In this document: positions 1-64,000 of the stretch, in pieces | How positions within the stretch are numbered: position 1 is the first letter of the stretch | How the letters are laid out: every line of letters begins with the position of its first letter | NCBI RefSeq assembly: GCF_022129235.1 | Contig: NZ_JADQAI010000010.1 | Coordinates: forward strand, 62,001-126,000 | DNA length: 64,000 nt | Origin: Psychrobacter sp. Ps6 | GTDB lineage: Bacteria > Pseudomonadota > Gammaproteobacteria > Pseudomonadales > Moraxellaceae | Direction: 5' to 3' | The notes under the pieces: model-generated | Database searches by the model: none | Seen by the model: the letters and a program-made list of their open reading frames with translations, nothing else | What the model was told of the DNA's origin: nothing | Program-made: the position numbers and the translations under genes

Positions 1-1
1 T

Positions 2-1825
2 GAAAGTAAGCGTGAAGATCTAGCGAATCGTCGTCTTGAGGCTTCAGACTTTAACAAGCTAGTGTCCAGTGATCCAGTCCGTGATTTACTCAGTTGGATG
101 AACGATGAAAAAGCTTGCCGTGAGCGCTGGGATGAGGCGCGCTGGCAAGCGTTAGTCGGTATTTGTGAAACTGAATATCATTTCAATCCCGAGCAAGATG
201 GCGAGCTGACAGCCGCTGAGCTGTTATGTCAGCGTCAGGGAGTTTGGGAGGGAGTGTGGCAGCGTTATGTTGAATCCTGTCATCATTACCCTTCTTTGCC
301 CGAGCTATTACTAAAGGTTCAGGGTGATCTTGTTGCTGATGGTGCAAGTTACCCAGTTATAAACCAAACTGAAGAATCTGCTTTAGAAGAATCATTATCT
401 CAGCTACAAACACTTAACTCAGTCGAGATACGTCAAGAGTTAGCTGCACTAGAACAGTATCATGCTGAACGACGAGAATGGATTTGGTTTAAGTTAAATA
501 TGGCTCCGCTGGCTGGTGTGCTGAAGTATTTGAGTGGTGTTGCAAGTATAACTCAGCAGGGTTTTTCTGGCACTGACCCTGAAGAGATGGCTACGTTATA
601 CCGTGATAAGTATTGGCAGGCGGATGACCTAACCCTCAAAGCCTTGGCTTATCCTTTAAGGTCCAGTCAGCAAGCTTTAGTACAAAAACTGCTTGCCCTC
701 ATCTATACGCCGTGGCTCGATGAGGTTACCTATAACTTCCAAAGTTTAGTAAAAGATAAAGGCTATCCCGGTACAACTCAACTCAACAAGGCGACAGCTG
801 ATTATGCTGATGCGGGAGAGGTGGTATTCTTCGTTGATGGCCTGCGTTATGACTTGGCACAGCGTCTTGTTGAACAGTTAAAGCCATTGGGAGAGGTTGG
901 ACTTGCCACTAACTGGTCGGCATTACCTTCAGTTACTGCAACGGCTAAAGCTGCTGTCACGCCAGTACACGATCGTCTAACCGGTAGAGGAACCGACCGT
1001 GATTTTGAACCAAGCCTACTGGATGAAGATAAAAGCTTCTCTGCTTATTACTTAAGAAAATTTCTGAAAGAAAAAGGTTGGCTCTACCTTGAAGAGGGTG
1101 ACTCAGGAGATCCGGCATTTAATGCATGGGTACAAAGCGGCGATATAGATAAGGAGGGCCATGTAAAAGGTCTTAAACTTGTAGGAAGGGTTGATAGTTT
1201 ATTAGATGAAATAGTTGAGCGGATTGAAGAGTTGCTGGCGGCAGGATGGCGTAAAATTAGAATCGTAACGGACCATGGGTGGATGTTGACTCCTGAAACG
1301 ATGCCGAAGGTGGAGCTACCTAAACACTTAACAGAAACTCGTTGGGGACGATGTGCAGTAATTAAAGATTCAGTTGCCAGTGGCTATTTGCAGGTAGGTT
1401 GGTACTGGAACAGCCAAGTCAGTATCGCTATAGCCCCAGGGGTTTCGTGTTTTAAGGCTGGCTTGCATTATGATCATGGTGGCTTGAGCCTACAGGAGTG
1501 CTTGACACCGGTGATTGAAGTTCTTAATAAACAAAGCTCGATCCCAGCTACTACATCAACGATTACAGCGACCCTATCAGATTTGCGTTGGATTGGGTTT
1601 CAGTGCAGAGTGCAAGCTGATAGTGACTTTGATGGGATTGTCGCAGTGCTACGAATACACGCGGCTGACTCAGACTCTGAGATTAGTAAGCGTAAACCCC
1701 TTAAAGAAGGTAAATGCACGCTCATGGTGGATGACGAATATGAAGATACGTCAGCTATTCTTGTACTGCTAGACGAGCATGGCAATGTGATAGCAAAAAA
1801 ACCAACATTAGTAGGAGACATGTAA
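2..1825 (+). CDS. pglZ: BREX alkaline-phosphatase-like protein PglZ (5' end outside window)
   Basis: This is the C-terminal ~607 residues of PglZ, a core BREX phage-defence protein. The frame is open to the left edge from position 2, so the gene starts upstream. The alkaline-phosphatase-superfamily core is visible. VVFFVDGLRYDLAQ (near 830-870) carries the first metal-binding Asp. IRIVTDHGWML (near 1258-1290) carries a second Asp-His pair, and HYDHGG lies near 1468. The stop codon is followed at once by the GTG of brxL, so the two are co-transcribed and probably translationally coupled. In type 1 BREX the order is brxA-brxB-brxC-pglX-pglZ-brxL, so brxC and the pglX methylase are expected to the left, out of sight. 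The family assignment is firm. The precise biochemical role of PglZ in BREX is not settled. Confidence 0.93.
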   Translation, partial: ESKREDLANRRLEASDFNKLVSSDPVRDLLSWMNDEKACRERWDEARWQALVGICETEYHFNPEQDGELTAAELLCQRQGVWEGVWQRYVESCHHYPSLPELLLKVQGDLVADGASYPVINQTEESALEESLSQLQTLNSVEIRQELAALEQYHAERREWIWFKLNMAPLAGVLKYLSGVASITQQGFSGTDPEEMATLYRDKYWQADDLTLKALAYPLRSSQQALVQKLLALIYTPWLDEVTYNFQSLVKDKGYPGTTQLNKATADYADAGEVVFFVDGLRYDLAQRLVEQLKPLGEVGLATNWSALPSVTATAKAAVTPVHDRLTGRGTDRDFEPSLLDEDKSFSAYYLRKFLKEKGWLYLEEGDSGDPAFNAWVQSGDIDKEGHVKGLKLVGRVDSLLDEIVERIEELLAAGWRKIRIVTDHGWMLTPETMPKVELPKHLTETRWGRCAVIKDSVASGYLQVGWYWNSQVSIAIAPGVSCFKAGLHYDHGGLSLQECLTPVIEVLNKQSSIPATTSTITATLSDLRWIGFQCRVQADSDFDGIVAVLRIHAADSDSEISKRKPLKEGKCTLMVDDEYEDTSAILVLLDEHGNVIAKKPTLVGDM

Positions 1826-3874
1826 GTGGAATTAGATGGGCTAGACCAAAAGGCTGCAGATTTCTTTGAGGGCTACATCGTTCGTAAGGATCTTGTCCGT
1901 ACATTTGCTCGCCAGTTCCCAGTACCAACTTATGTGGTTGAGTTTATGCTGGGTCGTTATTGTGCATCAACAGACCCAGATGAAATAGAGGAAGGTCTTG
2001 AAATTGTCCAGCGTCAGCTGTCTTCAAGAACAGTACGTGCAGGAGAGGAGGAGCTATTCAAAGCACGTGCCTATAAGGATGGATCAGCCAAGCTTATTGA
2101 TATCGTTAGTGTCAAGTTTGTCGAAAAAGAGAATGGTTACCTTGCCAGCTTACCTAGTTTAAACCTTACTAAAGTACGTATACCGGACAAGATTGTTGAT
2201 GATAATGAGCGTCTTTTGACAGGTGGGTTTTATGCTGAAGTAACGCTTGAATACGACAGTATTATTGCAGAAGAAAAAGGCAATGCTTTTGGTATAGCTG
2301 AATTGCGACCCATTCAAATGTCAAAACGTAACGTGCTAGATGTGATGAATGAAGCTCGCACAAACTACACTAGTGATGAATGGCGTGATTTCTTAATTCG
2401 CTCTATCGGCTTGGAACCAAGCGCTTTATCACAACGGGCTAAAGATGCCATCCTACTGCGTATGGTGCCATTCGTTGAGCGTAACTACAATATGGTCGAA
2501 TTGGGACCACGTGGTACAGGTAAGAGCCACTTGTTCCAGCAGGTATCCCCTTATGCTCATCTGATTTCTGGTGGTAAAGCAACAATCGCTAAGATGTTTG
2601 TGAATAATGCTAGTGGGCAGCGTGGTTTGGTCTGTCAGTATGATGTAGTTTGTTTTGATGAAGTTAGCGGAATATCCTTTGATACTAAAGAAGGTGTCAA
2701 TATCATGAAAGGCTACATGGAGTCAGGTGAGTTTAGCCGAGGTAAGGAAAGTATCCGTGCAGATGGGTCGTTGGTGTTCGTAGGAAACTTCGATGTGGAT
2801 GTTGAGCATCAGCAACGTGTGGGCCACTTATTCGGTCCTTTACCTGCAGAAATGCGGGATGACACCGCATGGATGGATCGTATTCACTGCTATTTGCCAG
2901 GCTGGGATGTCCCAAAAATGAGTAAAGAGCTCACTACAAATCATTTTGGTTTAGTTAGCGACTTCTTTTCTGAATGCATGACTCGCCTGCGCTTTCAAAG
3001 TCGTGTCTCTGCTATGCAGAATCGTGTGTATTTAGGTGGTGCACTCAGTGGCCGTGATAGCAATGCAGTTAATAAAACAGTATCAGGCCTACTAAAATTA
3101 ATGTATCCAGATGCCGAGCTTAGCGTATCTGATGAAGACTTAGAATGGGCAATTCGTTTGGGGCTTGAAGTACGCCGCCGGGTGAAGGAGCAACAGAAGC
3201 GAGTTGGTGCTGCTGAGTTTCGTAATACCCATTTCAGCTACACTATCGGTGATGATGGAATTGAAAAGTTTGTCGCTACAGCAGAGCTAAGAGCAAATAA
3301 CGAGATAGGCGATGACCCCTTAGAGCCAGGACAGGTTTGGACTATTAGTGAGGGTGGTTCTGAGGTTGATGACAATGCCGGTTTGTATCGTATTGAAGTA
3401 AACGAAGGGCCTGGCTCCGGAGTGAAGATTCTTAATAATCCAGCACCTGCTGCGTTCAAGGAGTCCTTACGTTACGCTGAACAGAACCTCTATGCGCGCT
3501 CCATGCAGCTGATAGGAGATCGTGATCCTAGAGCTCATGAGTTCACAGTACAACTGAGGGCTTTCGATGCGGCTAAGAAGGGTTCTAGGATCGGTGTTGC
3601 AGCGCTAGTTGCTATGTGTAGTAGTGTGCTGAAGAAATCGCTAAAAGGTGGCTTGATCCTGATAGGGGAAATCAATTTGGGTGGCTCTATTGAACCAGTC
3701 ACCAATGCGGTGAATATTGCTGAGCTGGCAGTGGAAAAGGGTGCCAGCGTGCTACTTATGCCAGTTACAGCTAGGCGTCAGCTGTATGACTTGTCAGATG
3801 ATATGGCTACGAAAATTGATATACAGTTTTACCAAGATGCACGTGATGCACTGTTGAAAGCTATAGTAGAGTAA
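1826..3874 (+). CDS. brxL: BREX Lon-like AAA+ protein BrxL
   Basis: A 682-residue BrxL, the Lon-related AAA+ protein that ends type 1 BREX operons. The Walker A motif is GPRGTGKSH (near 2508-2535) and the Walker B motif is VCFDEVSG (near 2650-2670). The C-terminal ~130 residues match the Lon proteolytic-domain fold (GGLILIGEINLGGSIEPVTNAV). The usual Lon PSAG serine motif reads SRIG here, and the lysine after the Gly-Gly stretch reads as an Asn, so I see no Ser-Lys dyad and the fold is probably non-proteolytic. Translation starts at GTG 1826, directly after the pglZ stop (TAA|GTG), which points to coupling. It is the last gene of the BREX operon and is followed by a good intrinsic terminator. 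Confidence 0.93.
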   Translation: MELDGLDQKAADFFEGYIVRKDLVRTFARQFPVPTYVVEFMLGRYCASTDPDEIEEGLEIVQRQLSSRTVRAGEEELFKARAYKDGSAKLIDIVSVKFVEKENGYLASLPSLNLTKVRIPDKIVDDNERLLTGGFYAEVTLEYDSIIAEEKGNAFGIAELRPIQMSKRNVLDVMNEARTNYTSDEWRDFLIRSIGLEPSALSQRAKDAILLRMVPFVERNYNMVELGPRGTGKSHLFQQVSPYAHLISGGKATIAKMFVNNASGQRGLVCQYDVVCFDEVSGISFDTKEGVNIMKGYMESGEFSRGKESIRADGSLVFVGNFDVDVEHQQRVGHLFGPLPAEMRDDTAWMDRIHCYLPGWDVPKMSKELTTNHFGLVSDFFSECMTRLRFQSRVSAMQNRVYLGGALSGRDSNAVNKTVSGLLKLMYPDAELSVSDEDLEWAIRLGLEVRRRVKEQQKRVGAAEFRNTHFSYTIGDDGIEKFVATAELRANNEIGDDPLEPGQVWTISEGGSEVDDNAGLYRIEVNEGPGSGVKILNNPAPAAFKESLRYAEQNLYARSMQLIGDRDPRAHEFTVQLRAFDAAKKGSRIGVAALVAMCSSVLKKSLKGGLILIGEINLGGSIEPVTNAVNIAELAVEKGASVLLMPVTARRQLYDLSDDMATKIDIQFYQDARDALLKAIVE

Positions 3875-3921
3875 ACCCTAACATTACTCAAACCACCTGA
3901 GTATTTCGTAAAATCTTAAAA

Positions 3922-3964
3922 GCGCCTCTAAGTAATTTCTGATTTGACTTAGCGGCGTTTTTTT
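3922..3964 (+). terminator. Intrinsic terminator after brxL
   Basis: An imperfect stem pairs CGCCTCTAAGT with ACTTAGCGGCG around a short AT-rich loop and is followed by seven or more T residues. It begins about 48 nt after the brxL stop and closes the BREX operon. Confidence 0.8.
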
Positions 3965-4592
3965 GTACTAGGTTATGCTAAGCACGTCGTTATTTTTTCC
4001 ACTAAATCTAATAATAACAAACCCTAAAAAATGACGATATTAACACCTAAGCAGTAGAGCTTGCCCAATTTTATATACTGATAAAAGTCGATATATACTT
4101 CATTCTATATACTACACATCCATAGTCCTCGGGTAACCCTCCTAACAATTGATCATGATTATTGAAGCAAACGATAGAATTTAGAATAGTATATAACCTA
4201 GAAAACTAATTGGTAGGCAGTTTAATATACTTATCTTAATGATAATCACTGATGAGCGAATGGATATGACAGCGGTTTTAAGTAATGAGGATGAACCTCT
4301 TATTGAAACAATAGCCCACGCGTGCGCCATTGCTTTTCAAGGTAATGCCAGCAACGGACTGCAGTAAGACTATTTTTCTTTCTAGATCATTGGGGGGATT
4401 ACCATTGGTATCAAGAGGATTTAAGGGTGATGGCAGTGACATCAGTACAAGCGCCATTTTGTCTTGCCGTATCGGGTGGCGTTGCTAGCTCTAACAAGTC
4501 ACAGCACTGCTCAAAGGCAGTTGTCAAAGCAATTTATGATAGTTCACTTTTAAGATGACAGTTTGATAGATTCGATAACCTATAGAGTAGCT
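3965..4592. other. Long AT-rich intergenic region between BREX and the WYL gene
   Basis: About 630 nt without a convincing gene. Three direct copies of TATATACT occur at 4072-4079, 4092-4099 and 4106-4113. Further TATATA-type stretches lie near 4188. At 4019-4054 is a 36-nt segment about 80% identical to 9241-9276. A 59-codon minus-strand frame at 4278-4457 and a 33-codon plus frame at 4266-4367 are both open. I do not recognise either product and treat them as remnants or chance frames. The region should contain the promoter of the downstream WYL-nuclease-FtsZ-like cluster. Confidence 0.5.
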
Positions 4593-5684
4593 CATATGTC
4601 TACACACCCAATCGCAACCTACAAAAAATCAGCCCGTTTGTTTGCGCTCTATCAGCGCTTGCCACGTAGTAAAGACAAGGCAATATCACTCACAGAGCTA
4701 ATGAGTGTTTATGGCTATAATCCTGACCATTACGCAAATGAGCGCAAAAATTTAGAGAACGATCTAACAAGTCTCAATCAAATATTCAATGACGTTTTTC
4801 ACAGCGATGCTTTAATGCGCCTGCCAGCTTGGGGTCAAAATATCAGCGGCAAGACAGCACGGTTTTATATTGAGCCAAGTTTTAGTATCGATATCATTAA
4901 TGAGCAAACCGTCTTTTTTTGGCAGATGCTAGCTAATTATACTGCAAACTACTTGCCAGCACCTTTTAAGCAAAGTATTGACGATAAATTGACTCAGTTA
5001 GATCGTCAAGATAGACATAGCTTTAATCAAAGCAAGCTGGGGCAGTGGCAAGACCATCTCATTACCCTGCCGAGTATCGTACAAGCACCAAAGCTTGATA
5101 GTGAGGTGCTGGCTAGCATTCATCAGGCGCTATTACACAACAAGCAGCTTCAAATCAGCTATCAAAACAAATGGCGTAACAATCCTACAATCAGGGTAAT
5201 CTACCCTAAAGGACTTATTTTTATCGACAATATGATCTATCTTACTGGGTTTAATCCAACGAGTGATCATATCGATGATAACGTCCTGTTGAAGGCACAT
5301 CGTAATTTTGCAGTTAATCGTATTGAAGCAGCTGAAGTAACAGAGCAGTTGGTACCGGACTGGGTAGAGCGCAATGCTTTTACTCTTGAGAATCTACGTA
5401 AGCTAGGAAAGCTTGAATTGAATAATGGTTTGAAAATCGGACTGGTTCTAAAGGTGCAAAAATATGCCTGCCAGCATTTATATGAGCGGCCGTTATCATC
5501 TACTCAAACGATTACGGTTATCGATGACACTTGGAACGAAGTGCGTGCAACAGTTGCCAATACGCAGCGCTTGCAAGACTGGCTAGTCAGTATGTCGCAG
5601 TTGGCAGTGGTGATTGAGCCTAACGAGTTAAAAGCGGTTATTTTAGAGCGTTTAGAAAGCGGGATGAAATTATATACAAAATAG
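4593..5684 (+). CDS. WYL-domain transcriptional regulator
   Basis: A protein of about 363 residues when read from the ATG at 4593; an upstream in-frame start at 4563 exists but adds a non-conserved leader. The N-terminus (SARLFALYQRLPRSKDKAISLTELMSVYG) looks like a winged helix-turn-helix. The middle carries a WYL domain (YPKGLIFIDNMIYLTGFN, with the WYL position read as IYL). The end is WCX-like (LVLKVQKYACQHLYERPLS). WYL proteins are ligand-responsive DNA-binding regulators often linked to defence loci. BREX loci in related bacteria have the WYL regulator BrxR, but that gene normally lies upstream of the operon, whereas this one is downstream after a terminator. It probably controls the next two genes (67-nt and 43-nt gaps) and possibly BREX. 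Confidence 0.8.
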   Translation, partial: HMSTHPIATYKKSARLFALYQRLPRSKDKAISLTELMSVYGYNPDHYANERKNLENDLTSLNQIFNDVFHSDALMRLPAWGQNISGKTARFYIEPSFSIDIINEQTVFFWQMLANYTANYLPAPFKQSIDDKLTQLDRQDRHSFNQSKLGQWQDHLITLPSIVQAPKLDSEVLASIHQALLHNKQLQISYQNKWRNNPTIRVIYPKGLIFIDNMIYLTGFNPTSDHIDDNVLLKAHRNFAVNRIEAAEVTEQLVPDWVERNAFTLENLRKLGKLELNNGLKIGLVLKVQKYACQHLYERPLSSTQTITVIDDTWNEVRATVANTQRLQDWLVSMSQLAVVIEPNELKAVILERLESGMKLYTK

Positions 5685-5751
5685 TTGATCAAGAATTTTG
5701 CTAAAGTACTAAAAGACAAATGCATTTTTTTAATGTCATCAAGGAGCTAGA

Positions 5752-6774
5752 ATGACCACACCTAACTTATTTAAATTTGCCACCTCTGAGTTATCACAAG
5801 ACGCTTTTATCTGCTGGCTTCTATCGTGGGCGGACAAAGACTATCAGATAGGAAGCGATAAACATAAAGCGCTCAATAAGATAGCAACCAGTGTATTGGC
5901 GTTATTCTTCGATAAAGCGAACAAATCACTACCGAGCCATATTGATGAAATAGTAGTGAAGCGTCAAGTGAATAACATTGATGTCCTTTGTATTATTAAC
6001 GACACTTACTGCGTATTAATTGAAGATAAAGTAGGTAGTATTCAGCATTCTAATCAGTTGGTTCGATACAAGCAGTTTATGATTAATGATCATAAAGTTA
6101 CTTTCACAGAAGATGAGATAATCCCAATTTATTTACAAACGCATGATCAAAGCAACTACAAAGCTGTGTTAAAGGATGGCTTTTATCCAGTAACTAGAAG
6201 AGATTTATTAGACCTCTTTAATAGTGAACAAAATGCGGCACTGCAAGAGAGTGATATATATAGCGATTATCTTAACCATCTGCAGTCTATTGAAGAAGCA
6301 GTGCAAAGCTTTCAATCAAAACCCGTCAAAGAATGGAAAAAACGGGCTTGGATTGGCTTTTTTCAACATTTGCAGTCTTATTTAGGAGAAGGTAATTGGA
6401 AGTATGTCGCCAATAAGTCAGGAGGGTTCATGGGTTTTTGGGCATTCAAGAAAACGGTAGATGACATCGCTATCTATTTACTACTAGAACAAGATAAGGT
6501 TTGCTTTAAAGTCTCTGTTCCTAATATTAAAGGGCGTAGTAAGATTAGAAATGAGCTTTATAAATTATTTAAGACAGAAGCGTCTAAGTTCGATTTAAAA
6601 GTGAGTAAGCCGAAGCGCTTTGGTTCAGGCAAGGATATGACTTTTGCTGTACTAGACACAGATATCTTTGATGGTGAAAACTTCATAGATATACAGCAGG
6701 TTAATAGACTGATGGATGAAGTACAAAAATTCATTAATCATACGATAAGTCAGTATAAAAATAAAAACGAGTGA
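5752..6774 (+). CDS. PD-(D/E)XK nuclease superfamily protein
   Basis: A 340-residue protein that starts at ATG 5752 after an AAGGAG-type ribosome-binding site. The N-terminal half shows the PD-(D/E)XK core. A QDAFICWLLSWAD segment sits near residue 16. Asp77 lies in the strand NNIDVLC, Glu91-x-Lys93 lies in VLIEDKV, and a Gln (SNQLVRY, ~102) follows one helix later. This pattern matches the PDDEXK_4-type family seen in restriction and defence-associated proteins. The C-terminal half (GFMGFWAFKKTVDDIAIYLLLEQDK) is a separate alpha/beta region of unknown role. All catalytic positions look intact, so nuclease activity is likely by homology. The target is unknown. It lies 67 nt after the WYL gene and 43 nt before the FtsZ-like gene, in one apparent operon. 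Confidence 0.75.
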   Translation: MTTPNLFKFATSELSQDAFICWLLSWADKDYQIGSDKHKALNKIATSVLALFFDKANKSLPSHIDEIVVKRQVNNIDVLCIINDTYCVLIEDKVGSIQHSNQLVRYKQFMINDHKVTFTEDEIIPIYLQTHDQSNYKAVLKDGFYPVTRRDLLDLFNSEQNAALQESDIYSDYLNHLQSIEEAVQSFQSKPVKEWKKRAWIGFFQHLQSYLGEGNWKYVANKSGGFMGFWAFKKTVDDIAIYLLLEQDKVCFKVSVPNIKGRSKIRNELYKLFKTEASKFDLKVSKPKRFGSGKDMTFAVLDTDIFDGENFIDIQQVNRLMDEVQKFINHTISQYKNKNE

Positions 6775-6817
6775 TACTTTTAGTGTCATAACATTTAGAG
6801 TAACAAAAGGTCTAATC

Positions 6818-7459
6818 ATGAAATATCAGCTCGACGAATCGAAAGTAGATGACATTCCATGTGTCGCCTTATACCGACCAAATAAAGGCCATTATTCGCC
6901 ATCTGTTATCGCCTGTTTTATGATCAATGACGGTTGGAATGAGCAAGCACTACTAGCGCTAAAACAGAAAGTAGATGCTGATATTTTAGTAGGCTTACAG
7001 ACAGATGATCATAAGTATGAACGCTTGGATATTATAGAGGGGGTTGTTAGATGTCAGCCTGATGAAGTAAATGATGTCATTGAACTGCTAGATGTAAAGT
7101 CTGCAAGTACTATCATCGGTATAGATGTAGCAGACGTTATAAGCTTGTTTGAGTGTGGTTATTCATTTCAGTTTGTTCAAGCAAGTGCCACAGGTGAGTC
7201 TGAATCAGATTTAATAAAAACAACCACACATAAACTTGTGAAACAACTTTCAAAAGCTCATGATACTAGAGGATTGTTTGTTGGAATGGAGAATGTTGAA
7301 AGTCTCCCACTAGATGTCTTTTCTTATATATCAGAAGCTGTTGAAGCGTTATTATTTACTGATGATGTATCTATTTATTACAGCTCAAGTATGATTGATG
7401 AACCTGATTGCTTTCGTTTAAAGGCAGTTTATGCTGAAGAAAAGCAAAGCCACATATAA
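6818..7459 (+). CDS. Small protein resembling a free-standing FtsZ C-terminal domain
   Basis: A 213-residue protein. Residues ~98-207 read like the C-terminal domain of FtsZ. IGIDVADV lines up with the FtsZ T7 loop NVDFADV and keeps both aspartates (Asp103, Asp106) while Asn becomes Gly. It is followed by GY...ASATGES (FtsZ GYAMMGSGVASGE), then RGLFVGM (RGVLVNI), LPLDVFSYISEAV (LRLDEFETVGNTI), VSIYYSSSMID and DCFRLKAVYA (DELRVTVVA). I made this alignment by eye. The N-terminal ~95 residues do not show the FtsZ nucleotide-binding motif GGGGTG(S/T)G, so it should not bind GTP in the FtsZ manner. It lies 43 nt after the nuclease gene, and the IS630 element begins about 25 nt after its stop. A role in capping or poisoning FtsZ filaments is inference. 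Being an unrelated alpha/beta protein is the alternative. Confidence 0.55.
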   Translation: MKYQLDESKVDDIPCVALYRPNKGHYSPSVIACFMINDGWNEQALLALKQKVDADILVGLQTDDHKYERLDIIEGVVRCQPDEVNDVIELLDVKSASTIIGIDVADVISLFECGYSFQFVQASATGESESDLIKTTTHKLVKQLSKAHDTRGLFVGMENVESLPLDVFSYISEAVEALLFTDDVSIYYSSSMIDEPDCFRLKAVYAEEKQSHI

Positions 7460-7546
7460 TAAACATATGGCTTTGACTGCTACTATAGTCTAATCCAAAT
7501 AAAACCGATACAATCCTATTAATAATTGCATTTAATGAAATGAACC

Positions 7547-7897
7547 ATGACTTATTCAATAGACTATCGCAAACAGGTACTTTTTAGCATCGCTGATGGT
7601 ATGACCATACGAGAAGCTGCGCTATTTTATGGACTTAGCACCAGCACCATTCACAGCTGGCAGCAGAACCTAGCTCCTAAAACAACCAGAAATAAAGCAC
7701 CGACTAAAATACCTGATGACGCCTTAATTGAAGACGTAAAAACATATCCAGATGATTATAACTATGAAAGAGCTCGTCGCTTGAACTGTAGTCAAACGGG
7801 TATCTTTAATGCTTTAAAGCGTCTTGGTATCAGTCAAAAAAAAGACCCTAGAACATCCAAAAGCGTGTCCGATAAAAAGAGCGGTATTCCAGAGTAG
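7547..7897 (+). CDS. IS630 transposase, N-terminal helix-turn-helix frame
   Basis: A 116-residue frame that encodes the DNA-binding part of an IS630 transposase: TIREAALFYGLSTSTIHSWQQ is a helix-turn-helix of the kind found at IS630 N-termini, followed by a second HTH-like segment (RRLNCSQTGIFNALKRLGI). After a run of eight A residues at 7836-7843 it reads on in the wrong frame (KKDPRTSKS...) and stops at 7897. Removing one A, by mutation or polymerase/ribosome slippage, would fuse it to the catalytic frame and give a normal product of about 280 residues. Confidence 0.85.
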   Translation: MTYSIDYRKQVLFSIADGMTIREAALFYGLSTSTIHSWQQNLAPKTTRNKAPTKIPDDALIEDVKTYPDDYNYERARRLNCSQTGIFNALKRLGISQKKDPRTSKSVSDKKSGIPE

Positions 7898-8390
7898 GCT
7901 TGATCGCTTTACGCAGCAAGGCTACCCCATTGTCTATATGGATGAAAGCGGCTTTGAGGCTGAAACCATTCGTTCTCATGGCTATGCACCGATTGGTACA
8001 CCCTGTATCGATAGCTACAACTGGCAAGCAAAAAAGCGAACCAACGTCATCGGAGCTCTCTATGAAAAGATGCTATTTGCGCTTGATTACGTTGAGCAGA
8101 ATATCAATAGCACCATATTCTACGACTGGTGCAAACACACTTTAATTCCAAGTCTCAAGACTAAATGCGTGATTGTCATGGATAACGCTCGGTTTCATAA
8201 AAGCAAACGTATTCAAAAGCTACTCAACAGACATGGCCATCGTATTCTTTGGCTACCACCGTACAGCCCTGATCTGAACCCTATCGAGAAGAAGTGGGCA
8301 CAGGCTAAGCTTCTACGCCAAGGATGGATGGAGAATAATCTACCTAAACTGTTTTATGATATGGGCTGTATCGATTTTATAAAGATTTAA
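7824..8390 (+). CDS. IS630 transposase, DDE catalytic frame
   Basis: A frame of up to 188 codons that holds the catalytic part of the transposase. The DDE triad is clear: IVYMDESGFE (first Asp), VIVMDNARFHK (second Asp), and LPPYSPDLNPIEKKW with the Glu in NPIE. It overlaps the N-terminal frame and lacks a credible start of its own (only TTG at 7824 inside the overlap), so it is likely expressed only through slippage at the A8 tract. The alternative is that the copy is frameshifted and dead. The stop at 8390 lies inside the right terminal repeat. Confidence 0.85.
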   Translation: MVSVKKKTLEHPKACPIKRAVFQSRLDRFTQQGYPIVYMDESGFEAETIRSHGYAPIGTPCIDSYNWQAKKRTNVIGALYEKMLFALDYVEQNINSTIFYDWCKHTLIPSLKTKCVIVMDNARFHKSKRIQKLLNRHGHRILWLPPYSPDLNPIEKKWAQAKLLRQGWMENNLPKLFYDMGCIDFIKI

Positions 8391-8405
8391 CTATATCAAT
8401 TGAAG

Positions 8406-8732
8406 CTAGTTATATTTGCTAATAGAGTCTCCGCGCCACATAGCATGCTCACATACTGCACAAAACCAACTCTCTTTTGCCCGCATATAAGCAATATCGG
8501 CAGGTACTTCAATAGGACAGGCGCTTCCGCAATATTCACAGCACACATCATCTAGGCATGCGTAGCATTGGCTTACGGTTTCAAATAACGTATGGGTACT
8601 AATGCTATATTTTTGACAAAGCAGATGGACATAATCCACATAACTCATTTTATGGTTATAGGCCCAATAATCCTCACAAACCCGTTTGTCCCAAGCGTTT
8701 TGTGTCATGCTCCATTCAATGCTGATGCCCAC
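8406..8732 (-). CDS. Cysteine-rich small hypothetical protein, possibly truncated by the IS
   Basis: A 108-residue protein I do not recognise. Its second half is rich in paired cysteines (CYAC, CCEYCGSAC, then CAVCEH near the end), a pattern suited to two zinc-binding knuckles. The stop codon at 8406 is only about ten bases from the IS630 right end, so the natural C-terminus may have been removed by the insertion. It is divergent from the small XRE regulator gene at 8983, with a shared 250-nt promoter region. Confidence 0.45.
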   Translation of the reverse strand: MGISIEWSMTQNAWDKRVCEDYWAYNHKMSYVDYVHLLCQKYSISTHTLFETVSQCYACLDDVCCEYCGSACPIEVPADIAYMRAKESWFCAVCEHAMWRGDSISKYN

Positions 8733-8982
8733 AACGTACTCCTTTTTAATGACCTGATACCTACGATTAGCATTACCTTTTTATAGTAATGATATCTATT
8801 GAACCAGTCGCACCTATCATCATTAGCCAGCTATTGAGCAGCAAGATAGGTATATGACATAATAAAGCGTTAGTCAGCATAAAATAGTTTTTGACGGAAA
8901 CTTAGTTATTGCCAACGAGTATTATTCTAGCAGAAAAGTAGTCACTGGCAAGTATTTTTTACTTACCAATAAGGATTTTATT

Positions 8983-9201
8983 GTGATTTCTTGTAATCTC
9001 CCTGTACTTCTAGCAGAAAGACGACTACGGGTGGCCGATCTAGTAAGGATGACAGACATTAGTAAATCAACACTTCATAGGATTTATAACGATGAGACGA
9101 CTCGTATAGAGTTCGATACGCTAAGCAAATTGTGTGAAGTATTAGAGGTGACACCATGTGAGATATTAAAATACATACCTGATGAAGACAGTAAAAATTA
9201 G
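8983..9201 (+). CDS. Small XRE/Cro-type DNA-binding regulator
   Basis: A 72-residue protein that is almost entirely one helix-turn-helix domain: LAERRLRVADLVRMTDISKSTLHRIYNDET followed by FDTLSKLCEVLEVTPCEILKY, the hallmark of the HTH_26-type XRE family. The start is GTG at 8983, preceded by AAGGAT. Such proteins usually repress their own promoter or act as antitoxin or phage-type switches. Candidate targets are the divergent cysteine-rich gene or the recombinase module 250 nt downstream. A strong terminator follows. Confidence 0.8.
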   Translation: MISCNLPVLLAERRLRVADLVRMTDISKSTLHRIYNDETTRIEFDTLSKLCEVLEVTPCEILKYIPDEDSKN

Positions 9202-9286
9202 GTTTTATAAATAATGTAGTTGAATCTATATATTCATTCTAAACTCTAAAAAATAACGATATTATTACCTGATAAGAAATATTCAT

Positions 9287-9333
9287 AGCTCTCACAAATA
9301 ATAGCATAGCTATTATTTGTGAGAGCTTTTTTA
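9287..9333 (+). terminator. Strong intrinsic terminator between XRE gene and recombinase module
   Basis: A perfect 19-bp stem: AGCTCTCACAAATAATAGC at 9287-9305 pairs with its exact complement at 9309-9327 across a 3-nt loop, followed by six T residues. It insulates the recombinase module from upstream transcription. Confidence 0.9.
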
Positions 9334-9393
9334 ATGACTTTGCACTCATTCATAGCCAACATATTTTTTAATAAATATAATTAAATCATATGC

Positions 9394-9416
9394 TTGCATA
9401 ATGTTATGTTATAACG
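9394..9416 (+). promoter_or_regulatory. Possible promoter of the three-gene recombinase module
   Basis: TTGCAT at 9394 followed by AT-rich DNA and a TATAAC box near 9410, just after the strong terminator and about 40 nt before the first gene. The hexamers are spaced too closely for a classical sigma-70 promoter, so this is only suggestive. Confidence 0.25.
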
Positions 9417-9454
9417 TACCATTAATGAAATAATGATTTTTAGAGCAGTATATA

Positions 9455-10018
9455 GTGAAAAATAAAACTCTTCGCTCAACTCAAAAGCTGTTAGTTTTGA
9501 ACTCAGCAAACCTCACCATTCACCCTGATGCAAATACTGCTTTTATGGTTTGGCAGCAGCATAGGTTGCCTCTGCGTCGACCACAGCTGGCAGGCTTAGA
9601 TGATTATTATCGACCAGCATTGAGGTTATGTATGCTTGATAAAGACAGTTATCAGTTCTTCAATAACTTTGCACGAATCGATGAGGTAATGAGGTTCGAA
9701 GATAGCTGGCGTCAGCCTTGTCTGATTGCGCTTGAAAGTCGTCATGATATTAAGCGGCTGGCGTGGTGCGAGGTTCTCAATCTATCTAGGTTTGCTGGCG
9801 TGAACCATCCAGCCTTATTTCAAGCCATATATCAAAGTGCGCCAAAGCAGCTTGTTTGTGAGCTGATGGGCGTGCACCGACTAACTGTTAGCAATTACTG
9901 TCAGTTTGCAGGTATCAGTCAAAGCAGCTATGAGTATCAACAGTGCAAGGCAGCATGTGATAAGACTTTATTAGGTTTGCCTAAAAATATGAACTGGATG
10001 GGTGGTGTACATGGCTGA
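9455..10018 (+). CDS. First (small) protein of a three-gene recombinase module
   Basis: A 187-residue protein with a GTG start at 9455. It has no obvious catalytic signature. A segment near the C-terminus (ELMGVHRLTVSNYCQFAGIS) could be a helix-turn-helix. Its last 8 nt (ATGGCTGA) overlap the start of the next gene, so it is translated with the two large integrase-like proteins. Three-gene arrays of one small protein and two large recombinases occur in several mobile-element families, such as Tn554-like trios, RIT elements and gamma-mobile-trio islands. I cannot place this one among them by eye. Confidence 0.6.
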   Translation: MKNKTLRSTQKLLVLNSANLTIHPDANTAFMVWQQHRLPLRRPQLAGLDDYYRPALRLCMLDKDSYQFFNNFARIDEVMRFEDSWRQPCLIALESRHDIKRLAWCEVLNLSRFAGVNHPALFQAIYQSAPKQLVCELMGVHRLTVSNYCQFAGISQSSYEYQQCKAACDKTLLGLPKNMNWMGGVHG

Positions 10019-12323
10019 TACTAAAGCATTTGTTGACGTGACTGATAGGCGAGTATTAGATAAGATCGTTCCTGTAGGTTCGCCGCATTATGTCCAAATG
10101 CAAGCATTGGTTATTGATATTATTAGTCTGATGCCAGATGATGAGATTGATCTATTGTGTTCGACATCATGTGCTGATACTACTGATTTTCAGGGCATCG
10201 ATTGTACTGAAATAATCCAACAGATTGTAGGGAAAGGTAAGACTGGAGAGTGGGCGGTTACATACATGCTGCTCGTATTTTATCAAGCATATGGTGCTGT
10301 CGATAGCGGTAGTGATGCTTGGCGGTTTATAAGTGGCTATCTCAAGATCATGTTTATGATTGCGGCTAGGCACGATAAGCATTTTGCTAAAATCGACAAA
10401 TTGGGCGTTCGTATTCGCATGGCACTAAGACCTGCTGATCCGCAGCGCGATATCCTCAGCCAGCTAATTTGTATTCATGCAAAATATGATCGGTTATCTG
10501 ATTGTTTGAATGATATCAGAAAGTATGAAGCGCTGATCAAACAAGAGGAAGCTACGGGTAAAATCGCTAATCAGCATCTTGCCAGTAAAATTGGTCAAAT
10601 CAGGTTGGCTTATGAAGTGGTCATCAATAATAAAGCCTTTATCGGTAAAACCTATAATAAGAGTCACAGAAAATCAAAACAGTCCCAAAAAGTAATCAAT
10701 ACAACAACGCTCATTGATGGCGAGCCATTACAGAAAAAATTGTTTGGTACGAAACAATCAAAAAAGCACAGTAATGTGGCAATTGCTGAAAATATTGCCG
10801 ATAACGATGAAGTACCATTGCTAGACAATGACTTTAAGCCCGCCATACAAATCGCTAAATCCTCAGAGCTACAGCAATGGCGATTAAGAAACAATCACCG
10901 ACATGCCAGCCGTAATCAGTTTCATTTCCCAACCAATCACCGCCAATTGAGTATCACTGGCTATCAAATGCTATTTGCAATGCTATGGCAGCGCTTTATG
11001 AGCGGACATACAGGAAATAGGACGGGCTATGCCGTACTGCTATTGTCACTATTAAGCGGTATTAGTATTGACAATATAATTGATGATTGGCAATGCAGTC
11101 GTAGTCAGCGTCAGTATTTTGTTTATGACCGTATCCGTAAAATCAGTAGTATTGCTATCAAGATTGATGTGACCACCAATACCCGAAGTCATCTGCTTGC
11201 TCACAGGCAAAGCTATGGTAGCGTATTCAAGCGAGCATTACCTGAAGCGCTGCAGATCATGTTAGAGGATAAAGTTACTGTTTCACTTGATGATGTCAAA
11301 CTAGCCATCACTGAAGTTAAGAATCAGCTCAACCTGCCAGCTTTGAGTACTCAATATATCGAGTCTGGATTGTTTGTAGTGGTTAAAAATGGCCTTAGTA
11401 AACCGCTACATGCTGACATCCTCACAGGTGTTGATGTAAGGCACAGCTCGCCGCTGTATTACACCAGCATCAAAACTGCTGATCTAGAGCAAACCTATAT
11501 AAAAGCAGTAGCACTGCTAAGCGCATACTGTAATAACAAGCAAAAAGCGTTATTGATAGATGAGTGTAGTGTGCCAATGAATGGTCAAAAACGCTATATT
11601 GGTAGTGATATGGCGCTTGAAACTTTCACGTGCCAGCAGTTCTTTAACCAACTGGCTATGAGCGCTGAGAGCTATAATGGGCGGCTTAATCACAGTATCG
11701 AGCGCTATATTGCACAATTTAATAGCTACAGCACCTGGCTGTGGCATATTATTATGATTCAAACCGGTATCCGTCCGGTTAAACACGCACCAGGGCTGCT
11801 TAACCAGTTTGATTTTAAGCGACGCATATTGTGGGTGTCTGATAAAGAAGAGCGTCACGGTCAGTCTGATGGCAGGCTTATTCCGTTAAGTCAGTTTTTA
11901 GTGACTGCTATACAAAACTACATTGATTATATCAAGCAATTTGCTGCTATTTATAACCCTATCTGCCCCAAAACGCCTTATCCCATCGATGCTATTTTGC
12001 AATCAGAGCAACCGCTTATTCAAATTTACCAAAAAAATCCAAAAGGCTTTATCGGTATCTCGCCAAGCCGCGTTCGCTACCAGTTGCAAGACTTTTTTAG
12101 CCATCAGGATAATTGGCTGCGCCATCAACTGAGGTCTATGCTGACAGAATGCGTGCCAGATTACCTGATTTGTGCGCTTTACGGTCATGAGCATCCGGAT
12201 CAAGAATTCATGCATCCGATGTCATCAGGCTCTATTAATCAATTGCACCAGCTCAGCCTGCACCTAGATGCAATCGCCGACGAGCTTCACTTAAAACAAA
12301 TTGAGGTTCGCTTATATGGATAA
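10011..12323 (+). CDS. Large integrase-like protein, second of the recombinase trio
   Basis: About 770 residues from the ATG at 10011, which overlaps the previous stop by 8 nt. The C-terminal ~200 residues are tyrosine-recombinase-like. An arginine in MIQTGIRPV (residue ~585) would be catalytic Arg I. WLRHQLRSML supplies the His-x-x-Arg box (~704). YGHEHPDQEFMHPMSS gives the following His. No tyrosine occupies the usual nucleophile place 9-10 residues after that His (Phe or His instead), so it may be a non-catalytic partner or use another residue. The N-terminal ~280 residues are of unknown function, with a basic Lys/Ser-rich linker near 215-250. Confidence 0.75.
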   Translation: MADTKAFVDVTDRRVLDKIVPVGSPHYVQMQALVIDIISLMPDDEIDLLCSTSCADTTDFQGIDCTEIIQQIVGKGKTGEWAVTYMLLVFYQAYGAVDSGSDAWRFISGYLKIMFMIAARHDKHFAKIDKLGVRIRMALRPADPQRDILSQLICIHAKYDRLSDCLNDIRKYEALIKQEEATGKIANQHLASKIGQIRLAYEVVINNKAFIGKTYNKSHRKSKQSQKVINTTTLIDGEPLQKKLFGTKQSKKHSNVAIAENIADNDEVPLLDNDFKPAIQIAKSSELQQWRLRNNHRHASRNQFHFPTNHRQLSITGYQMLFAMLWQRFMSGHTGNRTGYAVLLLSLLSGISIDNIIDDWQCSRSQRQYFVYDRIRKISSIAIKIDVTTNTRSHLLAHRQSYGSVFKRALPEALQIMLEDKVTVSLDDVKLAITEVKNQLNLPALSTQYIESGLFVVVKNGLSKPLHADILTGVDVRHSSPLYYTSIKTADLEQTYIKAVALLSAYCNNKQKALLIDECSVPMNGQKRYIGSDMALETFTCQQFFNQLAMSAESYNGRLNHSIERYIAQFNSYSTWLWHIIMIQTGIRPVKHAPGLLNQFDFKRRILWVSDKEERHGQSDGRLIPLSQFLVTAIQNYIDYIKQFAAIYNPICPKTPYPIDAILQSEQPLIQIYQKNPKGFIGISPSRVRYQLQDFFSHQDNWLRHQLRSMLTECVPDYLICALYGHEHPDQEFMHPMSSGSINQLHQLSLHLDAIADELHLKQIEVRLYG

Positions 12324-15300
12324 TGTCACTGCGCACAAATTACGGCAGCTCAACAGAGATGATACTAAAAAAAGTGTCAAACACGCAGCTAAAGCTCTGA
12401 TTGCGGGCTATGTTAATCAAAATCCCATGCAGACGCCTTGTGAGCTACAGCATCATTATGAGGCGATTAATGAGCTATTAGAAAATAAGTTTGATACTGC
12501 CCAAAACTTTCAATTAGCGCGGCGCGGGTTTTTAGAATTTATTCGTGATTATAATAAAGCCCATCAGCTATACCTCAATGAGCCTGTGGTGCCAATACTG
12601 GCAACTCGTGAGCGCCTGACTACTAACTATGACTGGTTTGTCAATGGACGCGCTGTAGCAGATAGCAGAGCTATGATGATAGATATCTGGCAACGTAAAC
12701 GACGGTTCTCAGTGAACGATTTAGTTGAGGGACTGATTTATTGCAGTATTATGTATGGTGGTATCAATGATATTGAGGAGTTAAGAGCGCTTTACGTTTG
12801 GTTGTTTGGTGAGCGGCTTATTTATCAGATTCGTCTGCCAGCGACTGATGAGAACCGCGCAGAACAGGTAGCTGTAATACCACTTAGCGTGCCTGATGAC
12901 AACTATGGCTGCGCATTGGATGGTAGTGACGACTTACAGCGCTTTATCGACTACGTACCTGATGATATGACCCTGTGCTTTTTATACGCCATAAAAGATA
13001 AGGACTTGAGTAAAACAAAAATAGAGCCATTTAATACCATAATTAATGATATCTCAAAAAGACTTAAACTCACCAATAAAGATATTGAGCGTCCGCAGCA
13101 CTCCATGCTTATTAAGCATGCCAACTATCACTGGCGGCAGACGGAAGGTAGTCAGATAGATGGCGCGCTTGCCGTGGTGAAGCAAGGTGATATTAAAACC
13201 ACAGGACTGCCGACTGATAATCTCATTCATTATAACCGAGAGCCCATCAATCAAAATCCTGAGCCGCTTACGTGGTCTGAGTTGTTTGATGTCAGCTATA
13301 AAGTATCAGATAAGACACCTAATCAGAGTAATACCATCAACTATCCTAGCTTTAGCAAAAACTTAATTAAAGAAGTGCAAGATGCGCTCAAACTCACCAG
13401 AAGTGCTGCTATTTCTACTCTCACAACATTAAAGGTAGATGCTAGTCAGCCTAACGCACGACGTTTGCTTGGCTGGGCGTTGTCATTGGTGGGTGATCAT
13501 AGTATTCGGCTCAATACGGTCAGTAAATATTTGGGCTGCATTGGTCGCGATTGGCTGATGCTGACGATGGATGAAGATATTGATCAGTGGGAAGGCGATG
13601 ACTTTGAGGATATCTATGAGCAAATTATTCAAAGTAAGGTTAAAGATGGTCGGAAAAATTCAATCTTAAATAAATCATCTGAATTTAACCGGAGTACTGA
13701 TGATACAGAAGATGAAGCCAACACATTAGTCGATTCTGTTGAACAGAAAGCAGAGCGAAATACTTCTACGCTAGATCATTTAAAGGATAACCAAAAATTC
13801 ACTTATGGTCGTCTGCGAGCATTTCATGATTATCAGCGGGCGCGTTTCGATGCACCTTATGTGTATTTTCCATGGGGCAATAACCGGCAAGTGGTTAAAG
13901 CCGAAATGGTGTCACCACATGTATATCGCGCAATGAAAAGATACATACAATCATCGAAGTTAGAGGTTGAGCAACAGCAGTTATGCCTAATTGTTTTGGC
14001 ATTCGCTTATCGCACTGGCATGCGTATTAATGAGATTGTTGGTATTAAAGTTGATGATATTACAGATATAAGCAGTATCAATGGCTATGTCATTGAGTAC
14101 CCTAAAGTTATCCTCAGACCCAACCGTTATCGTAGGCTTAAAAGCAGTAGTGCCAAAAGGGTTATACCGATAGATAGTCTTTTCAAGGATGATGAATTAA
14201 AGCTGTTCACCGCATTCTATTATCAACAAAAAAGGTTAAAGCGGCGTTATTTACTCTCACAAGGCTCGGGTGACCAGCCACTGCCGTCTGTATTTTTTAG
14301 TAATATGATGAAAATAATATGGGATAGACTGCTGCTTACCCATGACTCTACCTTTCACAGATTACGGCATACGGCACTTAGTCAGCTGACATTGGTGTTG
14401 AGCGGCTCGCCACTGGCTCAGGTGATGACAGACTATGATAAAGAGCATAGTGACGCTATCGTTAGCGCCGTGCTTGCTAATAATAAAGAAAAAGGGATGT
14501 GGTTTGGGCTGGCTAGCTTTGCTGGGCATCTAACGCCAGATACTACGTTTGAGCACTACATTCATACCGCGCATTTGCTGGCAGGTTGGCAGATGAGTCA
14601 AGCTAAAATTAGTATGCCTATAACTGTATTTGAGATGCTGACAGGTATTGGTTATCAAACGATAAATAAACAAGATGGCATGGCGTATGATGCAAGCACT
14701 AAACAGGTTCGTCTTGATAAGATGCGTGGTTATTTGATCAATAAGGTTGCTGGTAAAAGACCACTATTTATTGATAATGATACACTGAACAATGAAGCTT
14801 GCCAGCAAGCCCTACAGTCAAAACCAGAAGAAGTGCGACAGTCTATATTTATTCATCCAAAAATATACGATGTAATTGCGCTATTAGAGGAACTACAGAC
14901 AGTAAATGTTGATAAACGAGTAGGGCAGTTGGCAGAGGTCGCACTTCGGCATGGTATTGCTATCAGTAATGCTAGACAAATTTACGATAATGCTTGCCAG
15001 CTATTTACCGATGATAGACTGATTTTAGGTGCGCCTACCGGACATAAGAACCAAAAAGTTTTAGTGACTGCGCTTGATCGTGCGTATCAAATGTCTATTG
15101 ATGACTCTGATAGACTGGAATCATTTATGAATATATTTTCAAATAAGAAAAATTTAAATATTTCATCAATCCATTTTGGTGTTAAAGAAAGCCAGCTTAA
15201 GTTGCTACAGCAATTTATGGCAGTAGGTTGTCAGCTTATTGATGCCAGTCATTGGCAGATTAGGGCGTATAGTGAGCAGGCAGTACGCAATGTAAAAAAA

Positions 15301-15498
15301 GAACTAGGGCTCGATAGTTTAATACGTATTGGTGCTCGTGAAAATTTCCATGGTTACGAGGTTAGGGTAGTACAGAAAAAACGCAAACGGTCTGATAATA
15401 ATTTGGCTATAACAGATGAGTATTATAGCTCGTCAGGGGTTTTGAAGTATTTGGGTTGCTTATTGTATGTATTGGCTAACGTTAACAACAATCAATAA
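12316..15498 (+). CDS. Large tyrosine recombinase, third of the recombinase trio
   Basis: About 1060 residues from the ATG at 12316, which overlaps the previous stop by 8 nt (ATGGATAA), the same arrangement as at the first junction. A complete tyrosine-recombinase set is visible in the central part: Arg in YRTGMRINEI (~570), His-x-x-Arg in FHRLRHTALSQL (~683), His in AGHLTPDTTFEHY (~737), and the nucleophile Tyr in the same motif (~747). Roughly 550 residues precede the catalytic domain and 300 follow it, far longer than phage integrases. The reading frame is undamaged, which suggests recent activity. It is likely the catalytic recombinase of the module that moved part of this island. Confidence 0.82.
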   Translation: MDNVTAHKLRQLNRDDTKKSVKHAAKALIAGYVNQNPMQTPCELQHHYEAINELLENKFDTAQNFQLARRGFLEFIRDYNKAHQLYLNEPVVPILATRERLTTNYDWFVNGRAVADSRAMMIDIWQRKRRFSVNDLVEGLIYCSIMYGGINDIEELRALYVWLFGERLIYQIRLPATDENRAEQVAVIPLSVPDDNYGCALDGSDDLQRFIDYVPDDMTLCFLYAIKDKDLSKTKIEPFNTIINDISKRLKLTNKDIERPQHSMLIKHANYHWRQTEGSQIDGALAVVKQGDIKTTGLPTDNLIHYNREPINQNPEPLTWSELFDVSYKVSDKTPNQSNTINYPSFSKNLIKEVQDALKLTRSAAISTLTTLKVDASQPNARRLLGWALSLVGDHSIRLNTVSKYLGCIGRDWLMLTMDEDIDQWEGDDFEDIYEQIIQSKVKDGRKNSILNKSSEFNRSTDDTEDEANTLVDSVEQKAERNTSTLDHLKDNQKFTYGRLRAFHDYQRARFDAPYVYFPWGNNRQVVKAEMVSPHVYRAMKRYIQSSKLEVEQQQLCLIVLAFAYRTGMRINEIVGIKVDDITDISSINGYVIEYPKVILRPNRYRRLKSSSAKRVIPIDSLFKDDELKLFTAFYYQQKRLKRRYLLSQGSGDQPLPSVFFSNMMKIIWDRLLLTHDSTFHRLRHTALSQLTLVLSGSPLAQVMTDYDKEHSDAIVSAVLANNKEKGMWFGLASFAGHLTPDTTFEHYIHTAHLLAGWQMSQAKISMPITVFEMLTGIGYQTINKQDGMAYDASTKQVRLDKMRGYLINKVAGKRPLFIDNDTLNNEACQQALQSKPEEVRQSIFIHPKIYDVIALLEELQTVNVDKRVGQLAEVALRHGIAISNARQIYDNACQLFTDDRLILGAPTGHKNQKVLVTALDRAYQMSIDDSDRLESFMNIFSNKKNLNISSIHFGVKESQLKLLQQFMAVGCQLIDASHWQIRAYSEQAVRNVKKELGLDSLIRIGARENFHGYEVRVVQKKRKRSDNNLAITDEYYSSSGVLKYLGCLLYVLANVNNNQ

Positions 15499-15574
15499 AA
15501 ACCTGTTTTATCTCAGGAAAGAAAGGTATGCTTTTATGTATGTGAGCTGATAAATATTAAGCTATATATATGAA

Positions 15575-15868
15575 TTAGGCCGGGCTTTTCGGAGTCAAGG
15601 TCACTTGTAGCCCCATACCATCAATAATCTTTAGCATGGTGTCAAAGCGCGGCTTTTCGGACTGCAAGGTCTTGTAAAGACTCTCGCGTCTTATGCCTGT
15701 CCTTTGTGCCAGCTCATTCATACCCTTTGCGCGTGCCACATCGTTGAGCGCTTCAATAAAGTCACTAGGCGCACCATCGCTCAGTGCTTCATTTAGGTAA
15801 GCATTGATAAGCGTTTCATCGGTTAGGTACTCCGCCACATCAAAGCGGCTGATTTTACTATCGGTCAT
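15575..15868 (-). CDS. Addiction-module antidote protein (antitoxin of RelE-type pair)
   Basis: A 97-residue antitoxin from the ATG at 15868. The family signature is clear: SRFDVAEYLTDETLINAYLNEAL followed by a helix-turn-helix (NELAQRTGIRRESLYKTLQSEKPRFDTMLKIIDGMGLQV). This matches the HigA-like putative addiction-module antidote family. A longer frame reaches 15925, but that start lies deep in the toxin gene and is unlikely. It overlaps the toxin gene by 11 nt, with the toxin first as in higBA-type operons. The antitoxin should repress the operon through its HTH. Confidence 0.88.
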   Translation of the reverse strand: MTDSKISRFDVAEYLTDETLINAYLNEALSDGAPSDFIEALNDVARAKGMNELAQRTGIRRESLYKTLQSEKPRFDTMLKIIDGMGLQVTLTPKSPA

Positions 15869-16187
15869 GAGGGTACTCCTTTGTGTCGTTCTGTACTTGT
15901 TGCCATAGGGTGCAAGCCTTAGCAATATCGCTTTGCTGGCTGTCTTTGCTGCCTCCTAACAGTAACAAGTAAACCGTATCGCCCTCTTGGGCATAATACA
16001 CGCGGTAACCGTTGCCCTTGAATATTCGCATCTCATAGATACCACCTGTATTAGCTAGGGGCTTATGGTCACCAAAATTGCCGCCTTGCGCTCGTTTGAT
16101 ACGTGTCAAGATGCCAACTTTGCCTAATGGGTCTTTGAGCTTATGCAGCCAGCGCCTAAATGCTTCAGTTTGGTTAATCTCAATCAT
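15858..16187 (-). CDS. RelE/ParE-superfamily toxin (HigB-like addiction-module killer)
   Basis: A 109-residue protein with the compact RelE/HigB fold signature: FRRWLHKLKDPLGKVGILTRIKRAQGGNFGDHKPLANTGGIYEMRIFKGNGYRVYYAQEGDTVYLLLLGGSK. Members usually cleave mRNA at the ribosome. The basic and aromatic residues in the central strand (YEMRIF, YRVYY) fit this. It precedes and overlaps its antitoxin. It sits between the recombinase trio and the satellite-like block, where it would stabilise the island. Confidence 0.88.
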   Translation of the reverse strand: MIEINQTEAFRRWLHKLKDPLGKVGILTRIKRAQGGNFGDHKPLANTGGIYEMRIFKGNGYRVYYAQEGDTVYLLLLGGSKDSQQSDIAKACTLWQQVQNDTKEYPHDR

Positions 16188-16579
16188 AAAGTTAGATTAT
16201 TAGAAAGCTAATAATTAATTGTAAACTTTCGGATAATAGATAACAAGTTACGATTGTGCTGACGGCGCTTTTTATGGGTATATAAGCATCTGGCACAAAA
16301 AAGCAGATGGTCATGCCTGCCCATTTAGTTTTATACCTAAGAAAAGCTGCTTAAACTGCTTAAACTGGCTATAACATATGATAGGCAAGGGCTTAGCTTA
16401 AGGTAGGCGTTTGCTTAACGTTGCTTAAACTGCTTAATCTGGTCTTAAATTGGCTTGTTTTAGGCTGAGTTTAAGCAATTTAAGCAAGCTTAAGATTGGG
16501 TAGTCCTAACACAAAGCCCCTAGCTGTATGGGCTAAGGGCTATTTAAGCAGTTTAAGCAAGATTTCTTAAGTATTAATA
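16188..16579. repeat. Iteron-like array of 9-bp repeats around TTAAGC
   Basis: A 390-nt non-coding region with nine copies of a 9-mer in four groups. TGCTTAAAC occurs twice at 16348-16365. Three copies (TGCTTAACG, TGCTTAAAC, TGCTTAATC) lie at 16412-16439. In inverse orientation, GTTTAAGCA and ATTTAAGCA lie at 16469-16486, and again at 16542-16559. Within groups the copies are end to end with a 9-nt period, apart from one base between the first two at 16412-16430. A hairpin (AGCCCCTAGC against GCTAAGGGCT, ~16515-16541) lies between the last two groups. The layout is that of iterons bound by a replication initiator. The DUF3987 gene stops 20 nt away, so a replication origin of the satellite-like element is the natural reading. 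Confidence 0.65.
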
Positions 16580-18163
16580 TTAATCGTATAACTTTGGATT
16601 AATAAATATCACTTTGCTTCGTCCCTCCATATCTTGCCTGATATGTTTAGCAGACTCTAGTTTGTCTAACTCAATCTGTAATAACTTAGTGTTCTTACGC
16701 ATGGGGTTAGGCGCATTGTTAGCGATATAAGTTCTATTGAGCTTATGCGAATTTCTATCACGCGCTTTATCCACTAGCCAATTACTTAACTTCTCACTGT
16801 CGTTCTGCTCACCTGTAGGCGTGGCATCAAGGTAGCGCAAGCGCTCGCTTGTAGAATATTCAACCAACATAAAGGCGCGTTTTATGTTATCAGTGGTGAT
16901 CGTATCGCACCCCTCAAAAAATGCGATCAATGATGCTATGCGGCTTGCATTTTCGGCCATGCGTGAGGCGTAGGCTTTAAGGTACTGTAAGTCACCACCG
17001 CATGCCTGTCTGTTCTCAATCATCTGTGCGTGCTCATAAAATACTTGTTCGGTCTGTACGTCCTGCCAGCTCATCTTAACGCGCTGTGGCTGCCCTTGTG
17101 TGTCTGTTGGCTCATTGGCGGGTAGGGTATCAAGTAAGCTGTGACAGCGTTGCCAGTATTCTATTAAGACGGGATTGTCATAAGGGTTATCACTACGGCG
17201 CTGTGGATCATTCCAAACACGCTGCCCGCGCAGATCATCAGGACATGCAATAAGCGCCCGCGCTAAAAAACCTTGCCCGTTCATCAGTGGGTCGGTCAAT
17301 GCTGGCTCTAATACCACGCGCTGACCTTGAAGCAATAGTGTCATGCGAACGTGATAAGCATCTGTGCGCGGTGTGGCGTGGGCGGACTTTTGCGAGCGTT
17401 GGCGCGATGCTCTGCCACTGCTATGTAGCTTTGTGATTGCGCCTAATGCGCTGCCTGCGGTATCGCCTTTCATGGTATGACCGTTAAAAAACTGCGTCCC
17501 CTCATCGGTTGCCCATGATGCGTTACTGATCTCACCATCGACAAATTTATCTAAGATAGGTTCAATCGTTGCATCATCAAAAACAGTCTTGGAGTTGGTG
17601 GGCTTTGGCGTGTCGTTTAGATACTCTTTTAACTCAGCACCCTTTAAGCCTGCTTTGTCTGCCTCCCATGTATCTAATTTAGTTAGATATTGTTCATATT
17701 GCCCGCGCTCATGCTCGTCTATTTTGAAGTGAGTTAAACCCATAGCCTGCGTTTTACCGCTACCGCTTTCGCCTTCAGTTATTAATATCAGGCTGGCTGG
17801 CATATGACTATGCCCCATTGGCGCATCAATAAAACGCTGCCCCATGTGTGCCAGTGCACCTAAGATGCATTGACCAGCCATTGCAAGTGGTACTTGTGCG
17901 TAATACGCCACGGCTTCAATGACTCTTCTTAATAAGCCTTTGAATGCATTGATAGGATAGGGCGTGGGGGTGCTAGAGTCGTTAGCTAAATTTTCAGGAT
18001 CAGGCCATTGCTCATTTTTCGTTAGTTTATGATCGCTTAAGCTTTCTAGTTTCGTGCTATCATTGGCTTGATCACTATTGAATTGACAGTCGCATGTGAA
18101 TTTATTGTGGTCGGCAACGCTCATGCTACCAACATGAGCGTTTCTATTTTTTGTTTTATTCAT
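16580..18163 (-). CDS. DUF3987-type P-loop protein (putative satellite replication helicase/primase)
   Basis: About 527 residues from the ATG at 18163, which has GGAGAG just upstream; a longer frame begins at 18199 without support. A Walker A motif is seen in ITEGESGSGKTQAMG (~residue 140), preceded by VPLAMAGQCILGALAHMGQ, the DUF3987 signature. The Walker-B-like segment is weaker (around ATDEGTQFF). DUF3987 proteins occur in P4-like satellites, prophages and plasmids and resemble the helicase part of primase-helicases. It overlaps the AlpA-like gene by 8 nt (ATGAATAA), and its stop lies next to the 9-bp iteron array, which supports a replication role. Confidence 0.8.
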   Translation of the reverse strand: MNKTKNRNAHVGSMSVADHNKFTCDCQFNSDQANDSTKLESLSDHKLTKNEQWPDPENLANDSSTPTPYPINAFKGLLRRVIEAVAYYAQVPLAMAGQCILGALAHMGQRFIDAPMGHSHMPASLILITEGESGSGKTQAMGLTHFKIDEHERGQYEQYLTKLDTWEADKAGLKGAELKEYLNDTPKPTNSKTVFDDATIEPILDKFVDGEISNASWATDEGTQFFNGHTMKGDTAGSALGAITKLHSSGRASRQRSQKSAHATPRTDAYHVRMTLLLQGQRVVLEPALTDPLMNGQGFLARALIACPDDLRGQRVWNDPQRRSDNPYDNPVLIEYWQRCHSLLDTLPANEPTDTQGQPQRVKMSWQDVQTEQVFYEHAQMIENRQACGGDLQYLKAYASRMAENASRIASLIAFFEGCDTITTDNIKRAFMLVEYSTSERLRYLDATPTGEQNDSEKLSNWLVDKARDRNSHKLNRTYIANNAPNPMRKNTKLLQIELDKLESAKHIRQDMEGRSKVIFINPKLYD

Positions 18164-18422
18164 AGCCACTCTCCTGTACGTTATGAACAGGATTACCATG
18201 ACTTTCTAGCCATTCTAAAACTTCAGAGTTTTTCCATGCCACCATGGTTGGTGATAACCTCACACTAGCAGGAAATCTGCCATCACGACTCCATTCATGT
18301 AGAGTAGTGCGGCCGAATGGCAAGAGGGGCAGGATATCGTGGGCTCGCGACATACCTTGAGGTGGTAAAAAAAGAGGGTTTTTAGAAATTTTATCTGAAT
18401 AATTCGGGTTCTGATTACTCAT
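18156..18422 (-). CDS. AlpA-family excisionase-like regulator
   Basis: An 88-residue protein. The MerR-like winged helix typical of AlpA is clear: LLPFGRTTLHEWSRDGRFPASVRLSPTMVAWKNSEVLEWLESHG. AlpA-type proteins activate integrase expression or serve as excision factors in P4-like elements. It is translationally coupled to the DUF3987 gene by an 8-nt overlap. A palindrome (CCGTGAC/GTCACGG, 18441-18459) lies just upstream of its start and is a natural operator candidate. Confidence 0.82.
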   Translation of the reverse strand: MSNQNPNYSDKISKNPLFLPPQGMSRAHDILPLLPFGRTTLHEWSRDGRFPASVRLSPTMVAWKNSEVLEWLESHGNPVHNVQESGYE

Positions 18423-18440
18423 CCTATATCTCCATGTGAG

Positions 18441-18529
18441 CCGTGACGGGATGTCACGGTATGGATAGAATGATAGATAGAGTATAGAATGATGTCATCG
18501 CAACTTGCGACTTGCAAATCGCATGTTGC
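18441..18529 (-). promoter_or_regulatory. Two inverted repeats upstream of the AlpA-like gene
   Basis: CCGTGAC (18441-18447) pairs with GTCACGG (18453-18459) around a 5-nt spacer. GCAACTTGCGA (18500-18510) pairs with TCGCATGTTGC (18519-18529) with one T-T mismatch. The first is probably an operator of the AlpA-like gene. The second may be an operator or a terminator-like hairpin after the 348-aa gene, although it lacks a T tract. Confidence 0.45.
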
Positions 18530-18542
18530 AACACTCTGAGCC

Positions 18543-19589
18543 TCAATCGAAAAGTGCTTTATTGGCTTGGCTTAAAATTTTTTCAATATTACTTCTACTC
18601 AACTTTGGTATTTCTTTGTTCTCAATATAATCAACCAGATCAGTTTGTTTTTTGAAGTTAAAAGTTTGTTTGTTTTCATCTTTGTCTAGTTTCAATGCAA
18701 TATCCTTTAAAATACAGACCATACGGTATACGCTATCTTTTACGTCTTTTGTACTTTCACTAGGCTTATTAGAAATTTCGACTTGCTTTTTAAGTCTTTT
18801 GATTTCTTTATTTTGTTGACTTATGAGTCTATTAGCCTCCTTCAAGTCTTTAGCTAATCTAGGAGCTAAATTAATATTTTCAATTCTATGAAGAAGATGA
18901 TTTAAATCTTGGCTTGAAAATTTCAATCTGCAAAATTTTTCAAGTTTTAACTTTTCATGATATTCACTATCAGGCATATGTAATACCCAGCCTAAAACCT
19001 CGGCCTCTTTCAGTGTGGGTGGTAGATTCTGTGATTGATATTTATTTTTATGGTCTAGTAATATGCCTGTGTAATCACAACTAGTATAATCAAAAGGACT
19101 ATTAGAAATGAACTTCATATGCTGAGATATAGGTTTAAAATCATCAATAATAACTTTTAAGCCTAAATGACTAAGTATTACGTTATTAGGAGATATACGA
19201 AATATACCTTCACTATAGTAGGCAACATTAATTTTACTCGCATCATACTTATCCACAAAAGTAGCAAGTAGCTTTTTGGTCTGATATATCAATGTGTCTA
19301 TGTCTAATGAACTATCATATTTTTGTGGAGCTAAAAGCTCCTTTAACTCCAAATCACTAATATCTTCATTTATAGTAGCTGATAACTGTTTTATAGCATC
19401 TTCACGGTTCTCAGCATAGATGGATTTAACAGGATTAACAAAACCGTTATAATGAACATAGGGTGTCAGTATATGAGTATCAATAAGCTTTTTTATTGTC
19501 TGGTCACTACTAAGTTTAGGGTCTTTCGTTTCAGCTAATTTACTTTTAACTTCATCGAGAGTATAAAAATCTTTTAAATGATCGGACAT
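18543..19589 (-). CDS. Hypothetical protein of the satellite-like block
   Basis: A 348-residue protein I do not recognise. The N-terminus (LDEVKSKLAETKDPKLSSDQTIKKLIDTHILTPYVHYNGFV) could be a small DNA-binding module of the kind that opens with a gene-specific HTH. The middle is mixed alpha/beta. Residues ~245-290 (KDLKEANRLISQQNKEIKRLKKQVEIS) form a coiled coil. The C-terminus is Lys-rich. It lies between the AlpA-like gene and the integrase, 16 nt from the integrase stop, and so is probably co-transcribed with the integrase. Its AT-rich coding differs from the neighbouring DUF3987 gene. Cargo such as a defence or regulatory gene is possible. Confidence 0.55.
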   Translation of the reverse strand: MSDHLKDFYTLDEVKSKLAETKDPKLSSDQTIKKLIDTHILTPYVHYNGFVNPVKSIYAENREDAIKQLSATINEDISDLELKELLAPQKYDSSLDIDTLIYQTKKLLATFVDKYDASKINVAYYSEGIFRISPNNVILSHLGLKVIIDDFKPISQHMKFISNSPFDYTSCDYTGILLDHKNKYQSQNLPPTLKEAEVLGWVLHMPDSEYHEKLKLEKFCRLKFSSQDLNHLLHRIENINLAPRLAKDLKEANRLISQQNKEIKRLKKQVEISNKPSESTKDVKDSVYRMVCILKDIALKLDKDENKQTFNFKKQTDLVDYIENKEIPKLSRSNIEKILSQANKALFD

Positions 19590-19605
19590 TATTGTTCCTC
19601 TTTTC

Positions 19606-20781
19606 CTAAAAGTTACTCAAGTAGTCTGCCCAATCATTCATCATTTCTCGACGATAGTCTAAATGCTGAGCACCGTTGTAAGCCTTACTAATTTTGTTTT
19701 CTTGTTCATGAGCTAGCTGTAATTCAATAGCTTCGTGCATATAGCCCTGTTCATGAAGAGTAGTACTTGCCAGCCCTCTAAACCCATGACCAGTCATCTT
19801 GTATTTATAGCCCATTTGATAAAGGGCATTAATAAATGCGTTCTGACTATACGGCTTACGAGTAGAAGGGTTGTAGAACACATACTGCTCTGAGAAATTT
19901 AGCTCTTTGATTTGCTCTAATATCTCTATAACCTGTGGCGCAAGCGGCACAATATGAGGTCTGTCCATTTTCATTTTGCTTGCCGGGATGCGCCAAACTT
20001 TATCGTTCCAGTCGATCTCTGACCATTCCATGAACCTAAGCTCATTTGTGCGCACGAACGTATAGCATAAAAACTGTAGGCCTAATTTGACTGTAATATG
20101 CCCAGTGTAGTCATTAATATCTTGCAAAAGCTTTGGCAACTCTTTCGAAGTAACTCGACTATGGTTTTTAGTCTTATGCGGTTTAATGACCGCTGATAAA
20201 TCTGCTGCTGGGTTTGAGGTAGCCGTACCTATACGAATAGCATGTTTAAATATCTGTCCAACTTCTGCCATAATCCTGCGCGCCATCTCGTTAGCGCCGC
20301 GTGCTTCAACATTCTTGCCGATTGTCAAAATGTCGGGTGGGGTAATATCATCAATCAGTTTATGACCAATAATTGGTTTTACATCACGAATATAGGCTGA
20401 ATAATTTCGGCTAAATGTACTAGCTGCTAAAAAGGTCTTGCGGTCTGCATACCAAGCCTGAGCAATAGTATCAAAAAGCCTCGAACCGTCTTGCTCTGCG
20501 ATTTTTTCTTTCTTTTTATCTTTTGGGTTAATACCTTCGTTAATAAGCTGCTTTATTTCTAAATTACGCTGGCGGGCCTGTTGTAATGTAATAACTGGGT
20601 ATTTACCTAAAGTGAGCGATTGCTGTTTACCCTGCCAGCGATAGGCGCTAACCCAGACCTTGTTCCCTGTATGTCTTACCCACAGTTGTAGACCGTCACC
20701 ATCACTATGTTTGTCAGGGCGGCTAGGTGTACATTTTTCGCTCGGGGTTAACTTGTTGATGATAGTATGAGTTAGTGGCAT
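19606..20781 (-). CDS. P4-type tyrosine integrase
   Basis: A 391-residue integrase. It has the N-terminal DUF4102-type arm-binding domain (LTHTIINKLTPSEKCTPSRPDKHSDGDGLQLWVRHTGNKVW) and the catalytic residues of the family: Arg in TFVRTNELRFMEW, His-x-x-Arg in MTGHGFRGLAST, and His plus nucleophile Tyr in LQLAHEQENKISKAYNGA. These integrases insert elements at the 3' ends of tRNA genes. This gene reads away from the CAT-anticodon tRNA gene whose 3' end is 150 nt off, so the element lies to its left. Four TTGGTATA repeats sit directly on its promoter and start. Confidence 0.92.
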   Translation of the reverse strand: MPLTHTIINKLTPSEKCTPSRPDKHSDGDGLQLWVRHTGNKVWVSAYRWQGKQQSLTLGKYPVITLQQARQRNLEIKQLINEGINPKDKKKEKIAEQDGSRLFDTIAQAWYADRKTFLAASTFSRNYSAYIRDVKPIIGHKLIDDITPPDILTIGKNVEARGANEMARRIMAEVGQIFKHAIRIGTATSNPAADLSAVIKPHKTKNHSRVTSKELPKLLQDINDYTGHITVKLGLQFLCYTFVRTNELRFMEWSEIDWNDKVWRIPASKMKMDRPHIVPLAPQVIEILEQIKELNFSEQYVFYNPSTRKPYSQNAFINALYQMGYKYKMTGHGFRGLASTTLHEQGYMHEAIELQLAHEQENKISKAYNGAQHLDYRREMMNDWADYLSNF

Positions 20782-20782
20782 G

Positions 20783-20829
20783 TTGGTATATCTCCGCGTT
20801 GGTATAATCTATACCAACAAATATACCAA
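20783..20829. promoter_or_regulatory. Four TTGGTATA repeats at the integrase start (operator or arm sites)
   Basis: TTGGTATA occurs at 20783-20790 and 20799-20806 in one orientation, and inverted (TATACCAA) at 20810-20817 and 20822-20829. The first copy begins 2 nt from the integrase ATG. The symmetric two-plus-two arrangement with an 18-nt central palindrome fits either a repressor operator or arm-type integrase binding sites. Confidence 0.6.
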
Positions 20830-20884
20830 TATTCTATATGGTTCGCCACATACCAAGATATTCGTAAATCTCGCAAAACCCCAT

Positions 20885-20919
20885 AAAAAAAGGCTTGCCG
20901 CATCGCTGCGAACAAGCCT
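20885..20919 (-). terminator. Terminator of the tRNA transcript
   Basis: On the minus strand AGGCTTG pairs with CAAGCCT, with a GC-rich inner part between them, followed by seven T. It lies just after the tRNA 3' end, between the tRNA and the integrase. Confidence 0.7.
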
Positions 20920-20930
20920 GATTCATTATA

Positions 20931-21007
20931 TGGTGGGCCCAGTAGGACTTGAACCTACGACCAAAGGATTATGAGTCCTCTGCTCTAACCAACTGAGCTA
21001 TGGGCCC
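20931..21007 (-). tRNA. tRNA with CAT anticodon (probably tRNA-Ile2, otherwise elongator Met)
   Basis: A 77-nt cloverleaf on the minus strand, from GGGCCCATAGCTCAG through the anticodon loop CTCATAA to the encoded CCA. The acceptor stem GGGCCCA/TGGGCCC is intact. Anticodon CAT alone cannot separate elongator Met from lysidine-modified Ile2. The C4-C5 pairs in the acceptor stem and the G27-U43 wobble pair resemble E. coli Ile2 more than Met. It serves as the attachment site for the integrase-bearing island. Confidence 0.92.
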
Positions 21008-21100
21008 TAACGTTAGACGCACAATGATACCTGATTTTTTGAATTTTTCAAGTAAAAGATAACAAGTAATCAATAAATTTTTTATCAGTTTTGATGGTGA

Positions 21101-21913
21101 TCAAACGCTACCGCCAGCTAGGGTCAAACTACGGCCACCATCCACTGTGATAATCTCGCCTGTGACATAACTTGCTTGTACCAAGTACAGTACGCTATGA
21201 GCAATTTCTTCAGGTTTGCCGATTCTTTGCATAGGAACGGAGGCAATAATATCTTGCTGTTTTACATTATCAAGTGCTTGATCACTATCAGACTCAGGTA
21301 AGATATTGACGCCAGGAGCGACACCATTGACACGTATGTCTGGTGCCAGCTCTAACGCTAACGACTGCACCATCATTCGATGCGCAGCCTTTGCCATATT
21401 ATAGACCGTATAATTACTGAACGGTCTATCCTGCGCATGTATGTCCAATAAGCTGATAATACAACCTTGCTGATGTTTCAGATAGGGCACTAGCGCTTGA
21501 CTCAATAATAAAGGTGCCTTGGCATTGGTCAGAAGTAATTCATCCCACTGGGTATAATCAATGTTACCAAGCGGGCTTGGGTAGAACCGTGACGCATTAT
21601 GTACCAGTACATCTAGCTGCCCAAACGCTTCTATGATATTTTTAACAAAATCCTCTAACGCTGCACCATGATTGACTACTGCCAAATCCGCAACAATAAC
21701 CACTGCGCTATTAGCACGGCTTTTATTAAGTTGGTCAGCTAAGCTCTTAGCTTCTTTTTCGCTACGATGACAATGAATAATGACACGGTAGCCTTGACTG
21801 TGTGCTGCTCTGATAATTGCCGCACCAATGCGCTTAGCGCTACCAGTTACCAGCATCACCGGAGGTTGGGTGCCAGTATTCTTTGATGGCAGAGTGTTAG
21901 GTTTTTGGTTCAT
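21101..21913 (-). CDS. Pteridine reductase-like short-chain dehydrogenase
   Basis: A 270-residue SDR. The cofactor motif TGSAKRIG (with Arg in the glycine-rich loop, as in pteridine reductases), NASRFYPSP, and the catalytic YNMAKAA (YxxxK) mark it as a pteridine/dihydrofolate-reductase-type SDR of the FolM/PTR1 group, NADPH dependent. It should reduce dihydropterins or dihydrofolate in the cytoplasm. It follows cca on the same strand with a 26-nt gap and probably shares its transcript. It is the first chromosomal gene after the tRNA island border. Confidence 0.8.
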   Translation of the reverse strand: MNQKPNTLPSKNTGTQPPVMLVTGSAKRIGAAIIRAAHSQGYRVIIHCHRSEKEAKSLADQLNKSRANSAVVIVADLAVVNHGAALEDFVKNIIEAFGQLDVLVHNASRFYPSPLGNIDYTQWDELLLTNAKAPLLLSQALVPYLKHQQGCIISLLDIHAQDRPFSNYTVYNMAKAAHRMMVQSLALELAPDIRVNGVAPGVNILPESDSDQALDNVKQQDIIASVPMQRIGKPEEIAHSVLYLVQASYVTGEIITVDGGRSLTLAGGSV

Positions 21914-21939
21914 AGTGACAATGCTTTTTAAAATACTTT

Positions 21940-23127
21940 TTAATAGGCGTCATGCGCTTGTAAGTGTTCAATTCTACTTTGACGTAATGCTGCCCCAATG
22001 GCTGGCCCTTTGAGATCTGGTGCAATATCTGTCATACCGATTGCATGAAAGCTATTCAGTGCCAGCATCATCTGACGGTGCTGTTTTGCCAGCTGTAAGA
22101 CGTGACTGCAGACAAGGAGCTGTGACAGCTTATCTGGCTCTTTATGAGCACCACAAGCTTGTATAAGGTCAATCTTTTTGGTAGCGCTCAGACTATTTAT
22201 CATGCTTAGCGTTTCGGCTTGCTGAGCGAATAGGGTAGCGAACTGTGTATGCGCTTTGGGGACTTTAGCTTTATTACCGATATCATTGATATCTCTTAGC
22301 GCTTTTAATTGGTCAGATTGTGCATCCCTATACTCATTATTAAATAGTGACGGGGTCAGGCTGACCATTAACAGTGCCCAACGCTGTGACAAGCTTAGGC
22401 GCATTTGGCCTGCAAAATATAATGCTGTCTGAACCGTCTCTCGTATATGAGTGTCCTCCCAAGCATCATGCAATGGTGCAAAATACTCTGTGAGCGCGCC
22501 AATTTCAAACAATTGCTGCCAGTATACTTGCGGTGATACCTGCATCGTTGCACGGCTTGATTCTTGCCAGATACGTTCCGCACTCAAATGAGCAAGCTCT
22601 CCTGAGTTAACCAGTTGACGCATTAGGGTCAAGGTGTCTTCCGCTATGATAAAACCCAAATCATAATAACGCCCATAAAATCGAGCCGTCCTCAGCACTC
22701 GTAATGGGTCTTCGCTAAAAGCGTCAGATACATGACGTAGCGTTTTGTTCTCTAAATCTTGTAGCCCACCATAATAGTCAATGACTTCACCACTGATAGG
22801 GGTGTCATCAGCAAGACTAGTGACCTCTATAGCCATCGCATTGATAGTCAAATCACGACGTTGTAAATCGTCCTCTAAGCTCACATCAGGGCTGGCATGT
22901 ACGCTAAAGCCTTTATATCCTGAGCCTTGCTTGCGCTCTGTACGTGCAAGGGCATATTCTTCGTGAGTGGTGGGATGCAAAAACACAGGAAAGTCGGCAC
23001 CTACCTGCTGAAACCCTGCATCAAGCATCTCTGCGACGGTGGCACCAACCACAACGAAGTCTTTATCTTTGATGGGTTGCTTTAGCAGTCGATCACGGAC
23101 AGCGCCGCCCACAAGGTAAATTTGCAT
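21940..23127 (-). CDS. cca: CCA tRNA nucleotidyltransferase
   Basis: A 395-residue class II CCA-adding enzyme. It opens with [15 protein letters not shown] and [10 protein letters not shown] (the GG and DxD nucleotidyltransferase motifs), then [10 protein letters not shown] and [10 protein letters not shown] (motifs B-C). It repairs or completes the 3' CCA of tRNAs. The C-terminal region (about 230-395) keeps the helical length of E. coli Cca, but I do not find the HDLGK metal-binding motif of the HD phosphohydrolase. The protein is probably a nucleotidyltransferase only. Confidence 0.92.
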
Positions 23128-23179
23128 AGTAGCCTCTTTTTTTTTAGCTAGATGTTACCAACTCAATTTTCATTTATCA

Positions 23180-23219
23180 AAAAAAACAGCCAATGCTTTA
23201 TAAGTTGCATTGACTGGTT
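23180..23219 (-). terminator. Terminator after maeB
   Basis: Read on the minus strand, a stem of about 12 bp (CAGTCAATGC with GCATTGGCTG) is followed by eight T, about 185 nt beyond the maeB stop. Confidence 0.7.
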
Positions 23220-23230
23220 TTAGTATAGCA

Positions 23231-23263
23231 GAAGGGCTCTGTCAATGGATGACAGAGCCCTTC
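23231..23263. other. Perfect 13-bp inverted repeat between cca and maeB
   Basis: GAAGGGCTCTGTC at 23231-23243 pairs exactly with 23251-23263 around a 7-nt loop. It lacks a strong T tract on either strand. It is an RNA hairpin that could add to maeB 3'-end formation. Confidence 0.6.
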
Positions 23264-23403
23264 TTAATATAGTCAATCCTCTATAAATTGGCTACGGTGT
23301 CAGCCTCGCTCAGTCTACTATTTGTAGTACTTTCACTCGGCTTCCTTGTATCCAAATTATATTGAACCGACTATAGTGCATCCATACTGTGTATGTTTAA
23401 TGA

Positions 23404-25734
23404 CTATTTTTCGTTTTCTAGGTCTTGAGCTTCCGTGACCGTAAGCGCAGTCATATTAACGATACCACGCGCGGTCGCTGACGGCGTCAAGATATGTACT
23501 GGCTTATTAGTACCTAATAAGATAGGCCCAATAGAAGCGCTACCAGTCGCTGTTTTAAGTAGGTTAAAGGCAATGTTTGATGCATCAAGGGTTGGCAAGA
23601 TTAGCAAGTTTGCGGCACCTTTCAATGGGCTTGATGGCATATCATTTAGGCGGATATGTTCATTGAGTGCTGCATCCCCTTGCATTTCGCCTTCAAACTC
23701 AAAGTCTACATTCATATTGGTGAGCAGTTCATGAACCTTACGCATTTTGACAGCGCTGGCACGATTTGAAGCACCAAAGTTAGAATGAGAGACCAACGCA
23801 ACGCGTGGCGTGATACCAAAACGGCGTATTTGATCAGCAGCCAAAACAGTCATTTCAGCCAACTGTTCAGCGGTTGGATCTTCATGCACATAAGTGTCAG
23901 CGATAAAGATATTACGATCTTGCATCAATACAGCATTCATCGCATAAAAATCATTGACGCCTTCTTTTTTGCCAATGACGTTCTCGACATATTTTAGGTG
24001 CATCTGATAGTCACTAAACGTACCACAAACCATACCATCAGCATCACCGTTGTCGACCAGTAAAGAACCAATCAACGTGGTTTTGCGACGAACATCACGA
24101 CGAGCAAGTTCAATACTGACACCGCGACGTTTGTTTTTCTCGTAATAACCCTGCCAGTAGTCTTTGTAGCGAGGATCGTCATCAACGTTGACGATGGTAA
24201 TATTCTCGCCAGCTTTTAGGCGTAGGCCTAGCTTTTGGATATTGGCTTCGATAACTGAAGGGCGACCAACCAAGATAGGTTGTGCTAGCTTCTCATCAAC
24301 GACAACTTGCACAGCGAGCAAGATATTGTTGTCTTCACCTTCACAGTAAACGATACGTTTTGGCTCAGCTTTGGCACGAGCAAAGATGGGCTTCATCACA
24401 AACGCTGAGTTATAAACAAACTCAGACAGACGCTGACGATAGGCTTGCATGTCATCGATCGGTAGCGTGGCAACGCCTGAATCCATCGCTGCTTTGGCCA
24501 CAGCAGATGCGATTTCAATGATTAGATTTGGCTCTAGAGGGCCTGGAATTAAGTAGTCACGACCAAAGCTCTGCATCTTTTCGATGTTTCTAGCGCTGGT
24601 AGTTGGAGTGGCTTCGACATGTGCCATCGCAGCGATTGCTTTTACGCAAGCGACTTTCATCTCTTCGTTGACGGTTGTCGCACCAACATCCAATGCGCCG
24701 CGGAAGATGTACGGGAAGCATAGCGCGTTGTTTACTTGGTTTGGATAATCTGAGCGACCGGTTGCCATGATGACGTCTGGACGTACCGCATGTGCCAATT
24801 CTGGCATGATTTCAGGTGTTGGGTTGGCAAGTGCAAAGACGATAGGGTCTTTTGCCATACGGCGAACCATATCTTCTGATAGTGTACCGGGCATTGATAG
24901 GCCTAGGAACATATCAACATCGTCCATGACTTCTTCAATAGAAGTAGCTGTGATATCACGAGCATAGCGCTGTTTGGTTTCATCGAGGTTTTCACGGCTA
25001 GTGCTGATGATACCGCGTGAATCTGAAACAATAATGTTGTTTTTATCAACACCAAGTGCGCAAATGATATCTAAGCAAGAAATGGCTGCCGCACCCGCGC
25101 CTGAACAAACAATTTTAATCTCTTCGATTTTTTTGCCAGTAATCAACAAAGCGTTTAGCATCGCTGCGGCAACAATAATTGAAGTACCATGTTGATCATC
25201 ATGGAACACAGGAATGTTCATACGCTCACGTAATACGCGCTCAATTTTGAAACATTCTGGTGCTTTGATATCTTCTAAGTTAATACCACCAAAGGTAGGC
25301 TCAAGAGAAGCAACCGCTTCGATGAACTTATCTGGATCATTTTGATCAATTTCAATATCAAAAACGTCGATACCTGCGAACTTTTTGAATAGAACGCCTT
25401 TACCTTCCATCACTGGTTTTGATGCCAATGGACCGATATTACCCAGACCCAGTACAGCAGTACCGTTAGTGATGACACCAACTAAGTTATTACGTGCCGT
25501 ATATTTAGAAGCGAGCTTTGGGTCTTTTTGAATCTCAAGACACGGTACAGCCACACCTGGAGAATAGGCAAGTGCTAGATCGCGTTGGTTAGCCAGCTGC
25601 TTAGTTGGAGTTACTGAGATTTTACCTGGGCGTGGAAACTCATGGTAATGTAAGGCAGCTTGTTCAAACTGCTCTTTTTCTGTACTGAGGTTATCCGTAT
25701 TCGAAGTGGTATCGTCATTCATAATAATTGCCAT
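23404..25734 (-). CDS. maeB: NADP-dependent malic enzyme with phosphotransacetylase-like domain
   Basis: A 776-residue MaeB. Residues ~20-430 are the malic enzyme: [41 protein letters not shown] and the Rossmann-type [11 protein letters not shown]. Residues ~445-776 are a phosphotransacetylase-like regulatory domain ([38 protein letters not shown]). It decarboxylates malate to pyruvate while making NADPH. The PTA-like part normally binds acetyl-CoA as an allosteric inhibitor and is not catalytic. The ATG four residues in (MNDD) is an equally good start. Confidence 0.95.
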
Positions 25735-26074
25735 GGTTAGAATAAATTGGAATAAATTAAACGGTGATAAAAAAACGTCTAACCCTCAGAAATAATTGAA
25801 TGATTGTAATCATCAGCAAAGGGCTTTGAACGTTAAATGACTAACGACCATCAGAATCACGGTCGTTGATCAAAAATCAGGTCAAAAAAGCAATCTAGCA
25901 AAAATAGTCATTCTACCATTATTGGCAATTCACTGCCTAGTCAACCGTATGGAAGCATGCGAATAATATAATAAAATGATATTCGTTATTTATCTGGTTG
26001 ATAATGCCAAAAAACACAGACAAATATCAACCTTAATTTGATAATATTTCAAAATATTACAGTATACATCCATA
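25735..26074. other. Intergenic region between selO and maeB
   Basis: About 340 nt. It contains a hairpin AACGACC (25843-25849) with GGTCGTT (25861-25867) and a short palindrome ATGATTGTAATCAT near 25799. It should hold the maeB promoter and the selO 3' end. I see no gene. Confidence 0.5.
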
Positions 26075-27556
26075 TTAAGATGAGCAGCTAATAGGCATTT
26101 GCGGTACGTTCGGCGCCGGTGCACTCGTATCGAGATCAGTCGCGATATCTTGGACGTGATAAGGATTAGCCAGCAAGCGATAGACACGATCGACTTCTTC
26201 AAACTGACCTTGCTCTGCGGCAGTAATGGCACGCTGCGCCATACTATTGCGCAAAACGTACACAGGGTTATTGGTCCACATATCGTTGATTGCTTGTTCA
26301 ATTGGTAATTGCTCAACCTGTGCCAGATAACGTATAGACCAATCTTGCCACATTTGCTGTGCCTCAAGGCTTAATTCAGTAGTCATGGTAGTCAGTAATT
26401 TTTGCTCATATGGGTGATCGTTTGGCGCGACCAAACCGAGGAGCGCACGGAAACTATTGGTATAATCGAGTAAGTTGTCTTCTAACAACGTTAACCATTC
26501 AAAAGCCAAGCTCAGGCTGTCGCTTTGGTGTGGTAGTCCAAGCTTGCGGCATAGCCCTTGCTGATAATGCTGCATAAAGGTTGCTTCGTAAGGTGCCAAG
26601 CACTCAGAGAGCGTCTCACGGTTGATACCTTGCAAGCGCATAAAATGCGGCAGCCAAACGTTTAGATTCCAATGACCGATAGCGGGCTGGTTTTGGTAAG
26701 CGTAGCGACCAGTGTGGTCAGAGTGATTGTTAATCCATGCAGGATTGAAGCGCTCCATAAAGCCAAACGGTCCAAAATCCAAAGTGCTACCTGTAATAGA
26801 TAAGTTATCCGTGTTCATCACACCATGTGCAAAGCCAATCAGTTGCCAGTCAGCAATCATCCGAGCAGTGCGCTCAACGACTGCGGTCAAAAACGCTGCT
26901 ATGGGCGCATCGCTATCGCGGCACTCTGGATAATAAGTGTCAATCATATAGTCGGTAAACTCACCGAGTAAGTCAGGTGCAAAGCTGGCAATCCATTCAA
27001 CATGACCAAGGCGAATATGGCTATCAGCCACACGCATCAATGCCGCACCCGCTTCGATACGCTCACGGCGCACTCTCGTAGCAGAGACAACAAAACCCAA
27101 GGCATTGGAAGAGGAGATACCAAGCTGCGTCAATGCGTGACCGCATAAGTACTCTCGAATCGTACTACGTAAGACCGCACGTCCGTCACCCATGCGTGAG
27201 TAAGGCGTCAGGCCAGCCCCTTTGAGGTGCAAGTCTTGTGGTTGTCCATTGCTATCAAGCACTTGCGCCATCAGCAAACCGCGTCCGTCACCCAGTTGTC
27301 CAGCCCATTGTCCGAACTGATGACCTGCATACGCCATTGCCAATGGTCTAAAGTCAGATGGCACATATTGGCCACCCAATATCTCAACCCAATTGGTCAT
27401 TAAGTCTTCATTGTCTGTCCAACCTAACTGCTGTGCGACTTGGGCATTGAAGTGTCCAGCACGGGGAGTGTCCAGTGGCGTGGGCGGCTGCTCATGATAA
27501 AGGCGCGTGTCGAGATTGACATAAGTATTTTGATAACGCATACAGGCCGTTTCCAT
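26075..27556 (-). CDS. selO: Protein adenylyltransferase SelO (YdiU family)
   Basis: A 493-residue SelO pseudokinase, which transfers AMP from ATP to Ser, Thr or Tyr of proteins and is linked to redox control. The family motifs are all present: YAGHQFGQWAGQLGDGRG, LHLKGAGLTPYSRMGDGRAVLRST, HGVMNTDNLS (active-site Asn/Asp) and DFGPFGF. The C-terminus ends in CSS, matching the conserved terminal Cys (selenocysteine in animals). The upstream ATG at 27556 fits the usual N-terminus. It is monocistronic. Confidence 0.95.
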   Translation of the reverse strand: METACMRYQNTYVNLDTRLYHEQPPTPLDTPRAGHFNAQVAQQLGWTDNEDLMTNWVEILGGQYVPSDFRPLAMAYAGHQFGQWAGQLGDGRGLLMAQVLDSNGQPQDLHLKGAGLTPYSRMGDGRAVLRSTIREYLCGHALTQLGISSSNALGFVVSATRVRRERIEAGAALMRVADSHIRLGHVEWIASFAPDLLGEFTDYMIDTYYPECRDSDAPIAAFLTAVVERTARMIADWQLIGFAHGVMNTDNLSITGSTLDFGPFGFMERFNPAWINNHSDHTGRYAYQNQPAIGHWNLNVWLPHFMRLQGINRETLSECLAPYEATFMQHYQQGLCRKLGLPHQSDSLSLAFEWLTLLEDNLLDYTNSFRALLGLVAPNDHPYEQKLLTTMTTELSLEAQQMWQDWSIRYLAQVEQLPIEQAINDMWTNNPVYVLRNSMAQRAITAAEQGQFEEVDRVYRLLANPYHVQDIATDLDTSAPAPNVPQMPISCSS

Positions 27557-27875
27557 TAAAATATAAAAGTGAGAATGCCACTATAACATAGCACTCATAT
27601 GGCATCGTTGCACTCTGTCCATCTCTTGTAATATCTAGCCAAAAAATAAAATTAGCTAATTTGGGTGAGCTGAGTTTAGTGGGCTAGTTGGTTACTGTCT
27701 CTAGGTTGGAGATCGCAACGATTGAGCCTATATATTTCACCATTTACTACGATAATAAGATTATTAAAAGTAGAGACAGTGACATAAACCATAAATTATA
27801 AACAAAAAAATCCCCCTATCTAGGACGGATAGGGGGAAGGAGAAACGTTACGATTACAGTAGTTGATTATGCTAT
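27557..27875. other. Intergenic region between desaturase and selO
   Basis: About 320 nt with no gene. It carries the desaturase terminator near its left end and presumably the selO promoter near its right end. Nothing else stands out. Confidence 0.5.
27804..27837 (-). terminator. Terminator after the desaturase gene
   Basis: On the minus strand a perfect 10-bp stem (TCCCCCTATC with GATAGGGGGA) is followed by seven T. It lies about 40 nt past the stop codon. Confidence 0.9.
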
Positions 27876-29279
27876 TTAAGCGGCTTTTTGGCTGACACCA
27901 ATAGAACGGAAAGCATTTTTCAAGTTATTGTTATGCTCAAGAATTTTTTGCTCAATCTTGGCATAATCATGCTTTAACTTATCATCAGCTTCATGCAAAC
28001 GATCAGCGAACTCTGTCTTTTTAAGTTCAATCGTTTTTGCTTTTAGCGCCTGCCACTCTGCAACAGTCTGTGTAAAGGCATCATATTCAAATTTAATACG
28101 ATCTTGGAAACTCTTCATCGCGTGAGGAAGATCAATGCCACTGTTTGTAGCCGTATCAATTTGCTGCTGTGCTGTTTTGAACTGCATTTGAACTTCAGCA
28201 TGTTTGATCGTCGTATCATCCACAGTACGTAGATCAGAAGCCAAACCAATCTTTGACAAACCAGCGATTAACCATTTGGTTGGATCATACTGCCACCATT
28301 TTACGCCATTACGATAGTCGTATTGGAAGAAGTGATGGTAGTTGTGATAACCCTCACCCCACGTAAAGATAGCCAAGAAGAAATTATCACGTGCAGTATT
28401 GGTATCGGTATAAGGACGATTACCAAGCATATGGCATAAAGAGTTGATAAAGAACGTAAAATGATGCGTTAGTACTAAACGTAGTAGCCCTGCGATAACC
28501 AATGTACCCCAGACATCACCAATCAACCAGCCAATAGCGGCAACCATACCGACGTTCATAGCAACAACCCACAGACCATAATACTTATGTTGTATCTGTA
28601 GTACTCTGTCTTTGGTCAAGTCCGGAATGTTTTTGTAGTCGAACTTACCACTAGGATAATTACGCAGCATCCAGCCGATATGACTGAACCAGAACCCGCG
28701 TTTTGCTGAATACGGATCTTCTAAACGATCATCGACATGACGATGATGGACACGGTGACCAGAGACCCAGTCAAACGCAGAGCCCTGTACCGCTAGGGTA
28801 GAACCAAGCAATAAAAAGTTTTTAACGACTGGGTGCGCTTTATAAGCACGGTGCGCCAATAGACGATGGTAACCCGCTGTGATGCTCATACCTGTCCATA
28901 CCATAAAGGCACCAAATACGCCCCAAACAGGCGCACTCACTTCATGAGTAAATAAGTACCATGGTGTAATGATAGCAGCAGCGATTGGCGTCGCTACCAA
29001 AATAGTCGCTGGAATCCAGTTGATTGGCGCTTTTGTAAATTCAAACTCGCGCATATCAATACTTTGCTCTTTTGTCAGAACATCAGTTTGCTCAGAAGCG
29101 TTAGCGTAGTTGCGTTTTGCGGTAGGCTGCTCGTCAAGCGCCATTTGCGCTTTCTTTTCATCAAAACGAGTCTTGAAACGCGTGACTTGAGTGCTGGCGT
29201 TCTTTGCAAACGTATCGCCAGATCTGATAGCGAAACGTAAGCCTTTCAGCGGTAAGCCAAGTGCTTTTTTTGCAATCAT
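27876..29279 (-). CDS. Membrane acyl-CoA delta-9 desaturase
   Basis: A 467-residue membrane fatty-acid desaturase. The three iron-binding His boxes are HRLLAH (138-143), HRVHHRH (175-181) and YHNYHH (~313). Hydrophobic segments at ~88-108, ~117-136, ~152-168 and ~230-260 fit the usual four-span topology. It introduces a double bond into saturated acyl chains for membrane fluidity, useful to a cold-adapted organism. The first ~80 residues and the last ~120 residues (coiled-coil-like, Lys/Gln/Glu rich) exceed the core family. I infer that they are accessory segments. Confidence 0.92.
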   Translation of the reverse strand: MIAKKALGLPLKGLRFAIRSGDTFAKNASTQVTRFKTRFDEKKAQMALDEQPTAKRNYANASEQTDVLTKEQSIDMREFEFTKAPINWIPATILVATPIAAAIITPWYLFTHEVSAPVWGVFGAFMVWTGMSITAGYHRLLAHRAYKAHPVVKNFLLLGSTLAVQGSAFDWVSGHRVHHRHVDDRLEDPYSAKRGFWFSHIGWMLRNYPSGKFDYKNIPDLTKDRVLQIQHKYYGLWVVAMNVGMVAAIGWLIGDVWGTLVIAGLLRLVLTHHFTFFINSLCHMLGNRPYTDTNTARDNFFLAIFTWGEGYHNYHHFFQYDYRNGVKWWQYDPTKWLIAGLSKIGLASDLRTVDDTTIKHAEVQMQFKTAQQQIDTATNSGIDLPHAMKSFQDRIKFEYDAFTQTVAEWQALKAKTIELKKTEFADRLHEADDKLKHDYAKIEQKILEHNNNLKNAFRSIGVSQKAA

Positions 29280-29526
29280 ATAATATCCCTAACGGTATTA
29301 ATTTAAGTCCCCATAGTACCTGAAAAAACGTATAAAGTGAACACTTATACACTATAAAAATATTGCTAAATAACAATAACTTGTATGAATTACAGACTGT
29401 ATGAGTCAAAAATGCCGATGACTTATCAGGCATTAAGGGAAAGTGTAAGTAACGCTATAGATATGTAGGGACTATGAGGGTGAAAAAAGAGATTTATTCA
29501 AAAGTGGAAAAATATGAATAGAAAGT

Positions 29527-30255
29527 TCAAGGTAATAATAAATGACGTGGAAAGTCAGTAATAATCACGTCAGTATTCCAGCTTATAAGCTGTTCAATCG
29601 TATGGACATCATTGACCGTCCAAGCGCTCACAGGCAACCCATAACGGTGACTATGTTTGATAACATCTCGAGTCAAAAGTGGATAATGAATACCTAATTG
29701 AATACAACCAAGCTGCAAAGCGGTGTTTGTCGCTCCTGCCAAGGCATCTGGCGTGCGAATCAATAATCCTCGCGGTATGCGAGATAATAGTTTGTGGCGT
29801 TGTAACCGATTATGCAGCTCCACATCAAAGCTGGTCAGCACCACCGGTAAGCTGGCAAGCGGTGTATCGATAAGCTCTTGCGCCAGTGCATTAACCAACA
29901 CTGCATAATTGGTTCTATTGTGAGTTTTAATCTCAAGCTCAATCACCCTAAATCCGCTCAATACAGGTGCTATATTGGCTAAAGTCATGATTGGCTGCCC
30001 AAATTGTAAGCGGCACTGAATCTCTGTGAGCCCGAGCTGATCAACACGTGACTGTTGACCGCACATGCGCTCCAAATCATCGTCATGGAATACAATCAAG
30101 TGACCATCCGCATTCAGTTGAATATCAAATTCAACCCCTGCCAAGCCTTGTGAAGTCAGATTTTGAGAATACTTAAAGCCTGAAAATGTATTCTCTAAAC
30201 TCTCTCCGCGAGCGCCACGATGACCTAATAAACGCGTGTTTTTAAAATTTACCAT
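29527..30255 (-). CDS. ugpQ: Glycerophosphodiester phosphodiesterase
   Basis: A 242-residue cytoplasmic GDPD-family enzyme, UgpQ type. It hydrolyses glycerophosphodiesters to glycerol 3-phosphate and an alcohol. The catalytic set is visible: LLGHRGARGESLENT (His and Arg), GVEFDIQLNADGHLIVFHDD (Glu, Asp and His) and ELEIKTH. The C-terminus has VSAWTVND. There is no signal peptide. Confidence 0.9.
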   Translation of the reverse strand: MVNFKNTRLLGHRGARGESLENTFSGFKYSQNLTSQGLAGVEFDIQLNADGHLIVFHDDDLERMCGQQSRVDQLGLTEIQCRLQFGQPIMTLANIAPVLSGFRVIELEIKTHNRTNYAVLVNALAQELIDTPLASLPVVLTSFDVELHNRLQRHKLLSRIPRGLLIRTPDALAGATNTALQLGCIQLGIHYPLLTRDVIKHSHRYGLPVSAWTVNDVHTIEQLISWNTDVIITDFPRHLLLP

Positions 30256-30613
30256 ATCACATGACTACTGACTAATTTTACGACTCATCATATATCGTCA
30301 TGGCATCAACGTCTAATAGAATTTGTGGCGTGAACCAATGCACTTTGTGTCTGATATTTCAGAAGATGATTTTCTAGTATTTGTTATGTTTTTGCAACCA
30401 AACGCAGGTTTTACCCATAATGAGGGGCGCTATTTGTATATCCATGGGCTACACTAATGACCATTTCAACCAAACACCGTATAATGATGTGGTTTTCAAA
30501 TCTATCGCAGACCGTTAATAACACCATTGTTTTATAAGTCTGCAATGCAGTTTGAGTGTTAAATACTGTCCATCAGGGGCGGTAAGAACCAGTAAATTGG
30601 GAGTAAAGTAAAT
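30256..30613. other. Divergent promoter region between ugpQ and the lipoprotein gene
   Basis: About 360 nt without a gene. A TATAAT box lies at 30480-30485, but no good -35 hexamer is found 17 nt upstream. A GGGAG ribosome-binding site (~30599) serves the lipoprotein gene. Confidence 0.4.
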
Positions 30614-31561
30614 ATGAGCGTAGCAAATATAAGTTTGAGCAAGTGGCATAAAGTGGCTGGAATCGGAATAGTATGTAGTTTGGCGCTTGCAGGCTGTGAT
30701 CGCTCAGAGAAAGAAGATACTGCCGATACGGCAGAGATGACGGAACAAGAGCCAGTAGCGACCGAAAGTGCCGTTGCTCCTGCGATCAATTGTGATGACC
30801 CGATGGTACAAGACCGTCTCAAATCTGCTTTAAAAAATACACTCAACCAACAAGCACAAGCGTTGGCTGCTAATTATGCAAATGATGCCGAGATTAGCCT
30901 AGAAAGCGGCGTTGTTACTGAAAAAATCAATGGCGTGGTTATTGATGTGCAAAACGCTGCCATACTACAAAAAGCCAATGACAATGGTATGACAACATGC
31001 CAAGCAAGTGTCAGCATGACACTGCCAAGTGAAGATTTGTATCAAGCCAGTCAAGTGCAAGCGGCTAACAATCAGCCAAGCCTGCAATCTCGTTTGGCGC
31101 AAGACAATATCCGTATCAATAACAACATGCTCGTTGATGACGCCTTTACTTATGTTGTCGGTACTCAAGGCGGGCAAGTGCGCACGCGTATTGCTGGACA
31201 GCCAGCATTGATTACTGTGGTTTCAGATGTGATGGCAGGCTCTGTGTTGAAATCTGCGATGGATGAGGAGCGTGCTGAGCGCCGTGCAGCAGCCCAAAGC
31301 AGTAACAATAATACTCAAGCAGCACCTGCTCGTCAGCAGCCTAGAACCATCACGCCAGTTGAGCCGATTCGTCCTACTAAACCTGCAACGCCGCCAACCA
31401 TCAATAAACCGACCAGCAACCAAAACAGCTCGACAGAAAACAATCAAGCAGCGGCTACTACTGAGACCGAAAAACCAGTAACGCCAGCGACGCCAAAAGC
31501 AGTGCCGAAAGATGAAACCATCGATATGGTCATCATTGAAGATGATAGTGCTACTTATTAA
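30614..31561 (+). CDS. Predicted lipoprotein of unknown function
   Basis: A 315-residue protein with a lipoprotein signal peptide: a hydrophobic stretch and lipobox LALAGC with Cys28. After an acidic linker, residues ~55-200 form a soluble domain that opens with a Cys (NCDDPMVQDRLKSALKNTLNQQAQ). The last ~110 residues are Pro/Thr/Gln-rich and probably disordered (TPVEPIRPTKPATPPTINKP). I do not recognise a catalytic family. It is probably anchored in the outer membrane. Confidence 0.75.
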   Translation: MSVANISLSKWHKVAGIGIVCSLALAGCDRSEKEDTADTAEMTEQEPVATESAVAPAINCDDPMVQDRLKSALKNTLNQQAQALAANYANDAEISLESGVVTEKINGVVIDVQNAAILQKANDNGMTTCQASVSMTLPSEDLYQASQVQAANNQPSLQSRLAQDNIRINNNMLVDDAFTYVVGTQGGQVRTRIAGQPALITVVSDVMAGSVLKSAMDEERAERRAAAQSSNNNTQAAPARQQPRTITPVEPIRPTKPATPPTINKPTSNQNSSTENNQAAATTETEKPVTPATPKAVPKDETIDMVIIEDDSATY

Positions 31562-31614
31562 TTTGCAATTTTATGAGTAGTTAGCAACTGGTAGTTGATA
31601 GATACTGTTAGGTT

Positions 31615-31652
31615 AAAAAAACCCCGTAACATGAGTGCTGCGGGGTTTTTTA
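31615..31652. terminator. Bidirectional terminator
   Basis: A-tract and ACCCCG (to 31626) pair with CGGGGT (31641-31646) followed by six T. It sits between the convergent lipoprotein and adenosyltransferase genes and serves both. Confidence 0.88.
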
Positions 31653-31706
31653 TCAGCGAAAAATCAATCTAGTTCAAAGAATGCTAGCAAGATTAGGTTT
31701 GATTCA

Positions 31707-32303
31707 CTAGCGATTGTCAGCGAAGTTTTGCAAGACTTGACTGTCCCATAGTACTTCAGAGACTTGTTCGGGATCTGTACAAAAGCGCGCGGCGACAAAC
31801 AACCAATCAGATAAACGATTGATAAAGCTGATGGCAGTGCGGCGTATGGCTGCTGGGCGCTGCTCCTGCAATAACACAGCTTGGCGCTCAGCTCGGCGAC
31901 ACACGCTACGTGCTACATGCAACTGGCTCACCAGTACAGAACCTGTGGGTAAAATAAAGTCTTTTAGTGGTGGCAGCGTGGTATTCATCATATCGATTTG
32001 TTGCTCTAGCCACTCAATATGAGTGACATTGACGCCCTCATATTCTGGCATGGCAAGCTCACCGCCAATATTGAATAATAGATGCTGAATAATAACTAAG
32101 GCTTGAGAAAAATCTTTGCTGATAGATTGGCCTTTGTTTCTTTGTAGTTGAGCACGCACCAGTCCAATGTGTGAGTTGAGCTCGTCGATATCACCCATGA
32201 CACCGAACAGATTATCAGCTTTACTGAGTCGACTGCCATCAGCCATACCAGTGCTGCCATCATCTCCAGTACGCGTGTATATTTTGCTTAATCGATTGCC
32301 CAT
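31707..32303 (-). CDS. ATP:cob(I)alamin adenosyltransferase (PduO type)
   Basis: A 198-residue PduO-type corrinoid adenosyltransferase. It opens with the typical KIYTRTGDDGSTGMADGSRLSK ATP-binding motif. GDIDELNSHIGLVRA and ARSVCRRAERQAV (with the conserved Arg and Glu) follow. It makes adenosylcobalamin, the cofactor of methylmalonyl-CoA mutase. That is consistent with propionate/valine degradation genes at the right end of the window. Confidence 0.92.
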   Translation of the reverse strand: MGNRLSKIYTRTGDDGSTGMADGSRLSKADNLFGVMGDIDELNSHIGLVRAQLQRNKGQSISKDFSQALVIIQHLLFNIGGELAMPEYEGVNVTHIEWLEQQIDMMNTTLPPLKDFILPTGSVLVSQLHVARSVCRRAERQAVLLQEQRPAAIRRTAISFINRLSDWLFVAARFCTDPEQVSEVLWDSQVLQNFADNR

Positions 32304-32494
32304 CTTTACATCCTTAATGGTTTTTATGATTGAATGGTGGTAGTTGCCTGCTCATTGTAGTATTTTACGCCTGTTTTCGCTAAGATAATGGGTTACGTTA
32401 AAATTATAATCATACTATCAGTACGGCTTGCTTATTTGCTGCGCCTGATATTTTCAATCTATTTATTTTATTTATGCTAAAAGGCTCTTTTATT

Positions 32495-33955
32495 ATGACC
32501 ACACCACTTGCAGATGCAATGTCTCAACTTGTTATTTATGACTCACTGACTGGCGGCAAGCGTCCGTTTGAACCACTCAAAGCAGGTAAAGTGGGTATGT
32601 ATGTGTGTGGCATGACCGTCTATGATTATTGTCATATCGGGCACGCTCGAATGATGATTGGGTTTGATATGGTGGTACGTTGGCTCACTCAATTGGGTTA
32701 TGACGTCAATTACGTGCGTAATATCACTGATATTGATGATAAAATTATTGCGCGCGCTGCCGAGAATGGCGAAGAGATTGGGGCGTTGACCCAGCGCTTT
32801 ATTACAGCGATGCATGAGGATTTTGTAGCCCTTGGCTGTTTGGCGCCTGATGCTGAGCCGCGCGCGACCGACCATATTGATGATATGCAAACCATGATCG
32901 AGACACTGGTCACAGGTGACTATGCGTATGCAGGCGATAATGGCGATGTCTACTATGCTGTCGATAGTTTTGCGGATTATGGCAAATTGTCTAAGCGCAA
33001 TCTTGATGAGATGCAGGCAGGATCACGTGTCGATGTCGAAAATGATAAGCGCAATCCGTTTGACTTTGTGCTCTGGAAAGCGGCGAAACCCGATGAGCCG
33101 CAGTGGGCCTCACCTTGGGGGCAGGGGCGTCCGGGTTGGCATATTGAATGCTCGGCCATGTCTACCAAGTGCTTGGGCAATACCTTTGATATTCATGGCG
33201 GCGGTCATGACTTGCAGTTCCCGCATCATGAGAACGAGATAGCCCAGTCCGAGGCGGCAACAGGTTGTGAATACGCGCGCAACTGGATGCATGTTGGATT
33301 TATCAACGTTGATGGCGAAAAAATGTCTAAGTCGTTGGCTAACTTTTCAACCATTCGTGATGTGACAGCAAAATACCTGCCCGAAACGGTGCGTTTTTTC
33401 TTGCTATCTAGTCATTATCGTAGCCAAGTTAATTTTTCAGACAGCGCATTAGATGAAGCTCATAATAGCCTAAGCAGACTATATAACGCGTTAAAACTGG
33501 CTGAACAGCAGAAAGGGCAAGCAATCGTAATTGATAAAAACTTGACCACCGAAGCTTATCGTACGGATGCTGGACAAGATTTTATTAAAGCTATGAATGA
33601 TGACTTCAATAGCTCAACGGCAATTAGCGTGTTATTTGGTCTAGCACGTGACATCAACAAAGCTATCAAGGCTGAAGAAGTCGATACAGCGTGGCAGTTG
33701 GCACTGCAACTAAAAGCATTGGCGCAGGTGTTGAATATCTTACAACAACCCGTGCAGCAGTTTTTGCAAGCGGTGATTGGTGATAAAGCAGAAGATGGTT
33801 TGACTGATGCGGCTATTGATGGGTTAATCGCCGAGCGTGCAGATGCCAAAACCAACAAAAACTTTGCGCGTGCTGATGAAATACGCGAACAGCTAAAAGA
33901 GGCTGGTATTGAGCTTGAAGATAGCCGTGCAGGCACCACATGGCGCCGTGCATAG
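32495..33955 (+). CDS. cysS: Cysteinyl-tRNA synthetase
   Basis: A protein of about 486 residues from the ATG at 32495, chosen because AAAAGG at 32479-32484 lies 10 nt upstream; the frame opens earlier at 32474. It has the class Ia signatures CHIGHARMM (HIGH) and [10 protein letters not shown] (KMSKS). The zinc ligands are in [19 protein letters not shown] and [11 protein letters not shown]. It charges tRNA-Cys. It is monocistronic and divergent from the adenosyltransferase gene. Confidence 0.96.
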
Positions 33956-34002
33956 ATATATAGACGCTGTACATCAGATTACATACGTATGCTAATAAAT
34001 TA

Positions 34003-34027
34003 AGTCAGCTCACGCTGGCTTTTTTTT
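34003..34027 (+). terminator. Terminator after cysS
   Basis: A short stem AGTCAGC with GCTGGCT around TCAC, followed by eight T. Confidence 0.75.
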
Positions 34028-34119
34028 GCAGAGTGCATTAGGTTAAAGCATACCGAATATACTTTGTATATCCATCCCTTTTATATCCGTTCCTTTTGTA
34101 GACCAATGGCTTTGAAAAT

Positions 34120-36090
34120 ATGAATACTCTTAAAAATAATAATGCTGATGATCGTGGCATAGCAATGGATATTGACGGTGGTCACCGCCGCGATGTAGAG
34201 CGTAATAATATCCGCTACAATGCAATGCAGGTGGTTTTAGGGTTTCTTATTATAGCCATCAGCGCTATCTACATCCCCGCCAGTGCGGCAAATGAGCAAG
34301 TATCAAATGAGGAAGACCGCTCGCAAGTCGATAGCAAACCTGGCAATTTGGCTGAGTACGCTGTCCAACAAATAAATACAATCAAAGACGAAAATATTAG
34401 CATCTCTGGTATTACTGAAGAGATATTTGATCCCACTGAGCGTAGCGCGGTACAGCAGGCAGGGATATTGCAAGGTGATGTGGGATTGACAGGGGAGTAT
34501 AGCGAGAATTACTACTTACTCAACAAGCTCAATGTTGGGTTACCACCATTAGCTGAGCCACCAAATTTGGCGACGCCGCTTGCGACCTTGGAGTTTTTTC
34601 AATCTGCGGTGATGAAGCAACAGTATGATTTGGCGGCTTATGCACTCAATATGAATTTGATTGATGAGCAAAACCAGCGTACCCGTTCGCTTGATTTAAC
34701 CAAGCAGCTTGATTTTCTGCTATCTGAAAAAGAGCTATACGTATTTGATGATATGCCCGATCGTCCTGATGGTCTGATCGAGCCACCACTGGGTAACGAT
34801 AGTAGTGTTATGGGCATCCCTAGACGCTCTATTCAGCTGGGTTATATCGAGTACCGAGAACGCCGTGTTCCTGTTTACTTGGAGCGGGTAAGGGTAGGTG
34901 ATCAGGCGCCAGTTTGGATATTCTCTGCGCAGACAGTGGGTAATATTGAAAATCTCTATAAACAATATCATCCATCAGAGTTTGAGCGTTATCTGCCTAC
35001 TTGGTTGAAATTCCAGTTTTTTGGTATTGCGTTATGGGAGTTTTCAGCGCTCATCCTGTTTTTCTTATTTACCATGGGCGTCGGTTGGATATTAAGTAAA
35101 AGCACGGAAAAACTCATCAGCCGCTATGTTGATCATGAAAAATACAATATCTCTGCTGGCAGTGCCAATGGTGTGGCAGATTTGGTCAGCAAACTGACCG
35201 TGCCACTAACCTTTACTATCAGTTTTTCGCTCGTTTTTACCTTAGTCTCTGGCGGTTTTCCTTATCTAGATGCAGTGGCTTCATCAACCCGTCCGCTGAT
35301 TTGGACGGGGTTGGTATTTAGTGCGATGTGGCTAGGCATTCGTGCTATCAATTTTTTTGCCAACCGTTACCAAGACATGCAGATTGAAAACCTAGCAGAA
35401 GAGCATTTTGATAAAGTGCGCCGTCGCCGCACTTATGTGTCAATATTCCGCCGCGTTTTCATTTTTGTCATGATATTGGGTAGTATCTGGATAGGACTGA
35501 GTGAGTTTGCCAACATGGAAGGTCTTGGCAAAACCTTACTGACTTCAGCTGGTATTGCTGGCGTGGTCATTGGTATCGCCGCTCAGCCCATATTGGGTAA
35601 CATTATTGCTGGGGTGCAGGTGGCAGTGACGCAGCCTGTACGGATTGGCGATAGCGTGATAATGGATGGTAATTTCAGTACTGTGGAAGATTTGCGTTAT
35701 ACTTATGCGGTACTCAAAACATGGGATGAGCGTCGATTAATCGTACCGATGCGCCAGTTGATCACTGAGAGGGTAGAGAACTGGTCACATACTGAAGTGC
35801 ATCAGACTTGTCCTGTGTTTTTATATATTGATTATGGTGCAGATATAGATGCCATTCGCCAGCAGTTTATATCAGTAACTAAAAATAATGAGCTTTGGGA
35901 CAATGAAACTGAGCCCGAAATATTTGTGGTTGAAGTGACAGAAAACACCATTCAGCTGCGCGGTGCTGTTTCAGCAGTAGGTCCTATAGAAGCATGGACA
36001 CTTGCTTGCGAAGTGCGTGAGCAGATGCTTGGCTACTTGCATCAGCAGCAAAATAAGTACTTGCCGACAGAGCGTTTTACGTTAACATAA
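34120..36090 (+). CDS. MscS-family mechanosensitive channel with large N-terminal region
   Basis: A 656-residue MscS-family protein. A hydrophobic segment near 37-58 ends in SAANE and looks like a signal peptide or first membrane span. About 230 periplasmic-type residues follow. Membrane helices lie near 295-325, 355-380, 388-408, 435-455 and 462-492. The last carries the pore-lining Gly/Ala pattern (TSAGIAGVVIGIAAQPILGNIIAGVQV), followed by the MscS beta domain (VRIGDSVIMDGNFSTVEDL). It should gate under membrane tension, relieve hypo-osmotic shock, and might bind a ligand in the periplasm. Confidence 0.85.
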   Translation: MNTLKNNNADDRGIAMDIDGGHRRDVERNNIRYNAMQVVLGFLIIAISAIYIPASAANEQVSNEEDRSQVDSKPGNLAEYAVQQINTIKDENISISGITEEIFDPTERSAVQQAGILQGDVGLTGEYSENYYLLNKLNVGLPPLAEPPNLATPLATLEFFQSAVMKQQYDLAAYALNMNLIDEQNQRTRSLDLTKQLDFLLSEKELYVFDDMPDRPDGLIEPPLGNDSSVMGIPRRSIQLGYIEYRERRVPVYLERVRVGDQAPVWIFSAQTVGNIENLYKQYHPSEFERYLPTWLKFQFFGIALWEFSALILFFLFTMGVGWILSKSTEKLISRYVDHEKYNISAGSANGVADLVSKLTVPLTFTISFSLVFTLVSGGFPYLDAVASSTRPLIWTGLVFSAMWLGIRAINFFANRYQDMQIENLAEEHFDKVRRRRTYVSIFRRVFIFVMILGSIWIGLSEFANMEGLGKTLLTSAGIAGVVIGIAAQPILGNIIAGVQVAVTQPVRIGDSVIMDGNFSTVEDLRYTYAVLKTWDERRLIVPMRQLITERVENWSHTEVHQTCPVFLYIDYGADIDAIRQQFISVTKNNELWDNETEPEIFVVEVTENTIQLRGAVSAVGPIEAWTLACEVREQMLGYLHQQQNKYLPTERFTLT

Positions 36091-36349
36091 AATCCTTAAC
36101 GCTCAGAGAGAGTTAGTCGCTATAAAAAAGCGTCATTAACTATACAGTGCATGTTTGTCATCGGCAAAGATGTAGAAGATGTATTTGTGTAAAATAATCT
36201 GACAAATATAGTATGTCAGAGGGGTGCTTATTTGTTATAATGTGGCGTTATTTTTATAGGATAACTGAGTGGTTAGCCATGAGTCAGCATTGTATATGCA
36301 GTTGCAATGATTGATATGTCTAACTCTGAGCTCCTACCCATCAAAATAA

Positions 36350-37840
<1,491 letters not shown>

Positions 37841-37910
37841 TCGGTATTTTATAGCTTTGCACTGTTTGAGAACTGGCTCAGTTGCAGAGCTGTAGTGACG
37901 TTGAGATACA

Positions 37911-37952
37911 AACAGCCAACAATGCTCTGTTATTGTTGGCTGTTTTTTTTGT
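37911..37952 (+). terminator. Terminator after guaB
   Basis: A 13-bp perfect stem (AACAGCCAACAAT at 37911 with its complement at 37932-37944) followed by eight T. Confidence 0.92.
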
Positions 37953-38037
37953 AGAATATAAAAGCATATTATTACAATAGCAGTATTGCCTGCGTATACG
38001 CTTGGCCTTTTATTTTTAGAACTGAGGAACATACATA

Positions 38038-39405
38038 ATGAGTTACTTTGGCACTGATGGTATCCGTGGAAAATTTGGTGAATTGCCTATTACCCCTGAC
38101 TTTATTTTAAAACTGGGTTATGTGACTGGACAAGTACTCATAGAAGCCAATGAAAATTCTACGCGCAAACCAAGTGTGGTCATCGGCAAAGATACGCGTC
38201 TCTCAGGTTATGTCATTGAAGGTGCTCTGCAAGCAGGTTTTAACGCTGCTGGCGTCGATGTTTATATGCTTGGTCCATTGCCAACGCCAGCGATTGCACA
38301 TTTGACTCGCAGTTTTAATGCGGATGCTGGCGTGGTTATCTCAGCGTCACATAATCCTTATTATGATAACGGCATCAAGTTCTTTTCAGGTAATGGTAAA
38401 AAAATCAGTGATGAGATGCAGATAGCCATCAATGACAGATTAACGGCAATCATGAGTGACGCTAATAACAATAATGCCACGATGCCTATCCTTGACCCTG
38501 CAAACCTAGGAAAAAACCGCCGGATTGACGATGCAAAAGGTCGATACATTGAATTTTGCAAAGGCAGCTTCCCATATCAGTATGATCTCAGCCATCTGAC
38601 CGTCGTGGTTGATTGTGCCAATGGTGCAGGCTATAGCGTCGCACCTAGAGTCATGCGTGAGCTTGGTGCTAATGTTATCGCTATCAACAATACACCCGAT
38701 GGTATTAATATTAATGCTGAATGTGGCTCTACCCATCCTGAAAGTCTGCAAAAGGCTGTGCTTGAGCATGAAGCAGATGTTGGTATCGCATTAGACGGTG
38801 ATGGCGATCGCATTGTGATGGTTGATGAGACAGGTAAGCTGGTTGATGGTGACGGTATCTTATATGTGCTTGCGACCCAAGGACTCACCAAAGCGCAAGG
38901 CGTCGTTGGTACGCTCATGAGTAATATGGGATTAGAGTTAGCACTAAAAGCAGCAGATATTGATTTTACTCGTGCAAAAGTAGGTGACCGCTATGTCATG
39001 CAAGATCTGGAAGCCAATGGCTGGATACTAGGCGGTGAGCCGTCTGGGCATATTCTGTGCCTAGACAAAAGCCGCACAGGCGATGCGATCATAGCAGGGT
39101 TGCAAGTATTGGCTGTGATGCAAGCGCAAGGACGTGCACTGAGTGAGCTGGTCGAAGGGTTTGACGTACTACCACAGAAGCTGGTCAATGTACGCTTGTC
39201 TCAGATGCAAGACCCGTACAAGCATGAAGAACTGGTCACCGCTTTTGACAAAGCACAGACGACTTTAGAAGGCCGTGGCCGTCTTCTTATTCGCCAATCA
39301 GGTACAGAGCCTATGATTCGAGTCATGGTTGAGTCTGATGATGAGATAGAGTGTGATGTGATGGCAAATGATTTGGCCGATCTTATCAAGTCAGTATTAG
39401 GCTAA
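38038..39405 (+). CDS. glmM: Phosphoglucosamine mutase
   Basis: A 455-residue GlmM, which converts glucosamine 6-phosphate to glucosamine 1-phosphate for UDP-GlcNAc and cell-wall synthesis. It starts with [13 protein letters not shown]. The phosphoserine loop is [13 protein letters not shown] (Ser ~102), the metal site is [13 protein letters not shown], and the phosphate-binding end is [13 protein letters not shown]. The ribosome-binding site GAGGAA precedes the ATG. Confidence 0.96.
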
Positions 39406-39475
39406 TAGTATTCAAAACTTAATACTCAAAGCTTAGTATTCAAAGCTTAGTATTCAAAGCTTAGCACTCAATATA
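39406..39475. repeat. 14-bp tandem repeat between glmM and pdxH
   Basis: Four to five units directly after the glmM stop: TAGTATTCAAAACT, TAATACTCAAAGCT, then TAGTATTCAAAGCT twice (39434-39461), and a degenerate fifth. The pure period of 14 suggests replication slippage. Confidence 0.85.
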
Positions 39476-39515
39476 ACAATGTTGAAATGTCATAATTTTA
39501 CAACAAGGAATGACC

Positions 39516-40178
39516 ATGAGCATGGACTTTACCGACCAACGCCTTTCATATGAAAAAGGCGAGCTTGATCAACAGTCAGCACCAGCGTCACCATTCGAGC
39601 TATTTAAGGCTTGGATGGATGAGGCAATAGCACAAAAAGTGCAAGAACCTTATGCTATGAGTTTGGCAACCTGCGGTGCAGACAACAAACCTAGCGTCCG
39701 TATTGTGTTATTACGTGAAATTACGGATACAGGTATTATTTTTTATACCAACTATGACAGCGCAAAAGGACAGGATGTTGTAGAAAATCCTAATGCTGAA
39801 GCACTGTTTTTTTGGCATGAGCTTGAGCGCCAAGTTCGTATCAGCGGACCTATTGCTAAAATTGATGCTGAAAAATCCGCTGCCTATTTCCAAAAACGTC
39901 CACACGATAGCCAGATAGGTGCTTGGGTCAGTCAGCCGCAAAGTGGAGAAGTGGCGAATCGCGACATAATGGAGCAAACGTTCGAGCAACTACAAGCAGA
40001 GTATCCAGACGGTACTAGCGTACCAACACCAGCGTTTTGGGGTGGGTATGAGATTACGGTCGAAAAAATCGAGTTCTGGCAAGGTCGCGCCAATCGTATG
40101 CATGACCGCATCGTATATACGCAAGATGATGATGGACAAAGCGCTGAAAGCTGGACGACCAAGCGTCTACTACCATAG
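39516..40178 (+). CDS. pdxH: Pyridoxamine 5'-phosphate oxidase
   Basis: A PdxH of about 220 residues, FMN-dependent, making pyridoxal 5'-phosphate. SVRIVLLREITDTGIIFYTNYDSAKG (FMN and substrate binding), ERQVRISGPI, RPHDSQIGAWVSQPQS and EFWQGRANRMHDRI (C-terminal signature) are all present. An AAGGA box overlaps an upstream ATG at 39510, so the ATG at 39516 or 39522 is the more likely start. Confidence 0.94.
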   Translation: MSMDFTDQRLSYEKGELDQQSAPASPFELFKAWMDEAIAQKVQEPYAMSLATCGADNKPSVRIVLLREITDTGIIFYTNYDSAKGQDVVENPNAEALFFWHELERQVRISGPIAKIDAEKSAAYFQKRPHDSQIGAWVSQPQSGEVANRDIMEQTFEQLQAEYPDGTSVPTPAFWGGYEITVEKIEFWQGRANRMHDRIVYTQDDDGQSAESWTTKRLLP

Positions 40179-40215
40179 TGTTTGAATAAGTCTAAAATCC
40201 ATAGTATTAGAAAAT

Positions 40216-40270
40216 ATAAAAAAGCCACTCTATGTGCTCAAATAAGAGTATGTAGAGTGGCTTTTTTATA
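40216..40270. terminator. Bidirectional terminator between pdxH and the efflux genes
   Basis: AAAAAGCCACTCTA pairs with TAGAGTGGCTTTTT, with A and T tracts on the outer sides. It serves pdxH and the convergent efflux operon. Confidence 0.85.
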
Positions 40271-40293
40271 TCAGTGATTTGCTTTATTTGGCA

Positions 40294-41610
40294 TTATTTA
40301 GCACTGGTATCGACATCCACAGAGACCGACATACCAGGACGCAAGCGTGCAAGCTCAGGTTGATTCGGATCTAAGTCGATACGTACTGGGATGCGCTGCG
40401 CAATTTTTATATAGTTACCTGTCGCAGGATTGGCGGCACCTGCACTAAACTCACTGCCAGTGGCTGGTGAGATATTGCTCACATGACCCGTAAACTTGGC
40501 ACCGCCAAGCGCGTCCACATGAATAGTAGCTGGTTCGCCAATTGCCATACTGGCTATTTGGGTTTCTTTAAAGTTTGCGATAATCCAGATACCTTTTGGT
40601 ACGATATACATGAGCTGGGTGCCCGCGCTAACGTACTGGCCTTCTTTGACACTGACTTGGCTTAGCTGACCGGACTCAGGTGCTGTGATGATCGTATTAT
40701 CGAGATTAATTTGTGCTTGCTTCACACCTGCCTCAGCACTTTTGATATTTGCGTCTAGTGAGGGTTGGGTGCCACTGGTTTTGGCGCGGTTTTGTTGCGC
40801 GGCTTGTAAATTGGCTTCAGCTTGTTGCACGCTTGCCTGTGCTTGAGCAAGTTGCGCCTTGATATGAGCCACTTCTGCTTTTGATACCGCACCAATAGCA
40901 TCTAAGCCCTGATAGCGATTGACGTCTTCACGAGCGCTCTCGACATTGATTTTGGCACTATATAAGTCGGCTTTGCGTGCTTCTATTTGTGCTTGGCTAG
41001 ATTGCGTGTCTTGAGCATTGGTAGAGCGACTGGTGATCGCCACTTCAGTATTGGCCTCTGCTTGTTCCAGTTGCTGCTGAAACGTTCGATCATCTATTTT
41101 TATCAGTAGATCGCCCGCTTTTACATCAGCAAAATCCTGCACCGCTACTTCGGTGACATAGCCGGAAACTTGCGGGCTGATAATAGTGGTTTGACCTTTG
41201 ACAAAGGCGTTATTAGTTTGTTGCACCGTAGGAGTGAACGGTGGGAGCTTCCAAGCGTATAAGATCAAGGCCACCCCAATGACAATCAACACAATCAATA
41301 ATCCTAAATTTAGGTAGGATTTTTTCTTGGGAGACCAGCCAGCCGTATTTGAGATCGGCTCTTTTGGCGGCATAGGCGTTTCATTATCATCGTCTTGATT
41401 TTCTACAGGGCTCTCTACGGAGTTATCCTCACGCACGCTATCAGGCGTATCAGTAGCTGCTTGTATCTCGGATGTATCCGCTTTCTTTTGCGTAGCGCTT
41501 GCAGCGGTCTCTGCTGGAGCCGTAGCAGACTCTATACGTGTGTCTGTTGCTGGAGCATCAGTTGACGTCTGAGGTATTTTATTAAGCTCATTTGGTTTTT
41601 CTTGGCTCAT
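40294..41610 (-). CDS. EmrA-like membrane-fusion (HlyD) protein
   Basis: A 438-residue periplasmic adaptor of the HlyD/EmrA family. The first ~95 residues are a low-complexity Thr/Glu/Asp-rich cytoplasmic tail. Residues 100-120 form one membrane helix. A lipoyl-like domain (TTIISPQVSGYVTEVAVQDFADVKAGDLLIKIDD) and a long alpha-hairpin with EmrA-type Ala/Gln heptads follow. The barrel segment is NTIITAPESGQLSQVSVKEGQYVSAG. It links the inner-membrane pump to an outer-membrane channel. The pump gene lies directly upstream on the same strand with an 88-nt gap. Confidence 0.9.
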   Translation of the reverse strand: MSQEKPNELNKIPQTSTDAPATDTRIESATAPAETAASATQKKADTSEIQAATDTPDSVREDNSVESPVENQDDDNETPMPPKEPISNTAGWSPKKKSYLNLGLLIVLIVIGVALILYAWKLPPFTPTVQQTNNAFVKGQTTIISPQVSGYVTEVAVQDFADVKAGDLLIKIDDRTFQQQLEQAEANTEVAITSRSTNAQDTQSSQAQIEARKADLYSAKINVESAREDVNRYQGLDAIGAVSKAEVAHIKAQLAQAQASVQQAEANLQAAQQNRAKTSGTQPSLDANIKSAEAGVKQAQINLDNTIITAPESGQLSQVSVKEGQYVSAGTQLMYIVPKGIWIIANFKETQIASMAIGEPATIHVDALGGAKFTGHVSNISPATGSEFSAGAANPATGNYIKIAQRIPVRIDLDPNQPELARLRPGMSVSVDVDTSAK

Positions 41611-41698
41611 GACGTACTCCTAAATGTTAATAAGCAAATATCTGAATATTCTGACTATAAATGAATATGATAAAAAATCACTAATATAATAAGTTGGA

Positions 41699-43387
41699 TT
41701 ATTTTGTTTCGCGCATCTTGGCAATGACAGCGAGCTCTTTGGCCAGTGGATTGCGCTTGTGGTAACGGTTATAAAGATAATTGATCAGCAAAATAATCGT
41801 AACGGCAGTAGCAAGACAGGCCATCAGAAAAAACAGATCGCTGTACGCTGCGACCGTTGCTTGGCGCTGAATGCCTTGCAGTACTTGACTAACTGCACTG
41901 ATATTTGCTTGGGCCGCGTCAGTGGTCTGATTCGACAGCATATTACGAGTGCCTGCCACCTGAGCGCTAAATGTAGGATCCCCCAAATTCAATGAGCTGA
42001 CCATGTCTGCATAATGCATTTGTGTACGAATGGTCGTAAATGCTTGAATGGCTGCTGCACCTGCCAGTCCGCCAACTGTTTGGGAGATGCCAAAAATCAC
42101 TGAAAAACTAATAATATACGCAGGACCACTGCCAATAGCCCGCAAAAATCCTTCAAAAACCAAAGGTCCCATGAAATACACCGCGGCAAAGGCAATCAAA
42201 AACTGGCTAAGATAAAACATATAGGGTGCTGAATTAATTGACACACCAACATCCATCCAAGACCCTAAGGCAATCAATGCCACTGCAAAAATAACAGGTC
42301 GGCGCAAATCCATCGCATTGGTACTAAAAATACTAATAATCAAAGCCAGTGCACTGGCGGCTATAATGACCGCATAAAAAGTAACCAGCTGATCGTTACC
42401 GTAGCCAAGGTTGGCGAGTAATCCTGCCGCGCCGACGTTTTGCTCAGATAACAAAATCCGCATGACAGCGCCCGTCACCATAAAGGCAATAATATTGCGG
42501 CTACGCATCCAACGCACTTGTAGCATCGGGTTTTTGCGATGCGTCTCAATCCATAACGCGATGCTAATGCCGGCGATAGCAATCATCAGTGGATAGACGA
42601 GCCAAGGTGTCGTCCACCATAAAATTCGACCTTGTACTAAAACGACAGCTAATGCAGCCAGACCACTAGCAAAAAAACCAAAGCTTACAAAATCCAATTT
42701 CTCAAATACTTTTTCTGTATTCCCTGGTGGTAGCTCTAATATATTAATCAGCCCAAAACAAATCAGCGCCAAACCAAATTGAAATAAAAATAAGTTTTCA
42801 AGCTGACCGTCGATAGCGAGGTAGGGTGAGATGACACGTGATAATGGAATACCAAACTGCACCAGACCAAAACCCAATATTAGGCCACTAGTACGTTTGA
42901 CGGTTGGCATGCCTTGCAGACAATAAAATAAGCCCAATACGGTCATACCACTTGCCACCATACCACTAAGTCCCCTAGCGACAATCTCTAAATAGTAGGG
43001 CTCAATGCTAATATTAGGTGTGTCTAACAAGTGACTACTGATCAGCCACTGTAGACTGGTGGCGGCTAACAAAAATGACAGGGTGATTTTACTAAAAAGC
43101 GACATGCCAAATTGCTGACGAATTTTGTACAGTAGAACGGTGATACAGGCATTGGTCATATTATAACTGACCGATATCCAACCACCTTCAGCAGGCGTCA
43201 AGCCCAGCTGACCTTGAATTTGCGTCAGGTTAGCGACAAGTAGGCCATTTTGGAAGCTGGCTGTAAGACCTACAAAAATCCCAATAAGTAAATAAAATAC
43301 TTTACGGCGTGCCGGATGGTCAGGATTGGCTGGAGAGCCCACCATTATTGGCTGTTCGTGGGGCTTAAACTGGTATTCGTTACTCAT
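41699..43387 (-). CDS. EmrB-like DHA2 family MFS efflux transporter
   Basis: A 562-residue major-facilitator transporter with about 14 predicted membrane helices, as in the DHA2 drug:proton antiporters. Hydrophobic segments start at ~30 (VFYLLIGIFVGLTASFQ) and run to ~545. It pairs with the adaptor gene. Some of the usual EmrB motif C residues are not obvious (GLVQFGIPLSRVISPYLA instead of the GP-rich motif), so its substrate range may differ. The substrate is unknown. Confidence 0.85.
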   Translation of the reverse strand: MSNEYQFKPHEQPIMVGSPANPDHPARRKVFYLLIGIFVGLTASFQNGLLVANLTQIQGQLGLTPAEGGWISVSYNMTNACITVLLYKIRQQFGMSLFSKITLSFLLAATSLQWLISSHLLDTPNISIEPYYLEIVARGLSGMVASGMTVLGLFYCLQGMPTVKRTSGLILGFGLVQFGIPLSRVISPYLAIDGQLENLFLFQFGLALICFGLINILELPPGNTEKVFEKLDFVSFGFFASGLAALAVVLVQGRILWWTTPWLVYPLMIAIAGISIALWIETHRKNPMLQVRWMRSRNIIAFMVTGAVMRILLSEQNVGAAGLLANLGYGNDQLVTFYAVIIAASALALIISIFSTNAMDLRRPVIFAVALIALGSWMDVGVSINSAPYMFYLSQFLIAFAAVYFMGPLVFEGFLRAIGSGPAYIISFSVIFGISQTVGGLAGAAAIQAFTTIRTQMHYADMVSSLNLGDPTFSAQVAGTRNMLSNQTTDAAQANISAVSQVLQGIQRQATVAAYSDLFFLMACLATAVTIILLINYLYNRYHKRNPLAKELAVIAKMRETK

Positions 43388-43759
43388 GGGCGTACCACAA
43401 TCTGTATAAGGAAATAGAGTGACATAGGACAGATGCCAGACGGGGAGTCAGGTCAGTGCAGTTGGTATTTATAGCGTGAAAAGTCAGTCAACTCACTGAT
43501 GGTATCTGAAAGATAACCCAAAAAATTCAGAAAGGATTTTATCATAAATTTTATCGTGCTTTTGTCATCGACACGTAATTCATGGATGGTGTCAAACAGT
43601 TTGTTTGGTTGCTCTATGGCTTAATGCTCTCATATGACATTGATGACTATAATGCGATGGTTATTTATGCAAGCATAAAATAAAGCACGCATAAAAAACA
43701 GCTCTATACAGAGCTGTTTTTGTGCATCAGAAAATGGGTCTGTCAGTTATGATGCAATG
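43388..43759. other. Intergenic region between the efflux operon and the GST gene
   Basis: About 370 nt without a gene. It holds the efflux-operon promoter region and the terminator of the GST transcript. Confidence 0.5.
43693..43722 (-). terminator. Terminator after the GST gene
   Basis: The stem AACAGCTCT with AGAGCTGTT has A and T tracts on both sides, so it could work in both directions. It sits ~40 nt past the GST stop. Confidence 0.85.
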
Positions 43760-44389
43760 CTAAACAGATTGGTCGTACTTAGCCTCTAACTGCATAGCAC
43801 GTTGATAGCTATCGAGACTGGCAAGTGCTTCAGCATATTGTCTAATATTCGGGTAAGCATTGAGTTTTTGACGCTTAGCAAGAATGATTAAGTCAAATGA
43901 CAACATAAAGTCAGCACCACTTAGCTTATCACCCACAATAAAAGACTTACCTTCAACCGATGAATCCAGATATTCAAACAATCTGGTTTTTTCTGTATCG
44001 ATGTAGCCATTCAAAAACTCATTGTCATCAATACCTGCTTTTTTGGTAAATAGCTCAAGCATTAATGGCAACATCAGCGAACTTTCTGCAAAGTCTATCC
44101 ACTGTAGATAGTATCCATAATCCGAACTATCTGTAGCAGGGCGCAGACGCTCTGGCGCAAATCGTTCAATCAATAACTCGGTAATCGCACCGGACTCAGC
44201 GTAAATCTGTCCATCCATCTCGATAACCGGAGATTTACCGAGCGGGTGAACTGCCTTCAATGAATCTGGTGCCAAATGAGTCTTGGCATCACGCTGATGA
44301 CTGACTACTTCATAAGGCACGCCTAGCTCTTCTAAGAGCCACAGCGTACGCAACGAGCGTGATTGGTTAAGATGATGTAAGCGAATCAT
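43760..44389 (-). CDS. Glutathione S-transferase
   Basis: A 209-residue GST. The N-terminal thioredoxin-fold domain has RSLRTLWLLEELGVPYEVV and the glutathione-binding SPVIEMDGQIYAESGAITELL (cis-Pro and Glu-Ser). The C-terminal helical domain has KLSGADFMLSFDLI with the conserved N-cap Asp. It conjugates glutathione to electrophiles in the cytoplasm. It lies 4 nt after the DJ-1-like gene and is co-transcribed with it. Confidence 0.92.
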   Translation of the reverse strand: MIRLHHLNQSRSLRTLWLLEELGVPYEVVSHQRDAKTHLAPDSLKAVHPLGKSPVIEMDGQIYAESGAITELLIERFAPERLRPATDSSDYGYYLQWIDFAESSLMLPLMLELFTKKAGIDDNEFLNGYIDTEKTRLFEYLDSSVEGKSFIVGDKLSGADFMLSFDLIILAKRQKLNAYPNIRQYAEALASLDSYQRAMQLEAKYDQSV

Positions 44390-44393
44390 GATA

Positions 44394-45071
44394 TTAACCT
44401 TTGAGCTTGCTAATCAAACGCTTAGCCGCTTCTTCTGATGACGCTGGGTTTTGACCTGTGATTAATAAACCATCTTCAACCACAAACTCTTCCCAATCAG
44501 CGGCTTTTTCATAGTTCCCGCCATTGGCTTTCAAGACATCTTCTACTAAGAAAGGCACCACATCTGTCAAACCAGCAGCTTCTTCTTCTGAATTAGTGAA
44601 GCCAGTAACGGTTTTACCTTTTACTAAGTACTCGCCATCCACTTTGACGTTTTTAAGCGCGGCAGGTGCATGACAAACAAAAGCAACAGGCTTATCTTGC
44701 TTAACGAAATTCTCGATCAATTCGATAGAGTTCTTATCTACTGCCAAGTCCCACAATGGACCGTGACCACCAGGGTAGAAGACTGAGTCAAAATCTTCTA
44801 CTTTCATGTCAGCAAGTTTTTTGGTATTAGCCAAGTGCTCTTGCGCATCTTTGTCGTCTTTAAAACGCTTGGTATCTTTGGTTTGTGTGTCTTCGGTATC
44901 GCTACTAGGGTCTAGTGGTGGCTGACCACCAGCAGGAGACGCTAGAGTGACATTGGCACCTGCATCGAGAAACGCATAGTAAGGAGCTGCAAATTCTTCT
45001 AGCCAAAATCCTGTTTTCTTACCAGTATCGCCTAGACGGTCATGTGAGGTTAGTACCATTAAAATATTCAT
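44394..45071 (-). CDS. DJ-1/PfpI (Hsp31-like) protein, probable glyoxalase III/deglycase
   Basis: A 225-residue type-1 glutamine-amidotransferase-fold protein. The nucleophile elbow is AFVCHAPAAL (Cys followed by His), with the family Glu in GFWLEEFAAPYYAF. FYPGGHGPLWDL is the oxyanion strand. Related proteins convert methylglyoxal to lactate or repair glycated macromolecules. It is the first gene of a two-gene transcript with the GST, which suggests dicarbonyl/aldehyde defence. Confidence 0.88.
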   Translation of the reverse strand: MNILMVLTSHDRLGDTGKKTGFWLEEFAAPYYAFLDAGANVTLASPAGGQPPLDPSSDTEDTQTKDTKRFKDDKDAQEHLANTKKLADMKVEDFDSVFYPGGHGPLWDLAVDKNSIELIENFVKQDKPVAFVCHAPAALKNVKVDGEYLVKGKTVTGFTNSEEEAAGLTDVVPFLVEDVLKANGGNYEKAADWEEFVVEDGLLITGQNPASSEEAAKRLISKLKG

Positions 45072-45322
45072 AATTATCCTTATTTATTGTTTATATGTGA
45101 GTAAAACAAATCATTAACAGTCACATTTTTATTGATAGGGTATTCATTCAAATGGCGAGCCAAATGATCAAAAAATCATCAGTATAAGTGGTGACCGCTA
45201 ATATTATTCCTGCTTCGGACGTAACTTTCAGTAGTGATCTTAGCGATTTGTGTTGTTAAGTGGTTATTAATAAAAAATCGTTACCTATCGCTTATTGCTT
45301 AACAACACTCACCTAACATCAA

Positions 45323-46372
45323 TTACTGAACGTCAGAGACTTTGACCACTGTTTTACCAAAGTTATCACCGTTTAACATACCGACGAAGGCATCTGGTGC
45401 ATTGTTTAGACCATCAGCGATGTATTCTTTGGTTTTGACGTCGCCTGATTCTACCCATTTGCTCATGGTTTCTAAAAACTCTGGGAAATGGTCGCCGTAC
45501 TCTTCAAAGATAATAAAACCTTTGATGGTGAGGCGGCGGCTTAAGATAAGGCCGGTCAATACGCTCAAACGATCTTTACCTTCAGGAAGTTCGGTCGCAT
45601 TGTACTGGGCAACAAGGCCACAGACAGGAATGCGAGCATGAGCATTTAGTAAAGGCATGACCGCATCAAACACATGACCACCGACGTTTTCGTAATAGAT
45701 GTCGATACCATCTGGACAGGCCGCTTTTAATTGCTCAGCAAAGTCATCGGCTCTGTGGTCGATACAGATATCAAAGCCAAGCTCCTTGACCGCAAAGTCG
45801 CATTTTTCTTTACCGCCTGCTACACCAACGGTGCGCAGACCATATTGATTACCCACTTGACCGACCGTAGCGCCAACAGGTCCAGTAGCTGCAGCGACAA
45901 CTAAGGTTTCGCCTTTTTGTGGTTTACCGATATCAGTCAGACCCATGTAGCCTGTGAAGCCGGGCATACCTAATACACCCAAACCATAAGAAGGGTTTGC
46001 CATGTTTTTATCAAGCTTAAGAACACCTTCGCCATCACTGACGCTATAGTCCTGCCAGCCGGAATTTGATACGACCAAATCACCGACAGCAAATTTATCG
46101 ATATTGGACTCGACCACTTGCGCTACGGTCCCACCCATGATGACGTCACCGATCTCTAATGGGTCTGCATAGCTTTTTGCATCACTCATACGTCCACGCA
46201 TGTATGGGTCTAATGACAGATATACCGTGCGCAATAACATCTCGTTATCATTTGGCGTTGGGATGTCGCTGGTTGTCATGTCAAAGTTGTCGGCGGTTGG
46301 TTCGCCGTTCGGGCGGCTGGCAAGTTTGATTTGACGGTTGGTTTGTTGATTCTGTTGTTTGTCGAAGCTCAT
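45323..46372 (-). CDS. curA: NADP-dependent oxidoreductase (CurA-like, zinc-independent MDR)
   Basis: A 349-residue medium-chain reductase without the structural zinc site. The signature is DPYMRGRMSD near the N-terminus. The cofactor motif AATGPVGATVGQVGNQYG (AxxGxxG) is followed by KCDFAVKELGFDICIDHR and YYENVGGHVFDAVM. The family includes E. coli CurA (curcumin reductase) and leukotriene-B4-dehydrogenase-type alkenal reductases, which reduce alpha,beta-unsaturated carbonyls with NADPH. It belongs to the aldehyde-stress neighbourhood. Confidence 0.88.
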   Translation of the reverse strand: MSFDKQQNQQTNRQIKLASRPNGEPTADNFDMTTSDIPTPNDNEMLLRTVYLSLDPYMRGRMSDAKSYADPLEIGDVIMGGTVAQVVESNIDKFAVGDLVVSNSGWQDYSVSDGEGVLKLDKNMANPSYGLGVLGMPGFTGYMGLTDIGKPQKGETLVVAAATGPVGATVGQVGNQYGLRTVGVAGGKEKCDFAVKELGFDICIDHRADDFAEQLKAACPDGIDIYYENVGGHVFDAVMPLLNAHARIPVCGLVAQYNATELPEGKDRLSVLTGLILSRRLTIKGFIIFEEYGDHFPEFLETMSKWVESGDVKTKEYIADGLNNAPDAFVGMLNGDNFGKTVVKVSDVQ

Positions 46373-46540
46373 GGTAGGACTCCTTTATATTTATTCATTG
46401 TCATTATTATAGTGGTGTTAAATGTAGTAACTACTCAGGATTAAACTGAATAGCTACTATAAATAGCATAACGATATGTAGTTATTGTTACTGTCGCGAT
46501 TTTTTTATAATTCTTTTGACAGTTCTTGCTATAGCGCTTA

Positions 46541-47752
46541 TTAAGACGCTTTGCTAGTTACAGCGCGCTGTAAGATACGACGTGAGACGTCTAAGTCGTT
46601 TTTGCCGTGCTCACCAAGTTTGACCATGTTATGTGCATCAAGTTGCTTGATAATTGGATCAATCGCTGACTCAGTCAAATCCACGTCTTCTAGGCTCACT
46701 GGTAAACCAAGCTCGCGGAAGAAGTTTTCAGTATAGACAATGGCCGTTTCGATGATGGCATCGTCGTCTTGGTCAGTATCAGTGATGTTCCATACGTTAC
46801 GTGCATACTGCAACAGTTTTTCTTTTTTACTCTCTTTTAGCTCACGCATGACTGATGGCAACACGATGGTTAATGTACGTGCATGATCGATGGCGTGTAG
46901 TGATGTGAGCTCATGGCCAACCATGTGAGTTGTCCAGTCTTGCGGTACACCAGTACCGATCAGACCGTTCAATGCCATGGTTGCTGTCCACATAATATTC
47001 TTACGTGTTTCTAGGTTTTCTGGGTCTTGCTTAACAACTAGGCCTTCATCGATAAGGATTTTAAGCAGGCTTTCAGCAAAGGCATCTTGAACTTTAGCAT
47101 TAACTGGATAAGTCAGATACTGTTCCATCACATGGACGAATGCATCAGCAACGCCGTTCATGACCTGACGTTCAGGTAGTGTAAGGGTTTTTACTGGATC
47201 TAGGATTGAGAATTTAGGGAAGGCCAGTGGGTTGCCAAACGGTAGTTTTGCTTGACGTTCACTATAGTTAATCACGCCGCCTGAGTTCATCTCAGAACCC
47301 GTTGCTGGGATGGTCAATACCGCACCTAGGTCAATAGCAGAATCGATGTTTTTGCAATAACCAATTAGGGCATCCCAAGCTTGATCACGTGAGACAGTAC
47401 CGTCTTCTTCAGTTAATGAAGATACAAGTGCAACAAATTTGCTGCCATCAATCACAGAACCACCGCCAACTGCTAATAAGAAATCGATGTTGTGCTCATT
47501 AACCATGTCAGCTGCTTTAAGCAATGTGGTGAATTCTGGGTTAGCCTCGATACCACCAAATTCAAATACAGTACGGTTACCGCTCGCTGACAAGGCGTCT
47601 TTTACTTCGTCTAGTGTACCAGTGCGCTGTGCTGAACCACCACCGTAAGTAATAAGAACGCGTGCATCAGTAGGGACTAGGTCTGATAATTGCTCGATTT
47701 GACCTTCACCAAAAACGATACGGACTGGATTATAGTATTGAAAGTTATTCAT
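46541..47752 (-). CDS. yqhD: Iron-containing alcohol dehydrogenase, YqhD-like aldehyde reductase
   Basis: About 403 residues from the ATG at 47752, chosen because AGGAA sits 5-8 nt upstream; the frame extends to 47806 without support. It starts MNNFQYYNPVRIVFGEGQ, close to YqhD. NADPH binding is GGGSAQRTG and GGGSVIDGSKF. Metal ligands lie in GVADAFVHVMEQY and VGHELTSLHAIDHARTL. YqhD reduces a range of toxic short aldehydes with NADPH. A TetR-type palindrome at 47869-47883, 117 nt upstream, is identical to one near the tetR/aldehyde dehydrogenase start. Confidence 0.9.
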   Translation of the reverse strand: MNNFQYYNPVRIVFGEGQIEQLSDLVPTDARVLITYGGGSAQRTGTLDEVKDALSASGNRTVFEFGGIEANPEFTTLLKAADMVNEHNIDFLLAVGGGSVIDGSKFVALVSSLTEEDGTVSRDQAWDALIGYCKNIDSAIDLGAVLTIPATGSEMNSGGVINYSERQAKLPFGNPLAFPKFSILDPVKTLTLPERQVMNGVADAFVHVMEQYLTYPVNAKVQDAFAESLLKILIDEGLVVKQDPENLETRKNIMWTATMALNGLIGTGVPQDWTTHMVGHELTSLHAIDHARTLTIVLPSVMRELKESKKEKLLQYARNVWNITDTDQDDDAIIETAIVYTENFFRELGLPVSLEDVDLTESAIDPIIKQLDAHNMVKLGEHGKNDLDVSRRILQRAVTSKAS

Positions 47753-47868
47753 AAAATTCCTAATGTTGATAAAAATGGTTCCGTCAAATATGTTGACGTT
47801 AAACAATGAATAGTAAGCAATGATTATTTTGCATTTGCTTTAAAACTTGATGCGCATTGTACACCAAT

Positions 47869-47883
47869 TAGACCAGTCGTCTA
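47869..47883. promoter_or_regulatory. TetR/NemR-like operator upstream of yqhD
   Basis: TAGACCAGTCGTCTA: arms TAGAC and GTCTA around 5 nt, in the style of NemR boxes (TAGACC-N4-GGTCTA). The identical 15-mer recurs at 48796-48810, which makes it very likely the site of the neighbouring TetR regulator. Confidence 0.8.
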
Positions 47884-48025
47884 GTAATTATTTATAAATG
47901 ATTACAAAACTCTCATATAACGTTTTTATCAAGCATTAGTTCTTTAAACGACAATATGATGTGTGGGTGCAAACATAAGCCCCCAATTTAGGGGGCTGCA
48001 ATATCAAGAACATTACTGTTTGTTA

Positions 48026-48631
48026 TCAACGTCCCATTTGAGTGGTCGTCATTTGCCAGATCTCAGCTAGAGGCGTATTTGTTTGACTGATCTTAGCCAT
48101 TAGGCTGGCACCAAGCCACGCGAAATACCAGCGTTTGGCCATACTCTCAGCTGATATATTATCGTGACGAGGTACAGACCCGTCCATCCATCCTGCCTTG
48201 ATCTGCTCGGCGAGCCACATGGTTGTCTGTTGATAGCCCCTATCAAGCGCTTTACGCATAGTTTCTGACATATCAGCCACTTCTGCGCTTAGTTTAACCA
48301 CTAAGCATCTCTCGTGATCACAACCGTTCTGCTGGGTGTCGTACCAGTTTTGGAAGTAATCATATAGCTTTTGTTGGGCGCTCACGTTTTGTGCATCGAT
48401 GATATCAAGACGAGCTTTATATAAGCTGAAGTAATGATTGATAATGGCCTCACCAAACGCTTCTTTTGAGGCAAAGTAATGATAAAAAGAGCCTTTAGGC
48501 ACGCCAGCTGTGTCTAAGATTTGTTTGAGGCCGACGGCGGTAAAGCCTTTTTTGGCTATTAACTGGTAACCAGTAGCAAGTAAATGGGCTTTAGTATCGG
48601 GTGTGGTGCTAGTGTCTGTGATATTAGACAT
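48026..48631 (-). CDS. TetR-family regulator, NemR-like
   Basis: A 201-residue TetR-family repressor. The N-terminal HTH is GYQLIAKKGFTAVGLKQILDTAGVPKGSFYHYFASKEAFGEAII. The effector domain has Cys104 and Cys109 (NGCDHERCLVVKL), the position of the redox/electrophile-sensing cysteine in NemR-type repressors. It should release DNA when the cysteines react with aldehydes or quinones. Identical palindromes at 47869 and 48796 flank its gene, so it probably represses yqhD, itself and the divergent aldehyde dehydrogenase. Confidence 0.85.
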   Translation of the reverse strand: MSNITDTSTTPDTKAHLLATGYQLIAKKGFTAVGLKQILDTAGVPKGSFYHYFASKEAFGEAIINHYFSLYKARLDIIDAQNVSAQQKLYDYFQNWYDTQQNGCDHERCLVVKLSAEVADMSETMRKALDRGYQQTTMWLAEQIKAGWMDGSVPRHDNISAESMAKRWYFAWLGASLMAKISQTNTPLAEIWQMTTTQMGR

Positions 48632-48795
48632 AAATAGAATTCTCTCCCTTGATAATCATAGTAATAGGGTTGTCAGGTTTCATTTGAGCGTCATGTTGGT
48701 GGCATATTCTAATGATATATATTTATATGTGTTACGTTTTATCAACAATATTGCTCAAAAAAATAGTCTTGTTTTATTAATAGCTATGGTAGCAT

Positions 48796-48810
48796 TAGAC
48801 CAGTCGTCTA
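48796..48810. promoter_or_regulatory. TetR/NemR-like operator between tetR and the aldehyde dehydrogenase gene
   Basis: TAGACCAGTCGTCTA, the exact copy of 47869-47883; the match extends by ATT... on the left side. It lies in the 337-nt divergent region that otherwise shows only promoter-like AT-rich DNA. Confidence 0.8.
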
Positions 48811-48968
48811 TCAAGGTGGGTTTTGTTCTTATCAGTTACTATGAAATTTTTGTTTCAACTTATGATTAACTATAACTATGAATCCCCCACCTACAAGACA
48901 TCTCCAACTATTTTATTCAAAGTACTGAAAATAAATTTTTATACAGTAAAGCAAACATGAGGATAATT

Positions 48969-50453
48969 ATGTCAACCAACGATAATAACAGTAACGCCTA
49001 TAGTGATTTTCATTTGCAATTCATCGGCGGTGAATGGCAAAAAGGTAAAGATGATAGCATTAATACCAACACTAATCCCTACAATGGCGATACGCTTGTA
49101 GAGATTCAGCAAGCGACTAAAGATCAACTAAATGAAGCATATGATGCTGCTAGTCAAGCTCAAGCCGAATGGGCGAAAACGACCCCAGCTGAGCGTGCAG
49201 CTATTATGTACAAAGTGGTCAGTATCCTAGATCAGCGCCAGGATGAAATCGTTGACTGGCTGATTAAAGAATCAGGCAGTACTCGTATCAAAGCCATGGT
49301 CGAGTTCGGTGCAACGCGTGCGATTACCCTTGAAGCAGCGACATTCCCTAATCGCGTCCATGGTGAGATTCGCTCATCGAATACCCCTGGTAAAGAAAAC
49401 TTCATTTATCGTGAGCCAATCGGCGTTGTCGCTGTCATTAGCCCATGGAACTTCCCACTACACTTAACTCAGCGCTCCATCGCGCCAGCCTTAGCGCTTG
49501 GTAATGCTGTTGTGCTCAAGCCTGCTAGCGATACGCCAGTGACAGGTGGTTTGCTATTGGCTAAAGTGTTTGAAGAAGCGGGTCTACCAAAAGGTCTATT
49601 AAACGTTGTGGTCGGATCAGGCAGTGAGATAGGCGATGCAATCGTTGAACACAAAGCGCCAAGTTTAGTGTCGTTCACAGGTTCGACCTCAGTGGGTAAA
49701 CATATCGGTGAGTTGGCAAATGGCGGCGAATATATCAAGCAAGTGGCACTTGAGCTAGGTGGTAACAGTCCATTTGTGGTATTAAAAGATGCTGATATCG
49801 AGCAAGCGGTGAAAGCAGCTGCCTTTGGTAAGTTCTTGCATCAAGGTCAAATCTGTATCGCGATTAACAGAGTGATTGTAGAAGATGAGATATATGATGA
49901 TTTCGTAGAGCGTTTCTTGGCGCACGTCAAAACATTGAATGTCGGTGATCCTAGCAAGCAAGATACGGCTGTCGGTCCTATCATCAACGAAAAACAAGTT
50001 AAATCGCTCAAAGAAAAAATCGCCAAAGCGCAGGAAGAAGGCGCGAAAATGATACTTAGCGGTGAGATTGAAGGCCAAGTCGTACCGCCGCATATCTTTA
50101 CTGAAGTGACTCGCGAGATGGATTTATCATGTAATGAAGTGTTTGGACCATTGGTCGGTATCATTCGTGCTAAAGACGAAGACGATGCATTATCAATCGC
50201 CAATGACTCTATGTATGGCCTATCTAGTGCCGTATTCACTGCTGATATGCAAAAAGGTCTGCGTTTCGCTCGTGGTATCAGAGCAGGTATGACCCATATC
50301 AATGATATCTCAGTGAACGACGAAAGTAATACGCCGTTCGGTGGTGAGAAAAACTCAGGTATCGGTCGTTTCAACGGTGAGTGGGTACTAGAAGAGTTCA
50401 CTAGAACACATTGGATATCAATGCAAAACGAACCACGTCAATATCCGTTCTAA
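48969..50453 (+). CDS. NAD(P)-dependent aldehyde dehydrogenase
   Basis: About 494 residues from the ATG at 48969. The alternative ATG at 48957 overlaps the GAGGAT ribosome-binding site and is rejected. All ALDH motifs are present: [46 protein letters not shown] with catalytic Glu, GQICIAINR with catalytic Cys, and EVFGPLVGI. The closest style is the benzaldehyde/vanillin/salicylaldehyde group. It oxidises aldehydes to acids, complementing the reductase YqhD. The TetR operator lies about 160 nt upstream. Confidence 0.92.
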
Positions 50454-50479
50454 TAGCATTGCGTTACGATAAATAATAA

Positions 50480-50512
50480 AAAAGACCGCTTCGATAGCGG
50501 TCTTTTTTTTGT
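50480..50512 (+). terminator. Terminator after the aldehyde dehydrogenase gene
   Basis: The stem AAAGACCGCT with AGCGGTCTTT around TCGAT, then eight T. Confidence 0.9.
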
Positions 50513-50571
50513 GATGTTCGATGGTTATGCTTGAACCTACTTAGAGGACAATTGGTTTATAGTTTAGTCAT

Positions 50572-50820
50572 CTATCTAGCATGGAAGCCTAATAACCCTT
50601 CAATTTCTTCGATAGTCATACGTCTGACCAGTGCTTGCTCTTCTACTGACAAGCGATTGGTATGTTCTTTTATCATGGTATGGATGCTCCGAGATATCTC
50701 AGAGGTCGTGGCGTAATACATTTGTGGCTGCTCTTTCGTCAATCTCATCAAAAAACGATTGATAAGTTTACGTTTCTCGTCTGATTTATTTTCTTCAGTC
50801 GTAGTATTATTTTGAGTCAT
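50572..50820 (-). CDS. Small hypothetical protein
   Basis: An 82-residue acidic/basic helical protein with no membrane segment or motif I recognise (NRFLMRLTKEQPQMYYATTSEISRSIHTMIKEHTNRLSVEEQALVRRMTIEEIEGLLGF). It is preceded by AGGAGAATACC just upstream of the ATG on the minus strand, a good ribosome-binding site, which argues for a real gene. No function is proposed. Confidence 0.6.
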   Translation of the reverse strand: MTQNNTTTEENKSDEKRKLINRFLMRLTKEQPQMYYATTSEISRSIHTMIKEHTNRLSVEEQALVRRMTIEEIEGLLGFHAR

Positions 50821-51023
50821 GGTATTCTCCTAGAGGTAAGCCATTTAAGCAGTCGAGCTTCTGAGAGTCAATGGTTATAAGTAATTTTTGGGGCTAAGCG
50901 CATCACCTTACAAGTACTACGCTCGTCTCATGGTTGAATGCTCAGTGTGTTTTACATCGTATATGATATTTCAGATTTCAAGACTAAAAATAAATGAGCG
51001 CTAAATGGCCAAAAGGATAGGGT

Positions 51024-52409
51024 ATGTCAAATGAATCAGCGAATAATTCAGAGAACAACTCAAAGAATAATAACGTCACATTGGTACTATTCCACAACGA
51101 TCTGCGAGTAGCGGACAATGCTACATTGTCAAAAGCCGCTGAGCTAAGCGGTAATGGACAACTGCTGCTTGTTTATGGAGCATCATTGGCGGATGGGTTG
51201 AGTGATAAAAATAATCATCCTGCTTATCATTATGACACTATGGGTGTCGCCCGCCAGCAGTTTTTACAAGAGAGCTTGATTGACCTAAATGCATCGCTAG
51301 AGCAGCTTGGTAATAGATTACTGTATTTGCAACAAGCTTCCGCAGTGTCAGATACCTTTGCGCAGTTGAATGAGCTCATTAAGGCGCAGCAAGTTACCGA
51401 TATCTGTGTCAGTAAAACAGACGACTATTATCAAAACCAAGTCTATGCGCTACTACAGAATAAACATCCACAGATATGTTGGCATATCGAGACAACGGCT
51501 ACTTTGTTTGACGAGTTACCGCTAGAGAGCTTACCCAAAAGCTTTACGCAATTTCGCAAAAAAATTGAAGCAGATTATGATTTGCTGCATGCCGAGAAAG
51601 ATATAGTGATTTATCCAACGCCAGAAACACTTGCTCCATTGCCTGACAATATGCAGAGTAGGGACGAGTACTTTTTTGAATCGCAGTTGTCTAATGAGAT
51701 AGAAATTGATAAGACATTAAATCAAGCATCTAACTTTACAGGTGGAGAGTCAAATGGCCTCAAGCACTTAGATACCTATTTTGATTCTGATGCGCCGAGC
51801 ACTTATAAGGCCACACGAAACGCGCTTGATGAGTGGACACATTCCACTAAGTTCTCCGCTTGGCTGGCGAACGGCTCTTTGTCTGTCAATACCGTATTGA
51901 ATCGACTGCGCCGTTATGAGCGTGATGTCATCGCCAATGACTCAACTTATTGGATATGGTTTGAGTTACTTTGGCGCGAGTATTTTTATTGGTACGCTGT
52001 CACCCATCAGCAAAAGTTGTTTTGGTTCAAAGGTATTGGTGAGCACACGCCATCAACCCAACTTGATCAAAGGCGTTTGGAGAAATGGAAAAGTGGAAAA
52101 ACGGCGTACCCCATTGTCAACGCCTGTATGCATCAACTGAAGGCAACAGGATATATGTCAAACCGTGGACGACAGCTAGTGGCAAGCTGCTTTATCCATG
52201 AGTTAAATCTTGATTGGCGCTGTGGGGCGACTTACTTTGAGCAGCATCTTATCGATTATGACGTCGCCAGTAACTGGGGAAATTGGCAGTATCTAGCAGG
52301 TGTGGGGGCGGATCCAAGAGGATGTCGGCAGTTCAATCTTGATAAACAAACCCAGCAATACGATCCAAACGGTGAGTTTATCCATCAGTGGCAAGGTGAG
52401 TTAGAATAA
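51024..52409 (+). CDS. DASH-family cryptochrome/photolyase
   Basis: A 461-residue photolyase-superfamily protein. The N-terminal alpha/beta domain starts with VTLVLFHNDLRVADNATLSKAAE. The FAD domain has GGESNGLKHLDTYF, ATRNALDEWTHSTKFSAWLANGSLS, WFELLWREYFYW and MSNRGRQLVASCFIHELNLDWRCGATYFEQHLIDYDVASNWGNWQYLAGVG. This last stretch is typical of CRY-DASH, which repairs cyclobutane dimers mainly in single-stranded DNA. It uses FAD and light. Confidence 0.93.
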   Translation: MSNESANNSENNSKNNNVTLVLFHNDLRVADNATLSKAAELSGNGQLLLVYGASLADGLSDKNNHPAYHYDTMGVARQQFLQESLIDLNASLEQLGNRLLYLQQASAVSDTFAQLNELIKAQQVTDICVSKTDDYYQNQVYALLQNKHPQICWHIETTATLFDELPLESLPKSFTQFRKKIEADYDLLHAEKDIVIYPTPETLAPLPDNMQSRDEYFFESQLSNEIEIDKTLNQASNFTGGESNGLKHLDTYFDSDAPSTYKATRNALDEWTHSTKFSAWLANGSLSVNTVLNRLRRYERDVIANDSTYWIWFELLWREYFYWYAVTHQQKLFWFKGIGEHTPSTQLDQRRLEKWKSGKTAYPIVNACMHQLKATGYMSNRGRQLVASCFIHELNLDWRCGATYFEQHLIDYDVASNWGNWQYLAGVGADPRGCRQFNLDKQTQQYDPNGEFIHQWQGELE

Positions 52410-52469
52410 GATGTCTCATTCATATATCCTAGAAATATCGACAGACTAAATACGAGGTAGATTCATATC

Positions 52470-52904
52470 ATGAAAAAACCAAGTCCTTATCTCACCTTTG
52501 CAGGTGCTATTCCGTTTGTCGCTTGTGCGCTCTTGCTGGTTATAGGCATTATTGACATACCTTACTTAGGGGCAGTAGCTGATATATTAAGCGCTTATGG
52601 TTTGGTGATTGCATCGTTTATGGCCGGATCGCAGTGGGGTAATCATTTAAGCTTGGCGGATGACGACAAATGGGCCGTCCGATTGCCTTTAGTCAGTAAT
52701 GTGATTGCAATTGTTCTGTGGCTCGGGTTTTTAATGTTACCAGTGGTCGGTTTTATTTGGTTACTGGTCATTGGATTTGCCAGCATGTTGATGATTGATT
52801 ATGGGCTCAATCGCGCGCGTATTATCACGCCAGATTATTTCAAAGTGAGAACCTATGTGACGGCGATAGTGGTTGTGTCTTTGATCGTGGCTGCTATGCA
52901 ATGA
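52470..52904 (+). CDS. DUF3429 membrane protein
   Basis: A 144-residue membrane protein with about five helices. It starts PSPYLTFAGAIPFVACALLL and has ILSAYGLVIASFMAGSQWGNHL, which is the DUF3429 pattern. The function of the family is unknown. It lies 60 nt after the cryptochrome gene and is probably co-transcribed with it, so a link to photoprotection is possible. Confidence 0.85.
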   Translation: MKKPSPYLTFAGAIPFVACALLLVIGIIDIPYLGAVADILSAYGLVIASFMAGSQWGNHLSLADDDKWAVRLPLVSNVIAIVLWLGFLMLPVVGFIWLLVIGFASMLMIDYGLNRARIITPDYFKVRTYVTAIVVVSLIVAAMQ

Positions 52905-52933
52905 CAAGTAATATAATCAGTTATATTTAATAA

Positions 52934-52962
52934 AAAGGGTCGCTAATATGGCGACCCTTTTA
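52934..52962. terminator. Bidirectional terminator
   Basis: AAAGGGTCGC pairs with GCGACCCTTT around 7 nt, with A and T tracts outside. It lies between the convergent DUF3429 and MBL-like genes. Confidence 0.88.
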
Positions 52963-52993
52963 TATTGGTAAAGTATATCTGTTAATGTAAAAA

Positions 52994-53740
52994 CTATGCT
53001 TTTTCTAGCTTAGGACGGGCTTTCTCAATAGCTTTAACCAATGCTGTTTCAAACTCGCCATCATTGAACCTCACAAGATAAGAGTGTGCTGCGCAAAAAT
53101 TGCGAACGTCGCGCCATTCATGTGCTAGGTTGGTTGCCCAGTCGCAATATTGTGCGCCTGCATTTGGCTCATTTTTGAGTGCTTTTTTGGTGGTAGGGTG
53201 CAATATTAGCTCAGGTAAAACGGCTTCTAATAGCTTCATTGGCGGGCTCATAAACGTATCATCAACGTGTAAGCTTTGGCTGGCAGGATGATAGGCCAAT
53301 AGGGAGCCTGCATGAATCATCTCATTGGGTGCGATATAATGGATACCTTCTGACATTGAAAACTTGAGTTCAGGATAGCGTTCAGCAACCGCGTCACTTT
53401 CTACCAAATCATCTGCCCAATTGACTTCTGGTATTTTCTTTGGATGACGTTTACTGCCATAAAATGTGGCTTGCGGAAAGTCTTTGGCCATCTGGTCACA
53501 GTGTACGGTATGGAATGGATGAACGTTTAGAACCGCTTCGACATCTTTACCGTTGTTGGTGAGCGCCATTACCTCGTCTCGAACGTCACCTGTTAAGGCG
53601 TAGCTGTCCAAAAATACAAAGCGTCCTGAGGATAGCTTGACCAGCGAGCACTGGGTACCAATGTTTATCACACCGCCGATACGGAATGACCCGCGTATGT
53701 TCCAAAATCCTGCCCCTAAATCATGAATTTCATCTGACAT
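52994..53740 (-). CDS. Metallo-hydrolase-like (MBL-fold) protein, copy 1
   Basis: A 248-residue protein with an MBL-like layout: GAGFWNIRGSFRIGGVINIGTQCSLVKLSSGRFVFLDSY at the start, VLNVHPFHTVHCDQMAKDFPQATFYGSKRH in place of the classical HxHxDH, and LLAYHPASQSLHVDDTFMSPP later. Only scattered metal ligands remain (His-Pro-Phe-His, Asp in VDDTF), so hydrolase activity is uncertain. It is about 70% identical by eye to the next gene, a tandem duplicate. The function is unknown. Confidence 0.7.
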   Translation of the reverse strand: MSDEIHDLGAGFWNIRGSFRIGGVINIGTQCSLVKLSSGRFVFLDSYALTGDVRDEVMALTNNGKDVEAVLNVHPFHTVHCDQMAKDFPQATFYGSKRHPKKIPEVNWADDLVESDAVAERYPELKFSMSEGIHYIAPNEMIHAGSLLAYHPASQSLHVDDTFMSPPMKLLEAVLPELILHPTTKKALKNEPNAGAQYCDWATNLAHEWRDVRNFCAAHSYLVRFNDGEFETALVKAIEKARPKLEKA

Positions 53741-53828
53741 TTATCGTTTTCCTTATTTAATATATTGAATCGACAAGTGATTATTTTTCTTGTCGCAATT
53801 TTTATGTTTTAGGTTTTTCTTAGAGTCG

Positions 53829-54581
53829 TTATTTTGCCTCAAGCTCACTACGAGCATTATCAATGGTAGACAAAAGCGCCGCTTCAAACTGACCTTCTTC
53901 AAACACCACTAATCCTGAATGCGCGCCGCAAAAATGACGGACATTACGCCACTGGTGCGCCAGCTCTACCGCCCAATCACAATAGTGCTTACCAGCGTCT
54001 GTCTCATCTTTGAGGGCTTTTTTAGTAGTTGGATGTAAGCCTAGGTTAGGCTGGGCTGCATTGAATAGCTTAGAAGGTGGTATCTCAAACGTATCATCGA
54101 TATATACACTTTGGCTGGTAGGATGATAGACCAACAATGAGCTTGCATGGACAGATTCATCAGGTGCGATGTAGTAAATGCCCTGAGGCAGGGAGAATTG
54201 CAGCTCAGAATAACGCTCAGCGACCGCATCGCTTTCGACCAAATCATCTGCCCAGTCTACTTCTGGTACTTGTTTTGGATGTCGGCTACTACCGTAAAAT
54301 GTGGCTTGCGGAAAGTCTTTAGCCATTTGCGCACAGTATACGGTATGAAACGGATGAACATTGAGCACTGCTTCGACATCTTGACCGTCATTGGTCAGTG
54401 TCATCACTTGCTGACGAACCTCGTCTTTTAAAGTATAGCTGTCTAAAAAAATGAATCGCCCTGATGATAGTTTTATAAGCGCACATTGGACACCGATATC
54501 CATAATGCCGTTTTTTATAAATGACCCTCGAATGCTCCAAAATCCTGCACCTAAATCGTAAATCTCATCATTCATTGACAT
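53829..54581 (-). CDS. Metallo-hydrolase-like (MBL-fold) protein, copy 2
   Basis: A 250-residue tandem paralogue of the protein encoded at 52994-53740. The same blocks occur in order: GAGFWSIRGSFIKNGIMDIGVQCALIKLSSGRFIFLDSY, VLNVHPFHTVYCAQMAKDFPQATFYGSSRHPK and LLVYHPTSQSVYIDDTFEIPPSKLF. The replacement of the canonical HxHxDH by HPFHTVYC is shared by both copies, so it predates the duplication. The two lie 88 nt apart on the same strand. Confidence 0.7.
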   Translation of the reverse strand: MSMNDEIYDLGAGFWSIRGSFIKNGIMDIGVQCALIKLSSGRFIFLDSYTLKDEVRQQVMTLTNDGQDVEAVLNVHPFHTVYCAQMAKDFPQATFYGSSRHPKQVPEVDWADDLVESDAVAERYSELQFSLPQGIYYIAPDESVHASSLLVYHPTSQSVYIDDTFEIPPSKLFNAAQPNLGLHPTTKKALKDETDAGKHYCDWAVELAHQWRNVRHFCGAHSGLVVFEEGQFEAALLSTIDNARSELEAK

Positions 54582-54783
54582 GACTCCTTAATGGTTTAGT
54601 TGTTCAATTATTTTACTTATTGATAGGTAGCACCCTATGATTATTGATTTTTGAGCACCTAAAGTCTGTAATAGAAAAGATATAAGCAATGTAGATGTGT
54701 AAAAATAAAAAAGAGTTGTTAGGTAAATGTCATTATTAAGGGTATAGATCCGATTTTTTATTCTAAATGGAGAGTCTAATTAA

Positions 54784-56196
54784 GTGCCAATAACACATTT
54801 AAACCTGAGTATATCGGTTGGTGTGCTAACATGCTTTCATGTCACTATGATAAATCTTTATCATTTATGGTCATGCTCTTCTTTTATAAATTTGCGTTAT
54901 ATTCCTCTATCACCCAAGCCAATGACGCCTCCTTGTCATAGCATAATCAATATAGTCAGCTCCCTTGTGAATAATTCTACAGATAAAAATCAAAATTTGG
55001 CATCAAAGATATCAGCCCCATCCAGTCACGCTACGTCGTGGATATTAAAGCTCACGATTGGCCTGATCGGTATGTTTGCCTTTTTGCAAGTGTACTCTAT
55101 CCAAGCCGTGCTGCCAGTCATGATGGTGGACTTTTCTGCGACGGAAGTGCAAGCGGGTATGATCGTTGGCGCTACTGTATTGGCCATTGCCATCATGTCA
55201 CCATTTTTGGGCATGCTCTCAGATGCAGTCGGGCGCAAATCCTTCATCGTCGGTGCTTTGGTGTTTTTGGCGATCCCAACAGCGCTGGTTGCCCAAAGCT
55301 CTAGCATTGAATGGGTCGGTATTTGGCGTTTTCTGCAAGGACTGTCTGTACCCGGTATTACAGTGGTGACGATTGCTTATATCGGTGAGGAGTTTGAGGG
55401 CCGGGCAATGACTGAGCTGATGTCCTTTTATGTGTCAGGATGTGTGCTTGGCGGCTTTATGGGTCGGTTCTTGTTAGGGCATTTGCATGAGCTGATCGGC
55501 TGGCGTAATGGCTACTATGTGATGACGGCGATGACGCTACTGGGGGCAATATGGGTTGGCAAGATGCTACCATCCTCTCGTCACTTTGAAGCAAATCCTA
55601 ATTTTCGCTCAGCGATACAGACGCTGGGTGAGCATGTCACCAATCGTTATGTGGTGACCGCCTGTCTACTTGGCGCTTGTGTGCTGTTCTCCCTTGTAGG
55701 CTGCTTCACCTTTATCAATTTACATTTGGCGGACAAGCCTTATGAGCTTGGCACGGGTGCGCTCGCCAATATTTTTGCCGTATACTTACTTGGTGTTATT
55801 ATCACGCCACTATCGACGACATTGCTACGCCGGTTTGGCTCAGCACGTACGGTTCGGGTAGCCATTATTATCTCCATGATTGGGGTACTGTTGACCTTGG
55901 TAACTCCGCTATGGGGGGTAATCATAGGACTTGCTGTCATGTCATCTGGTGTGTTTATTACGCAGTCAGCGACCATCAGCTATATTGCTGTTAATGTCAA
56001 AAAAGGTCGATCGTTGGCATCAGGCTTATATTACATGGGCTATTACACAGGCGGTACGCTTGGGGCGTGGCTGGGTGGCATAGCTTATGCGCGAGGGCAG
56101 TGGTCTCTTACCGTATGGTTGTTATTGTTTGTGCAAGTATTGGCATTATTGATAGCCAGTTTCGGGATGATTAAAACGACAAGACGCGCCACTTAA
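54784..56196 (+). CDS. MFS transporter
   Basis: A 470-residue major-facilitator transporter with about 12 helices from residue ~90 (LTIGLIGMFAFLQVYSIQAVLPVMMVDF). It has the DHA-type loop GMLSDAVGRKSFIVGALVF (motif A) and RFLQGLSVPG, in the style of the inner-membrane exporter YnfM. The GTG at 54784 has a good GGAGAG site 9 nt upstream, giving an unusual ~90-residue N-terminal extension. The internal ATG at 54922 lacks such a site. The substrate is unknown. Confidence 0.78.
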   Translation: MPITHLNLSISVGVLTCFHVTMINLYHLWSCSSFINLRYIPLSPKPMTPPCHSIINIVSSLVNNSTDKNQNLASKISAPSSHATSWILKLTIGLIGMFAFLQVYSIQAVLPVMMVDFSATEVQAGMIVGATVLAIAIMSPFLGMLSDAVGRKSFIVGALVFLAIPTALVAQSSSIEWVGIWRFLQGLSVPGITVVTIAYIGEEFEGRAMTELMSFYVSGCVLGGFMGRFLLGHLHELIGWRNGYYVMTAMTLLGAIWVGKMLPSSRHFEANPNFRSAIQTLGEHVTNRYVVTACLLGACVLFSLVGCFTFINLHLADKPYELGTGALANIFAVYLLGVIITPLSTTLLRRFGSARTVRVAIIISMIGVLLTLVTPLWGVIIGLAVMSSGVFITQSATISYIAVNVKKGRSLASGLYYMGYYTGGTLGAWLGGIAYARGQWSLTVWLLLFVQVLALLIASFGMIKTTRRAT

Positions 56197-56505
56197 CGGT
56201 ACATAAGGCATCGTCTTTGTTTGGTTACTCGCATTATGATACGTAATATAAGGTTGCTTTACATGGTACTGCTTTTTTCTTACTATTAAAAAGTCTTTAA
56301 TCTCATTGCGGTCAGTGAAGCTTGTTGCTTTTACTGCGCCAAAACCGATTGGCATTTAGCAGGACGCTATTAACAGTAATCAGAATGACTATACATTATA
56401 AAAATAGTGTGGTTATAGCGGTTCATTCTGTATTAGTATGTCTTATTGCTACTTATTTATTACTATCTATAACTTATAAGCGCGACAAACAAGGAAGTTA
56501 GGTCT
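56197..56505. other. Intergenic region between the MFS gene and the acyl-CoA ligase gene
   Basis: About 310 nt without a gene or a clear terminator. It presumably holds the ligase promoter. Nothing further is recognised. Confidence 0.4.
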
Positions 56506-58176
56506 ATGTCAAATATGTACCATGGTGCTCCCTCTGCCTATGATTATCCACTACTAGTCAAGCAGCTCTTAAACCGTGCAAAAACAGTGTCACAAGACCA
56601 AGAGATTGTCTATGCGGACAAAAAGCGACTCACTTATAAGGATTTGTTTGAGCGTATCAATCGCTTGGCTAACGTACTCGCAGACCTGAATCTTGATGCA
56701 GGCGACATCGTTGCCGTTATGGACTGGGACAGCAATCGCTATCTTGAGTCTTATTTTGCAGTACCGATGTCAGAGTATGTTTTACAAACTGTCAATATCC
56801 GTCTATCACCAGAAAAAGTCCTCTACACCATCAATCATGCTAAGCCTAAAGTGCTGATGCTTAACTCTGAGTTTGCGCCATTGGTCAAAGATTATCAGTT
56901 TGAAAACTCTAGTATCGAGCACATTATTTGGCTGGACGATAATGGTGTGACGGCTGAAGGGGTTTTTGGTAGTAATCAAAGCCGCGTGACAGGCGAGTAT
57001 GAAGCATTGCTAGAAGCTGCTGATAGCCATTTTGATTTCCCAGACTTTGATGAAAATACCATCGCGACGACCTTTTACACCTCAGGTACGACAGGGGATC
57101 CAAAAGGCGTTTTCTTTAGTCACCGTCAGTTGGTGCTGCACAGTCTAGCAGAAGCCGCAACATTGGGTATGTTGCCGAACAAGCAAGGTGTTAGCTACGG
57201 TGATGTCTATATGCCAATGACGCCGATGTTCCACGTACATGCATGGGGCTTCCCATTTACGGCAACGATGGTGGGGCTAAAGCAAGTCTATCCGGGACGT
57301 TATGCACCTGATAGCTTGCTGGATTTGATTATCAATGAAAAGGTGAGTATCACACATTGTGTGCCAACGATTTTGCAAATGGTACTCAAAGAAGCACAAG
57401 ATCGCGATGCCAGCTTTAATGGGCTAAAAATGATCATTGGTGGTTCAAGACTGACTGAAGGGCTAGCAAAAACAGCAATGGCTCAAGGTATTGAAGTATA
57501 CACCGGCTACGGTATGTCAGAGACGGCACCACTTATCAGCCTGACTGAATTTAGTCTCAATGAGCCTGAAATGACGGAAGATGAAGACATTGCCCGTCGC
57601 TGTATGACAGGTAAGCCAGTGCTTATGGTCGATGCGCAAGTATGGGGTGAGGGCAATAAACCTGTCGGCAAGGGTCAAGAGAATACGGGTGAGCTGGTGC
57701 TACGGGCACCTTGGTTGACCCAAAGCTATCTCAAAAATGACGACGCTGGCAAGGAGCTGTGGGAGAGTGGCTATATGCACACTCAAGACATCGCTTACAT
57801 ACGCACAGATGGTTATATTAAAATCACGGATCGCCTAAAAGATGTGATCAAATCAGGTGGTGAGTGGATCTCATCGCTAGAGATTGAGACCATTTTATCA
57901 CTGCATCCATCCGTAGCGGATGTTTCAGTGATTGGCGTTCGGGATAAGCAATGGGGTGAGCGTCCGTTGGCCTTGGTGGTACTAAAACCAAACGCTCAAG
58001 AAACCAGTGCTGACGATATCAGAGCCATTGCAGAAAAAGCGGTAGAGCGCGGTATCATTCCTAAATATGGCGTACCAAGTCAATTTAAATTCGTTGATGA
58101 ACTGCCAAAAACCTCTGTTGGCAAACATGACAAAAAAGTCATGCGTGAGATGTATGCCAATCAAACTCAAGTATAA
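56506..58176 (+). CDS. Fatty-acid--CoA ligase (AlkK-like AMP-binding enzyme)
   Basis: A 556-residue ANL-superfamily acyl-CoA synthetase. It has the AMP-binding loop FYTSGTTGDPKGVFFSHRQLV, GYGMSETAPLIS, the hinge ITDRLKDVIKSGGEWISS and the C-terminal Lys in PKTSVGKHDKK. The style fits medium-chain ligases of the AlkK group. It activates fatty acids with ATP and CoA. It begins a plus-strand acyl-CoA metabolism block. Confidence 0.92.
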   Translation: MSNMYHGAPSAYDYPLLVKQLLNRAKTVSQDQEIVYADKKRLTYKDLFERINRLANVLADLNLDAGDIVAVMDWDSNRYLESYFAVPMSEYVLQTVNIRLSPEKVLYTINHAKPKVLMLNSEFAPLVKDYQFENSSIEHIIWLDDNGVTAEGVFGSNQSRVTGEYEALLEAADSHFDFPDFDENTIATTFYTSGTTGDPKGVFFSHRQLVLHSLAEAATLGMLPNKQGVSYGDVYMPMTPMFHVHAWGFPFTATMVGLKQVYPGRYAPDSLLDLIINEKVSITHCVPTILQMVLKEAQDRDASFNGLKMIIGGSRLTEGLAKTAMAQGIEVYTGYGMSETAPLISLTEFSLNEPEMTEDEDIARRCMTGKPVLMVDAQVWGEGNKPVGKGQENTGELVLRAPWLTQSYLKNDDAGKELWESGYMHTQDIAYIRTDGYIKITDRLKDVIKSGGEWISSLEIETILSLHPSVADVSVIGVRDKQWGERPLALVVLKPNAQETSADDIRAIAEKAVERGIIPKYGVPSQFKFVDELPKTSVGKHDKKVMREMYANQTQV

Positions 58177-58490
58177 TATTATCTATCGATTGAATGTCGA
58201 AACGCTTGAGCTCATCAAAATGTCATGCGTGTTGCACGCTTAATAGTTGACCTTTGTAATGGGCTCTGCTACATTTTAAACCGATACATAACGTATCGGT
58301 TTTTTAATTCTGGCAAGGATAACCAGTATTTATCAGGACATTATCTACCACACTCAAAACAGTGTAGTGTTGATAAAGCCAATTGCGTACAAAGATCATA
58401 TCAAGCGATGCAAGTGCGATAACAACTTACCAATGCGCCGATTATAAAACAATATTATTCCATTTCTCGTTTATGCTAAGGACAGCTATT
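58177..58490. other. Intergenic region between the acyl-CoA ligase gene and prpE
   Basis: About 315 nt. It holds the ligase terminator at 58278-58307 and the AAGGA site (~58479) of the prpE gene. Frames here look spurious. Confidence 0.5.
58278..58307 (+). terminator. Terminator after the acyl-CoA ligase gene
   Basis: AAACCGATAC pairs with GTATCGGTTT around 5 nt, followed by six T. Confidence 0.9.
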
Positions 58491-60512
58491 ATGAGCGACC
58501 ACGCCCAACACCCAGCCTCTACTCAAGCGGCAGACATGCCCACGTTCGCGGATATCTATCACGACTCCATTATGGATCGAGAGCAGTTTTGGGCTGAGCA
58601 AGCAAAGCGTATCTACTGGCATAAAGAGCCTGAGCAAATTCTCGATGATGGCAATCTGCCTTTTGCAAAATGGTTTGTTGGCGGTGAAACCAATCTTTGC
58701 TACAACTGTGTCGATCGCCATCTAGCAGACCGTGCAGAGCAAGATGCCTTTGTATGGGTGTCATCAGAGATCAATCAAGAGTTAATAGAAACTTTTCCAG
58801 CGGTCGTCGATTCGTTTAAAGATCTGGGCAATAACGTTGAGTTTTATACAGATTATGCCAAGCGTCGCCTGACTTATAATGATTTATACAAAGAAGTCAA
58901 TTACTTCGCAGACGTGCTACAGCGTCATGGTATTGGTAAGGGCGACCGTGTCATTATTTATATGCCAATGATTCTAGAAGCGGCATATGCCATGCTGGCT
59001 TGTGCTCGCATTGGTGCTATACACTCAGTCGTATTTGGCGGATTTGCCGCGCATAACTTGGCGATACGTATGGATGATGCTGAGGCAAAAATGGTCATTA
59101 CAGTGGATGCAGGTCTGCGTGATGGTAAGGTTATTAATTATAAAAATCTTGTCAACCAAGGAGTCGAGCAAGCGACAACCAAGCCTGAGCATGTATTAGT
59201 TGTCAATCGTGGTATTTTACCGTTTGAGCCGAGAGATGTTGACGTCGATTATGCGACCGAACGACGTCATAGCTGTGAGGCTCATGCAGTTGTGGAGCCC
59301 GTCTGGCTTGAATCCAATACACCGTCCTATTTGCTTTATACCTCTGGTACGACTGGCACACCAAAAGGCGTGCAACGTGATACTGGTGGTCATGCAGTCG
59401 CGCTGACGACATCGATGGATTATGTCTATGACGGCAGGGCAGGCGAGACATTCTGGGCGATATCAGATATCGGTTGGGCAGTCGGACATTCGTATACGAT
59501 TTATGCACCATTACTGGCAGGTATGACCAGTGTTATGTACGAAGGCTTACCACACTTACCGAACCCAGGTATCTGGTGGCGTATCGTTGAAGCCAACAAA
59601 GTTAATATCTTGTTCACGGCGCCTACAGGAGTACGTATGCTCAAAAAGCAAGATGAAAGCTGGATGACGCGCTATGATGTGTCTAGTGTTAAGTCTTTCT
59701 TTTTGGCAGGTGAGCCGCTTGATGAGTCAACGGCCAATTGGTTGTCTCAGCATTTAGGCGTACCGATTTTAGATCACTATTGGCAGACAGAGTCTGGTTG
59801 GCCGATCTTGAGCCATACACCAAAATTCAATCATAAACCGCATAAGCAGGGCTCGCCCGGTTATCCTATGTACGGTTATGAGGCGCAAGTCATCAATGAA
59901 GAGACAGGTGAACCTTGCAGCGCGGGTGAAAAAGGATTGCTTGCGATTAAAGCGCCGCTACCACCTGGCTGTCTCACCACGGTATGGCGCAACGATGAGC
60001 GCTTTGTCAGCAGTTACTTTGGTCTCTTTGATGGCCAGCAGTATTCTACCTCAGACTATGCAGTGACAGATGAAGACGGTTACTTTTACATCTTGGGGCG
60101 TACCGATGACGTTATAAACGTCGCAGGCCATCGAATAGGCACGCAAGAGATTGAAGAAGCAATCAGTACTCATCCAGAGATGGCAGAATGCGCTGTGGTA
60201 GGTATTCAGGATGAGCTAAAAGGCGAGCTACCGATTGCGTTCTGTGTCCTAAAAGATCAGTCGCAAGTCGAAACGACCGAAAACCGTTTCCGCATTGAGC
60301 AGCAAGTGATAGGTGCTGTGGTCAAATCCTTAGGCGGTATTGCAAGGCCGGCGGCCATTTATTTCCCTCAGGCGTTGCCAAAGACGCGTTCTGGCAAAAT
60401 CCTACGCCGATCCATTCGTGCTCTAGCAGAGGATAGGCCTACAGGCGACATGTCGACGCTTGATAATCCAGCCGCTATTGATGCGATTAAGCAATCGATG
60501 AAGGATTATTAG
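58491..60512 (+). CDS. prpE: Propionyl-CoA synthetase
   Basis: About 673 residues from the ATG at 58491, preceded by AAGGA; the frame opens earlier at 58383 in non-conserved sequence. It has ACAS-type N-terminal sequence (FAKWFVGGETNLCYNCVDRHL). LYTSGTTGTPKGVQRDTGGHAVAL is diagnostic of PrpE rather than acetyl-CoA synthetase (Gln-Arg-Asp-Thr-Gly). DHYWQTESGWPI is also present. The acetylatable Lys is in KTRSGKILRR. It activates propionate to propionyl-CoA. It fits a propionate/valine catabolic block with mmsA downstream. Confidence 0.9.
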   Translation: MSDHAQHPASTQAADMPTFADIYHDSIMDREQFWAEQAKRIYWHKEPEQILDDGNLPFAKWFVGGETNLCYNCVDRHLADRAEQDAFVWVSSEINQELIETFPAVVDSFKDLGNNVEFYTDYAKRRLTYNDLYKEVNYFADVLQRHGIGKGDRVIIYMPMILEAAYAMLACARIGAIHSVVFGGFAAHNLAIRMDDAEAKMVITVDAGLRDGKVINYKNLVNQGVEQATTKPEHVLVVNRGILPFEPRDVDVDYATERRHSCEAHAVVEPVWLESNTPSYLLYTSGTTGTPKGVQRDTGGHAVALTTSMDYVYDGRAGETFWAISDIGWAVGHSYTIYAPLLAGMTSVMYEGLPHLPNPGIWWRIVEANKVNILFTAPTGVRMLKKQDESWMTRYDVSSVKSFFLAGEPLDESTANWLSQHLGVPILDHYWQTESGWPILSHTPKFNHKPHKQGSPGYPMYGYEAQVINEETGEPCSAGEKGLLAIKAPLPPGCLTTVWRNDERFVSSYFGLFDGQQYSTSDYAVTDEDGYFYILGRTDDVINVAGHRIGTQEIEEAISTHPEMAECAVVGIQDELKGELPIAFCVLKDQSQVETTENRFRIEQQVIGAVVKSLGGIARPAAIYFPQALPKTRSGKILRRSIRALAEDRPTGDMSTLDNPAAIDAIKQSMKDY

Positions 60513-60829
60513 TTGATATAGGCTAGCAACTATATTGGTATCGCCTAAAAGCTAGGCTGATTTTTTTAAAGCTCATGAGCAATCATGGGCTTTTTTTGTT
60601 TCTGTTATTTGGGCAAATCCCCTTCAACAAAACAAACTTAGTGAAAATTGTGATAAAGCGCTTGACCGTAAAAATGATTTATTGTTATAGTCAATAACGA
60701 TACAAAATAAATCATTTTAAATTTAGTTATCTATAAATATTTTACAAATAACTATTTATAGCACTTAACTCTTAATGAATACTCAGATGCCGTCACACGG
60801 TAGTCTCGCAAAAAAGATAAGGATATCTT
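60513..60829. other. Intergenic region between prpE and mmsA
   Basis: About 317 nt. It holds the prpE terminator at 60568-60598 and very AT-rich DNA before mmsA, probably its promoter. No gene. Confidence 0.5.
60568..60598 (+). terminator. Terminator after prpE
   Basis: The stem AAAGCTCATGA with TCATGGGCTTT around GCAA, then more T. Confidence 0.82.
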
Positions 60830-62314
60830 ATGCACCACGTTCAGCAGCTCATCAATGGTCAGTTTGTACAATCAAAAACCGATGAATGGATTGATATCAC
60901 TGATCCAGCGACACAAGAAGTCATCGCAAAAGTTCCGAAAACCACCAATGATGAGATTAACCAAGCGGTCGCCGCCGCACAGACAGCGTTTGAAACATGG
61001 CGAAAAACGCCAATCACCACGCGTGCGCGTATTTTTTTGGCCTATCAAGCACTTATTCGCGAGCATATGGATGAGTTGGCAGAAATCTTGACCGCAGAGC
61101 AAGGCAAAACGATTGCTGATGCACGTGGCGATGTATTCCGCGGCCTAGAAGTGGTAGAACATGCAGCAGGTATCGCCAATTTGCAAATCGGCGACTTTGT
61201 AGAAAACGTCGCATCAGGCGTTGATACTTATAGCATTTGGCAACCACTGGGTGTTTGTGCTGGTATTACGCCATTTAACTTCCCAGCGATGATTCCGTTA
61301 TGGATGTTTCCAATGGCGATTGCGACGGGCAACACATTTATCCTAAAACCATCTGAACAAGATCCGATGGTGACTATGCGCTTAGTTGAGCTAGCGATTG
61401 AAGCGGGAGTACCAGAAGGCGTGCTGAACGTGGTGCATGGTGGCAAAGCAACCGTCGATGCTATCTGTGATCATCCAGATATCAAAGCGGTGTCTTTTGT
61501 GGGTTCTACCAACGTTGGTAAACACGTCTATGAGCGTGCCAGCCAGTCAGGTAAGCGCGCCCAGTGCATGATGGGTGCAAAAAACCATGGTGTTATTTTA
61601 CCTGATGCCAATAAAGAGCAAACGCTCAATCAGCTAGCGGGCGCGGCATTTGGCGCAGCGGGTCAACGCTGTATGGCGCTGTCAGTGGTCGTGCTAGTAG
61701 GCGCAGCTGGTGAGTGGATTGATGAAATCAAAGCCAAAGCAGAAAGTTTGGTTGTTTCAGCAGGTAAAAATGATAAAGATTTGGGACCACTGATTTCTCC
61801 TGCTGCAAAAGTCCGTGTCGAGCATTTGATTGGGACTGGGGTAGAAGAGGGCGCAAGCTTAATACTTGACGGTCGCGGAATTGCCGTTGAAGGGTTTGAA
61901 AACGGTAACTTTGTTGGCCCGACTATCTTTGATAACGTCACAAGCGATATGCAAATCTATAAAGAAGAAATATTCGGTCCCGTACTGTGTATTATGCGCG
62001 CTGATAGTTTGGACGAAGCAATTGCACTGCTCAATGCCAATCCACATGGCAATGGTACCGCGATATTTACCCAGTCAGGAGCGGCAGCCCATAAATTCCA
62101 ACAAGACATTCAGGTCGGTCAAATTGGTATCAACTTACCGATTCCTGTGCCACTACCAATGTTCTCATTCTCAGGTTCACGTGGCAGTAAACTTGGTGAC
62201 CTAGGGCCTTATGGCAAGCAAGCCGTACAGTTCTATACTCAGACGAAGACAGTGACGGCACGTTGGTTCGATGATGAAGCGAGCCGCGGTGTTAATACGA
62301 CTATTTCGATTTAA
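60830..62314 (+). CDS. mmsA: CoA-acylating methylmalonate-semialdehyde dehydrogenase
   Basis: A 494-residue MmsA. It has the family N-terminus ([31 protein letters not shown]) and the variant ALDH motif [50 protein letters not shown] stands where other ALDHs have ELGGKSP, with Asn for Glu, and [11 protein letters not shown] carries the catalytic Cys. It converts methylmalonate semialdehyde (valine) or malonate semialdehyde to propionyl-CoA or acetyl-CoA. The ATG at 60830 follows AAGGATATC. Confidence 0.95.
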
Positions 62315-62512
62315 CCGTCGGATTATTGTATTTTCGGTATAACGTTAATACGACTTGCGGTACTATTAAACGCAATTTTATTATCGTTATGCCGTTATCA
62401 TATAGCGCTAATGTCTTATAAAATTTTTGACCAATATTTTTATTAGCGTTTTTATTGACGTTTATCTGAGATTTAAGCCCTCTATTTGATCTATAAGAAC
62501 AAGGATGACCCT

Positions 62513-63673
62513 ATGGATTTTTCATTGACCGATGACCAAGTTGCCTTTCGCCAAACAGCCCGTCAGTTTGCACAAAAAGAGCTCAGACCGAACGCTGCTG
62601 AATGGGATCGCACTTCGCATTTCCCAGTGGACATCATCAAAAAATCTGGTGAGCTTGGCTTTTTGGGGCTATACACCAATCCAGAACATGATGGCTTGGG
62701 CCTGCCAAGGCTCGACTCAGCAATGGTATTCGAAGAGCTGGCATGGGGTGATACATCCGTGGCGGCTTATATGAGCATCCATAATATGGCCGCATGGATG
62801 ATCGGTGAATATGGTAGCGACAGCTTATGCAAAGAATATTTGCCCAATATGGTCAGCGGTGATTGGCTTGGCAGCTATTGCCTAACAGAGCCAAATGCAG
62901 GGTCGGATGCAGCCTCATTACGTACCAAAGCGGATAAACAAGGCGACCATTACGTACTGAATGGTGAAAAAACCTTTATCTCTGGCGCAGGCTCGACTGA
63001 TGTATTGGTAGTAATGGCGCGTACTGGTGGTGCTGGGCCAAAAGGTGTATCTGCGTTTGTTGTAGATGCCAATAGTGCTGGTATCGAATATGGCAAAAAC
63101 GAGCATAAAATGGGCTGGAAAGCACAGCCGACACGGACGATTAGCTTTAAAGATGTCAAAGTCCCAGCAGAAAACCTGATAGGTGAGGAAGGCCAAGGTT
63201 TTCGTATCGCGATGAAAGGTCTAGACGGTGGTCGTATTAATATCGGTATTTGCGCAGTAGGAACGGCACAATCTGCATTAGAGACGGCAACCAGTTACGT
63301 GCAAGAGCGAAGCCAATTTGGCAGTCCAATTGCTAGCTTACAATCCGTACAGTTTAAACTTGCTGATATGTTGACTCAGACCATCGCCGCGCGTCAAATG
63401 CTCTATCTTGCGGCAAGTAAAGTTGATAACAACGATGGGCAAGCGTCTACCTACTGTGCAATGGCCAAACGTCTCTCCACCGATCTTTGTTTCGATGTTG
63501 CGAATGAAGCCTTACAGCTACACGGTGGTTATGGTTATCTAAACGAGTATCCACTTGAGCGCCATGTGCGCGATTTGCGTGTCCATCAAATCCTAGAAGG
63601 CACCAATGAGATCATGCGCGTGATTATTTCACGTCAAGTCTTGCAAGATGAAGGGCTAAGCCAACTTCGCTAA
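62513..63673 (+). CDS. Acyl-CoA dehydrogenase (isobutyryl-CoA dehydrogenase-like)
   Basis: About 386 residues from the ATG at 62513, preceded by AAGGATG; the upstream ATG at 62486 has no such site. The acyl-CoA dehydrogenase motifs are YCLTEPNAGSDAASLRTKA, the FAD-binding LHGGYGYLNEYPLERHVRDLRV, and ILEGTNEIMRVIISRQ, where the catalytic Glu lies in this region. The style and neighbours (mmsA before, enoyl-CoA hydratase after) point to isobutyryl-CoA dehydrogenase of valine catabolism. A short-chain acyl-CoA enzyme is the alternative. Confidence 0.9.
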   Translation: MDFSLTDDQVAFRQTARQFAQKELRPNAAEWDRTSHFPVDIIKKSGELGFLGLYTNPEHDGLGLPRLDSAMVFEELAWGDTSVAAYMSIHNMAAWMIGEYGSDSLCKEYLPNMVSGDWLGSYCLTEPNAGSDAASLRTKADKQGDHYVLNGEKTFISGAGSTDVLVVMARTGGAGPKGVSAFVVDANSAGIEYGKNEHKMGWKAQPTRTISFKDVKVPAENLIGEEGQGFRIAMKGLDGGRINIGICAVGTAQSALETATSYVQERSQFGSPIASLQSVQFKLADMLTQTIAARQMLYLAASKVDNNDGQASTYCAMAKRLSTDLCFDVANEALQLHGGYGYLNEYPLERHVRDLRVHQILEGTNEIMRVIISRQVLQDEGLSQLR

Positions 63674-63705
63674 TTTATCTCGATCTACTGAAACAAGGAT
63701 GTTTT

Positions 63706-64000
63706 ATGACAGATTATACAAACCTAAAGCTATCAATTGATGGTCATACCGCAACATTGACGTTGAATAACCCACCGGCACATACGTGGACAATGGACAG
63801 TCTGCATGCGCTTAAGCAGCTCATCACAGACCTCAATGCCAATGACGATGTCTACGCATTGATCGTGCATGGAGATGGTGAAAAATTTTTTTCAGCTGGT
63901 GCAGATTTAAACAACTTTTCAGACGGTGATAAAGGCCGCGCAATAAGCATGGCGATTGCATTTGGCGAAGCGTTTGAAGCCCTGTCTGCCTATCGCGGTG
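63706..64000 (+). CDS. Enoyl-CoA hydratase/isomerase family protein (3' end outside window)
   Basis: The first 98 codons of a crotonase-family protein starting at ATG 63706 after AAGGATG. LNNPPAHTWTMDSLHAL and the oxyanion-hole segment KFFSAGADLNNF are clear. Gene order (acyl-CoA dehydrogenase, then crotonase) fits valine catabolism, where the hydratase forms 3-hydroxyisobutyryl-CoA. The rest lies beyond the window, so catalytic residues cannot be checked. Confidence 0.9.
   Translation, partial: MTDYTNLKLSIDGHTATLTLNNPPAHTWTMDSLHALKQLITDLNANDDVYALIVHGDGEKFFSAGADLNNFSDGDKGRAISMAIAFGEAFEALSAYRG

Follow-up and report, generated by a model that had tools for sequence, protein, structure and literature searches.

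FtsZ-like regulators of division are known in eukaryotes, where ARC3 of plants acts on Z rings; ARC3 resembles the protein described here in being FtsZ-like, although it is eukaryotic and has other domains. Within bacteria, the nearest described relative is FtsZ itself. In the model set out in PMC8936486, the growing end is the bottom face, where T7 is exposed and to which FtsZ monomers attach by the top face that bears GTP. The T7 face is described in PMC13423816 as the site of action of the inhibitors SulA, MciZ and Gp0.4 of phage T7, and the defence protein CapRel-Ebc, which according to that source senses the complex of Gp0.4 with FtsZ, ties FtsZ to phage sensing. FtsZ/tubulin and FtsK domains are also found, rarely, in conflict systems, where PMC7159879 describes them as effectors; the main text of that paper does not mention Psychrobacter.

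Here, we analyze a stretch of 64,000 nucleotides from Psychrobacter sp. Ps6 (hereafter, the window), which encodes a 213-amino-acid protein that we call a pseudo-FtsZ (Table 1). It shares with FtsZ, and especially with FtsZ of the Moraxellaceae, the C-terminal domain, the T7 loop with both of its aspartates and, in the model, the overall fold, and its relatives in a second genus (g28) share the C-terminal peptide as well. It differs from FtsZ in that its length falls about 100 residues short of that of the FtsZ core, it does not contain the tubulin signature GGGTG[TS]G, its N-terminal half has no sequence similarity to the GTPase domain, and it is present in only some Psychrobacter genomes (47 of 105). 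Its proposed target, as for SulA, MciZ and Gp0.4, is the FtsZ subunit interface; having the T7 face itself, however, it would be expected to contact the other face, where GTP sits. Whereas CapRel-Ebc uses the real FtsZ of the cell, here the FtsZ-like protein is itself a cassette gene. With the rare conflict systems it has in common the use of FtsZ- and FtsK-type domains as parts. Our searches of open-licence PMC papers listed no title or abstract with a description of such a protein. We regard it as a relative of FtsZ that has become a pseudo-GTPase and that occurs both in an accessory cassette and, in related proteins, in new fusions. A family without a name, of which we collected 268 proteins, is now given an identity.

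Table 1. Features of the window discussed in the text (positions count from the first nucleotide of the window)
Feature	Position	Strand	Remarks
BREX-1 tail (PglZ type B, BrxL)	62..3874	+	upstream neighbour in this genome; not counted as part of the cassette
Broken PP2C phosphatase, remnant of the cassette	~4240..4555	+	51-residue stretch at 4370-4537 matches at 80%; preceding piece ends at a stop codon (by eye)
WYL/WCX regulator	4563..5684	+	67 bp upstream of the nuclease gene; relative in 27/27 FZ loci with enough upstream DNA
PD-(D/E)XK_4 nuclease-like protein, 340 aa	5752..6774	+	43 bp upstream of the pseudo-FtsZ gene; Pfam PF14281 E 1.7e-7; PADLOC PDC-S26 E 1.3e-9
Pseudo-FtsZ protein FZ_A, 213 aa	6818..7459	+	ORF, ATG start; shrunken N-terminal half (residues ~10-94) and FtsZ-type C-terminal domain (~95-208)
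T7 (synergy) loop IIGIDVADVI, residues 99-108	7112..7141	+	D103 and D106 correspond in alignments to the two T7 aspartates of FtsZ

Similarity to FtsZ and predicted structure

Because the dN/dS values of the 213-aa gene against six relatives lie between 0.29 and 0.62, we regard it as a real gene under purifying selection. Its product has no usable match in Pfam, NCBIfam or PADLOC. In PADLOC, no family, and hence no known anti-phage model, matches it at E ≤ 1; the Pfam FtsZ_C model (PF12327) gives no match to it at E ≤ 1, the gathering cut-off of 27 bits not being reached; and PDB sequence searches return nothing significant. Weak FtsZ_C matches are found in 8 of 42 family members (best E = 8.8e-4). 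In a search of 5.8 billion proteins, 242 relatives were recovered at E ≤ 1, and, among the 120 matches listed, the organism is Psychrobacter wherever it is named.

The similarity of the 213-aa protein to the FtsZ C-terminal domain, which the preliminary description of this gene had pointed out, is real. In its own genome, the protein has FtsZ as its sole other match at E ≤ 0.1 (E = 3.6e-4, query residues 95-195, 31% identity), in a search for which no FtsZ had been supplied. In related genomes, it again matched frames of about 400 to 480 aa at about the same residues, and the FtsZ signature is present in all 18 checked Psychrobacter frames of that size class. HHalign comparisons of family alignments with Psychrobacter FtsZ gave Prob values of 96.6 and 93.3 (STIIGIDVADVISLF over EGMINIDFNDIRTAM), with IIGIDVADVISLF aligned to the FtsZ T7 segment MINIDFNDIRTAM and the alignment running on to the last strands.

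The relationship is also recovered with profiles of the family. Profile A3 was built from 42 family rows that are a hand-picked spread of the sequences found (L076, with a stop codon in the stretch, was dropped). By hand count, at least 61 of the 105 Psychrobacter genomes contain a frame the size of FtsZ that it matches with an E value no higher than 4.4e-11. In a search of 274 genomes of the class, the five matches listed from other genera all have the FtsZ signature. Its scores are 38 to 44 bits for Psychrobacter FtsZ, 16 to 21 bits for these five and 2 to 16 bits for the remaining FtsZ tested. A second profile (A5), for which 26 rows of the family and none of FtsZ were used, has matches in 274 of the 390 genomes of the order, and those outside the family, among the ones listed, fall on profile positions 95 to 211 and on frames of 381 to 518 aa, with one of 803. 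From a further alignment (A4), L060 was dropped (stop codon in the stretch), and L073 is also absent from it.

The N-terminal half spans only about 85 residues, and the tubulin signature is found in none of the 268 collected proteins or 54 aligned rows. Compared with 60 FtsZ sequences, this half gives no sequence match (best score, 0.8 bits), and its conserved residues, W40, L57, C79 and others, have no FtsZ counterpart by sequence. The best of five AlphaFold2 models of the full-length protein has a pLDDT of 81.8 and a pTM of 0.83 (mean pLDDT of the other four, 68.0 to 74.8). The Foldseek comparison that the preliminary description had proposed as a check agrees with its claim: the top 50 PDB matches of the model are FtsZ only, with moderate TM-scores of 0.39 to 0.65 by query. 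In the structural match, residues 10 to 208 of the model correspond to residues 6 to 312 of FtsZ, with 191 residues aligned, and the N-terminal half overlays the nucleotide domain of FtsZ in a shrunken form without the GTP signature. The FtsZ-like fold of this half rests on the full-length model, because the half modelled by itself scores poorly (AlphaFold2 pLDDT, 56.3) and has no FtsZ sequence match. From the model, the window protein looks like a pseudo-FtsZ with the whole FtsZ fold, shrunken, rather than a lone C-terminal domain. The preliminary description had seen a free-standing C-terminal domain with no GTPase domain. The loss of the GTP signature holds for all collected family members, but the N-terminal half appears to be the shrunken counterpart of the GTPase domain, and a free C-terminal domain is not favoured, given that the structural match covers almost the whole protein.

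Conservation of the T7 loop

Both T7 aspartates, which the same description had reported as kept, are strongly conserved. In 54 aligned rows (the 42 of profile A3 and 12 distant members; the rows are related, and the counts are therefore not independent), D106 is kept in 53, D103 in 46 and both in 45. Among the charged columns, D106 ranks first in conservation and D103 second, the latter narrowly above K49 and E83 (45 each). The eight rows in which D103 is replaced comprise two LRR-fused, three stand-alone FZ_B and three distant members. At the place of the FtsZ T7 asparagine, which we take to be N207 in E. coli numbering, 37 of the 54 rows have glycine. The matching FtsZ residues, D210 and D213 in S. 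aureus, are described in PMC8936486 as holding the catalytic water.

Distribution and descent

At E below 1e-15, the family is found in 49 of 299 genomes of the taxonomic family, which we take to be the Moraxellaceae; these are 47 of the 105 Psychrobacter genomes and two of g28 (hand count). Searches of the class and the order returned no family member outside these two genera among the matches listed. One plasmid record of 72,556, Psychrobacter NC_019274.1, carries a relative, and a plasmid search with a g28 relative found none. A phage origin was tried as well: none of the 32 viral contig stretches that matched a pattern encodes a relative, and in a structural search of viral proteins the top match was a phage FtsZ (E = 4.1e-6), ahead of weaker ones that included RusA resolvases.

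A tree computed from 45 rows of the C-terminal domain has several very long branches. In it, a single branch (99/96) separates the 15 FZ rows from all others, and FZ rows together with g28 FtsZ are split from the remainder at 100/97. The FZ family appears to be one clade joined to g28 FtsZ, its joining point being unsure on account of the very long branches. The N-terminal half is common to both genera, scoring 41.2, 36.7 and 27.7 bits in the three g28 proteins that have one, compared with at most 0.8 bits in 60 FtsZ sequences (the sets are small, hence bits). Independent origins in the two genera are not favoured, given the single branch and the shared N-terminal half. In a comparison of nine FZ proteins with the 60 FtsZ sequences, which are unequally grouped (18 from Psychrobacter, 3 from g28), the best FtsZ is that of the protein's own genus in all nine cases. 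The window protein scores 29.4 bits against FtsZ of its own genus, 14.2 against the next group and 9.2 against g28, and a g28 member (L101_c) scores 48.2 bits against g28 FtsZ and 19.8 against that of Psychrobacter; L104 (4.6 versus 4.4) and L108 (12.0 versus 11.5) are near ties. Taken with a single origin, this preference suggests that the family tracks, or is converted by, the host gene, a claim limited by the long branches.

The g28 relatives have further links to the divisome. In one g28 genome (G088), an FZ domain is fused, at the N-terminal end, to an FtsK/SpoIIIE motor and an FtsK gamma domain (L101:4823-6715, minus strand; 630 aa), and an ordinary FtsK is present besides. A related cassette with different cargo lies in the same locus (10714-14053, plus strand) and consists of PP2C, a pair of pseudo-FtsZ genes whose products have C-terminal peptides like that of FtsZ, and a SIR2-family gene, followed by a DUF262-type gene (14108-15808). 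All three stand-alone g28 members examined have an FtsZ-like tail: they end in GNSIxEYLxRQ or GNPIxEYLxRQ, resembling FtsZ of g28 (TGNSIQDYLRRQQ), a likeness equalled by none of 2,000 shuffles for each of the three. Among the 153 ORFs of the fetched loci, three have a loose form of the pattern within their final 30 residues; two are family members, and the third is an FtsZ piece. The C-terminal peptide of FtsZ is missing from the window protein, and none of the 268 collected proteins has the tail pattern.

The cassette

The pseudo-FtsZ is cargo of a PP2C-WYL cassette with PD-(D/E)XK nucleases, DUF1810 and LRR-fused versions. In the 38 loci of named genomes that we surveyed, some of which come from the same genome, a PP2C phosphatase is followed by a WYL regulator and then, variably, by a PD-(D/E)XK_4 nuclease, DUF1810 and one or two family members, either alone or on an LRR protein. 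WYL genes are present in 33 loci, PP2C in 28 and DUF262-type genes in 16, and the 38 loci contain 12 LRR fusions. For the 27 loci with at least 4.5 kb of upstream DNA, the numbers are 27 for WYL, 25 for PP2C, 18 for DUF1810, 15 for the nuclease, 10 for LRR and 13 for DUF262-type genes at any place in the locus. FZ_A and FZ_B often occur together in one cassette. The cassette nuclease of L034 (416 aa) matches PADLOC PDC-S26 at E = 8.6e-46.

The FZ family is present in 41 of the 46 Psychrobacter genomes with a PP2C match versus 6 of the 59 without one (hand counts, n = 105; Fisher P = 3.6e-17), which is not independent evidence of joint function because linked genes travel together. In one of the 41 genomes (G035), PP2C and FZ are far apart. 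Five Psychrobacter genomes have PP2C without FZ, and in three of them the nuclease or DUF1810 is nearby.

Proposed action on FtsZ and alternatives

We hypothesize, with a probability of roughly 0.4, that the pseudo-FtsZ is an FtsZ subunit without a GTP site that uses its T7 face to dock on FtsZ of the host and either stalls division or recruits a partner. Such an FtsZ-derived subunit, with its GTP signature gone and its nucleotide domain shrunken, would use its retained T7 loop and two aspartates to enter the GTP pocket of a host FtsZ molecule, as the upper subunit of an FtsZ filament does. Because it would have no pocket of its own, it could not be extended, and it would therefore occupy the face by which FtsZ monomers join filaments. 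By supplying the hydrolysis residues, it may also trigger GTP hydrolysis in the bound FtsZ. With a T7 face only, it could meet the GTP face of a free monomer, whose joining face it would hide, or that of the other end of a filament. The cassette regulators would hold it back until a threat is sensed, and division would then be stalled; fused forms would bring their partner, an LRR protein or the FtsK motor, to the division ring.

Arguing against this hypothesis are the glycine at the FtsZ asparagine position (37 of 54 rows), the replacement of D103 in 8 of 54 rows, the missing C-terminal peptide of the window protein, and the poor separate model and lack of an FtsZ sequence match of the N-terminal half. 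Moreover, because mutations of the bottom (T7) interface are described as toxic in the model of PMC8936486, as opposed to those of the top interface, strong poisoning by end capping alone is less likely. Poisoning by a subunit that has T7 only may be weaker than the preliminary description had hoped, and occupying the GTP face of free monomers would fit better. Growth arrest by the pseudo-FtsZ is something that we infer, and the preliminary description proves better than stated on the protein and weaker than stated on growth arrest. An FtsZ-like subunit without the GTP signature and with a strongly conserved T7 face would be a tool for separating the two interface faces of FtsZ in living cells with respect to docking, activation of GTP hydrolysis and end capping.

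A serious rival, which we nevertheless consider unlikely, is that the protein serves as a decoy or guardee by mimicking host FtsZ on the face that bears T7: phage inhibitors of FtsZ would bind it, the cassette (LRR part, PP2C, WYL) would sense this, and the nuclease or other effectors would be released, with no need for the protein to bind FtsZ itself. The retained face is the one used by inhibitors: in PMC13423816, Gp0.4 of phage T7 is, like SulA and MciZ, placed by modelling at the synergy-loop surface, and CapRel-Ebc is activated by the complex that Gp0.4 forms with FtsZ. Consistent with a decoy are also the nuclease, WYL and LRR proteins of the cassette, the DUF262-type genes in 16 of 38 loci, and the best scores of FZ proteins against FtsZ of their own genus. 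A bait, however, need not keep the catalytic aspartates so strictly, the C-terminal FtsZ peptide and FtsK fusion of g28 suggest action at the division ring, and PADLOC holds no model for the 213-aa protein. We know of no phage inhibitor of Psychrobacter FtsZ. Integrated decoys exist in plants, and, if the decoy explanation is true, a cassette that holds a copied phage target would be their bacterial counterpart. It would also extend the finding that bacterial immunity senses an FtsZ-inhibitor complex (PMC13423816).

The FtsK-motor fusion with its N-terminal FZ domain, the 12 LRR fusions in 38 loci and the FtsZ tail peptide of g28 members could instead mean that the FZ domain is a targeting or scaffold module, which places its carrier (an LRR protein, an FtsK-like motor or partner enzymes) at the Z ring and leaves FtsZ unharmed. 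This is rather improbable, as the window protein stands alone, with neither fused cargo nor tail peptide, and many cassettes hold two family members. Docking, decoy and ring targeting share a core, and it is quite probable that the protein either acts at, or imitates, an FtsZ interface. Tentatively, at somewhat less than even odds, we suggest that an immune or conflict cassette of Psychrobacter carries its own pseudo-FtsZ that keeps pace with host FtsZ. It would either lure division inhibitors made by phages or, as a dead subunit, turn host division off on demand, the same module having also been joined to LRR proteins and to an FtsK DNA motor.

The protein could also be an old FtsZ paralogue whose fold has been repurposed, working only with its own paralogues or with the PP2C and WYL proteins and unrelated to division. 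The frequent pairing of FZ_A and FZ_B and the conserved N-terminal residues that have no FtsZ counterpart are in keeping with this, but the strict T7 aspartates, the FtsZ tail, the FtsK fusion and the best match to own-genus FtsZ make it improbable. Finally, a chance likeness of a short motif to FtsZ, for which the missing Pfam FtsZ_C match and the low identity to FtsZ (31% over residues 95-195) would speak, is rejected as extremely improbable in view of the profile, tree and structure results.

Genes around the cassette

The preliminary description had placed the gene beside BREX and a nuclease. The setting does fit a conflict or defence cassette, but the usual partners in loci with enough upstream DNA are WYL and PP2C (27/27 and 25/27). 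Neither BrxL nor PglZ has a match in any of the 38 related loci within the flanks examined, where recurrent BREX linkage was not seen, and a role as partner or accessory of BREX was rejected.

More distant PP2C genes lie beside PD-(D/E)XK nuclease genes of the same family or DUF262-type genes in two other genera (L168:3713-6419, minus strand, G190, genus g36; L169:5247-10127, minus strand, G124, genus g31), and the stretches examined around them contain no pseudo-FtsZ. The phosphatase may therefore form the centre of a more widespread cassette whose cargo can be exchanged.

Directly behind the cassette in the window are two overlapping transposase-like frames (7547-8390, plus strand), presumably of the IS630 type. 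A 108-aa ORF follows (8406-8732, minus strand), relatives of which lie beside the pseudo-FtsZ gene in several loci. Three consecutive ORFs of 187, 773 and 1065 aa (9455-15498, plus strand), by their look possibly a recombinase trio, are likewise found behind the cassette in several related loci. Beyond them, two small adjoining ORFs (15575-16187, minus strand) resemble, by the look of their sequence, a toxin-antitoxin pair of the HigB/HigA type.
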